Virus record (IMG/VR): IMGVR_UViG_3300025127_000109 | Location: 1 to 36,755 of that record | Direction: 5' to 3' (one strand) | Source: a virus | DNA length: 36,755 nucleotides | Shown: positions 1 to 36,755 of the stretch, piece by piece | Position numbering within the stretch: the stretch's first letter is position 1 | How the letters are laid out: each line of letters starts with the position of its first letter | The notes under the pieces: model-generated | What the model was told of the DNA's origin: nothing | The model's input: only the letters and a program-made list of their open reading frames with translations | The model's database searches: none | Made by a program: the position numbers and the translations under genes

Positions 1-155
1 ATCCCGGTCTACGACGCCCTTGAGAAGAAGGGTATTACAGTCGTGGCTGAGTACGAAGAACCAGGAATGGGCTTCGCTGGTCGCTATGAGGGTGGCAAGG
101 ACGAGACTTGGGAATACCGAGAGCTTGGTTGCCAAGAAGATCAAGAATGTTTAGC
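1..155. repeat. Left copy of the 155-bp terminal overlap
   Basis: Bases 1-155 equal 36601-36755 except at position 24 (G here, A at 36624, synonymous) and position 142 (C here, A at 36742, changing Gln to Lys). The repeat lies wholly inside the Api92-like gene and restores its frame. It is best read as assembly closure of a circular or circularly permuted genome rather than a packaging repeat. The mismatches suggest population variation or read error. Confidence 0.9.
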
Positions 156-162
156 CAACTAA
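1..162 (+). CDS. Api92/DUF1281-like protein, C-terminal part (continues from 36298)
   Basis: This is the last 53 codons of the gene that starts at 36298 and runs off the right edge. Base 1 is in the same frame as 36601, and the protein continues to a TAA at 160-162. The joined product would be 154 aa. The piece carries the conserved end of the family: a 'P-x-Y-D-A-L' helix, then 'EEPGMGFAGRYEGG' and 'WEYRE'. The family (Api92-like ferredoxin-fold protein) occurs in many phages and plasmids and has no established function. The stop lies just upstream of the ribosome-binding site for the methyltransferase locus. Confidence 0.85.
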   Translation: MPVYDALEKKGITVVAEYEEPGMGFAGRYEGGKDETWEYRELGCQEDQECLAN

Positions 163-163
163 C

Positions 164-179
164 AGAAAGGAAATATGTG
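164..179 (+). promoter_or_regulatory. Shared ribosome-binding site and overlapping start codons ATGTG
   Basis: An AAAGGA motif (166-171) lies just before ATGTG at 175-179. ATG 175 opens the nested 401-codon frame. GTG 177 is in the methyltransferase frame. The spacer is 3 nt to the ATG and 5 nt to the GTG, so the spacing favours the methyltransferase start while the codon favours the other. Other genes in this operon have similar leaders (AGGA-type before 35179 and 36298). One leader could thus feed two frames; no translation evidence is available. Confidence 0.5.
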
Positions 180-1380
180 GATACTACCGAAACAATTACA
201 CACCTCAGTCTCTGTACTGGATACGAAGGGATCGGACAAGGACTGCGAAGAGTTCTCCCAAATCTGCGAGAAATCGCTTACGTGGAGAGGGAAGGATTCC
301 CTATCGCCAACCTGGTTGCGAAGATGGAAGAGGGTCTCTTGGATGAGACACCTATCTACACGGACGTTAAGACCTTCCCATACAGAAAGTTTCGAGGATG
401 CGTGGACATCCTCTCTGGAGGATTCCCGTGCCAACCCTTCTCGGCTGCTGGAAAACGTAAAGCAACTGACGACCCAAGACACCTCTTCCCCTTCATTGCT
501 GAAGGAATCAGAGAGTGCCAACCTCGAATTGTTTTCCTCGAAAACGTGGCTGGAATCATCTCAGCCAAAACCGGGGACGGAGAATCAGTTCTCCAATATG
601 TCCTCAGAGAGTTGGAAGGACTGGGTTACCGAGCAACGGCTGGAATATTCTCAGCGGAAGAAGTCGGCGCACCTCATCAGAGAAAGAGAGTCTACATCTT
701 GGGCTACGCCACAAGTAACGGACGCTCAGAGGGGGGAGATGATCAGAACTCCCGAACAACTAGCCAAGGCGAGGTCAGCCTCGGAGATGGCGAAGGAAGG
801 CAAGAAGAGGGGTGGATGCAGAAACCTCAGAGAGGACGTTATGCAACCACAGAACTGGCCCACAGCCAGAACCTCGGACGCCGAGGGTGGACGGATACAG
901 ACGGAGATGACTTCCGAAGGATTCAAGAGCAAGAGACACAAGAGCAATCAAACCTTCGGTGCAAAACTGAGGGACGCCGTGGAGACTTACGAGGAGAAGA
1001 ACTGGCCCACGCCACAAGTCGGCGAGGAGAAAGTATCGAGACCTCGAATCTTGGGTGGCACTCAGAACCAAGTGATGCTATCACAAGTAGCCATCGAGGA
1101 GTCAATTGCACTATCACAAGATGGCCCTCACGACCAGGATCCGAACAGTACGACTGGGAAGAGCCAAGAGTCGTGGCCCACACCAAGAGCCAACAAGGTT
1201 CACCCAGAGATAACGGACAAGAACCGAGACCAACTTGCGAATCGGAACAAGTCCAACCTGGAGGAGGAGATAGCGGGTCATTGCGGGACAGCAACTGGCA
1301 AGCTCAACCCCGACTGGGTCGAGCAACTAATGGGTCTACCAGTAGGGTGGACAGACTTAGGCTCCTGGGAAACGGAGTAG
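175..1380 (+). CDS. 401-aa ORF nested in the +1 frame of the methyltransferase gene
   Basis: This open frame of 401 codons is almost fully contained in the methyltransferase gene. It looks protein-like rather than accidental. A Ser-rich middle with 'KTWLES' (residues 124-129) leads to 'SWKDWVTEQRLEYSQRKKSA' (146-165). Four W-x-T-P/A motifs follow at 176, 228, 277 and 334, about 50 residues apart. It ends in 'LNPDWVEQLMGLPVGWTDL' (377-395). From memory, proteins with this W-P-T-P repeat and 'LNP-WVE-LMG-P-GWT' ending recur in phages next to or overlapping C5 methyltransferases, but no function is established. It has its own ATG behind an AAAGGA motif. It could be a real overlapping gene, the remnant of an ancestral frame, or a by-product of biased codon use in the methyltransferase repeats. 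Confidence 0.6.
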   Translation: MWILPKQLHTSVSVLDTKGSDKDCEEFSQICEKSLTWRGKDSLSPTWLRRWKRVSWMRHLSTRTLRPSHTESFEDAWTSSLEDSRANPSRLLENVKQLTTQDTSSPSLLKESESANLELFSSKTWLESSQPKPGTENQFSNMSSESWKDWVTEQRLEYSQRKKSAHLIRERESTSWATPQVTDAQRGEMIRTPEQLAKARSASEMAKEGKKRGGCRNLREDVMQPQNWPTARTSDAEGGRIQTEMTSEGFKSKRHKSNQTFGAKLRDAVETYEEKNWPTPQVGEEKVSRPRILGGTQNQVMLSQVAIEESIALSQDGPHDQDPNSTTGKSQESWPTPRANKVHPEITDKNRDQLANRNKSNLEEEIAGHCGTATGKLNPDWVEQLMGLPVGWTDLGSWETE

Positions 1381-1439
1381 TTCCAGCTACGGCTGCAAAA
1401 GCTTTCACAGTATTACTAAACAGAATACACAACCAATAA
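177..1439 (+). CDS. C5 cytosine DNA methyltransferase (Dcm-like)
   Basis: It transfers a methyl group from SAM to C5 of cytosine in DNA, probably protecting phage DNA from host restriction. Numbering from GTG 177 (420 aa): SAM-binding motif I 'LCTGYEGIGQG' (12-22), catalytic motif IV 'GGFPCQPFSAAG' (81-92, Cys85), motif VI 'LENVAG' (121-126), motif VIII 'HQRKRVYILG' (167-176), and motif X-type 'LGNGVVPATAAKAF' near the C terminus. The region between motifs VIII and X is long, low in hydrophobics and has repeated '-LAH-' units; it should hold the target-recognition domain. Alternative starts are ATG 147 (poor ribosome-binding site) and TTG 108. GTG 177 gives a typical N terminus and the best spacing to AAAGGA. 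No cognate restriction enzyme is seen. A 401-codon ORF occupies the +1 frame. Confidence 0.92.
   Translation: MDTTETITHLSLCTGYEGIGQGLRRVLPNLREIAYVEREGFPIANLVAKMEEGLLDETPIYTDVKTFPYRKFRGCVDILSGGFPCQPFSAAGKRKATDDPRHLFPFIAEGIRECQPRIVFLENVAGIISAKTGDGESVLQYVLRELEGLGYRATAGIFSAEEVGAPHQRKRVYILGYATSNGRSEGGDDQNSRTTSQGEVSLGDGEGRQEEGWMQKPQRGRYATTELAHSQNLGRRGWTDTDGDDFRRIQEQETQEQSNLRCKTEGRRGDLRGEELAHATSRRGESIETSNLGWHSEPSDAITSSHRGVNCTITRWPSRPGSEQYDWEEPRVVAHTKSQQGSPRDNGQEPRPTCESEQVQPGGGDSGSLRDSNWQAQPRLGRATNGSTSRVDRLRLLGNGVVPATAAKAFTVLLNRIHNQ
700..1200 (+). repeat. Four dual-frame repeat units in the methyltransferase gene
   Basis: A short motif close to TGGCCCACRCCA recurs at about 700, 856, 1003 and 1174. 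In the methyltransferase frame three copies read L-A-H or V-A-H plus polar residues (the first reads 'GYAT'). In the +1 frame they read W-[AP]-T-[PA]. The repeat therefore makes a repeated protein motif in both frames. Confidence 0.6.
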
Positions 1440-1443
1440 AATT

Positions 1444-1632
1444 ATGGATTACAACGAGTACAGAATCGAAAGAACAAAGATCAGAATTGATCTTTTGCGT
1501 GACGAAAGTAAATATATGACTAATCGAATTGAGCACTTAACTCATAAACGAAAAGTCATTAACGAAGAGATAAAGATATTAAAAGAGTTTATCAATTCAA
1601 TAGGGAGCGAATCCAATCAGAGTTCACAATGA
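1444..1632 (+). CDS. Small coiled-coil protein, unknown function
   Basis: 62 aa, highly charged and helical, with a heptad-like pattern across most of its length ('RIDLLRDESKYM', 'INEEIKILKEFI'). No family is recognised. It starts 4 bp after the methyltransferase stop, and its TGA overlaps the ATG of the next gene (ATGA), so the two are probably translated together. A short coiled coil of this kind could be an oligomerising accessory protein. Confidence 0.7.
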   Translation: MDYNEYRIERTKIRIDLLRDESKYMTNRIEHLTHKRKVINEEIKILKEFINSIGSESNQSSQ

Positions 1633-1733
1633 TCAACTTCCTTAATGGATTCTTAGGTGGGATATTTGTAGGGCTTGGAATCTTCCTTATCTTCTACTTC
1701 ATAGCCCTTATCGTAAGAATATGTAGCGCATAG
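1629..1733 (+). CDS. 34-aa single-span membrane peptide
   Basis: The product is nearly all hydrophobic: 'FLNGFLGGIFVGLGIFLIF' leads into a short 'RICSA' tail, giving one membrane span with a Gly-zipper-like G-G-x-x-x-G. The start overlaps the preceding stop as ATGA. It is the last gene before a strong terminator. It might be a small inner-membrane effector, for example in superinfection exclusion or early membrane modification, but nothing in the sequence proves a role. Confidence 0.65.
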   Translation: MINFLNGFLGGIFVGLGIFLIFYFIALIVRICSA

Positions 1734-1737
1734 ATAA

Positions 1738-1770
1738 GCCCCACAGTTTGGGCTGTGGGGCGCTTACTTT
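1738..1770 (+). terminator. Intrinsic terminator ending the methyltransferase operon
   Basis: A perfect 9-bp stem (GCCCCACAG 1738-1746 with CTGTGGGGC 1753-1761) closes a 6-nt loop and is followed by a T-rich stretch. It separates the methyltransferase group from the DNA-metabolism genes that begin at 1850. The 79 bp after it are AT-rich and hold a small dyad (ACACC 1810-1814 / GGTGT 1821-1825), but I see no convincing -35/-10 pair. Confidence 0.85.
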
Positions 1771-1849
1771 ATACTTGCTCTTTAAGCGATTATAAATCAA
1801 TTATACAAAACACCAAACCGGGTGTCAAGAAAAAAATCAACGCAATATA

Positions 1850-2254
1850 ATGAAAGAAATAAAAACATACACATACCCAGAGGGTCAACAACTAGGCGAC
1901 GGAGAAATTGTTCAAGTACAAGTCCAAGTTTCTTCTAGGCTTATATTCAAGGACGCTTACTTCCACGAGCTACAAGACGGAGATGTTTATATCATTCCCG
2001 AACAAGTAGAACTAAAGAGTGAGACTGATACAGAAATACTTGACTATGTTATTAAACATAATATCCATTGGCAACATACGCAATCCTGGAGAGGAGATCA
2101 TTGGATGGCGTATTATTTCTTCAAGGAAAATAAAATGATAAAAAATATTGACTACGAAGTTACTAATGGGGACAATGCCTCAGTTGATAGAGCAAGATCA
2201 AGAGGAGTCTTCAGAGAAGCAATATCAGAATTAATACAGAACGACGAGCTGTGA
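1850..2254 (+). CDS. Hypothetical protein, 134 aa
   Basis: No family is recognised. The N-terminal half is beta-like ('EIVQVQVQVSSRLIFKD'), followed by an acidic stretch and an aromatic segment 'WQHTQSWRGDHWMAYYFF' (residues 73-90), then a helical C terminus. It has no signal peptide or membrane span. It is the first gene after the terminator at 1738-1770, and its stop overlaps the GTG start of the helix-turn-helix gene by 4 nt, so the two are probably co-translated. Confidence 0.75.
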   Translation: MKEIKTYTYPEGQQLGDGEIVQVQVQVSSRLIFKDAYFHELQDGDVYIIPEQVELKSETDTEILDYVIKHNIHWQHTQSWRGDHWMAYYFFKENKMIKNIDYEVTNGDNASVDRARSRGVFREAISELIQNDEL

Positions 2255-2562
2255 GAGAAGCAGAATCAATATTATCTAATCCAATAAGTGACTTCATAGC
2301 TTGGGCGCATCAACGTATAGAACGTGAGTATCTTGAGAATGAGAAGGCGCTTAAAGACACGGACGAGAAAGACTTTATGCCTTCTCAAAAACCGGGTAAA
2401 GGGAGTAGACTTAGCATTGAACAAAAACTTTTTATCATAGAATCAATCATAGATATGAAACGAAGTGGTAAAACTATTGGAGAAGGCTGCAGAAAAATGG
2501 GAATACATCCTTGCACCTTTGCTAGGTGGAAATCTTTACTGCAAGAGAAGGAACTTATTTAA
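2251..2562 (+). CDS. Helix-turn-helix DNA-binding protein, 103 aa
   Basis: The C-terminal half has a transposase-type helix-turn-helix: 'LSIEQKLFIIESIIDMKRSG' followed by 'GEGCRKMGIHPCTFARWKS', whose last helix would read DNA. The N-terminal half is a charged helix. Similar stand-alone domains in phages are often terminase-small-like or regulatory proteins. Here the early position suggests a regulator or a replication accessory factor. It starts with GTG, overlapping the previous stop (GTGA). A target site cannot be inferred. Confidence 0.75.
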   Translation: MREAESILSNPISDFIAWAHQRIEREYLENEKALKDTDEKDFMPSQKPGKGSRLSIEQKLFIIESIIDMKRSGKTIGEGCRKMGIHPCTFARWKSLLQEKELI

Positions 2563-2588
2563 AAAGAACTAGTAAAAAATGAATAATT

Positions 2589-3350
2589 ATGGCACACTTT
2601 TACACAGCCGAAAAGCTACCAAGATTTTTAGAGGGGATTGATACCCCGGCACAAGCCAGAAAAAACAAGAAAGCGTGGCCCTCGGTCACAACAGTTCTTG
2701 GCTTAGTTAAGGATTCATTCTTGGACTCCATTTATATTCCGTCCAAGACAGTTGAACTAGCAAGGGACGAGAACTTAAAAGATAGATCCTGGCAAGAGAT
2801 CAAGGATATGACTTATGGTTTTCGGAAGCATCCTTGGACTGGAGAAGACATTCCCAGTTCGGAGTTTGGTACTGCTATTCATAAAAGAATAGAAGAAATT
2901 CTTAAAGGAGATGACAACAATCAAGCCTCCCCTTGGGACGACTGGGCTATGCCCTTCGTCAAGTGGGTAAAAGAAGAAGACATTGAAGTAATGGCTACCG
3001 AGTATGTAGTCGGACACCCTCGTATTAAAATTGCTGGAAGCATAGACTTCGTAGGCAAACGTAAGGACGGCACAATATTCTTAGCTGATTATAAGACTCG
3101 TAACTGCAAGGGTTCCGGGGTGTTCTACCCGAAGGACTGCAAACAACTTATAATAGAAAGTTGGATGCTACAAAGACTTTTAAAACTGGACTACATCCCC
3201 GACTGTTTGTCAGTAAGTATATGTACTAGCACAGCTGAACACTACCATCTTTGGTGGAGTGAGAAGGCAAAGAAACATTATCTAGATGCAGCCAAACAAG
3301 CTGCAAGACTTTACTGGACTGAGAGAATGTGCATTCAGCCCAAGAGATAG
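2589..3350 (+). CDS. PD-(D/E)XK exonuclease (Cas4/RecB-like)
   Basis: Predicted metal-dependent DNA exonuclease, 253 aa. Motifs in order: 'WPSVTTVLG' (30-38), 'FGTAIHKRIEEIL' with His98, 'GSIDF' with Asp153, and 'LADYKT' with Asp167 and Lys169, the D-x-K core. A motif IV-like 'PKDCKQLIIESWM' follows. This layout is typical of phage RecB/Cas4-family exonucleases. It lies just upstream of an ERF annealing protein; together they would form a two-component recombination system, with the exonuclease making 3' single strands and the annealer pairing them. Confidence 0.88.
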   Translation: MAHFYTAEKLPRFLEGIDTPAQARKNKKAWPSVTTVLGLVKDSFLDSIYIPSKTVELARDENLKDRSWQEIKDMTYGFRKHPWTGEDIPSSEFGTAIHKRIEEILKGDDNNQASPWDDWAMPFVKWVKEEDIEVMATEYVVGHPRIKIAGSIDFVGKRKDGTIFLADYKTRNCKGSGVFYPKDCKQLIIESWMLQRLLKLDYIPDCLSVSICTSTAEHYHLWWSEKAKKHYLDAAKQAARLYWTERMCIQPKR

Positions 3351-3538
3351 TGCAGAGATATAAAATAATTTATAAGAACTTTGATATGCCCGAAGACTTT
3401 ACAAGCTCAACAGTTAAGTGGGCGCATAATAGTAAGGACGCAGTTAAATTAATTACAAAAACAAATCCTGGTAGAAATAAATTCTGCACCCTCAAGAGAG
3501 GGTCGCCAGCAAAAATAATAGACGTAATAGAATTATAA
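3350..3538 (+). CDS. Hypothetical protein, 62 aa
   Basis: Small basic protein of unknown function ('VKWAHNSKDAVKLI', ending 'IIDVIEL'). I chose GTG 3350, which overlaps the exonuclease stop as TAGTG and matches the TAATG junction at its own end. GTG 3329 in the same frame would add 7 residues and a 22-nt overlap. The tight coupling on both sides supports a real gene. Confidence 0.6.
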   Translation: MQRYKIIYKNFDMPEDFTSSTVKWAHNSKDAVKLITKTNPGRNKFCTLKRGSPAKIIDVIEL

Positions 3539-3984
3539 TGACATACTTGTCTCAAGATAAAGTAAAGAAGTACAGAGAAGAAAACGCTCCCAAGAGGTGT
3601 CCAATACTGGACATTGTTACTGACGACTGGGTTCTTGATCACGACCACGACACCGGGATGGTTCGTGGAGTTATATCGAGACAAGCAAACAGTCTACTGG
3701 GTAAAGTAGAAAACTTTTATTTTAAAATGTGCAAAGGAGAAAAATATTTTTTGCCATTAACATTGGAAGCAATGGCTAAATATTTGTATGAAGCAAAAAC
3801 AAAAGTGCTTCACCCGGTGGGACTTACACAACTAACAAAAAGATTTATAAGAACCTTGACATCTGCCGAACAAACAGCAGAGTTGGAGCGCATAGGAGCG
3901 AGCAAGAAAGAGCTTGAAAAATGTTCCAATGAAAAGGACAGAGCAAAACTTTTTCGTAAACTAATAAAAATAAAATATGAATGA
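3538..3984 (+). CDS. Endonuclease VII-like resolvase (T4 gp49 family)
   Basis: Predicted Holliday-junction or branched-DNA endonuclease, 148 aa. The His-Me-finger core is clear: 'VLDHDHDTGMVRG' (residues 32-44, with Asp34/His35/Asp36/His37) and the metal-ligand Asn in 'SRQANSLLGK' (Asn51). The usual N-terminal zinc CxxC pair is missing; only one Cys (Cys21) precedes the core, so zinc binding may be lost. The C terminus is a long basic helical region. It belongs to the recombination run between exonuclease and ERF, and would clear branched DNA before packaging. Start ATG overlaps the previous stop (TAATG). Confidence 0.85.
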   Translation: MTYLSQDKVKKYREENAPKRCPILDIVTDDWVLDHDHDTGMVRGVISRQANSLLGKVENFYFKMCKGEKYFLPLTLEAMAKYLYEAKTKVLHPVGLTQLTKRFIRTLTSAEQTAELERIGASKKELEKCSNEKDRAKLFRKLIKIKYE

Positions 3985-4447
3985 AGATACAACCACGTTA
4001 GTCGAGAGACTACAAAGAGTTCAGTCGAAGCTAGTAGCTCCGAAGGGACAAGTAAACAAGTTCGGTAATTACAAGTACCGATCAGCCGAGGACATCCTCG
4101 AAGCACTCAAGCCACTTCTTAATCAAGAAAAGCTGGCCCTAATAATCAACGATGAAATCGTAGAAATTGGGGGAAGGGTGTATGTAAAAGCGTCAGCAGC
4201 AGTCGTAGACTTTGTTGGCGCACAACTAAGCGTTAGCGCTTATGCTCGTGAAGCTGAAGACAAGAAAGGAATGGACGTTAGCCAAATTTCTGGAAGTGCC
4301 TCTAGCTATGCTCGTAAGTACGCATTGAATGGTCTGTTTTGTATCGACGATACGAAGGACGCTGATGCTACTAACACACACGGAAAATCAAAGCCAGTTA
4401 CGGCACAACCTAGATCAAGCGCACCATCGCTTGATGAATTAATCTAG
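3977..4447 (+). CDS. erf: ERF-family single-strand annealing protein
   Basis: Predicted recombinase that anneals complementary single strands, 156 aa. The family signature is clear: 'VNKFGNYKYRSAEDILEAL' (26-44), 'LIINDEIVEIGGRVYVKA' (55-72) and 'SGSASSYARKYALNGLFCID' (105-124), followed by an acidic 'DDTKDAD' and a low-complexity tail rich in Ser/Pro. It overlaps the resolvase gene by 8 nt. With the upstream exonuclease it forms a Red-like pair that could also circularise phage DNA ends. Confidence 0.92.
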   Translation: MNEDTTTLVERLQRVQSKLVAPKGQVNKFGNYKYRSAEDILEALKPLLNQEKLALIINDEIVEIGGRVYVKASAAVVDFVGAQLSVSAYAREAEDKKGMDVSQISGSASSYARKYALNGLFCIDDTKDADATNTHGKSKPVTAQPRSSAPSLDELI

Positions 4448-4469
4448 TTCAACAATAACCATACATAAT

Positions 4470-4709
4470 ATGTCAGAACAAAAATACGACGATACAAACC
4501 GGGGAGCATTGTTCCCCGCCGAAAAGAAAACAGATAAACATCCCGACTTGAAGGGAAAGATTAATGTGAACGGCGAAGAGTTTTATCTCTCCGCCTGGTC
4601 ACAAGTCTCCAAAGCTGGGAAAAAATATCTGAACTTATCAGTTGATAAACCTCGTGAAGCTGAAGCTGCTCCAGCAGTAGCTCATTCGAGCGAAGCTCTA
4701 CCCTTTTAA
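4470..4709 (+). CDS. DUF736-like small protein with SSB-type C-terminal tail
   Basis: 79 aa. The core 'NRGALFPAEKKTDKHPDLKG' leads into a small beta fold 'INVNGEEFYLSAWSQVSKAG' and 'KKYLNLSV', the pattern of DUF736-type proteins. It ends in 'SSEALPF', resembling the acidic-hydrophobic tip (D-D-x-P-F) that bacterial SSB proteins use to recruit partners. Following ERF, it may be a single-strand-binding or SSB-mimicking factor. The fold match is moderate and the SSB role is inferred. Confidence 0.7.
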   Translation: MSEQKYDDTNRGALFPAEKKTDKHPDLKGKINVNGEEFYLSAWSQVSKAGKKYLNLSVDKPREAEAAPAVAHSSEALPF

Positions 4710-5068
4710 TGGCGGAAGAGCAATTGTCAGAAGGTCACAAAGTTATCTATAACAAGAAATGGTGGGAGGAATTTCGCCAAGCCGAGATTAAAGAAATACT
4801 TGACCTTACTGGTAAGAAAAACTCAGACTACACGGGTGGTAAGTCCTGCGATAATCCCTTTGAGAACTTTGATGGTTCTAGGGATTTTGGAATTGACCCA
4901 TTACTTGGACTGTCCTTGCGTATGCAGGACAAGTTTCAAAGGATGAAGTCATTCTGCAACGACGGAAACCTAACTCTCGATAACAATGGGGACTCCATTA
5001 AAGACATCTACCGGGACTTAATTGGCTATAGCTTAATTGCTCTTGGAATGTTAGAGAGATCGAAGTAG
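4709..5068 (+). CDS. DUF1599-like protein (nucleotide-modification-associated)
   Basis: 119 aa. The family pattern is visible: 'GKKNSDYTGGKSCDNPFENF' (35-54), 'GLSLRMQDKFQRMKSF' (67-82) and 'DSIKDIYRDLIGYSLIALGM' (95-114). The spaced acidic helices recall all-alpha NTP-pyrophosphohydrolase-like proteins. DUF1599 proteins occur in many phages and have been linked by comparative genomics to nucleotide modification; the biochemical role is not known to me. The ATG overlaps the previous stop (TAATG). A strong terminator follows 19 bp later, ending this operon. Confidence 0.7.
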   Translation: MAEEQLSEGHKVIYNKKWWEEFRQAEIKEILDLTGKKNSDYTGGKSCDNPFENFDGSRDFGIDPLLGLSLRMQDKFQRMKSFCNDGNLTLDNNGDSIKDIYRDLIGYSLIALGMLERSK

Positions 5069-5086
5069 TTCTGTGTTATATACTTG

Positions 5087-5116
5087 GGGGCGCAGATTTA
5101 TCTGCGTCCCTTTTTA
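5087..5116 (+). terminator. Intrinsic terminator after the recombination operon
   Basis: A 10-bp stem, GGGGCGCAGA (5087-5096) with TCTGCGTCCC (5101-5110) and one G-T wobble, closes a TTTA tetraloop and is followed by TTTTTAT. This is a textbook rho-independent terminator. Any reading frame beginning at 5073 and crossing it is therefore unlikely to be the real start of the next gene. Confidence 0.92.
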
Positions 5117-5127
5117 TATGACAACTG

Positions 5128-5136
5128 TGATATATT
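5128..5136 (+). promoter_or_regulatory. Possible extended -10 promoter for the helicase operon
   Basis: TGATATATT matches an extended -10 element (TGnTATAAT-like) right after the terminator. There is no good -35 box at 17 bp. The implied start (about 5143) would lie within a few bases of ATG 5145, giving an almost leaderless message. The same TGATATATT occurs upstream of the portal gene on the other strand. Confidence 0.35.
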
Positions 5137-5144
5137 ATTTTTCT

Positions 5145-5324
5145 ATGATTTCAAAATATACATCCAATTTACAAGAAGGAATAGACGTAGCAATACGATC
5201 TTACGAAGCACTTAAAAAAGAAAAAAACCCAGGCATTTATAAGGACAAAATGAAATTCCTTGGTCAATGTCTTAACATAATGAAAGAACGAATAAATGAA
5301 CGATCAGATAATCCACCCAAATAA
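5145..5324 (+). CDS. Hypothetical protein, 59 aa
   Basis: Small helical, Lys-rich protein ('IDVAIRSYEALKKEKNPGIY'), no family recognised. ATG 5145 is preferred because an upstream GTG at 5073 lies before the terminator. ATG 5118, also in frame, would add nine hydrophobic residues. The 3' end overlaps the helicase gene by 29 nt, so it is probably translationally coupled to it. Confidence 0.6.
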   Translation: MISKYTSNLQEGIDVAIRSYEALKKEKNPGIYKDKMKFLGQCLNIMKERINERSDNPPK

Positions 5325-6621
5325 TATTGAAGCTGAAGAGGGACTCATCGCTTGTTGCTTCAAGGACGAAGGTACTGAAACCTTTGACTCGATCTCCAGC
5401 ATTATAAGTGCTGATGACTTTTATTTAGAGAGAAACAAATTTATTTTTAACTCCATTTCGTCCATCGCCGAAAGGGGCGAGGACATAAATGAAATTGCTT
5501 TACTTGAAGAACTCAAGAAGACTTCAAAGGTAGATGAAGTAGGTGGTATTCCAGCCATCTATTCTATTGCTGACCGGGTAGAAACTCCGGTGTCGGCGAA
5601 GTACTTTGCAAACCTGGTAAAGGAAAAGTCAGAGCTTAGAAAAATTGCTAGAGCTTGTCGGCAAGGAGCTGAAGAGGCTCTGTCCGAGACTTTAGACCCC
5701 GATGTTATTCGTGCTGATATTGAATCCAAGATGGTCAATATGTCAGAAAAGAATAATCGGGCAACGAATTTAAACGATACTGTGGATCAGCTTCGTAAGG
5801 ACTACGAGCTAATGATGTCTGGAGAGTATGTTTCAGAAGCAGTAAAGACTCACATCGAACATCTCGATGATAAACTAGGGAATAATGGTATAGCACCTGG
5901 GGAGGTTATGGTGCTGGCTGCGCCCACATCTTGTGGTAAGTCGCAGTTAGCACTTAACTTTGCTCTTCGAGCAAGTATGCAGTCCGATGTGCCGGTAGCC
6001 ATAGTTTCCCTAGAAATGCCCCAAAAACAGATCACACAACGATTCGTGAGCTGTTTGTCTCAAGTGTGGCTAAGACGCCTTAGAGACGGCGTAGCGACCC
6101 AGGAAGACGTGCTTGCGGTCAACGATGCTTTGGATAAACTAAAAGACCTTAACATTAGCACAATACACAGCGTCAAGAGCGTACAAGACTTGTCGTCACA
6201 GACCCGAACATTAGTTCGGAACAAGGGAATAAAGATGCTTATTATTGACTATCTTCAATTGATTCCCTTCGGAGGCACTATGTCTAAGAACAATGCCATC
6301 GCTGACGTGTCCCACAAGATCAAGCAGTTAGCCCTTGAGCTAAATATTCCAATAGTATTACTTTGCCAAGTAGGTAGAGAGGGAGCTAAGAGAGAGGGTG
6401 GACTTATGCTGTATGATTTAAAGGACTCCGGGGACATTGAGAATGACGCAGATATAGTGCTACTTATGTGGCCCAAAGAAGGAGACATTGAATCATCAAA
6501 AACTATTGACAAACACGGATCATACATTGAAATGATGTACAATGTTGCTAAGAACCGAGAAGGCGAGCGAGACCTAAAGGGCATCTTTAAGTTCCGCCAC
6601 TTTATCGGAAGATTTTATTAA
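5296..6621 (+). CDS. dnaB: DnaB-type replicative DNA helicase
   Basis: Predicted hexameric helicase that unwinds the fork, 441 aa, near the usual DnaB length. The N-terminal domain is of DnaB type ('NNIEAEEGLIACCF' and 'ADDFYLERNKFIFNSI'). The RecA-like core has Walker A 'APTSCGKS' (209-216), 'VSLEMPQKQITQRF' (237-250), Walker B 'LIIDYLQL' (315-322) and 'SGDIENDADIVLLMW'. The C-terminal 'KNREGERDLKGIFKF' is the arginine-finger region. No primase, polymerase or loader is recognisable in the genome, so it presumably works with host enzymes. Confidence 0.95.
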   Translation: MNDQIIHPNNIEAEEGLIACCFKDEGTETFDSISSIISADDFYLERNKFIFNSISSIAERGEDINEIALLEELKKTSKVDEVGGIPAIYSIADRVETPVSAKYFANLVKEKSELRKIARACRQGAEEALSETLDPDVIRADIESKMVNMSEKNNRATNLNDTVDQLRKDYELMMSGEYVSEAVKTHIEHLDDKLGNNGIAPGEVMVLAAPTSCGKSQLALNFALRASMQSDVPVAIVSLEMPQKQITQRFVSCLSQVWLRRLRDGVATQEDVLAVNDALDKLKDLNISTIHSVKSVQDLSSQTRTLVRNKGIKMLIIDYLQLIPFGGTMSKNNAIADVSHKIKQLALELNIPIVLLCQVGREGAKREGGLMLYDLKDSGDIENDADIVLLMWPKEGDIESSKTIDKHGSYIEMMYNVAKNREGERDLKGIFKFRHFIGRFY

Positions 6622-6703
6622 GTGTGAATTAGGTAGTCGGGCTATTAAGAGGCTCGTGGGTTTTCGTTCATACCCTTTCAACCGCCTACTTCACTATTAC
6701 TTT

Positions 6704-7117
6704 ATGGAAGATGTTGAGATAATCAAAGGTCTCGTAAGTCTATTCCCCGAAGCAATGAGGGGGACTGAAAAAGCTATTGATAAATTCAGCACTTTTGATT
6801 TCTCAAACAATACTTATCTCATAGAAATAAAATCCAGAAGGAAAAAATATGACCCCTGGATAATAGAAAAAAGCAAGGTTGATTCCAACTGTGAAGTAGC
6901 AGACAAAACAAATCGTCAAGTTCTGTACGTGTCCGAACATAAGGGTACTGCTCACGTTTGGAACATAACTAAATTATTACAAGATGACTACGACTTCGGA
7001 TGGTGCAAAAGAAACCTACCAAGAACTACTGAGTTCAGCAGAAGGGAGTGGATATCAAAAGACGTTGGGTATGTGTACGAGAAGGACGCTAAGTCCTTTG
7101 AGCTACTACCTGGTTAG
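6704..7117 (+). CDS. Possible PD-(D/E)XK nuclease-like protein, 137 aa
   Basis: The segment 'FDFSNNTYLIEIKSRRKKYD' has the D-Xn-E-x-K shape of a PD-(D/E)XK core, and an N-terminal helix carries 'GTEKAIDKF'. It could be a resolvase or nicking nuclease, but no family is recognised. The in-frame GTG 6656 follows an AAGAGG motif and would add 16 residues; ATG 6704 gives a cleaner N terminus but has no Shine-Dalgarno. It is the last rightward gene. Its 3' end overlaps the convergent 1148-aa gene by 12 bp, with no terminator between them. Confidence 0.6.
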   Translation: MEDVEIIKGLVSLFPEAMRGTEKAIDKFSTFDFSNNTYLIEIKSRRKKYDPWIIEKSKVDSNCEVADKTNRQVLYVSEHKGTAHVWNITKLLQDDYDFGWCKRNLPRTTEFSRREWISKDVGYVYEKDAKSFELLPG

Positions 7118-10100
7118 AGCTTTTAATCGTTGCAGATCGGTTATGATTCTTGCAACTTCCTCATCAAGGATATCTCTCTGTTGCATAGTTTGCAGATAAG
7201 GAGCAAGAAGTTCTGGTGGCATAGTATTAATTTTATTTAAGAAGTACTCAGCCCTTACGACCTTTGTCTTATTCTTTAGACTCCTATCAGCCCCAGTAAT
7301 ACCAAGGCGATCATCAATAACTTTCTTATTAATGGACTTGAGTATAGCCTCAGCCAACAAAGGGTCTTCCACTTGCGATAAAGTGTCTTGAAGAATTAGC
7401 CTTTTCTCTTCGGGAGTTTCTTTCTTCTTCATTTTATTGAAGGTATTTGTAGCCAGTCTATTGCCCTTTTGAAGCCTAGTTGCGTACACCTTACTCAAGT
7501 TCTCTAAAGTATCAGCGTCATAATTTCTAGCCTCAAAAGTTTTCATTGGGCTTGTCCCGAAAAACCTTCTTGCGATAGGTAGTTCTGCTGGTTTAAGTTC
7601 TTCTTTATTAACAACTCTTGAAGTAAACTCAAACAATCTTCTTACTGTATTACCGGGGCCACCAACAAACGTCTGGTACAAATGCAAAAGGTTTTCTGGA
7701 GAAACTTCCATACCCATAGTTTGTAACTGTTCGGCGAAAGAAATTGCCATCTCTCCACCCCTAGTTTCCATAGTCCAGGGATAAACTTTTTCTACTTCAC
7801 TAATGTTCTTGGTCTCAAGCCAAGGGGGACGAATGTCTCCTCCTAGACCATCCTCATTTTTTGCAAGCTCTACCCAAGGGCGAAACGGACTGGGCCATAT
7901 AGAACCACCCATCGGGTTATATCCGTCTATGAAAGCGCTGGTTAACTCTCCGACCTTATCAAGTTTTGTCTTGTCCATCTCTGACTGAGATGGTTGTATA
8001 CCCATTAGACCTTGTTGAATAATTTTTTGTTGAAGATAATCAGCTGTCTTTTTTACTGGATATATTGAGTAACCAATCGGCACTTGGAAGTATGACAGAT
8101 TTCCGTCCTCATCCACACCAGTAACAATGGTTAAATTTTTGTCCAGTCTCCAGCTACCACCTTGTCTGGATTTTAGTTTTTCTTTCCAGTCGGGGTCAAT
8201 GCTCTGGTTGTAAAGATCAAGTGATAATGTTGTTGCCATCAGAGTACCCATTACTCCTCCAGCAACTCTTCTGTTACTCATTGATCTAATGAAGTTTCTT
8301 GCACCTTGTATCGAAGGATTAGCAAATAAATAACTAGCCCGGAGTACATCTCCTTGTGTTCCTTTTACCAAAGGGTCAAACGAACTGTCACGAGCAGCAA
8401 GCGCAGCTTGCTTGCGTGTCATTCCATTATTCAAGGCTTGTCGGTAGACATTGAACCTGGTTGAGTCCTCAACATAGGAGTTAACTCTCTCAAGAAGATC
8501 AAGACCCTTTCTTAGAGTTGTTTTAGAACTGGGTTTATGAAGAGTTTTCTGAAGAGCCTTAATAGCTTCCTCTGGGTCTTTGACTGTTGCAGCGCCCAAG
8601 TTTCCGGTGCTACCTCCGTCCTCAACGAACTGCTTATAAAGGGCGTCCATCTTAGCCTCCTCTGGGTTGCTGGATACTCTGTTTTTATTTAGAATGTTTC
8701 TACGAATAGTTCGTATGTCATTGACTGGATTAACAACTTTAATTGCATTACCCAAGTCCATCTTCGCTGAAGCATTTACAATGGCTTCTGACCTATCTCT
8801 AAACAAATTAGGTATAACGAACTCTGGATTAAACCTAGTGTAAATACTTCCTAGTGTTCTGTTGTACCACAAAGCAGCCTTCATATATGTTGGAAGAACA
8901 GCTTTGTTGCTACCCTTCATAGCAGCAGCAAGTCTCTTGTCCTTGAACGCCATTGATGTTCTCACGCCGTTGTCGAACACAGTTACTACTGCGTCCCGGT
9001 CAACGTCCCTTGGAACATCTGGCTTTCCACCGGGCTTTGATCCTTCTTTTACATTCTTTGATCTATAAATCGTTACGACATTTCTTGCGGCTTTTCTGTT
9101 TTCTTGTTTTTGTACAAGTTTTAAGAAGGACTGATTAGCCTTGTTTACCTCAGCCATCCTAATGGCTGATGACAAGTTACCAAGAATGTTTGCGGAGACT
9201 TCATTCACAGATTTGTCAGAACCTATAGCTGTGTACAAACCGGGACTAAACTGTCCACCCTCGTCCATTACACGATTCAAGGGAACGTAGTTAGGATATT
9301 TTTCTCTTAAAGATTTAGCGTACTTAGAGCTTACTATTCCACCCTCTTCGAGGGTGTCTAGTATTTGTCTAGACATACTGGCCCTACTCTCAATAACTTT
9401 GTCTAGTGTCTTATGAAGCCCAGAGTCCTCGAATGTTTTTATAATGTCCTCAGCGTCTTTATTACTAATGCCAGCTGGAGACCCTTCTCCTTTGTATGAC
9501 TTGGACTTTGCTTTATTGAACTGTATTGCGTGTTTAGCGTACAGATACTTGTCAATCATCTTAGATAATTCACTAGCTTCCATACCCATTTCGTCAGCCT
9601 TGCTGACAAGGAACTGTCCGTCTAATTCAAAGATGTCTTTAACTTCTGCGTTCTTAGCCGCTATAGAAACTTCAGCTAAACGAGAGTTCAAGTTATAATC
9701 AACGTCGTCATCCAGTACTTCAAAGACTCCTTTCTTGGATTTTATTTGATTACCACCAGAGGTAAGTTGTAGCTCTTGAAGTCTAGCCCGATTATCCATA
9801 GTGGACTCTTTTATTGCCAGTCTAAAATCAGAATAATTTTTTCTAACGTCTTCCTGGTGGCGCAAAGCATTCTTCATTATTCCGTCAACAAGTATTCTTG
9901 CGTCCGGATCACCCATTCTAAGGGCTTTATTAAATTCTTCTCTTCCTACCCCGGCGTATTTCTTATAAGCCCCTTCTAGTTTTGAACCAACAGCACCGAG
10001 TCCAGCTCCTAATATTGCACCATCAACACCAGCTGACATAACTTCTTCTTCAGTAGGAAGTCTGTCTTCGTTGATAACTGTTGACATTGTTTCTTCCCCA

Positions 10101-10552
10101 GCTGTCAGTCCAGCCCCAACGATTGCTTGACCAGCCATAGTATTGGCTGTCTTATTCTTAAATAATGTAAGAGCTTTTGGAATTGGTATTATGTTTATAA
10201 ACGCTGAAGCAATAATGTTTCCGTAGTCAATTTCTTGACCCAGCATTTTTTGTCTAGTGTAAGCACCAGACGCTCCACCAGCTAGTCCTCCTACGACCCA
10301 TCCAGCAGCTGTTCCTATGATTGGAACAGCGCTACCAGCCGCAGCCCCTCCAAACCTTCCACCTTCAGATATTGCTAATTCAGCCGCTAATGCAGCAGCG
10401 TTCTCTCCCATAGTGGGATCATCGCCAGCGGTCTCTTCAGCAACAGCCATAGCAACGTCCTCGGACGCTTCACGAGTAGCATAATTATCGTACGCTAGTT
10501 TTTTTGCTCGAAGTTCTTCAAGTCTTTTTGCTTGCTCTAAGGAAAGAACCAT
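7106..10552 (-). CDS. 1148-aa polyvalent/internal virion protein with LPD38-like region
   Basis: The longest gene and last of the late operon. Residues 55-190 are very rich in Gly and Ala with hydrophobic runs ('AAGWVVGGLAGGASGAY'), suggesting a membrane-active segment. The middle is helical. Residues 560-600 ('LWYNRTLGSIYTRFNPEFVI' then 'PNLFRDRSEAIVNAS') match the LPD38-type signature of polyvalent proteins, which in podoviruses are usually large virion proteins injected with DNA. The C-terminal third is charged and helical. An ejection or internal-core role is inferred from size, position after the tail genes and this domain. I see no protease or lysozyme motif in it. Confidence 0.75.
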   Translation of the reverse strand: MVLSLEQAKRLEELRAKKLAYDNYATREASEDVAMAVAEETAGDDPTMGENAAALAAELAISEGGRFGGAAAGSAVPIIGTAAGWVVGGLAGGASGAYTRQKMLGQEIDYGNIIASAFINIIPIPKALTLFKNKTANTMAGQAIVGAGLTAGEETMSTVINEDRLPTEEEVMSAGVDGAILGAGLGAVGSKLEGAYKKYAGVGREEFNKALRMGDPDARILVDGIMKNALRHQEDVRKNYSDFRLAIKESTMDNRARLQELQLTSGGNQIKSKKGVFEVLDDDVDYNLNSRLAEVSIAAKNAEVKDIFELDGQFLVSKADEMGMEASELSKMIDKYLYAKHAIQFNKAKSKSYKGEGSPAGISNKDAEDIIKTFEDSGLHKTLDKVIESRASMSRQILDTLEEGGIVSSKYAKSLREKYPNYVPLNRVMDEGGQFSPGLYTAIGSDKSVNEVSANILGNLSSAIRMAEVNKANQSFLKLVQKQENRKAARNVVTIYRSKNVKEGSKPGGKPDVPRDVDRDAVVTVFDNGVRTSMAFKDKRLAAAMKGSNKAVLPTYMKAALWYNRTLGSIYTRFNPEFVIPNLFRDRSEAIVNASAKMDLGNAIKVVNPVNDIRTIRRNILNKNRVSSNPEEAKMDALYKQFVEDGGSTGNLGAATVKDPEEAIKALQKTLHKPSSKTTLRKGLDLLERVNSYVEDSTRFNVYRQALNNGMTRKQAALAARDSSFDPLVKGTQGDVLRASYLFANPSIQGARNFIRSMSNRRVAGGVMGTLMATTLSLDLYNQSIDPDWKEKLKSRQGGSWRLDKNLTIVTGVDEDGNLSYFQVPIGYSIYPVKKTADYLQQKIIQQGLMGIQPSQSEMDKTKLDKVGELTSAFIDGYNPMGGSIWPSPFRPWVELAKNEDGLGGDIRPPWLETKNISEVEKVYPWTMETRGGEMAISFAEQLQTMGMEVSPENLLHLYQTFVGGPGNTVRRLFEFTSRVVNKEELKPAELPIARRFFGTSPMKTFEARNYDADTLENLSKVYATRLQKGNRLATNTFNKMKKKETPEEKRLILQDTLSQVEDPLLAEAILKSINKKVIDDRLGITGADRSLKNKTKVVRAEYFLNKINTMPPELLAPYLQTMQQRDILDEEVARIITDLQRLKALTR

Positions 10553-10561
10553 AGGGTTTGG

Positions 10562-11170
10562 TTACTCCATAGCTTGACGCTCTAATTCAAGCATTTCTGC
10601 TTCTTCTTCGGCTGTTAATCCAGATGAAGTTACTGGAACATTTGGATAAGGACTACCTCCAATATAATTCATTACGCCACTCAAAGCACTATTTGGATTC
10701 ATTCGAGAGGGGTCTATAACTGTAGATTTACCATCGACATTTACTACACCTATACCACCAGGAAGCATTGTTACTCCCGGAGCTTGTTGCCTTTCTTGCA
10801 ACAACAACATATTTGTAACGTTTGAAGTAAAATTATCCGCCATAGCAGCCTTTTGGCTCAAGGGAATGTCTGCTCCAAAGTTAGCAGCCAGCATATCAGC
10901 TATGGCATCAGCTTGTGGATTTATATTTCCATCTTCATCTTTTTCTCCAATGAGTTTAATGAATGAGTCCCCGAAAGATGTAGCAGCATTGACCTTAGCT
11001 TGGTCAATTTTTTCTTGTTTCTTCTTTTTCTTGTACCCGGTTATTCCTTTTGCAACGCCTTCTCCTATACTAGCCATACCTTGACCCTGGATAGCTGCTG
11101 CATTAGTAAATCCGCTAAAGTCCAAGGCTGCGAGCCTTGGGTCAATTTGTGATCCTGCTTGAAATGCCAT
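10562..11170 (-). CDS. Hypothetical virion protein, 202 aa
   Basis: Starts 1 nt after the preceding gene. The N-terminal part is Gly/Ala-rich ('GFTNAAAIQGQGMASIGEGV') and followed by a run of five Lys. The middle is helical, and the C-terminal part has short Gly turns and an acidic end. No family is recognised. Its position between two internal-virion candidates suggests a small ejection protein or core component. Confidence 0.7.
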   Translation of the reverse strand: MAFQAGSQIDPRLAALDFSGFTNAAAIQGQGMASIGEGVAKGITGYKKKKKQEKIDQAKVNAATSFGDSFIKLIGEKDEDGNINPQADAIADMLAANFGADIPLSQKAAMADNFTSNVTNMLLLQERQQAPGVTMLPGGIGVVNVDGKSTVIDPSRMNPNSALSGVMNYIGGSPYPNVPVTSSGLTAEEEAEMLELERQAME

Positions 11171-11171
11171 C

Positions 11172-12566
11172 TTATTTAATACGGTTGTTCATCCACACAC
11201 GAATGATGTTTTTAATTTTTGGTTTGTTTGATATAAATTTAGCAAAGCGTTCACCGAATCGTACATATAACTTACGAAACCAACTTGGAGATTCGCAAAG
11301 CATCCAGGTACGGAACTGTACCCAGCGTGGGTCTTGTTCTCCGTACACTTCACGAGCTACCCAACAGAAAGCCCCAAGGGCTGCACCAACGCCTTGCATT
11401 AGACCAGAGCTACGAGAAGCGTCTGCTTGAGCTTGTGCGCCAAGTAAGTTGAATTGATTGGTTCGATCTTGCATAGCAAGGTTGATTCCCATATTAGGAT
11501 CAAATAATTGTGGCCCCATTTGACCAGCTGCACCTTGTTGTGCTGACCCAAGTGTTTGTTGTCCAAGTGATACGGCTGAAGACGGACGACCAAGTATAGT
11601 TGAACCTAGGTCTCCAGCGATTGCTCGGTTCATACCAAAGGCTTGTCCGAACCTTCCGGATTGTATTGCGTCCTCTCCTCTAATTAAACCAGAGCCAAGT
11701 TGCTGTTGTTGCATTAACTCTTTGCGTCTCTGTGCTGCAAGGGCGTCGGACTGTGACAACATATTTGCACCTTGACCAAGTCTTGATCCTCGCATATTTG
11801 CCTCTTGACCTAACAACTGAGAACCTAAAGCTATTTCCCTTTGTTGTTTGTTCAGCTCCTCAGCCATTCTGGCTTGCATTTCGTTATACTGTGCGCCTTG
11901 TCCCATCTCTCTGCCTCTGGCAAGAGATGCTTGTCTAGCTGACTGTTGTGCTCTACGTTTTTCTAAAGGTGTAAGTTCACCGGTGGACTGAATAAACTCA
12001 GTACCTCTACCAGATATTAATGCTTCTTGTTCTGTAGGGGTTAAATCACCTCGACTCATACCCATTGCTTGCAGTTGTTTTTCTGCTGCACTTGCGCCAC
12101 GAAGTTTACTACCAAGAAGTTCTTCCCCTTTAGCACCCATTCCAGTAGCTACTCCAGCTCTTGCACTAGCGGCGTCTGCTAACGCTGCACTTTCTGGGTC
12201 AGCTTCTCGATAAGCCTGGACTAGCTGTGGAGCTAGTTGTTGAACAGCTTTTAAATCATCAGCCCTTTGTAAAGCAAGTTCTCCTCGTTGAGTTTCTCCA
12301 CTTGATTTTGCTGCATCAGCCATTAGCTGATTAAGACCCTTAGTGTCTCCCTTGCCCTCCAGCATAGTATTTATGTCAGCAAGCTCTAGGGCTGTGTACT
12401 CTGGTCTAAATGTTGCCTCTGACTCAAGCAGTCTTTTATTAAACTCTGGATCTGTCATTCCTCCAGAACCTTGATATGACCCAGGGCCATACATAAACTC
12501 AAACGCTTCCTTAGCGTAGTTTATAGGGTCTGGTTGATTGATTGTTGTTTTGCCTTTACCACCCAT
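11172..12566 (-). CDS. Internal virion/ejection-type protein with C-terminal 'CWVAREVYG' domain
   Basis: 464 aa. Residues 60-380 are a long Gln/Ala/Gly-rich helical region of low complexity. The last 64 residues form a distinct domain beginning 'CWVAREVYGEQDPRWVQFRT' with basic and aromatic residues ('WFRKLYVRFGERFAKFISNK'). From memory this C-terminal domain recurs at the ends of diverse phage virion proteins; its function is not established, but its amphipathic nature would suit membrane contact. The gene sits between fibre and ejection-type genes. No Shine-Dalgarno is seen. Confidence 0.7.
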   Translation of the reverse strand: MGGKGKTTINQPDPINYAKEAFEFMYGPGSYQGSGGMTDPEFNKRLLESEATFRPEYTALELADINTMLEGKGDTKGLNQLMADAAKSSGETQRGELALQRADDLKAVQQLAPQLVQAYREADPESAALADAASARAGVATGMGAKGEELLGSKLRGASAAEKQLQAMGMSRGDLTPTEQEALISGRGTEFIQSTGELTPLEKRRAQQSARQASLARGREMGQGAQYNEMQARMAEELNKQQREIALGSQLLGQEANMRGSRLGQGANMLSQSDALAAQRRKELMQQQQLGSGLIRGEDAIQSGRFGQAFGMNRAIAGDLGSTILGRPSSAVSLGQQTLGSAQQGAAGQMGPQLFDPNMGINLAMQDRTNQFNLLGAQAQADASRSSGLMQGVGAALGAFCWVAREVYGEQDPRWVQFRTWMLCESPSWFRKLYVRFGERFAKFISNKPKIKNIIRVWMNNRIK

Positions 12567-12571
12567 AATTC

Positions 12572-13060
12572 TTAGTTATTTAATATTTTTTTAAAAAGTC
12601 GATTGTCGTAATTTACACGTTTTGGAAACCCACTTCTATAACGTAAACTAATTTTATTTTTTTCTAGTGCTTCTGGGCAACGATTTAAAAAATCTAATGT
12701 AAGTTCTTTTAATGTGTTTTCTCCAGTAGCAAATAAAAATGCTAAAAATATACTGTCTCCGTCTTCTCTGTCAGCCTCCCAATTATTTATAAATTCCCAT
12801 CCATCTTCTTCATTACAATTGTACCACATAAAGACACCCTTTATTTCTTGGTCTTCATTGTAGCGAACAATTAATGTTTTCTTGGCCCAATGATATCCGA
12901 CCATAAGTCGGATAAGCTCTTTGTCCCAGCCATCAAATACTTTTCCGTTTTCGTGAGTTAAACAAAAATCAACAACTTCGTCCATAGCCAAAATAGCACC
13001 CTTCTGAGTTTTATTCTCAAGGGCAATTTGTACTGACTGAAGTAAACGATTGTAAGCCAT
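12572..13060 (-). CDS. Acetyltransferase-like (GNAT-fold?) virion-region protein, 162 aa
   Basis: An alternating pattern suggests an alpha/beta fold: 'LIVRYNEDQEIKGVFMWYNC', then 'DGDSIFLAFLFATGENTLKE' (a strand followed by a helix, as in GNAT proteins), then 'ISLRYRSGFPKRVNYDNRLF'. Podoviruses often carry a small GNAT-like protein near internal virion genes, which is the main support. No acetyl-CoA loop (Q/R-x-x-G-x-G/A) is visible, so catalysis is doubtful. The start overlaps the fibre stop by one base (TAATG). Confidence 0.5.
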   Translation of the reverse strand: MAYNRLLQSVQIALENKTQKGAILAMDEVVDFCLTHENGKVFDGWDKELIRLMVGYHWAKKTLIVRYNEDQEIKGVFMWYNCNEEDGWEFINNWEADREDGDSIFLAFLFATGENTLKELTLDFLNRCPEALEKNKISLRYRSGFPKRVNYDNRLFKKILNN

Positions 13061-14808
13061 TAGGATTCAAGACTAGCTACTCTAGCTTCTAGGGATTCAA
13101 TTTTAACAAGGGATTCTTGAAGAGCTTTGGTTAAAACAGCAACCATATTTGAGTAATGCAAAGCATCTGGTTGACCTTCTTCGTTGTAATTAACGAACTC
13201 AGTTAAATTCGCATCGTGTACTTCTTCAGCAATAAAACCAGCATAAGTATGATCGTCATCCTCATTGATTGATTCAAAATACACCGGACGTAAAGATTTA
13301 ATTGCATCAATTCCTTTATCGTAATCTTGAATGTTTTGTTTGTAACGAGCAGAAGAGGTACTTCTTTGAAATAAACCACTTGATCCAATAAAAAGATTTG
13401 CTGAACTACTTGTGGTTTGACTATAAGTATTAAGAGAACCTATTCTTCCATTTACAAATAAACTTTTAGCAACAGAAGTAGGTGAAGTTGTTTGTCCTAC
13501 TAATATTTTGCCATCCGCTGCAACACGCATAGCTTCCGTACTATCTATTTCAAAACTTATAGAATTACCCGTTTGAAAACGGAATGGACTATTGTGGTTT
13601 GAATCAATCGGGGTTTTTATGTGCAAGCCCCTAGTTGAACTTCCTTGGGTGGTATTAAATGATGTTATATGTTGGTCTGTACCAGCTTTGGTTATTGTTA
13701 GTCCTCCACCTCGGTTAATTTTTAGATAATCTGGAGAACCGTCTTGCGCTCTGAATCTATGTTCGTCTGCGTCCAATATAGCAAGACTAGGATGGTCTGA
13801 GTGAGTTCCTCCGTATAAATCTAGATGCGCTCCTTGTGATGCTCCACTATTATCGTGTCCACCCTGGACTCTTAGAAGATTATTATTAACTGCTTCTTTA
13901 AGGTTACCATTAAGTTGAATGTTTCCGTTAACGTCTAACTTTTCGTCCGGGCTAGTAGTATTGATTCCTACATTTCCGTTTTGTTGAATTAAAAGTCTAT
14001 CAGAACCGTTAGTAGCGAGCCTTAATTTGTCTTTTGTTCCACCTGCATTAATGTACAAGTCTCCGTTTCTGCCACCTATGAAGGCAAATACTTCAGAACT
14101 ATTTTCCAGTTGTATGTGATTAAATTCAGCAGCAGTACTTCTGACTTTGAAATTACCGCCAACTTCTAACTTTGTAGATGGTGAACTTTCTCCTATTCCA
14201 ACATTTCCGTTGTTATGAAAGGTCATTCTTTCAGTAAAAGAATTATTGTTTTTGTTCCAATGTCCTATTTGAAGCGCTTCTGTGTGGCTTACAGCAATGT
14301 CTCCTTCGTTTGCATTTGCACCCTCTAGAAAAACAGTAGGACGAGTATCTCCAATGTCAGTAATGTGTAAAGTTCCTACCGGAGAAGTTTGGTTAATACC
14401 AACCATTCCAGAGTTTCCTTTTACAACCATCCTTTTATTGTTGTCAGAAGCGCCAGTTATACTTGAGTTAGTAGTCAATTCAATATCATCATTGGCGTTT
14501 AGCTCAAGGGTGTCTCTTGTAGACTGTCTTCTTCCTTTGACAAAAGCAAGAGGTCTGCTTGAGTCATCACTTTCTGTTCCTACTCTCAATGCTCCGTCAG
14601 AGGATCGCCAACTAGGGCCTCCACTAGAGAGTTTAGACGGAGATATACCTCCGTCTCTAACAGATATAGCAGTACCTATTACGGTAGTACTACTTCCGTC
14701 AACGGCGTTATTCGTGTTGAACGACGCTTCTTCAATTACTTGATTAAGTTTATCAGCTGTAAGCTGTTCGCCATTTGCAAATGTTTTTCCAGAATTTAAT
14801 ATAGCCAT
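13060..14808 (-). CDS. Tail fibre with C-terminal peptidase S74 chaperone
   Basis: 582 aa from ATG 14808. The shaft has beta-helix-like repeats of the form 'NGNVGIGESSPSTKLEVGG' and 'NGNVGINTTSPDEKLDVNG'. The last ~97 residues are an intramolecular chaperone: 'SSARYKQNI' with the Ser and Lys of the self-cleaving dyad, 'IKSLRPVYFESI', 'TYAGFIAEEV', ending in a coiled coil. In this family the domain trimerises the fibre and then cuts itself off. It should be a receptor-binding fibre or spike. An in-frame ATG at 14835 would overlap the upstream gene; ATG 14808 leaves a 4-nt gap and is preferred. Confidence 0.92.
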   Translation of the reverse strand: MAILNSGKTFANGEQLTADKLNQVIEEASFNTNNAVDGSSTTVIGTAISVRDGGISPSKLSSGGPSWRSSDGALRVGTESDDSSRPLAFVKGRRQSTRDTLELNANDDIELTTNSSITGASDNNKRMVVKGNSGMVGINQTSPVGTLHITDIGDTRPTVFLEGANANEGDIAVSHTEALQIGHWNKNNNSFTERMTFHNNGNVGIGESSPSTKLEVGGNFKVRSTAAEFNHIQLENSSEVFAFIGGRNGDLYINAGGTKDKLRLATNGSDRLLIQQNGNVGINTTSPDEKLDVNGNIQLNGNLKEAVNNNLLRVQGGHDNSGASQGAHLDLYGGTHSDHPSLAILDADEHRFRAQDGSPDYLKINRGGGLTITKAGTDQHITSFNTTQGSSTRGLHIKTPIDSNHNSPFRFQTGNSISFEIDSTEAMRVAADGKILVGQTTSPTSVAKSLFVNGRIGSLNTYSQTTSSSANLFIGSSGLFQRSTSSARYKQNIQDYDKGIDAIKSLRPVYFESINEDDDHTYAGFIAEEVHDANLTEFVNYNEEGQPDALHYSNMVAVLTKALQESLVKIESLEARVASLES

Positions 14809-14812
14809 AATT

Positions 14813-15787
14813 TTAAGCTGTTCGTCTCCATACATACGCTACTATGTATGGTTGTATGTTGTTGTGAGCACTAGCTGTAGGACTAGTTGTGGGATCACTT
14901 GTTAGTCCTACGTTAGGGGCTTGAAAACTGCTGGCTGACTTTCTAGCATTATAACTTTCACTACCATCGTGACCATAGCTTGCTGTTGCTGTACTTGATG
15001 TTACAGCTCCAATACCAAAAGGAACTTCACCGTTTCTAAAAACAAAGTGCTTGTGATCACGAACTGGTACTTGACTGTCGGTTAAAACGTGAGAATAAGA
15101 ACCACCAGTTTCTCTGACGCTATTAAATCTACTGTCCGTGCTTTGTGAAACAATAACTCGACCTCTACCAAACTGCTCCCAAGTTCCCATTCCTAGTAGT
15201 GTAGCTGGGTTGGTCGAAACATTTGCGTTCATATATAATGAACCAACTGGATAAATAGCAGCCATAACACTTGATTTAAGTAACATAGCAGCCGTAATAG
15301 AATTATTGGAAATTGTTACCTCTCCAACATTGTTCATAGTAACGTCACCACTAAGTTTCTGAGACTGAAACCCGGTGCCGTCTCCGATTAGAATTTCTTG
15401 GTTAGATACTGTAAAGGCTGTTAGGTCGCCAGTACTACTTGCATTTCTTACTACTACAGTATTACCTGCAACATTTTGAATTTTTGCAAAAGTTACAGCG
15501 CCAGTCTGAATATTTTCTGTATTAACTGCACCGTCAGCTATCTTAGCGTTATTAATAGCGTCATTAGCAATCTTTCCTCCAGCAATACTAAGGTCGTCGT
15601 ACTTGGTGGCGGTAACGCCACCATCCTTTATACCTAGCTTCCCAGCGTTTCCACCAGAAGTAATTAGTTCAATTGATGATTCGTCAGCTGGGTCGCTAAA
15701 AGTTGCTCCATCAGCTATCGAATTAAGATTCGTGCTAGTAACAGTATCCGTGCTACCAAATGATCCATTTGTTGATATGATTGCCAT
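14813..15787 (-). CDS. Tail fibre/collar-like protein, 324 aa
   Basis: The N-terminal half has short repeats built on 'GKIANDAINNAKIADGAV' and 'NTENIQTGAVTFAKIQN', typical of trimeric phage fibres. The C-terminal part is a receptor-tip-like domain: 'YPVGSLYMNANVSTNPATLL', 'GTWEQFGRGRVIV', 'VRDHKH', ending 'NNIQPYIVAYVWRRTA'. That ending is common in short tail fibres, where His pairs can bind iron. It starts one base into the previous stop (TAATG) and precedes the S74 fibre, so the two probably form a two-part adhesin. Confidence 0.85.
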   Translation of the reverse strand: MAIISTNGSFGSTDTVTSTNLNSIADGATFSDPADESSIELITSGGNAGKLGIKDGGVTATKYDDLSIAGGKIANDAINNAKIADGAVNTENIQTGAVTFAKIQNVAGNTVVVRNASSTGDLTAFTVSNQEILIGDGTGFQSQKLSGDVTMNNVGEVTISNNSITAAMLLKSSVMAAIYPVGSLYMNANVSTNPATLLGMGTWEQFGRGRVIVSQSTDSRFNSVRETGGSYSHVLTDSQVPVRDHKHFVFRNGEVPFGIGAVTSSTATASYGHDGSESYNARKSASSFQAPNVGLTSDPTTSPTASAHNNIQPYIVAYVWRRTA

Positions 15788-18264
15788 TATTCTGCTAGTT
15801 GTGTTGATCTCATAGAAGTAGTACCCTCAACCTCGATAGCTCGTATTATGGGCCTACCTATTGTATTATTAAATTTAAATTGTATTCCGTAACCTCTTTG
15901 GTTACCTATTCTACCACGAATGGAAAGGTCTTTCTTTGGTTCTATTGTTCCCGTGCTTTGTAGGAAATTAATAAAGTCTGGATTCTCAGTTTCTATATTT
16001 ATATCCACACTTGATTGAGTCCCGTTATTGTCAGCTCCTTGAACGTGTAGGTCGAACTCTTTCCATTTTTTTCTATCCATACTTCCAAGGGTATACTGCC
16101 TGGTGGTTGCTTCTGCTGTAATTGGAGTAGGTATACTTTCGTCCCCAATGCCAACGACTACCAAATCATCGCCTTGTTCTCTGAAGTCAAGTCTATGAAT
16201 GCCTCCAAATCTGTTTACACAATAAACCCCACGGAGATTTCCTTCCCCAGCAACTATTAAGTTATCAATGTCCCAGTTAGTATTTTCGACACTATCAACA
16301 CTTTCCCATTGTTTGTTAAGAAAATTGTAAATAAGTATTACATTATTTCTTTGGGCCGTAACTGGTTGATTATTTTCATCAAAAGAGTTTAGTGGAACGG
16401 CGATAAAATAACGATTATCAAAATAAACAGCTACTGAGTTTTGCCATTGGTCTCTGTTAATGTTCTCTATTGTTACATTAATAGGTTCACTTAGTGGAGT
16501 CTCTGTTCCACGAAGATTGTACTCATCCAAGAACTCCGTTCCGTACACTCCGTTGTCAGAAAGAAATATAACTCTATTTCCCACTTGAACAATTGATTTT
16601 CTAGCTACGCAACCAACTTCGTTGGTTAGTAGCTGAGATGTAGCCCCTTGTAAACTAGTAGTGTTCTGAATTAAGTGTATACTGTTTCTGTTGAAGACCA
16701 TTAACTTGTCCTCAGCGAATGAGTGCAAACCTACATTAAAGTCAGCCTCCCCAGCATTAAATCTGTACTGACCAAATACTTGGTCATAGGTATCACTATC
16801 CAGTATGTCAGAAGCAATTACCTCGTCCAAGATTCCTCGTGCAGTAAAGTCATTTTCAATAGTGCCAGGAACAAATCTAAAAGGCATTACCAGTCTACGC
16901 TGGTGATACACAGCGTACTCTGGCGCTGGCATATGTATGAATCCCATACCTACTGATATTTCTCTTTGAAAAATAACACCAGTAAAACCAGTACTTTCGT
17001 CTGCTCCTTTTGTTGGGAATGTTATTTTGTCATTAGCATCATCAACGCTTGATACTACAAATGAATCACCAACAGCATAGTCAGAATCTCCTTTAGCAGT
17101 TACTGTTACAATGTCCCCGGTGTTCATACCAGCAACAGCCCCAGTACCAAACTCAACAGTAGCTACTCCACTTTCAATTTTTACACCATTAGCAACAGCA
17201 GATATTTCGCCGGGCTGTGTATAAGGGCCACTAGGAACTAATTGAAAGTTGTAAGAAGCTGTTCCAGTTTCACCTGGATTGCCAGCTCCATTTGCCGTAA
17301 ACACAGTACCTACTAAATTATTAGCAGCACCCAAAGAAACAAAGTTTGTGTCACCGGGATTTACTATAGTGTAGGACTTGCCAGTTTCAAAACTTCCAGC
17401 AGCTACTGGGTCAAAGTTGCCATTCCACTCAAGTGCAGTTTGTCCGTTTCTGAACACAAACACTTTATTGAACGCTTGAAGCATTGATGATTTTTCTGGA
17501 ACAGTTTCTCCGCTTGGGTAGTTAATTTGTGTTACGGCGTTAGTAGCTAAGTTCTTAGCAATAACTTTACTGTTTGACGCAATAAATATGTACTGACTAG
17601 CGTCATCATTTGGATCACTAAACCCAGCACTATCAAAAACCAGAGTAACTTTATTGATATCAATGTCCATATTGAAACCAATTACCGCTGAAGTACTTTG
17701 AACGTTTAAAAGAAAACTTAAATCTTGCGGCAATGCGTTACCTACAGAGTACGATGTCGCACTTACCGTTCCAGAAAGAACATAAGTAATTGTAGTTGTA
17801 TCAGTACCAGAAGTGACCCCAGTTATAGTGTGTGTTCCGTTGGGGTTTGTTCCAGTTCTGGGACTAAACCCTATTCCTTGAACAATAACTTCATTGCCTA
17901 TTACAAATGAATGACCTACTTCAATCGCTGGATTATCTAGCACTAGACTTACTACTTTAGTTGAATCATCTAAACTAGCTGACCTAATTGTAGTAGGCAG
18001 CATAGTTGTAATATTATCTCCAAGTTGATTCTCTGTAGGAAGTCTTAAAACTTCTCCGCCTACAGCAAAGGGAGCTTCAACAATTTGTATGCCCTTTCTA
18101 ACTTGAGCTTGTCCATTACGATCAAGGCGTAAGTTATTTGAAGTAGCAAGAACGCCCCGACCTAGTTGGTCGGGTCTTAGTCGATTATTAAAACCTATAA
18201 AACCGACATCGCCATCCTGGGCGATGCGGTCATCAAGACTGCCGTATGAAGTATATCTACTCAT
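15787..18264 (-). CDS. Tail nozzle/tubular-B-like protein, 825 aa
   Basis: Beta-rich protein with a conserved opening 'SRYTSYGSLDDRIAQDGDVG' and 'ATSNNLRLDRNGQAQVRKG', a start I associate with podoviral tail-tube or nozzle proteins. An inserted Gly/Thr-rich module ('GSFETGKSYTIVNPGDTNFV') looks like a small beta domain also found in marine phage structural proteins. The C-terminal third has propeller-like strands ('EDKLMVFNRNSIHLIQN', 'VGNRVIFLSDNGVYG', 'VAVYFDNRYFIAVPLN'). It is likely the distal tail tube of a podovirus. ATG 18264 overlaps the preceding stop (TAATG); an in-frame ATG at 18276 would add four residues. Confidence 0.75.
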   Translation of the reverse strand: MSRYTSYGSLDDRIAQDGDVGFIGFNNRLRPDQLGRGVLATSNNLRLDRNGQAQVRKGIQIVEAPFAVGGEVLRLPTENQLGDNITTMLPTTIRSASLDDSTKVVSLVLDNPAIEVGHSFVIGNEVIVQGIGFSPRTGTNPNGTHTITGVTSGTDTTTITYVLSGTVSATSYSVGNALPQDLSFLLNVQSTSAVIGFNMDIDINKVTLVFDSAGFSDPNDDASQYIFIASNSKVIAKNLATNAVTQINYPSGETVPEKSSMLQAFNKVFVFRNGQTALEWNGNFDPVAAGSFETGKSYTIVNPGDTNFVSLGAANNLVGTVFTANGAGNPGETGTASYNFQLVPSGPYTQPGEISAVANGVKIESGVATVEFGTGAVAGMNTGDIVTVTAKGDSDYAVGDSFVVSSVDDANDKITFPTKGADESTGFTGVIFQREISVGMGFIHMPAPEYAVYHQRRLVMPFRFVPGTIENDFTARGILDEVIASDILDSDTYDQVFGQYRFNAGEADFNVGLHSFAEDKLMVFNRNSIHLIQNTTSLQGATSQLLTNEVGCVARKSIVQVGNRVIFLSDNGVYGTEFLDEYNLRGTETPLSEPINVTIENINRDQWQNSVAVYFDNRYFIAVPLNSFDENNQPVTAQRNNVILIYNFLNKQWESVDSVENTNWDIDNLIVAGEGNLRGVYCVNRFGGIHRLDFREQGDDLVVVGIGDESIPTPITAEATTRQYTLGSMDRKKWKEFDLHVQGADNNGTQSSVDINIETENPDFINFLQSTGTIEPKKDLSIRGRIGNQRGYGIQFKFNNTIGRPIIRAIEVEGTTSMRSTQLAE

Positions 18265-18506
18265 TAGCAATCCCAAGCACGACGACTCCAGTAGTTAGCT
18301 GACATTTTCCCTTTGCCTTTTATACCTGCGCTACGAGCGCAGTAGCTTTTTTTCCTAGCTGGTCTGTTCTTTTTTATCGTCATATTGGCATCACCAAACC
18401 TTATAAGTTTTTCTTTGCCACCTTCGCAGGCTTTAACGACAAACTTCTTTCCACCTTGTACCTCTCGGCGAGGTACATTGCACTTCATCTTTGACTTATC
18501 AGCCAT
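18264..18506 (-). CDS. Small basic Cys-containing protein, 80 aa
   Basis: Starts at ATG 18506 ('MADKSKMKCNVPRREVQGG'). A beta segment 'KFVVKACEGGKEKLIRFGDA' is followed by a basic tail ending 'MSANYWSRRAWDC'. I recall similar short proteins in many cyanophage and marine phage structural regions, with spaced Cys and an invariant '-YWS--AW' ending; no function is established. Four spaced Cys could bind a metal. It overlaps the nozzle gene by one base. An in-frame ORF start at 18563 overlaps the upstream gene and is less likely. Confidence 0.75.
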   Translation of the reverse strand: MADKSKMKCNVPRREVQGGKKFVVKACEGGKEKLIRFGDANMTIKKNRPARKKSYCARSAGIKGKGKMSANYWSRRAWDC

Positions 18507-18507
18507 A

Positions 18508-19032
18508 CTAGAAAGGTAAAAATTTTCTTTTTGTTTCTGTTCCGGGACGTCTACTATTATCAATTGAATAAGGTCTGTCTCTCCAGTTTACAAATACAGT
18601 TGTGTCTTTAAGTTTAGGAACACTAGTTTTTACTGTTTCCCTTTGTGGAACTACGTTCCTTGTCTGAGTAGTATTATTGTTACTTGCACCTCTGCCTCGT
18701 AATTTATTAATACCATACGCTGCACCAGCCCCACCAAGACCAACTTTTACTCTGTTGCTTGTTACCTTTGCGTTATGTGCAGCTGTGTCCTCTACGAGTT
18801 TTCTGTTTTGCTTTCTTGACTGCTCATTAATAGCGTCAGTCATTCCTTTGGTTGTTTTTAAACCAGTTGGTTTGCCGTCTGGGCCTAGTATGTCTTTATT
18901 TGGACTTATAGGTTTTTTAAGCTGATCTTTTGTTACTTGGTCTTTTTTAGTAAGCGATCTTTTAAAATCTTTAAATTTTTTTCCAACTTGTTGGATTAAT
19001 GTAAATGTTACTCTTCCTGATGATGATGACAT
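18508..19032 (-). CDS. Hypothetical basic protein, 174 aa
   Basis: Strongly basic at both ends ('GKKFKDFKRSLTKKDQVTKD' near the N terminus, 'RRPGTETKRKFLPF' at the C terminus), with a Gly-rich hydrophobic patch in the middle ('VKVGLGGAGAAYGINKLRGR'). No family is recognised. It lies between the tiny lysine-rich proteins and the nozzle, so a DNA-binding or packaged virion protein is plausible. Its stop and the next start are 1 nt apart. Confidence 0.65.
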   Translation of the reverse strand: MSSSSGRVTFTLIQQVGKKFKDFKRSLTKKDQVTKDQLKKPISPNKDILGPDGKPTGLKTTKGMTDAINEQSRKQNRKLVEDTAAHNAKVTSNRVKVGLGGAGAAYGINKLRGRGASNNNTTQTRNVVPQRETVKTSVPKLKDTTVFVNWRDRPYSIDNSRRPGTETKRKFLPF

Positions 19033-19074
19033 ATTTTATTTTGGTTAAATTTTGAAATATTATACCACGTAGGT

Positions 19075-19320
19075 CTATTTCTTTGTTCTTACTTTTGCTT
19101 TGGGGGTGTTGGCGACGACTGTTTTTCCTCTAGCTCCTGCCTTCTTCTTTTTTCTAGCAGTACTAGCTCTTTCCGCTTTCGTGAGAGATAAAGCCTTTCT
19201 TTTAGGGAGACAACGGTCTGGGTTCTTCTTGTCCTTAGACGTTCCACAAGGCCCTTTGATTGATCCATCAGTTCCTATCCTTACCCAGTTTTGTTCTCTC
19301 CATTGTTTGAGTTGTCCCAT
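19075..19320 (-). CDS. Lysine-rich protein, 81 aa ('GPCGTSKDKKNPDRCLPK' family)
   Basis: 'NWVRIGTDGSIKGPCGTSKD' and 'KKNPDRCLPKRKALSLTKAE' form a small Cys-containing fold, followed by a tail packed with Lys/Arg ('RASTARKKKKAGARGKTVV'). This sequence type recurs in marine phages and giant viruses as I remember them, without a proven function. Charge suggests binding to DNA or to the acidic interior of the capsid. It is last of five tiny basic genes; its ATG overlaps the preceding stop. Confidence 0.8.
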   Translation of the reverse strand: MGQLKQWREQNWVRIGTDGSIKGPCGTSKDKKNPDRCLPKRKALSLTKAERASTARKKKKAGARGKTVVANTPKAKVRTKK

Positions 19321-19490
19321 TATTTTGCCTTACGTTTACGACTCTTTGATTTCTTAGCGTAGTTTGGGTCTTTACAATACTTAGACGCAGCCATATTTGC
19401 ATACGCACTAGGGTATGTATCAAACGTACGCCTAGCCCAAGCCTTTCCGGCTGGGCATATCTTACCCCCGCTTTTTGCTTTTTTTGCCAT
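19320..19490 (-). CDS. Lysine-rich DUF5872-like protein, 56 aa
   Basis: Opens with 'MAKKAKSGGKICPAGKAWAR' and continues 'RTFDTYPSAYANMAASKYCK', ending in a Lys/Arg tail. The core with two Cys and 'FDTYPSAYAN' is a small family I associate with aquatic phages and algal viruses. The function is unknown; it is likely DNA- or virion-associated. It overlaps the next start by one base (TAATG) and the 40-aa gene upstream by 29 nt. Confidence 0.75.
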   Translation of the reverse strand: MAKKAKSGGKICPAGKAWARRTFDTYPSAYANMAASKYCKDPNYAKKSKSRKRKAK

Positions 19491-19584
19491 TGTTTACAAT
19501 TGATCTTAATAGTTTAGCTTGCCCGGCGTGAGCCTTTGACGCCTTCTCTAATTTTCTAGCGACGCTTAGTATTTTTTTGTGCAT
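19462..19584 (-). CDS. Tiny basic helical protein, 40 aa
   Basis: Starts at ATG 19584. The product is one amphipathic basic helix 'MHKKILSVARKLEKASKAHA' followed by 'GQAKLLRSIV' and a basic end. It overlaps genes on both sides by 29 nt in different frames. The pattern 'KILSVA-KL-KASK-HA-QAK' is familiar from marine phage small proteins, which supports a real gene despite the length. Confidence 0.65.
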   Translation of the reverse strand: MHKKILSVARKLEKASKAHAGQAKLLRSIVNNGKKSKKRG

Positions 19585-19690
19585 TTTTAGTTTTCTTTAA
19601 TTTTTTAAAATCAGCCCCAGTAATTTTATTACGAGGTGGTGCAACTCTAGCCAGCTTCTTTTGCTTTGAACTGTACTTACTGAATGGCAT
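19556..19690 (-). CDS. Tiny basic protein, 44 aa
   Basis: Starts at ATG 19690 with 'MPFSKYSSKQKKLARVAPPR', then 'NKITGADFKKLKKTKNAQ' and a basic end. The 'SKKQKKLA-VAPP--KITGADF' pattern is one I associate with short aquatic phage proteins. About a third of the residues are Lys or Arg. Its start overlaps the preceding stop (TAATG). Likely virion-associated or DNA-binding; unproven. Confidence 0.7.
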   Translation of the reverse strand: MPFSKYSSKQKKLARVAPPRNKITGADFKKLKKTKNAQKNTKRR

Positions 19691-19785
19691 TATTTACACT
19701 TTCCTTTTTTGCCCATCTTCTTAGCTTTCTTTTTTTTGGGTGGACGACCTACTTTACTTCCGTATGTTCCTTTTCCTTGTGGCAT
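19690..19785 (-). CDS. Tiny lysine-rich protein, 31 aa
   Basis: 'MPQGKGTYGSKVGRPPKKKK' followed by more Lys and one Cys near the end. The G-R-P-P-K-K stretch resembles an AT-hook-like minor-groove binder. It is the first of five consecutive basic mini-genes. The region before its ATG has an AAGGA motif, a better ribosome-binding site than most late genes here. Confidence 0.7.
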   Translation of the reverse strand: MPQGKGTYGSKVGRPPKKKKAKKMGKKGKCK

Positions 19786-19806
19786 AATATATCCTTTTGT
19801 TTATGG

Positions 19807-20424
19807 TTAAATGTCACTCCTTATTTTGAAGTAACTAAATGCTACGAATAAAGCTATAATCATTGCTATCCAAAGTCCAGTATCTTTTAACTCTGGTATA
19901 GGAACTAAATCAGTACTATAAATTTGACCAGGTGCAGTTAAGCGAACTTGCATAGTACCTATTGCATCCGGTGAAAAAGATGAGAACACAGCAGCATAAG
20001 TACTGTCTCCAGCTAAAGTTATTGTTCCATTAAAAGGTTCTTCGTACCTTTCAAAACCTTCAAAGGTACTAAGTTGCCCTCCGCCAAAACCTATGTTGGG
20101 GCCATCATTAAATATTAAAGGGCGATCAAATATAAACTCAGCCTCTAGGTTGTCATAGATTAACAATGAAGTGTCTTGAGTTCCTTCTGTTAAACTGCTA
20201 GAATAGTTTTCAAATACAAACTGTCCACCTACTGACGTTGTAAATATCATTGGATTATAGTAGGTCTTACCACCCTCTGGGTTAAAATCAGAAACGCTGT
20301 AAGTTTCATCTATTTCAACAGCTAGGTCGTAGACGACGCTGTTTAATTGTACAGCACCCCAAGCTATTGAAACAAATAACAATGGGGCAAATAAAAATTT
20401 TATTTTTTGAAGATAGACGTACAT
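19807..20424 (-). CDS. Secreted/anchored protein with PEP-CTERM-like tail, 205 aa
   Basis: The N terminus is a signal peptide ('IKFLFAPLLFVSIAWGAVQ'). The body is beta-rich and acidic with Tyr/Phe/Asn: 'YSVSDFNPEGGKTYYNPMIF', 'GQFVFENYSSSL', 'DTSLLIYDNLEAEF', 'YAAVFSSFSPDAIGTMQVRL'. It ends 'VPIPELKDTGLWIAMIIALF' plus a short basic stretch 'YFKIRSDI'. That ending (P-x-P-E, one membrane span, basic end) resembles PEP-CTERM sorting signals, and the body resembles secreted PEP-CTERM proteins of verrucomicrobia-like bacteria as I remember them. The match to the motif is imperfect. It could be a host-derived surface protein, or a spanin-like or exclusion protein. Confidence 0.55.
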   Translation of the reverse strand: MYVYLQKIKFLFAPLLFVSIAWGAVQLNSVVYDLAVEIDETYSVSDFNPEGGKTYYNPMIFTTSVGGQFVFENYSSSLTEGTQDTSLLIYDNLEAEFIFDRPLIFNDGPNIGFGGGQLSTFEGFERYEEPFNGTITLAGDSTYAAVFSSFSPDAIGTMQVRLTAPGQIYSTDLVPIPELKDTGLWIAMIIALFVAFSYFKIRSDI

Positions 20425-20564
20425 ATTGATGCAAACTCTTTAAAGGCTCTTGATATTATATTGTTTTTAGGAAGAAACATAACTATAATAGAAAAAATTC
20501 CTATGTACGCAAATAGCATACCCAGTAGATTTTCTTTATAGTTTTCGACTATATATTGTATCAT
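20400..20564 (-). CDS. 54-aa single-span membrane protein
   Basis: One hydrophobic span ('LLGMLFAYIGIFSIIVMFL', about residues 13-31) between a short polar N terminus and a basic C-terminal half ('PKNNIISRAFKEF'). Its ATG overlaps the stop of the acidic protein (ATGA), and its end overlaps the next start by 25 nt, so it is almost certainly translated as part of the operon. It could be a holin- or spanin-like lysis component; unproven. Confidence 0.7.
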   Translation of the reverse strand: MIQYIVENYKENLLGMLFAYIGIFSIIVMFLPKNNIISRAFKEFASICTSIFKK

Positions 20565-21361
20565 ACTTGTCTTGCCCCTTCTGGAGATACCACTATTACC
20601 TCATCTGGTATAACAACTGGCTCTTCCTTATTTAGAATCATTCCAGATTCATCGCTTTCTATATCCGAGTGAGGTTTGATTTCATCCATATCATCAATAA
20701 CCTCTGTAGCTTCTTCTTCTGGCACGGCTTCTGCTATGTCCTCTTCTTGTGGCTGATCGGCTTCCTCTGTATTTTTTATTTCTTCACTATTAACCTCTTC
20801 TGAACTTTGCTCGGATTTCTCTGCACTTCCTCCATCTTCCTTGCTGTTGTTAGTACTTTCTTCTTGGGCTTGTGGTTCTTGGCTCTTGGTTTCTTCGGCG
20901 GGCTGTGACTCTACTGGTGATACCTTGGCTTCTACCTTAGCCACTTCATTTTTTACTGCAGCAATCTTTTCCTTCATTACTTCTCTCCCCCAGGAGTCCA
21001 AGGCGCTGAAGTCTACAAAGTTATTTATCACCGGGGGGAATCTTAGTCTTTCGTGAACTACATCATTGGCTACGCTGGCTACAAATACTTCGGTCTCATC
21101 TACTGCTATATTAGTTTGTGTAACTGCAGCTGTGCTTACTGCTACAGTTCCAGCAGCCCCAAGTTGTGTTATCTTGTCAACTACTGGCAACTCCTTGATT
21201 CTTCCTAGGAGCGTTTTCTTAGCCCGCCTAGCACCGTCTTTAGCTGACTTGAGAGCTTCTTCAGCGTCCTCCCGGCTAGGGCCTTCGACTTTGCCACCAA
21301 GGACTTTATCGAGGCTGTCACGGAGTTCAGATAGTTTTTGTTGAGCGCTTTTGTAATCCAT
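20561..21361 (-). CDS. Acidic, Glu-rich protein, 266 aa
   Basis: Begins with a basic helix ('AQQKLSELRDSLDKVL', 'AKDGARRAKKTLLGRIKEL') and a small Ala/Thr patch ('AAGTVAVSTAAVTQTNIAV'). Residues ~150-255 are an acidic, Ser/Gln/Glu-rich tail that is probably disordered. No family is recognised. An acidic tail could balance the basic mini-proteins encoded downstream, for example as a chaperone or as a virion component, but this is speculation. I use ATG 21361; an in-frame start at 21385 adds eight residues. Confidence 0.65.
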   Translation of the reverse strand: MDYKSAQQKLSELRDSLDKVLGGKVEGPSREDAEEALKSAKDGARRAKKTLLGRIKELPVVDKITQLGAAGTVAVSTAAVTQTNIAVDETEVFVASVANDVVHERLRFPPVINNFVDFSALDSWGREVMKEKIAAVKNEVAKVEAKVSPVESQPAEETKSQEPQAQEESTNNSKEDGGSAEKSEQSSEEVNSEEIKNTEEADQPQEEDIAEAVPEEEATEVIDDMDEIKPHSDIESDESGMILNKEEPVVIPDEVIVVSPEGARQV

Positions 21362-21423
21362 TGAATAGGGAAACACCAAGAGCAAATGCTCTTGGGTTTA
21401 TTGCATACATTACATTTCTTCAT
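21205..21423 (-). CDS. Possible zinc-ribbon mini-protein, 72 aa (overlaps acidic protein gene)
   Basis: ATG 21423 lies directly after the holin-like gene's stop. The first residues 'MKKCNVCNKPKSICSWCFPI' carry two CxxC pairs spaced by seven residues, a zinc-knuckle pattern. The rest runs for 157 nt in another frame through the start of the acidic protein gene and is Lys/Leu-rich. Only the first ~20 codons lie in otherwise unused DNA. It may be real, or the CxxC pairs may be chance. Confidence 0.3.
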   Translation of the reverse strand: MKKCNVCNKPKSICSWCFPIQWITKALNKNYLNSVTASIKSLVAKSKALAGRTLKKLSSQLKTVLGGLRKRS

Positions 21424-21424
21424 A

Positions 21425-21829
21425 TTATTTAACTGAGGATGAACCAAAGTAAAAACCTACTATGGCTAGAACTGTTTGGCGTATCTCTGGTAGTATAACA
21501 TACCCGTGCAAGGTCTGAAATGTTGTACCCTTTTTGAACCCAAAGAACTTACTATACTCACTAGCTACTGTTACTCCTTCGTCGCTGTGAGCTAGAATAA
21601 AGGGAGCTATAATTACTCCAAATAAAACTGTTACTACAATAACTCTTCGCACCCAAGCGCCACCATCGCCAGTACGTTTAGCAGCTGCATCAGCGCTTGC
21701 GCTTGATGCCTCTTGTTTTTTTATGAGATTATTTACATTGTTCTGTTGAGCAGTCACCATTGTGCCGATCAACTTAAACAAGAACCCAGATGCACCACCA
21801 CCTAGCATTGCTATGAGTTCAGTAGTCAT
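21425..21829 (-). CDS. Holin-like membrane protein, 134 aa
   Basis: A Gly-rich N-terminal helix ('MLGGGASGFLFKLIGTMVTA'), a polar linker, a span 'VIVVTVLFGVIIAPFILA' (about residues 63-80) and a C-terminal span 'TVLAIVGFYFGSSSVK'. This layout resembles three-span holins of the gene-transfer-agent type, which end in '-GFYFG-RS'. It would form the membrane lesion at lysis. The match is moderate. It starts by ATGA overlap with the 51-aa membrane gene upstream. Confidence 0.6.
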   Translation of the reverse strand: MTTELIAMLGGGASGFLFKLIGTMVTAQQNNVNNLIKKQEASSASADAAAKRTGDGGAWVRRVIVVTVLFGVIIAPFILAHSDEGVTVASEYSKFFGFKKGTTFQTLHGYVILPEIRQTVLAIVGFYFGSSSVK

Positions 21830-21981
21830 TTTAAATCCTTCAGTAACTTATAAATAGAAAGTCCAAGAAACACAAAAGTCATTACTCCAACTATTAGGCT
21901 AACTATGCTGTTTACGCTTTGTAGTCCCATACAAGCAAAAAATCCAGTTGATCCTACAGTTCCTCTAAGTATAGTTTCCAT
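21826..21981 (-). CDS. 51-aa membrane protein, holin-like cluster
   Basis: Hydrophobic through most of its length, with one or two spans ('SIVSLIVGVMTFVFLGLSIY') and a basic end 'KLLKDLK'. Its TGA overlaps the ATG of the holin-like gene (ATGA), indicating coupling. Small paired membrane proteins of this kind are common in phage lysis cassettes (holin/antiholin), which is the only support for a role. Confidence 0.65.
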   Translation of the reverse strand: METILRGTVGSTGFFACMGLQSVNSIVSLIVGVMTFVFLGLSIYKLLKDLK

Positions 21982-21991
21982 AATAAAAAAT

Positions 21992-22936
21992 TTAAACAAA
22001 AGTTATATCAAAAAGATTAACTAAAGCTCTTTCTATTTGTTCTTTTTTACTAAACAAATAAGTAGGAGAATAAATTAAAGCAGTTAAACTTGTGCTGACT
22101 CCAGTTTCATTTGGTTGAAAAAGAATTACTTCGTGTTTATTGGCATCAGTTTCTGTATTTACTGATGTAGCTAAATCAGTCGTTGCGTGTCCAGTTTCAC
22201 CTCTGCTACAAGCATCTAAAAATCCTTCGTTGTTATTAGTGGACAAAGAAGGATCGCCAAAGTTAGAGAATAATTGTTCTCCGGGATATGTTTGCAAATA
22301 AATGTTTCCAGTAGAGTTAGAGCCAACAGTTTGAGTAGGTTGAGCTACAGCTAATTGGTTAAATGATTTGTTAACAGCAAGCGTGGGTTTTCTTACTGAG
22401 TTAGCTCCCCCATTGGTTTTGGTTTGAAAATTTAATATTCCTACATTGCTTTGTGACGCTGAACTGTAGTCCGGAAAATCTGTTACTAAAAACAAAGACC
22501 AGCTTCCGTCGCTTGAAAAGAAATTAGTTGAAGGTTCAGCTAAATCCATTTTAGCCCCTTTTCCGTCTATTGCTATTTTGCCTTCTGTGTCTGTATGTAT
22601 GACGCCGTTTGATACTATTTTTGGTTGTATACTTAAATCATCCTGGACGAAATCGTTTCCCCTTCCTGATTGGTCATAAAGTTGTCTTACATATCCATCA
22701 GCAGTTGATGACGAAGCAGTTACCCAAGAAAGCATAGTGCCATCATTAATTTCTCCTTCTGTAAAAGTCCTCACAGCATTGTCAGTACTTCTTCTTACTT
22801 TCATTACTTCGTACATCGTAGGTCTACCCTGCAAACTTTTTACTCCCCAGTACGAAGCATCTGGAGTAAAAAAAGCTGGCTTTGCATCAGACTCTAATGA
22901 TCTACCTAAGCCAAGACTTAAAGACGAATTAGGCAT
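21992..22936 (-). CDS. Concanavalin-fold, arabinofuranosidase-B-like virion protein
   Basis: 314 aa. The segment 'YEVMKVRRSTDNAVRTFTEG' followed by 'VRQLYDQSGRGNDFVQ', 'SIQPKIVSNGV' and 'GKIAIDGKGAKMDL' matches the lectin-like catalytic domain seen in alpha-L-arabinofuranosidase B and borrowed by many phage tail proteins (R-R-S-x-D-N and WYDQSG-x-G-N-D signatures). It probably binds or cuts a cell-surface polysaccharide. It sits between neck and membrane-protein genes rather than with the fibres. Whether it is enzymatically active cannot be judged from sequence. Confidence 0.75.
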   Translation of the reverse strand: MPNSSLSLGLGRSLESDAKPAFFTPDASYWGVKSLQGRPTMYEVMKVRRSTDNAVRTFTEGEINDGTMLSWVTASSSTADGYVRQLYDQSGRGNDFVQDDLSIQPKIVSNGVIHTDTEGKIAIDGKGAKMDLAEPSTNFFSSDGSWSLFLVTDFPDYSSASQSNVGILNFQTKTNGGANSVRKPTLAVNKSFNQLAVAQPTQTVGSNSTGNIYLQTYPGEQLFSNFGDPSLSTNNNEGFLDACSRGETGHATTDLATSVNTETDANKHEVILFQPNETGVSTSLTALIYSPTYLFSKKEQIERALVNLFDITFV

Positions 22937-22938
22937 CT

Positions 22939-23193
22939 TTAAATTTTATGCAAAGCTGCTATTCCTCCACTTACAGTAACAGAGGTAAAGTTGCCATAAA
23001 TAATTGTTCCCGCACCAAAAGAAGTTGCTATATTTGCAACTGATGTGTCAATATTTGTAGCAGTAAAAGCATCAATTGTTCCATCAGTAAGGAACTGAAT
23101 TGCTCCAAAGTTTCCAGTTATTGCTGTTCCTCCACCCGCTATTGCTGAACCAGCAGCGCTAAAGTTTAGTGTATTGTTTTTTGAACTACTCAT
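22939..23193 (-). CDS. Small beta-rich structural protein, 84 aa
   Basis: Repeated short beta units rich in Gly/Ala/Thr: 'GTAITGNFGAIQFLTDGTID', 'AFTATNIDTSVANIATSFGA', 'GTIIYGNFTSVTVSGG'. The 'GNFGAIQFLTD' and '-YGNFTSVTVSGG' turns recall small decoration or collar proteins of marine phages; this is based on general resemblance only. It lies between the adaptor and the lectin-like gene. Confidence 0.7.
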   Translation of the reverse strand: MSSSKNNTLNFSAAGSAIAGGGTAITGNFGAIQFLTDGTIDAFTATNIDTSVANIATSFGAGTIIYGNFTSVTVSGGIAALHKI

Positions 23194-23202
23194 AATTTTA
23201 TT

Positions 23203-24132
23203 TTATCTTGATTGTCTATTAACGTAAGTGGAAAATCTTTTGTTAACAGTATTGTTATTGGACATTATATCAACACGTTCAAGCTCAAGTGCCAAGTATA
23301 CTTGCGCTCTTTGTTCCTCGGCTAAAGCCTTGTCAGTTTGTCCGTCCATACGAAGGAAATCAGCATAAGAAGCGTGAGCTATGAACTCAAAAAACTCTTC
23401 TGGAACTAACTCTGTGCTTGCGCCGTGATCAGTAGTAACGGCAAAGGGAATGAAATCTTTTTTGTATGTCACATAAGCCAAACCAGCGTTGTTGTTTTGA
23501 ACATTAAGAATTTCTGCTCCTCTTGATGTAACAAAAAATTCATACTCTTTTGCTGAGTTATTAACAAACGGTTCGTCAGAATGAATCCTTTGAAACTCTC
23601 CTACGTGAGACAAGTCTTGAGCAAAAGGAGCTGGAGACGAACCAGATACAGTAGTCCAACCAGATGTTGGATAACTGATTGGTGTAGTTTCAGATTGCAT
23701 TGTACCTTGGTATAATCTTGGATTTGAACGAATATTTAAGCTAGGAGTTCCCTTAACTATATAACCTATTGTGCCATCGGAAACTAAACTAAATAATTCG
23801 TTGCCAATTTTTATTTCATTTGAATCGTACTTAGTAAATGTAGCTGTTGAATTAACGTCTTCGTTTCTTCTGTAAAGTCCATTTACTTCTGAATCACCAG
23901 CTCCGTATATATGAATGCTGTCTTCAGATGTTTGAACAGTTCTTCCAGCTACAATAGTTCTTGGCTCTCCAGTAACTAAATATCTGGGCCAGATCTGACT
24001 TGAATTGTATGCTTCTGCAAACCTTCTGTTTATAATATTCTCAACATCATCCACCTCTGATTGAGCAAAAGAACCCACTCCAGCAAGTGATCTAACAAGT
24101 TTAAATAAATCTCCGTATGTTCTGTTTCTCAT
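23203..24132 (-). CDS. Neck/head-tail adaptor-like protein, 309 aa
   Basis: 'RTYGDLFKLVRSLAGVGSFA' and 'DVENIINRRFAEAYNSSQIW' form a helical N-terminal domain like that of podoviral adaptor proteins (T7 gp11/P22 gp4-type position). The middle is beta-rich. The C-terminal helix 'LVPEEFFEFIAHASYADFLR' with 'DKALAEEQRAQVYLALELER' is typical of adaptors that dock on the portal. The assignment rests on this and on the position after the capsid. The ATG overlaps the preceding stop by one base. Confidence 0.65.
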   Translation of the reverse strand: MRNRTYGDLFKLVRSLAGVGSFAQSEVDDVENIINRRFAEAYNSSQIWPRYLVTGEPRTIVAGRTVQTSEDSIHIYGAGDSEVNGLYRRNEDVNSTATFTKYDSNEIKIGNELFSLVSDGTIGYIVKGTPSLNIRSNPRLYQGTMQSETTPISYPTSGWTTVSGSSPAPFAQDLSHVGEFQRIHSDEPFVNNSAKEYEFFVTSRGAEILNVQNNNAGLAYVTYKKDFIPFAVTTDHGASTELVPEEFFEFIAHASYADFLRMDGQTDKALAEEQRAQVYLALELERVDIMSNNNTVNKRFSTYVNRQSR

Positions 24133-24434
24133 TAAATTTTATTGGGGCTAAGATCGCCGAACTTCTTTTGAAAGTATTTTAGAAATTCTTTAGAATGAAC
24201 CTCTGCGTGTCCGTACTTTTTAATTAATCTAAAGTATTCTCTTGGTGGCATAGAAGCAACACACCTACCTAAAGTAGGATGTTCTTTGCCTACATTGCTA
24301 CGAGCATCCTTCCGGGCTTGATCGTATCTATGCTTTTCCGTGTGCTTTTCTTTGTGAAGGCTAAGTTCTACCTCACGCAGTAAAGCGGTGTTTATTTCCT
24401 CATCAGAGTATCCTTGTTTGTTTACAACTTGCAT
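24132..24434 (-). CDS. Hypothetical protein, 100 aa
   Basis: Charged, mostly helical, His/Lys-rich ('LSLHKEKHTEKHRYDQARKD'), with a conserved-looking 'CVASMPPREYFRLIKKYG' (residues 58-75). I recall similar small proteins around the head-tail region of aquatic podoviruses but cannot assign a role. Its ATG lies only a few bases past the terminator hairpin after the capsid gene and has no Shine-Dalgarno, so it depends on readthrough. Confidence 0.7.
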   Translation of the reverse strand: MQVVNKQGYSDEEINTALLREVELSLHKEKHTEKHRYDQARKDARSNVGKEHPTLGRCVASMPPREYFRLIKKYGHAEVHSKEFLKYFQKKFGDLSPNKI

Positions 24435-24437
24435 AAT

Positions 24438-24466
24438 AAAAGGTGGGGGGCTTGCGCCCCCCGACC
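24438..24466 (-). terminator. Terminator/attenuator after the capsid gene
   Basis: A stem of six G-C pairs (24445-24450 with 24457-24462), extended by a GGT/ACC pair with one bulge, is followed on the minus strand by TTTT. It should stop most leftward transcripts right after the capsid gene. Capsid is usually the most abundant virion protein, so partial readthrough would set the stoichiometry of the later genes. Confidence 0.85.
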
Positions 24467-24470
24467 AGAA

Positions 24471-25481
24471 TTATTTTACGTCTTGAATCAAGCCGTGAGC
24501 TTGTGGGTGATAGACCCCAAGTGTCAAGGCACAATCAACAAAACCACGTTCACCGCCACCATTGTTAGGCTGACGAGTTGAACCCATAGGAATGAGTTCG
24601 TGAACACCGTAGTACTCTGGGTTGACGAGGTAACCGCTTGAGTTAGCAGTTGTTCCGCCAAAGTTAGGCATACAGTCTGGGTTAGCGTTTACGATAGAAA
24701 CGACACCGTGGTCGCTTTGGTAAAGCTCTACAGAGAGCTTGATTGCTGCAACACCGCCGTCGTAGTTTACGTTACGGATGCTTGTTTCAGTTGATACTGT
24801 TGATAAACGAGCGAAGTCGCTGATTACACGACGAAGACCAACATCAGCCACAAGGACAAGACCATTGGATACTCCGTTTACTTCAAAGATGCTTGAAATA
24901 AGATCGTTGAATATAGTTTCGCTGAAAGCATCAGATGCTGATTCAGTCGCTGTGTAGATGCTACTTGCTGGAGTCTTGAATCCAGCAGGAACAGTTGAGT
25001 CAGCTGCAGCGCTGTCAATGAATCCACCAAGACCAGTCATCTTGTAAGGATCAGTAGCAGTAGCTTGTTGCTTTATGTTAGTAGAACAGAGAGTTGCTTC
25101 GATGTCACGCTTTAACTCACGAATTGCTTTAGCTTCAGCTTGAGCAATCTTAGCTGGGCCAACGGACTCAACAGCTTCTTGTAGATCAGAAACTTTGTAG
25201 TCACGACGGAACTTCTGTGTGAAGTTACCCATACGAGCACGACCAGCAAACTGGTCGGTGTGAGTTATAACGTCTGCGCCTTCAACGATACCAGCTGTGC
25301 TGGGTGCGCTGAGAACGTCAACAGTCCACTCTGTGTTAGTAGCTGCGGCACGTTGTTTCGATGCCGAGGAAAGGACGGGAGTTTCTTCTGGAGCGAGAAT
25401 AGTCAAGACATCAGTCAAGTCTTCTCTATTGGAAACAGCCGACCCTGGAGGTGTTGTATCATAGGTATTTGAGAATGCCAT
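24471..25481 (-). CDS. Major capsid protein (SU10/DUF5309 type, HK97 fold)
   Basis: 336 aa. The opening 'NREDLTDVLTILAPEETPVL' (residues 18-37) and 'EWTVDVLSAP' (51-60) are the hallmark of SU10-type capsid proteins. A basic helix 'FTQKFRRDYKVSDLQEAV' and 'AIRELKRDIEATLCS' follow. The C-terminal part is beta-rich ('VVSIVNANPDCMPNF', 'GYLVNPEYYGVHELIPMGST'). It assembles the icosahedral shell. It lies between scaffold and terminator, as expected. There is no Shine-Dalgarno before its ATG; the leader is AT-rich. Confidence 0.92.
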   Translation of the reverse strand: MAFSNTYDTTPPGSAVSNREDLTDVLTILAPEETPVLSSASKQRAAATNTEWTVDVLSAPSTAGIVEGADVITHTDQFAGRARMGNFTQKFRRDYKVSDLQEAVESVGPAKIAQAEAKAIRELKRDIEATLCSTNIKQQATATDPYKMTGLGGFIDSAAADSTVPAGFKTPASSIYTATESASDAFSETIFNDLISSIFEVNGVSNGLVLVADVGLRRVISDFARLSTVSTETSIRNVNYDGGVAAIKLSVELYQSDHGVVSIVNANPDCMPNFGGTTANSSGYLVNPEYYGVHELIPMGSTRQPNNGGGERGFVDCALTLGVYHPQAHGLIQDVK

Positions 25482-25496
25482 AATATTTTATATAGG

Positions 25497-26600
25497 TTAT
25501 CGGTTTTTTAATAGTTGCGTACGGTATTTGACGAAATCAGCTTGGTTACCGGTGGATTTGTACTGCTCCACTAGTTTTTTAACGACCTTGCTAGAAGGGT
25601 TCACGGGTTTTTCTGACTTAGTTGCACCAGAGTCAACTGACTTTGGTGGGTTTAACTTAGGAGAACTTTTTGGTTTTTCTTGCTCAACAGGTTTTCGTCC
25701 GTAAAGACTGTTTGCTGCGTGAGCCATCAAGTAAGGCATTTGTGCTGAAACATCGGGTGGAAGAATCTTTAACATATCCTTTACTCTTTTGTCTTGCATA
25801 ATTGCATTATATTGACTCCTAGTATCATTATCATCTCCAGACAACCAAGGAAGCTCTTCTACTGCTTTTGATGCGTAGTTTTCTCTTAATTGGTTTCCTT
25901 GTTCTTGAGCCTGGATAGTAAGTAATTGGTCTGGCAAAAACTTGTCCCTTGATTTGCGTGAGTTCAATAAAGTCTTACGCACATCAGCTTTGGTTAAATC
26001 TTTGCCACCAACATTAACTACCACATCCTCTGGGCCATATCCGTCTGCATTAAACAATGTATCCTCTGCCCACTCGATTACTGAATTTACTTCTTCGGCT
26101 TTTTCCTGTATGGCTTCAACTGTATCAAGTGAAGCGAAGGGGTTATTTGCTACTTTACCGGGTGCTTTGAGAGTTTTAGGTGCTTCTTGCAACTTAGCTT
26201 CTAGCATAGCAGCACGTTCTTCTGCGGCTTTCCGTTTTGCGGTAAGCTCGCCAAATCGTGCAACTGCTCGACTGCCAAGTTTTTCAGATAGTTCCCGAAG
26301 GTCGTCTTCGGACATCTCATCTAAGTCTAACTGTGAAAGAACATCTTCGGATTCTACTTCAGCTTCGGCTTCTGGCTCTTCAGCCTTAACCTCCTCCTCA
26401 GTTTCCTCCTCCTCTGTTTCTACTTCTGTTTCGCCCTCTGGTTCTTCTTCTTCACTTTCGGATGCCTCCGTCCGTGCTTCTGATATCTCTTTTAGGCGAG
26501 CCAAGCGGTTGGCTACAAAGTCATCCGCTGTTATGTTATTACTTTCCGCTGTATTTTCTGATACGGACTCAGCGATCTCCGTTGCTATTTCGTCTGACAT
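25497..26600 (-). CDS. Scaffolding-like protein, 367 aa
   Basis: Acidic N-terminal third with long Glu runs (residues ~25-90) and a long helical middle. A coiled-coil-like 'LTAKRKAAEERAAMLEAKL' is followed by a Pro/Lys/Ser linker and a basic C-terminal helix ('SSKVVKKLVEQYKSTGNQ'). This charge layout and the position just before the capsid are typical of phage scaffolds, whose basic C terminus docks on the capsid protein. I use ATG 26600; GTG 26618 lies on top of an AAGGAG motif and adds six residues. Confidence 0.85.
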   Translation of the reverse strand: MSDEIATEIAESVSENTAESNNITADDFVANRLARLKEISEARTEASESEEEEPEGETEVETEEEETEEEVKAEEPEAEAEVESEDVLSQLDLDEMSEDDLRELSEKLGSRAVARFGELTAKRKAAEERAAMLEAKLQEAPKTLKAPGKVANNPFASLDTVEAIQEKAEEVNSVIEWAEDTLFNADGYGPEDVVVNVGGKDLTKADVRKTLLNSRKSRDKFLPDQLLTIQAQEQGNQLRENYASKAVEELPWLSGDDNDTRSQYNAIMQDKRVKDMLKILPPDVSAQMPYLMAHAANSLYGRKPVEQEKPKSSPKLNPPKSVDSGATKSEKPVNPSSKVVKKLVEQYKSTGNQADFVKYRTQLLKNR

Positions 26601-26659
26601 ATATTTGTTTGTTTCCACTCCTTAACGCCGAGCGATGGCGATGAAAATATATTAACATA

Positions 26660-26887
26660 CTACACAAGCCCAACTTTAGTGGGGTGCATCATTTGTATTT
26701 TTTTCCAGTCACACATTTGTAGTAACTGATCATAAGTCAAAATTCTACCGGATAATTGTTGTATGTTTTCAGAAGTTGCTTGGTGCATTTCTGCTATGCA
26801 CTCTTCTCTTAAAGATTCTACTACTGCAAGAAAGTTAGCGAAGGCTTCATAGTTAGCTAACTGTTGAAGATCATTTTCTAATGTCAT
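26660..26887 (-). CDS. Hypothetical protein, 75 aa
   Basis: Short helical protein: 'TLENDLQQLANYEAFANFLA' and 'VVESLREECIAEMHQATSEN', then 'LSGRILTYDQLLQMCDWKKI'. Small helical proteins of this type often sit next to the portal in marine podoviruses; no role is known to me. ATG 26887 overlaps the lysozyme stop by 17 nt. An in-frame start at 26935 would deepen the overlap. Confidence 0.7.
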   Translation of the reverse strand: MTLENDLQQLANYEAFANFLAVVESLREECIAEMHQATSENIQQLSGRILTYDQLLQMCDWKKIQMMHPTKVGLV

Positions 26888-27419
26888 TTTGTTTTTGTTG
26901 TTTGGCTCTTTCCATAATTGGAACAATGGTTTCAAAATACTTCATTGTAGTATCTAGTCTTCTTTTTCTGTGAGCTTTTTCTTTCTTAGGTTTTAAGAAC
27001 CTTTCTATGAACATATCATTAGCTCGTTTAGGATCACCAGAAGCAAATGCTTCTCGTATGTGTTTTGCGTTTCCTATACCTAAGTCTTTTTCTTCTTGGC
27101 TTCCTATGTCGTATATTGATTTATGTACATACTCAATCTGAGACCGAGGACTATCTTTCTTATTATATTTTTTTAAAAACTTAGCATAGTAGGGTCTGTG
27201 CCAGTCAAACTGGAACAGCCCCCGACCGGGGCCTCCTTGATATTGTTTTTGCAAATAGTCATAAGAATCCCCAGTTTCTACACCTATGTTTCCATAGATA
27301 GCTGACAAAGTTCCAGGATCTGTACCAAAGTACTCTTGTACTAAAGCATTAACCTCTTTGAATCTAAGGTCTCTAGCCCGATCTGCCGCTTGATCAGAAG
27401 TGCTTTTGTTGTCAGCCAT
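26871..27419 (-). CDS. Phage tail lysozyme-like peptidoglycan hydrolase, 182 aa
   Basis: 'LSAIYGNIGVETGDSYDYLQ' (residues 38-57, with candidate catalytic Glu48) and 'QGGPGRGLFQFDWHRPYYAK' (61-80) match the phage tail lysozyme family, in which 'GNI--ESG' and 'GGG-GLFQW' are hallmarks. It should cleave the glycan backbone of peptidoglycan, probably as a virion enzyme during DNA entry. No other endolysin is recognisable in the genome, so it might serve lysis too. It starts at ATG 27419, one base after the portal stop. An in-frame extension to 27692 only shadows the portal gene. Confidence 0.82.
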   Translation of the reverse strand: MADNKSTSDQAADRARDLRFKEVNALVQEYFGTDPGTLSAIYGNIGVETGDSYDYLQKQYQGGPGRGLFQFDWHRPYYAKFLKKYNKKDSPRSQIEYVHKSIYDIGSQEEKDLGIGNAKHIREAFASGDPKRANDMFIERFLKPKKEKAHRKRRLDTTMKYFETIVPIMERAKQQKQNDIRK

Positions 27420-27420
27420 A

Positions 27421-29517
27421 TTAGCCTTGAGCCAGTCCTTGAGTTTGAACATTGCCGACAGCTGCGGCTGAAGTTCCGTACTGACCGTACTGAGTGGCAT
27501 TGATTTGCTGCTGTTGAGCAAACTGATACTGACCAACATACTTTTGAAGACGAGATGCGAAGGCTTCGTCTTCGCCAAGACGCTGTGCAATGTCTGGCTG
27601 TGAAGCATACTGCTGAATGATTTGCATAGCAATTTGACCACCGTTAGGTCTCGCTGGCATTTCCATCCCGGAGTAAATCTTAGCAAGGTCATCAGTTACG
27701 AATTTAGTAATTTGTTCGGTAGCTTGTTGCGCTGGTTGCAGTACTGCGTCAGCAAGTACTGGGTCAACTGCCGCGGCTGCTATATCCATTAATGAATCCA
27801 TATTGATACGACCATTTCTATCCATCTGTGTCAAGGCAACAACTTGTTGAAGTTTCTTTTCTTGAGCTTCTGGATCGGAGTTAAGGACATCATAACTAAT
27901 CATTATGTCATAGTTTTCTTCAGCGCTACCCTTTGTCATTTTCATTGGGTCAGCGTTGCCAGTTACTCTAAAGAATATTTCATCGGGGCCGAACCTTTGG
28001 AAACACTTAAAGGTCATTGACATTACCTCGGCTGCGTGATGCAAGAACTTATCAACTAAGAACTGTTTTCGTATTCCAGAAATACTAGATGTCTCGTCCA
28101 ACCCTACAAGCCTATCGGCTTGTTGCTCTAAAGTTTTTTCTATTTCAATAGAACCAGTTGGTGAAGGTGGCGTAGGAGCAAAGTCCAAGTCCCCCTTACG
28201 ACGATAAGGAATCATTCTACCAGGTCCCCAGTCGCTAGGCGCTTGACCCACCGGGTGAAGTATTGGTGGTAAAGTTGCTAGACTGTTTCGATCAACCCTT
28301 GAGTCCCTCTCTACCTTTACTTGGTTCTGTATTCCACGGAGAACGTCTGGTATAGTCATTGTGTCATACAGACGTTTACTGTCCTCGGAAAGTTTTGTTA
28401 CCACAACTGGGTAGTCCTCGTACCCATTGAGTAATTCAAACTTTGCAAAACCTGGAGCTTCTTGGTTGCCGCTGAAGTCCTTGTGAAATATTGTACAGTA
28501 TATACCTTCAGCCCCATCGGAAGGATCAATTAATCTTTGGTATCCGTAAACTATTTCAACTAACTCATCAGCCTCGTAAGCATTGTCCGTTAGACTTGTT
28601 GACCTTCTTCCTTCTTGTTCTCTTTCTATACTGTCGTTATTTACTCCACGATAATGTTCAATTACATAGTCAACGAACTCCTTGTCCCAGCCGTCAGTAG
28701 CAACTTTATTTTCTAACTCTTGAGGGGTGAAGTATGTTTTCCAAAAACAGTAAGGTGCTCTCTGTGGATCAGTAACGTATGGAGGAAAAAAGAAGTCCCC
28801 ATCGGGGGCTAGTGTTTTTACTTGAGGAGCGTCTACTTCTCTTTTTACTACTGGTAGTTCAGCCTTTCCATTCTTGCGAAGTTTTTTAAGTGCTGATCTA
28901 GCTCTGGACTTTTTAACTCCAGGAAAAGTTCCTTCGATCATAGAAATCAAAGTATCGTCCTCATCCCCGGATTGTATTAGCTGTGCAATCTCTGGAGCTA
29001 TTGTAGCAATTTGACCAAGATCAAGTTCTTGAAGGAAAGTTCTGTCCTCTCTGTGCCAGCCTATGTATGTAATAAGTATGCCCCTTTCAAGAAGATAGTT
29101 AGCCCCTAGTTCCATTTCACGCCCAAAGCGAGGAATGTACCCAGAAGATACCATCCATTTAAGAAAACTAGAAACTAATTTAGCTCTTCCTATATCGTCG
29201 TACGAAGTAGGAAACGCCCTCACGTTAGCTCTGTTTAATGAAGCTATGAATAATGAAACAAGTCTAGTAATACGTTCATCAATAACGTGACTTTCCATAT
29301 CGGAAGCACCTTCCCAAGGGAACGCATCAGCTCCGTGCTTTCGGTGATCACGGCTTTTGCCGGGCCACCAATTACGTCTATCGTCGTAACTTGTGCGACA
29401 TAAATCAAAGTAGGACTCTAATTCTGTTACTGTTTGATCGTATGCGTTTCTGAGCGTATCAATGCTCGGAGTTTTATCGACATAAGTTAATGCCTTTGAA
29501 GTATTTTCTGAATCCAT
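27421..29517 (-). CDS. Portal protein, 698 aa
   Basis: A long portal of the P22/podovirus size class. 'TVTELESYFDLCRTSYDDRR' and 'KHGADAFPWEGASDMESHVI' form a typical opening ('FPWEGASD--SHVIDER' is a portal signature). The centre has 'PPYVTDPQRAPYCFWKTYFT', and 'GPGRMIPYRRKGDLDFAPTP' lies in the stem-to-tunnel region. A Gln-rich C-terminal tail ('QQQQINATQYGQYGTS') may line the barrel. It forms the dodecameric DNA channel at one capsid vertex. Position between terminase and scaffold agrees. Confidence 0.92.
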   Translation of the reverse strand: MDSENTSKALTYVDKTPSIDTLRNAYDQTVTELESYFDLCRTSYDDRRNWWPGKSRDHRKHGADAFPWEGASDMESHVIDERITRLVSLFIASLNRANVRAFPTSYDDIGRAKLVSSFLKWMVSSGYIPRFGREMELGANYLLERGILITYIGWHREDRTFLQELDLGQIATIAPEIAQLIQSGDEDDTLISMIEGTFPGVKKSRARSALKKLRKNGKAELPVVKREVDAPQVKTLAPDGDFFFPPYVTDPQRAPYCFWKTYFTPQELENKVATDGWDKEFVDYVIEHYRGVNNDSIEREQEGRRSTSLTDNAYEADELVEIVYGYQRLIDPSDGAEGIYCTIFHKDFSGNQEAPGFAKFELLNGYEDYPVVVTKLSEDSKRLYDTMTIPDVLRGIQNQVKVERDSRVDRNSLATLPPILHPVGQAPSDWGPGRMIPYRRKGDLDFAPTPPSPTGSIEIEKTLEQQADRLVGLDETSSISGIRKQFLVDKFLHHAAEVMSMTFKCFQRFGPDEIFFRVTGNADPMKMTKGSAEENYDIMISYDVLNSDPEAQEKKLQQVVALTQMDRNGRINMDSLMDIAAAAVDPVLADAVLQPAQQATEQITKFVTDDLAKIYSGMEMPARPNGGQIAMQIIQQYASQPDIAQRLGEDEAFASRLQKYVGQYQFAQQQQINATQYGQYGTSAAAVGNVQTQGLAQG

Positions 29518-29527
29518 AAATGCTACT

Positions 29528-29536
29528 AATATATCA
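29528..29536 (-). promoter_or_regulatory. Possible extended -10 promoter upstream of portal
   Basis: On the minus strand TGATATATT, an extended -10, lies 10 bp before the portal ATG (29517). No strong -35 is present. The implied start would leave a leader of only a few bases. It is the same 9-mer as at 5128-5136. Confidence 0.3.
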
Positions 29537-29549
29537 TACTTTACAATAG

Positions 29550-29924
29550 TTATTGAAGCTTAGGTGCTTTAATATATTTATATTTTACTTTTTCTCCAGA
29601 ATGGTCAGCTTCAAAATATATTACCTTTGATGTAAGTTTACCAGATAGAGCAAGTGGAATTTGAACTGGTATCTTTTGTATAGTTCCCCTGGACTTTACA
29701 AAAACAAATCTAGGGTTAGGTGCTTGTGAAATAACTACCCCTCGATCTATAACTACCATCGGGATCAAGTCTTCAATTATGTCTTGTCCTCTCTCTGATA
29801 TCCATAAGTTTTTCCCACGACCAGTTACTTGCTCTTCTTCGAGCTTATTGGTAACAAGATCGTAAGCCTTATCAAATGTCATTCCGTATTCCTCGGCTAT
29901 GTCTTTTAGTCTCTTCTTTGGCAT
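29550..29924 (-). CDS. Hypothetical protein with winged-helix-like N terminus, 124 aa
   Basis: 'KRLKDIAEEYGMTFDKAYDL' resembles an IF2-N/winged-helix recognition motif, and 'KNLWISERGQDIIEDLIP' completes a small helical domain. The C-terminal half is beta-rich ('VFVKSRGTIQKIPVQIPLAL', 'VIYFEADHSGEKVKYKYI'). It lies between large terminase and portal, and its ATG overlaps the terminase stop. A DNA-packaging accessory role is possible. Confidence 0.7.
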   Translation of the reverse strand: MPKKRLKDIAEEYGMTFDKAYDLVTNKLEEEQVTGRGKNLWISERGQDIIEDLIPMVVIDRGVVISQAPNPRFVFVKSRGTIQKIPVQIPLALSGKLTSKVIYFEADHSGEKVKYKYIKAPKLQ

Positions 29925-31582
29925 TAGTAACCTCCTTTGTTGTTTTTAGTTGCGATCATTGATCCTTGGCTTATAAAGTCTGGGCCTTCTCCTCCGTTGG
30001 ACATACGCAAGTAACGTATTACATCGAAGAAGTCCTTGAGTGCTTCGTCAGCTTTTCCCCTTGACCCATAGTTAATTAAACTGTCAATCAAGTTTCCACA
30101 GTCCTTATGTATGTAGCACAGAGGTCTATTTGCTTCATCTATGTCTATATTAGGATTGTAATTAAACCAGTCGTCCAGGGCAGCAATGCCCTGTTCCTCC
30201 ATAACACCACTTGAAGGAATAAAATTAATTCCGTAGTCATAGAAGGCTGTGAATAAGTCATCGTTGTTTTCGTTTTCTCTAGCGAAAAATCTGGAGTCCC
30301 CAATCCTTTCAGTAACCTTTAAATTTAAGTCCCCTTCTATTTCCTTGAAGAGTTCGCAGTATCCTTCTACGTTGTAACCTACTTTCTTGGACGCTGGGCC
30401 GTACTTCCATTTGGGGTCACCAAACATAGCCCATTCTCCGTATGATGCCCGGTCGGGCCATTCGGCTCGTATATAAACTTCGCCAATTTCATTTACCCCA
30501 GCCCAGATCATAGTGTAGTTCCTAGCCCCAGCTGGGTCAACAACTTGATACACCGTAAATTTCTTAGTGTCCGATATGTCGGGGAAGGTCATACCGTACT
30601 TGTTTGGTTCTTCTGACAGTACGTTTACTTCTGTGTTGAAGTAAGGTAGCAAAGAATTGGTTGACTTGACTGGTAGCCCGTACGCACGAACTTTTATTTC
30701 GTCATCGGGTCGTCCTTCTAAGTCCTTAGCTATACGCTCATATCCCCCGAAGGGGTTTTCGTCGGAATGAAGGTATACTACTGCAGCGTCCCTTGATGGA
30801 CTGTATTGCGCTACTGGTACTGCTTTGTTGTTCAGCAAGACAGCTGGTCTTGTTTGTATGGTCTCGGCGTTTTTAAGGTAGTCAGCAATGAAGGGAGTAT
30901 AACCATCAATCGGCGTAAAGCCGATTATCATTTTGCTATCACGAGTAGCCAGTCTGAATCGAAGTGTATTAACTAGAGCAGCGTCACCCAGGTATTCGTC
31001 TAACCAAGCCCCAATGTTGTTACCCTTGGGACTTTTGAACCCGAACTCAAAACCTTCCAGTATTGTTTGGTTATTACTGAACTGAGTGTAAGTTTTAAAG
31101 TCAACCCTAGTTCTAGTGTCTGGAAATATAAAACTACTCCCGGTGAAACCATTTTGCATACTATAATTAATATATCCTTCAATACTTTTTGTTTTCTTTC
31201 TAAACTCCTTGGGCATCATAGACCATACAGCAGCTTGCTGTACTTTAATAGATGTATCAGCGTTTTGACTGAAGCATACAATATGACCATCGGAGTTATC
31301 AATTACTGCTTGCATTAGCATCTTGGCGCACCCGGTCGTCTTACCACTTCTGTTTCCACCGAGGGCTAGAACTTCGTTGAACTCGTCCAGACCAGCTTGT
31401 ATACGAACCCAACCCTCTAGGTCGAACCCGTGACGTACTGGGTCTTCTATGGAGGACTTAATCCTACCTTCGTGTGCTATATAAAGTTGCTCCAGCAACT
31501 TTGGGTCTTTTTCACCTAGAGCTATTATTTCTTCGTCTGACGGAGCTGTTAGACAAGGGTGTTCTGTGAATACTAGCTCCAT
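29924..31582 (-). CDS. terL: Terminase large subunit
   Basis: DNA-packaging motor ATPase and nuclease, 552 aa. Walker A 'GGNRSGKT' (75-82), Walker B-like 'IGAWLDE' (190-196), then coupling motif 'IIGFTPIDGYTPF'. The C-terminal RNase H-like nuclease has 'YQVVDPAGARNYTMIWAG' (Asp349 as first metal ligand) and 'ERIGDSRFF' (Asp429 candidate second). It works with the small subunit upstream and docks on the portal. Confidence 0.95.
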   Translation of the reverse strand: MELVFTEHPCLTAPSDEEIIALGEKDPKLLEQLYIAHEGRIKSSIEDPVRHGFDLEGWVRIQAGLDEFNEVLALGGNRSGKTTGCAKMLMQAVIDNSDGHIVCFSQNADTSIKVQQAAVWSMMPKEFRKKTKSIEGYINYSMQNGFTGSSFIFPDTRTRVDFKTYTQFSNNQTILEGFEFGFKSPKGNNIGAWLDEYLGDAALVNTLRFRLATRDSKMIIGFTPIDGYTPFIADYLKNAETIQTRPAVLLNNKAVPVAQYSPSRDAAVVYLHSDENPFGGYERIAKDLEGRPDDEIKVRAYGLPVKSTNSLLPYFNTEVNVLSEEPNKYGMTFPDISDTKKFTVYQVVDPAGARNYTMIWAGVNEIGEVYIRAEWPDRASYGEWAMFGDPKWKYGPASKKVGYNVEGYCELFKEIEGDLNLKVTERIGDSRFFARENENNDDLFTAFYDYGINFIPSSGVMEEQGIAALDDWFNYNPNIDIDEANRPLCYIHKDCGNLIDSLINYGSRGKADEALKDFFDVIRYLRMSNGGEGPDFISQGSMIATKNNKGGY

Positions 31583-31590
31583 AACTTTGA

Positions 31591-32112
31591 CTAAGTTTCT
31601 ATTACGTCAACACGTTTCATTTCATCAATCCTAGCCCTAGCAGCGGCTAGGGTCTCTTCGTAGTCTTGTTGTGTGACAACTTGTCTATCCTCAGTTATGG
31701 AACTAGCCTCACCACGAGAGGTCATAGCCTCCCTAAAAGAGTTAGCCTTGGCTATTGATAGTTCCTTTAAGTCCTTGAAGCTTACTTCCATTTCGGGGTC
31801 GTTCTCCATTCTGTCCCGAACCTTGTCTATCAAATCTTCCTCCAAGGAAGATATGTTCATATAGTTCTTCGCTGAAACTTTTCCAGCTACTTCTCTAAGT
31901 TTGCCCAGATGATCAGAGTAATCTACAAGAACATTCAATATAGTATTTCTAGAGAAACCATACTTTTTAACAAGAGCAGTTTGGCTTGTTCCTTTGCTGT
32001 ATAGGTAAAGTAGCTTTGCTACTTTATCTGGGTTATACACAGAAAGGCTTTTGATTTGGGATAGTTGTTTGACCTCTACTACTTTATCAATAGCTGATTT
32101 TATTTCATCCAT
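31591..32112 (-). CDS. terS: Terminase small subunit (putative)
   Basis: A DNA-binding helix-turn-helix 'GTSQTALVKKYGFSRNTILN' is followed by a long helical region ('SSLEEDLIDKVRDRMENDPE'), the usual small-terminase plan of DNA-binding domain plus oligomerisation helices. First gene of the late operon, 8 bp before the large subunit. I use ATG 32112, which follows AAGGAAGAG at proper spacing inside the predicted message. ATG 32145 would sit at the predicted transcription start and be leaderless. It probably recognises a pac/cos site, not identified here. Confidence 0.75.
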   Translation of the reverse strand: MDEIKSAIDKVVEVKQLSQIKSLSVYNPDKVAKLLYLYSKGTSQTALVKKYGFSRNTILNVLVDYSDHLGKLREVAGKVSAKNYMNISSLEEDLIDKVRDRMENDPEMEVSFKDLKELSIAKANSFREAMTSRGEASSITEDRQVVTQQDYEETLAAARARIDEMKRVDVIET

Positions 32113-32152
32113 TAGCTCTTCCTTGCCAGTAGGTGACTCTTCCATAGGGCAG

Positions 32153-32181
32153 AGATAACAAAATAAATAGTACTATGTCAA
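32153..32181 (-). promoter_or_regulatory. Leftward late promoter P-left
   Basis: On the minus strand TTGACA (32181-32176) and TTATCT (32158-32153) are 17 bp apart. The predicted start is near 32146, about 34 nt before the terminase small-subunit start at 32112. This is the best promoter candidate for the whole 25-kb leftward operon. Confidence 0.7.
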
Positions 32182-32192
32182 TACTTTTTAGC

Positions 32193-32223
32193 TTGACAAG
32201 GGACTTGGCACTTGTGTTACTAT
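32193..32223 (+). promoter_or_regulatory. Rightward promoter P-right with extended -10
   Basis: TTGACA (32193-32198) and TGtTACTAT (TG at 32215-32216, -10 at 32218-32223) are separated by 19 bp. The extended -10 compensates for the long spacer. Predicted start near 32230, at the first base of the structured non-coding region. Its -35 is 11 bp from the -35 of P-left, so both cannot easily be occupied at once. Confidence 0.65.
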
Positions 32224-32229
32224 ACCAAT

Positions 32230-32575
32230 ACATAGTCCAGGAAGTAAGCCCCGATGCGGGTGATAACGATTTCCGGGGATAGCCACCCGAAGGACACTAA
32301 ACTTCACGGTACTGCACTAGGAATAATGCCTCTTGGGGACAAGGGTCAGCCCGCTGCAGTATAGGTTCGTACCCCTGAAGTAGCGTGAAGGGTACGATAA
32401 AATAATGCCTGTGACTTATGGATAACTCTTCGATAATACCTAGTCTGACTTCGGTCTACGTCATAGATGCTTCGCTTATGGCGAAGCTGTACCTTGAAAT
32501 ATAAGAGTTATGTCGCAAAGCCCCATCAGCCTTGGGGGCTGAGGGGCAAACGCCCTTGAGCAAGATATTTTTTTG
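32230..32575 (+). ncRNA. Candidate structured non-coding RNA, ~340 nt, two pseudoknots
   Basis: No ORF of note lies here, yet many complementary segments do. GTCC 32235-32238/GGAC 32292-32295 encloses CCCCG 32249-32253/CGGGG 32274-32278, knotted with CGGGTG 32257-32262/CACCCG 32284-32289. CTTCACG 32302-32308/CGTGAAG 32384-32390 encloses TACTGCA 32310-32316/TGCAGTA 32355-32361 and a GGGA-capped stem (32330-32345), and is knotted with CGTACCC 32368-32374/GGGTACG 32390-32396. ATAACTCTT 32422-32430/AAGAGTTAT 32503-32511 encloses a TTCG tetraloop hairpin (32447-32456) and GCTTCGC 32469-32475/GCGAAGC 32481-32487. AATAATGCCT occurs twice (32322, 32401). I could not match it to tmRNA, RNase P or a group I intron by eye. 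Function is unknown; folding is by hand only. Confidence 0.6.
32520..32574 (+). terminator. Terminator at the end of the structured RNA
   Basis: An 11-bp stem with one bulged A (32520-32531 with 32537-32547, GCCCC and TCAGCC arms) closes a TTGGG loop. A run of seven T (32568-32574) follows 20 nt later, farther than usual for an intrinsic terminator, so the hairpin may instead be a 3'-end stabiliser. Confidence 0.6.
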
Positions 32576-32799
32576 AGGCGTAGTTTATGTATATATAAAG
32601 AAGGCTTGCATTTTTTTCTGACTCCCACCACCCCTTAAAAAGTAGTGTGCATATGTTTACTGCATTTATGTTCACTAGTTTTTGCTTCTGGATGGCCCGA
32701 ATGGACTTTGATTAATCAAAATGCGATTTTTAAACGATCAAAGTTTTCTTTTTGAGTGATAAAAATATTCTTTTGGAATGCAATATATTAGGGTAGCAT

Positions 32800-32922
32800 A
32801 TTAGCGTTACTTATAACCTAATCTACTATTAGATTTGCTAATTCCGGGTTGAATATGGATCCTGGTATAAGCATAGCTAATCCGGGTGCGACGAACCCAT
32901 AAGCACGGCTAATATAGCCCGT
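32800..32922. repeat. GCTAAT repeats and GC-rich hairpins
   Basis: GCTAATTCCGGGT (32837), GCTAATCCGGGT (32876) and GCTAAT (32908) recur, and an inverted ATTAGC lies at 32800. The outer ATTAGC/GCTAAT pair encloses AATCT (32820-32824)/AGATT (32831-32835). GGGT-7nt-ACCC (32884-32898) resembles a T-arm in shape but not in sequence. ACGGCT/AGCCCGT (32905-32922) makes another hairpin. AAGGCTCT follows twice (from 32924). Possibly binding sites or a second structured RNA. Confidence 0.45.
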
Positions 32923-32953
32923 AAAGGCTCTGTAAGGCTCTAGAAAGCGTTTT

Positions 32954-33137
32954 CATCTTTTTGCGACACTAGGTATTCAAAAACATTTTAAAGCCCATAT
33001 ACGCAAAGTCGATTTTATCCATCTTTTTGGCAAAAATATCCATCTTTTTGAGTCAAATTGACTCATTTATTAATTACTTATACTAGTTATAACTTATATA
33101 AGCTGTTCTAATACAATCATTTAAGGCATCTTTTTTA
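32954..33137 (+). repeat. Iteron-like CATCTTTTTG repeats
   Basis: CATCTTTTTG occurs at 32954, 33020 and 33041, and CATCTTTTTT at 33128. The two central copies are part of a longer repeat, ATCCATCTTTTTG, 21 bp apart (two helical turns). All four face the same way in AT-rich DNA, as origin iterons or protein-binding sites do. Confidence 0.5.
33050..33064. promoter_or_regulatory. Perfect dyad GAGTCAA-A-TTGACTC
   Basis: A 15-bp perfect inverted repeat with a single central base, abutting the last of the paired CATCTTTTTG copies. The size and symmetry fit a dimeric regulator's operator. It contains a TTGACT -35-like half but no matching -10 was found. Confidence 0.5.
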
Positions 33138-33207
33138 CTCGATATATTCAAAAAACTAGTCATATTCTAATTATAGCTGACTTTTAAAGATTTGATAAGC
33201 TTGCAAA

Positions 33208-33288
33208 ATGGTAAATCTTAAGGAAGCCGTAATAACCGAGAAGCATACTCGCGAGCCAGCCCACGAAAATAGAACCAATTTACAATAG
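33208..33288 (+). CDS. Possible 26-aa peptide
   Basis: ATG 33208 opens 'MVNLKEAVITEKHTREPAHE' and stops after 26 residues. There is no clear ribosome-binding site. It lies upstream of the next promoter. It may be chance; the polar composition looks protein-like but the length gives little power. Confidence 0.25.
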   Translation: MVNLKEAVITEKHTREPAHENRTNLQ

Positions 33289-33291
33289 TAA

Positions 33292-33318
33292 TTAGACGCT
33301 ACTTGGATCTGATATAAT
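33292..33318 (+). promoter_or_regulatory. Rightward early promoter with extended -10 TGATATAAT
   Basis: A consensus TATAAT (33313-33318) preceded by TGa forms an extended -10. A weak -35 (TTAGAC, 33292-33297) is 15 bp upstream. Predicted start near 33325. It would drive the early genes from 33472 rightward. Confidence 0.6.
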
Positions 33319-33324
33319 AGGAAA

Positions 33325-33471
33325 CTGACAATTTACTATTATTGAAAGCTAGTGAGTAAAATGAACGAATCTATTGAAAGCTAGCAAGCCAACTCACGCA
33401 AATTGCTTTCACGTTAGCTGTTGGCGTTGCCAATTCATTCTGAATTGGTACAGAGATTTGCACTGTTAAAA
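33325..33471 (+). promoter_or_regulatory. Structured early leader with duplicated 13-mer, mini-ORF and dyad
   Basis: TATTGAAAGCTAG occurs at 33340-33352 and 33372-33384. A 7-codon ORF (ATG 33361 to TAG 33384) ends inside the second copy. A perfect 8-bp dyad, CCAATTCA/TGAATTGG with a 3-bp centre, lies at 33430-33448. The arms around AGCTAGTGA (33348-33356) and the TCACG...TTAGCT stretch (about 33409-33419) can also pair. This could be an operator, an RNA attenuator, or both, controlling the gene at 33472. Confidence 0.45.
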
Positions 33472-33723
33472 ATGAAAAGAACTAAAAATACAAGTTGCTT
33501 GTGGCGTGATACAGCATCACTTCCACGAAAAAGTGACTGGTCATTCAATTATAAAAAGAGAACTAGACCAGCTCGCAAGGCTCGCAAAGCCGAACCAGTC
33601 GACGCAATGCCGACTGTTAAACCTATTCAGAACCTCGTTATTAAAGGGGAAGTTTCACTCGCAAGCTTAGGATTAGATTATAGTGGCAACGCTACTATGG
33701 TCAGAACATCGATTCACGCATAA
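33472..33723 (+). CDS. Basic hypothetical protein, 83 aa
   Basis: 'MKRTKNTSCLWRDTASLPRK' and 'NYKKRTRPARKARKAEPVDA' make a strongly basic N-terminal half, possibly nucleic-acid-binding. The rest is 'VKPIQNLVIKGEVSLASLGL' and a polar end. No family is recognised. ATG 33472 is in frame with a TTG at 33421, but the ATG lies past the dyad and is preferred. First gene after the early promoter; candidate early regulator or host-takeover factor. Confidence 0.6.
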   Translation: MKRTKNTSCLWRDTASLPRKSDWSFNYKKRTRPARKARKAEPVDAMPTVKPIQNLVIKGEVSLASLGLDYSGNATMVRTSIHA

Positions 33724-33860
33724 TGCCTAAGGAAGTTGAAACTCGAATGATAGAACTTATGGCAACCTTTGCTATGAGTTTGCTAACTAAAGAACAGATT
33801 GAACTCGTAAAGAGTAAAACTGTAGAACGTATGAAAATGGAAGGGTTTAAGGACGAATAA
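33723..33860 (+). CDS. 45-aa helical protein
   Basis: A single amphipathic helix-rich peptide ('MPKEVETRMIELMATFAMSL', then 'LTKEQIELVKSKTVERMKME'). Its ATG overlaps the preceding stop (TAATG), good evidence for a real coupled gene. No family is recognised; a small early host-interacting protein is plausible. Confidence 0.65.
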   Translation: MPKEVETRMIELMATFAMSLLTKEQIELVKSKTVERMKMEGFKDE

Positions 33861-33870
33861 AAAAAAGCCT

Positions 33871-34104
33871 ATGGACATAAATGATTTACATAAAATTCCT
33901 GGTTTCTCACTTATGCATATGAGAGGGGAAAGTAAAAAGGAATACGACAAAGTGGTATTATCGAAAAAGATTATATACCACTTTTATAAGATTTCAGAAG
34001 CACAAAGTCATTTAGACAAATGTGTAGATGAACTAATAAACATAAATCAAAATGATAACAAAAGAAAAAATGAAGACGAGGACAATGAAGTCCTCGGAGT
34101 ATAA
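33871..34104 (+). CDS. Hypothetical protein, 77 aa
   Basis: Helical and charged ('KKEYDKVVLSKKIIYHFYKI', 'AQSHLDKCVDELININQ') with an acidic-basic end. No family is recognised and no clear Shine-Dalgarno is present. The 3' end overlaps the next gene by up to 53 nt, depending on that gene's start. Confidence 0.6.
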   Translation: MDINDLHKIPGFSLMHMRGESKKEYDKVVLSKKIIYHFYKISEAQSHLDKCVDELININQNDNKRKNEDEDNEVLGV

Positions 34105-34324
34105 CTCAGAACTAAAAGTTGCAATGCACGTAGTTCTTAAAAATATGTGGGAGTACTACCTCGAAGAACCCGACGAAAACGGGATAGCCTTCGGACTAGT
34201 GCTCGGTCTAGAAGATGAACTTGGCGATGTTCCCTTAGATGAAATAAGGGAGTACGCAATATCGTACGCCGAGGGAGAAACCCTTAACGATATAATGCCA
34301 GCTCCGTACTGGAGATGGGTATAA
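34052..34324 (+). CDS. Hypothetical acidic protein, 90 aa
   Basis: The core 'ELKVAMHVVLKNMWEYYLEE' and 'LVLGLEDELGDVPLDEIREY' is helical and acidic, ending 'MPAPYWRWV'. No family is recognised. Start is uncertain: ATG 34052, 34070 and 34085 are all in frame; the last has a GAGG nearby and would cut the overlap with the previous gene to about 20 nt. Confidence 0.6.
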   Translation: MITKEKMKTRTMKSSEYNSELKVAMHVVLKNMWEYYLEEPDENGIAFGLVLGLEDELGDVPLDEIREYAISYAEGETLNDIMPAPYWRWV

Positions 34325-34330
34325 ACGAGT

Positions 34331-34939
34331 ATGAAAAGATCAGTAGTAAATCTGTACGATCAAGAAATCGAACAGAACTTAATTGATCGTTACAACTCAG
34401 CTAGTAGGAAGACTCGCCAAGATGGTCGAGTATGGTATTATGAGGCCCAGAGCTTTTGCGAAGGCATAAGCAAAAGGTACAAAGTCGATTCCTACATAGT
34501 GGCTGCAGTAACATCAATCCTATCGCCGAGAAGCAGATGGGAAAGGAACAAGCAAGACGCCGAGGCAATGGTCAAGGCGTTCGTGAGTAATGAAGGAATA
34601 GACAGCTTTACTGTGTGCAATACGCACGAGAATAAAGGTAAGGCTTGGAGAACCCTCGAAGGAGGATATGAGATATCCGACAAATCCCCGAAGACTCACA
34701 GCTTTGCAATGAACGTAGGTCTACTGTCGCCCGATCATATAACAATTGATTCGTGGCACATCAGAGCGTGTCTAACGAAACCTGGAGAAGGTGTAGTGGA
34801 TACTGTGGACACTATCACAGCTAAACAATACCGAAGAGTGGAGGCTATTACTGCCAAGCTCGCCGGAAAACGTAGAATGAAAGGCTACCAGTTTCAAGCC
34901 ATTGTATGGCTTGCGATCAAACAAGAATGGGAGAAATAA
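34331..34939 (+). CDS. DUF7178-like phage protein, 202 aa
   Basis: Recurrent phage family with spaced signatures: 'VAAVTSILSPRSRWERNKQD' (57-76), 'ENKGKAWRTLEGG' (100-112), 'SPKTHSFAMNVGLLSPDHIT' (118-137), 'DSWHIRACL' and 'KGYQFQAIVWLAIKQEW' at the C terminus. The helical layout and 'W-x-x-N-x-x-D-A' recall helix-hairpin-helix DNA glycosylase-like folds, but I know of no tested activity. DNA-damage or DNA-modification functions are possible given the nearby methyltransferase. Confidence 0.65.
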   Translation: MKRSVVNLYDQEIEQNLIDRYNSASRKTRQDGRVWYYEAQSFCEGISKRYKVDSYIVAAVTSILSPRSRWERNKQDAEAMVKAFVSNEGIDSFTVCNTHENKGKAWRTLEGGYEISDKSPKTHSFAMNVGLLSPDHITIDSWHIRACLTKPGEGVVDTVDTITAKQYRRVEAITAKLAGKRRMKGYQFQAIVWLAIKQEWEK

Positions 34940-35158
34940 ATGAACGCAAAAGAACTAATACAAGCATTACTAAAATGCATACAAGATAATCCAATATCAG
35001 CACAATTCACAGTAAGAGTAGTCGAGGGTATTGAAGAAAGAACTAGCAACGATGAGCACGAACCCGAAGTTAATTACTGGGCTAGTCGTCTTGAGATAAG
35101 AGATTCAATTACTGATGATCCGACTAATGGCGAGATCATAATATACAGTAACGAATAA
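34940..35158 (+). CDS. Hypothetical protein, 72 aa
   Basis: 'MNAKELIQALLKCIQDNPIS' is a helix, followed by a small beta part ('AQFTVRVVEGIEER') and a strand-like end 'GEIIIYSNE'. This arrangement recalls small phage proteins of unknown role that adopt a helix-beta fold. It starts directly after the DUF7178-like stop, so it is coupled. Confidence 0.65.
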   Translation: MNAKELIQALLKCIQDNPISAQFTVRVVEGIEERTSNDEHEPEVNYWASRLEIRDSITDDPTNGEIIIYSNE

Positions 35159-35178
35159 ACCACTAACAAAAGGAAAAA

Positions 35179-35421
35179 ATGACTAAAAAACAAGAACAAT
35201 ACATAGACGATTTGGCTGATGAGCTTAGGCACGTAGTCGATAATATAGAGAACAGTATAAAAACTACTAAGAACAACTATGGCAAGTATGGACGAGCGCT
35301 GAGTTATTTCTCAGACGGATGTCCCGACAAGGCTATGACCCTTATGCTCGCATTCAAAAGAGCTGGGGCCAATATGCAAGGACTCACAGATGGGTACAGA
35401 ACATTTATCAAGAGTAACTAA
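35179..35421 (+). CDS. Hypothetical protein, 80 aa
   Basis: Helical protein ('YIDDLADELRHVVDNIENSI', 'YGKYGRALSYFSDGCPDKAM'), no family recognised. An AGGA motif precedes its ATG at good spacing, one of the clearer ribosome-binding sites in the genome. Confidence 0.65.
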   Translation: MTKKQEQYIDDLADELRHVVDNIENSIKTTKNNYGKYGRALSYFSDGCPDKAMTLMLAFKRAGANMQGLTDGYRTFIKSN

Positions 35422-35433
35422 CGAAAGAAAACA

Positions 35434-35739
35434 ATGATAGAAGTAGAAGAAGAACTAGAAACAACTTGGGAAACAGAGATGAACCTAAGTTATAATATGA
35501 CAGCGTACGCTACAGTAAGTCTGTCCTACAAAGTAGTGAACTGCGAGAGCAGTTCATACTGTGGCGACCAATGGGTCACAGAGAAGTGGCAAGACATCGA
35601 GATTATTGACTCAGATATTTTTGAGTACGAAGTATATGACGAAGATGGAGAAAAATTTGATACTGTCCTTACAACTAAGGAGAGTAGCGAACTGAAAGAA
35701 CAAGCGACCCAGGAATTCCTGGAGTCAGAACTACAATAA
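35434..35739 (+). CDS. Hypothetical acidic protein, 101 aa
   Basis: Acidic throughout with a beta-rich middle ('LSYNMTAYATVSLSYKVVNC', 'DQWVTEKWQDIEIIDS') and a Glu-rich helix at the end ('SSELKEQATQEFLESELQ'). The charge would suit a DNA-mimic or nuclease inhibitor, but acidic early proteins are common and no family is recognised. Confidence 0.6.
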   Translation: MIEVEEELETTWETEMNLSYNMTAYATVSLSYKVVNCESSSYCGDQWVTEKWQDIEIIDSDIFEYEVYDEDGEKFDTVLTTKESSELKEQATQEFLESELQ

Positions 35740-35743
35740 AAAA

Positions 35744-36274
35744 ATGAACATAGAACTGAAAAAAATACAGTACAGTAAGTTTGCTAGTCAAGAAACTGCT
35801 TGCTTCCAAGCTGATCTGTACGTCGATGGCAAACCATTTGCTATCGTAAGCAACGATGGTATCGGTGGGTGTGATATGCACTACAAGCACCCTAAGAATC
35901 CTCAGACCTCTAAGGAGTATCACGAGGAACTAGATACCATTTTTAAGTGGTACAAGGACAATGTAAAGATTGAGTCCGAGTACTCCGAAACTGGATACAT
36001 AGATGGTAGTCTAGACATAGCAGTAGGAGAACTACTGGATGACCACCTAATCAAGAAAGAGGTACGATCCCTTGTTAAGAAAAACCTTATTGTCTTTACC
36101 AATGATGGACAGAAGGGCTTCTACAAATACGGATTCAAGAAATATAAGATTGACGTATTCCCCGATAGACTAGACTATATGAGGAAGAAATTCAAGGAGT
36201 GGTACGGAGAGTTTACTCTCCTCAACGACTTCGGAATAGATGAAGCGTGTGAGTACTACAAGGCTCACACTTAA
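35744..36274 (+). CDS. Conserved phage protein, 176 aa
   Basis: 'FASQETACFQADLYVDGKPF' then 'AIVSNDGIGGCDMHYKHPKN' (an N-x-G-x-G-G-x-D loop), and later 'LDIAVGELLDDHLIKKEVRS' with 'LIVFTNDGQKGFYKYGFKK'. I recognise this as a recurring phage family whose function is not established. It precedes the Api92-like gene, another family that often travels with it. Confidence 0.65.
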   Translation: MNIELKKIQYSKFASQETACFQADLYVDGKPFAIVSNDGIGGCDMHYKHPKNPQTSKEYHEELDTIFKWYKDNVKIESEYSETGYIDGSLDIAVGELLDDHLIKKEVRSLVKKNLIVFTNDGQKGFYKYGFKKYKIDVFPDRLDYMRKKFKEWYGEFTLLNDFGIDEACEYYKAHT

Positions 36275-36297
36275 CAACGAAAAGAAAGGACAAATAA

Positions 36298-36755
36298 ATG
36301 CCGAACTGGTGTTCAAATCATCTCTACGTTCGTGGAGATAAAACTAAAATACAAGAGATAGTAGATGCCGTTGCCAAGTACGAAGGCAAGGACAGCTGCA
36401 AGCTCTTTGAGACTATAGTTCCTATGCCCAAGGAGTTGGAAGATACGACTGCTGGCAAAGGAGATAACTGGTACGACTGGAGACTGTCTAACTGGGGTAC
36501 AAAGTGGGAGGCTTGTTATGCTGACGTAACTGAAACCGAGGAGTACGATGATGGTCAGCTGTACGCTAATATAGCATTCGATACAGCTTGGTCTCCACCT
36601 ATCCCGGTCTACGACGCCCTTGAAAAGAAGGGTATTACAGTCGTGGCTGAGTACGAAGAACCAGGAATGGGCTTCGCTGGTCGCTATGAGGGTGGCAAGG
36701 ACGAGACTTGGGAATACCGAGAGCTTGGTTGCCAAGAAGATAAAGAATGTTTAGC
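36298..36755 (+). CDS. Api92/DUF1281-like protein, N-terminal part (continues at 1)
   Basis: Starts at ATG 36298 after AAAGGA. 'MPNWCSNHLYVRGDKTKIQE' is the family's hallmark opening. 'LSNWGTKWEACYADVTE' (the W-G-T-K-W segment) and 'FDTAWSPPIPVYDALEKKGI' follow. The frame runs off the window and continues at base 1 to a stop at 162, for 154 aa in all. The fold is predicted as ferredoxin-like; the function is unknown. It ends just before the methyltransferase locus, so it belongs to the same rightward operon. Confidence 0.9.
   Translation, partial: MPNWCSNHLYVRGDKTKIQEIVDAVAKYEGKDSCKLFETIVPMPKELEDTTAGKGDNWYDWRLSNWGTKWEACYADVTETEEYDDGQLYANIAFDTAWSPPIPVYDALEKKGITVVAEYEEPGMGFAGRYEGGKDETWEYRELGCQEDKECL
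36601..36755. repeat. Right copy of the 155-bp terminal overlap
   Basis: Matches bases 1-155 except two single-base differences (36624 and 36742). It indicates that the window is a circular genome opened inside the Api92-like gene. Confidence 0.9.

Follow-up and report, generated by a model that had tools for sequence, protein, structure and literature searches.

What is encoded in the long noncoding stretch that lies between the packaging genes and the early genes of an uncultivated tailed phage? The window analysed here is the whole contig of 36,755 nt (IMG/VR record IMGVR_UViG_3300025127_000109). Its late genes run leftward and include a terS-like gene at 31591-32145 (minus strand, 184 aa), which precedes a terL-like gene (29924-31582, matching phrog_2), and the gene for the major head protein (24471-25481); its early genes, for an ERF recombinase, an exonuclease and a DnaB-type helicase, run rightward. 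The name terS is taken from position and family, and a profile search gave no TerS match. In the 1.3-kb noncoding stretch with terS on one side and the early genes on the other we find a conserved structured RNA core, the type A RNA, on the plus strand at 32231-32494.

A predicted sigma70-type promoter (32193-32223, plus strand) precedes this core, with a -35 box TTGACA at 32193-32198 and, after a spacer of 19, an extended -10 box of the form TG-n-TACTAT (TGT-TACTAT) at 32218-32223, from which transcription would start at about 32230. Window-like homologs have the same CTTGAC...TG-n-TATAAT layout, 8-10 nt 5′ of the sequence AUAGUC, so that the strong promoter named in the preliminary description recurs; its statement that the region holds no useful ORF was also borne out, as none of 40 aa or more was found on the plus strand. 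Folding of the single sequence was within chance (z = -1.6 for 353 nt and -1.1 for the core), and the claim of an RNA therefore rests on its homologs. Profile and pattern searches of uncultivated phage contigs, using nhmmer and a covariance model, gave 34 intact copies, of which 32 were distinct after removal of near-duplicates and were aligned. They fall into three sets: window-like sequences (G1), a divergent set (G2; L182-L192 and L232-L241) and a third lineage (L272, L273). Within the helices G-U pairs outnumber A-C oppositions by 150 to 28, which identifies the plus strand as the folded one.

The extent of the RNA had to be redrawn at its 3′ side, where a boundary at 32575 and an end at a GC-rich hairpin had been proposed. 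That hairpin (Hk, 32520-32547, plus strand) is present, but the conserved core, of about 265 nt, stops near 32494; by sequence and alignment Hk belongs to a variable tail, an interval that an HNH ORF occupies in divergent relatives, and the conservation past 32553 is that of a separate DNA element reaching to about 32635. The tract of seven T residues at 32568-32574 may serve as a terminator of the RNA; in the window no strong hairpin stands immediately before it, and in G2 a textbook terminator hairpin lies inside the conserved module (about L187:7410-7434).

The aligned variants show that the plus-strand product folds into three parts: a three-way junction on the 5′ side, an arm capped by a GNRA loop, and a 3′ domain with a pseudoknot, which presents a near-invariant loop of 22 nt. 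This compact RNA has ten or more helices, together with a GNRA hairpin and one pseudoknot. Helix arms were scored in every sequence (n=34) by their position relative to conserved flanking motifs. The 5′ junction domain (32235-32295) is closed by GUC (32235-32237) with GAC (32293-32295), around helices Ha, Hb and Hc. Ha (32240-32244/32270-32274) occurs as 7 arm pairs, GGAGG/UCUCC giving way to UAGGG/CCCUA and this to CCUUG/CAAGG, with 161/170 cells paired; Hb (32248-32251/32258-32261) is paired in 109/136 cells, and Hc (32274-32277/32286-32289), whose loop carries an invariant UAGC, in 136/136, with 5 arm pairs. The next arm, He (32312-32316/32355-32359; 16 distinct arm pairs, 184/204 cells paired), is capped by the hairpin Hf (32330-32335/32340-32345; 195/198 paired), the loop of which, GGGA at 32336-32339, conforms in nearly every homolog to a GNRA tetraloop (GGAA, GGGA or GUAA).

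In the 3′ domain, Hg (32368-32374/32390-32396) has 14 distinct arm pairs and 231/238 cells paired, with changes on both sides at 5 of its 7 pairs; Hh (32409-32415/32460-32466), with 12 distinct arm pairs, is paired in all 234 cells and changes on both sides at 7 of 7. Hh encloses the 3′ arm of the pseudoknot and the hairpin Hi (32447-32456), a GAC/GUC stem of variable length with 12 distinct arm pairs, GUUC/GAAC and GGCA/UGCC among them; the final hairpin Hj (GCUUCGC/GCGAAGC, 32469-32487) is paired in 238/238 cells and mostly invariant. The pseudoknot joins UAGGU at 32362-32366 to ACCUA at 32438-32442 and is paired in every sequence (170/170 cells), as UAGGU/ACCUA, UGGGU/ACCUA or, in one lineage, UGGGU/ACCCA; only one of its base pairs covaries (AU, GU, GC), and the evidence for the pseudoknot is accordingly weaker. 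Between Hh and the pseudoknot lies the near-invariant single-stranded 22-mer UUAYGGAUNACUNUUCGAUAAU (32416-32437, read in 34 sequences), a candidate functional site.

Much of the structure read earlier from the window alone is thus retained: at least nine stems had been counted and ten helices are present and conserved, and the GGGA tetraloop is real. The TTCG tetraloop exists in the window, as the UUCG loop of Hi (32450-32453), but is not conserved in homologs. One of the two pseudoknots claimed is the UAGGU/ACCUA pairing above, while a second was not identified; and the proposed 9-bp long-range helix (AUAACUCUU/AAGAGUUAU), although found in the window and as 8 bp in six close relatives, is at chance level in the other 27 sequences.

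An alignment of homologs had been suggested as the check on this fold, which a lack of covariation would have refuted; covariation is present, and the comparative evidence is far beyond chance. Counted on the tree, compensatory double changes came to 46, whereas 500 simulations that kept the number of changes per column gave 3.0 on average and never more than 8; pair-breaking changes numbered 31, against a null mean of 95 and minimum of 71. In a second, independent test a covariance model was made from 13 G1 sequences; it recovered all 32 members, the divergent ones included, at 100-157 bits. In its alignment 99.1% of cells are paired, none of 500 shuffles being as good, and sliding the partners by 1-3 columns lowers pairing to 33-53%. 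A plain MAFFT alignment was concordant for Hf (97.9% paired), Hg, Hj and the pseudoknot. These compensatory base changes across homologs place the type A RNA among structured noncoding RNAs.

Where is this RNA found? Every intact homolog that we checked adjoins terS, head-to-head and pointing away from it; the terS-like gene, divergent from the RNA and homologous across all loci, is its constant neighbour. Carriers of the RNA all fall within a single clade of the terS tree; of its 46 sequences 30 have the RNA, and two groups nested in the clade do not (the node joining G2 to the rest has a support of only 0.46). The phage group carrying it is probably aquatic as well as uncultivated. TerS and TerL relatives are plentiful in IMG/VR, and among named phages the only near relative by TerL is phage C75C1 (75% identical). 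A host search via TerL in 1145 sampled genomes, from the classes of G001, G002 and G003, gave no match. No type A RNA was detected by the covariance model at E<=5 in 99 other terS-relative loci (747 kb), nor elsewhere in the genomes that have no copy at terS, and blastn against named phage and plasmid records found no carrier. When bacterial genomes were scanned with a 19-nt pattern, 32 matches appeared, scattered and chance-like, and none of them matched the profile. The RNA is missing from the two nested groups and from relatives that hold a different candidate in its place (type B, below), and so is not essential to the family; a co-occurrence screen found no window protein whose presence coincides exactly with that of the RNA, and hence no obligate partner gene. 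In G2 members such as L187 an 80-aa HNH_3 gene lies directly behind the RNA (L187:7167-7409, between core and terminator), whereas most members have no HNH gene. The G2 promoters of the RNA and of terS overlap head-to-head around one TATAAT, which probably makes their transcription mutually exclusive there.

We then asked whether the type A RNA belongs to a known class. Searches of Rfam 15 (4227 families, GOLLD, ROOL, HEARO, tmRNA, RNase P, pRNA and group I/II introns among them) gave no match at gathering threshold for the window or for 14 related loci, and at E<=5 three members gave only chance matches, outside the core. The failure to match tmRNA, RNase P or group I introns noted from the sequence thus extends to the profiles, even at E=5, and the Rfam negatives leave no recognisable member of GOLLD, ROOL, HEARO, group I/II introns, tmRNA or RNase P; of the two options given in the preliminary description for a large phage RNA, a new class or else a divergent form of a known one, the former is supported. 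ARAGORN found no tRNA-like domain in the window, so the RNA is neither a tmRNA nor a tRNA. A literature search, which mostly could not reach subscription papers, found no description of it. We consider a new class of viral RNA very likely; the novelty is that of the RNA family and not of a mechanism.

Several known systems are nevertheless instructive for comparison. GOLLD and ROOL are large phage and prophage RNAs, many GOLLD RNAs exceeding 800 nt, which often lie near tRNA islands and form RNA nanocages (PMC12286853). The type A RNA is like them in being phage-encoded, elaborately folded and conserved, without assigned function and known largely from metagenomes (PMC12286853), but it is much smaller, is located at terS and has no match to their covariance models. 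The cabRNA of staphylococcal phages, about 400 nt, arises from within the terS-terL coding sequence, is diverse in sequence and is sensed by a CBASS cyclase (PMC10686824); it too is a structured RNA from the terminase locus (PMC10686824), whereas the type A RNA is strongly conserved and has its own intergenic, divergently oriented gene. With HEARO/OMEGA RNAs it shares a similar size and, in some members, an adjacent HNH nuclease gene, but there is no Rfam match, and the adjacent HNH protein has only 80 aa and no RNA-guided nuclease domain that we could find. In the window the RNA is not the 5′ UTR of a regulated gene: the next plus-strand ORF of more than 60 aa begins at 33421, about 780 nt past the conserved DNA module, which argues against a riboswitch or leader in the window-like group, while in G2, where the HNH gene follows directly, the RNA could be a leader.

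The DNA beyond the RNA has its own conservation. Of about 115 loci, 104 have a module upstream of terS, at 32553-32635 in the window, which consists of TGAG-N5/N6-ATTTTTTT (also given as TATTTTTTT; 32557-32574), an AT-rich box TTTATGTATATATAAA (32584-32599) and a C-box CTCCCACCACCCC (32622-32634). Across more than 100 related phages its pattern is TGAG-N5-TATTTTTTT ... TTTATGTATATATA ... CCCCCCACCCC, whether the RNA gene is present or absent; six relatives (L012, L013, L014, L019, L024 and L244) have the module with no RNA gene between it and terS. It is therefore a separate DNA element and not specific to the RNA, and may be packaging- or origin-like. A cos end at the module was considered; the 370 nt that follow are enriched in contig ends, but these do not share a common point, and such a spread lends no support to cos. 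The enrichment, 0-370 nt past the C-box, could reflect sequence that is hypervariable or difficult to assemble, or packaging ends that vary.

In most other relatives the same slot holds an unrelated promoter-driven RNA candidate, type B, for which 83 of 94 distinct sequences cluster. It is characterised by UACCUUAAGGnnnCCAAGCCUUAA..., repeated CCUUAAGG motifs, a strong promoter and a T-tract end, has no Rfam match, and is located between terS and the module (in L032, L047, L049, L103, L129 and others).

We propose that the type A RNA represents a new class and comes from a separate noncoding gene with its own predicted promoter, and, as a best guess, that it acts in trans during infection via its near-invariant loop; we give this reading a probability of roughly 0.55. 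The gene faces away from terS and is kept in one phage clade. Host sigma70 RNA polymerase would transcribe it from its own predicted promoter, separately from the early operon and either early or constitutively, and transcription would end near the T tract at 32568-32574. Least certainly, the product may work in trans, either as the folded RNA itself or as an RNP, its near-invariant loop perhaps binding a host or phage protein, or the ribosome or polymerase; it would then be neither protein-coding nor a nuclease guide nor a cis leader. That promoter and terminator are recognised at the level of pattern, and that the T tract has no strong hairpin beside it, counts against this explanation, as do the HNH gene directly behind the RNA in G2 and the lack of the RNA in two nested groups of its own clade and in type B relatives. 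At odds somewhat short of even, we would go further and see in it a new RNA machine, either a pseudoknotted 265-nt ribozyme or a protein-binding decoy or scaffold with its own promoter, in a terS-boundary slot dedicated to infection-specific RNAs; sister phages carry the unrelated type B candidate at the same locus, which would make the slot itself a dedicated RNA site.

Other explanations appear less probable. The RNA is the first transcribed element toward the early operon, is pseudoknotted and promoter-proximal and has a T tract right behind it, all of which would suit a nascent-RNA antiterminator like the put RNAs of HK022, staying on its own polymerase and carrying it past terminators toward the early genes. 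We regard this as unlikely, for a candidate promoter belonging to the early genes lies at about 33291 (ATTAGA-16-TATAAT with TG), put elements are far smaller than about 265 nt, and sister phages of similar gene order do without the RNA. It is also rather unlikely that the RNA is a ribozyme or selfish element, behaving like mobile introns and travelling with a homing-type HNH endonuclease. Group I introns have a conserved P7 with R (GACUA) and S (UAGUC) motifs and a P3-P8/P7 pseudoknot; they interrupt a gene and self-splice. The helix order and pseudoknot topology here (P3-like, hairpin, P7-like, P3′, P8-like, P7′) recall that core, long single-stranded segments are invariant and a GNRA loop is present, and in G2 the HNH_3 ORF lies directly downstream. 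However, Hh, the helix in the P7 position, varies freely at 7/7 pairs and has no GACUA partner, the R/S motifs are missing, and the RNA is intergenic, behind its own predicted promoter and not inside a gene, all of which argues against a group I intron; Rfam gave no match to introns of group I or II at E<=5, and the RNA is inherited within one terS clade, not scattered, with most members free of HNH.

Proximity to packaging functions recalls the pRNA of phi29, which the packaging motor there requires, and the RNA always adjoins terS with a conserved DNA module next to it; it might thus work with the terminase, or act at that packaging-like module. This we think improbable, since no such RNA exists in a phage that has the same module and whose TerS and TerL are 66% and 78% identical. 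Size and fold differ from those of pRNA, no phage pRNA family in Rfam matches, and pRNA is not known outside phi29-like phages, which are without TerS, while this phage has both TerS and TerL and its relatives manage without the RNA. Equally doubtful is a role in cis, in which the RNA would prime replication at the AT-rich and C-rich boxes downstream, or the overlapping divergent promoter would mainly switch terS off early. The cumulative GC skew does reach its minimum near the RNA locus, and the head-to-head overlap in G2 would fit such a switch; but the module persists without the RNA, and interference between promoters would by itself exert no selection for a covarying fold.

New RNA classes that are complex and highly conserved are rare, and often they are later recognised as ribozymes, regulators or RNPs. 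Since the type A RNA now has a tested structure, a constant gene position and 32 natural variants in alignment, its function becomes testable. Our analysis also reveals the terS-adjacent slot, in which sister phages hold another uncharacterised RNA candidate. GOLLD and ROOL (PMC12286853) are precedents for phage RNAs without an assigned role, and cabRNA (PMC10686824) for an RNA at the terminase locus.

Elsewhere in the window, a minus-strand gene at 7106-10552 encodes a protein of 1148 aa, kin to DarB-like antirestriction proteins and to phrog_616/14770 proteins, that is present in only 2 of 18 relatives compared. In the noncoding stretch preceding the early genes, repeats CATCTTTTTG and TATTGAAAGCTAG occur at 32950-33135 and 33340-33384. 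Six TAAGCNNNNCTAAT-like sites are clustered at 32787-33112 (9 in the window, where 3.4 are expected); the cluster is operator- or iteron-like, and comparable motifs are found at the same region in relatives.
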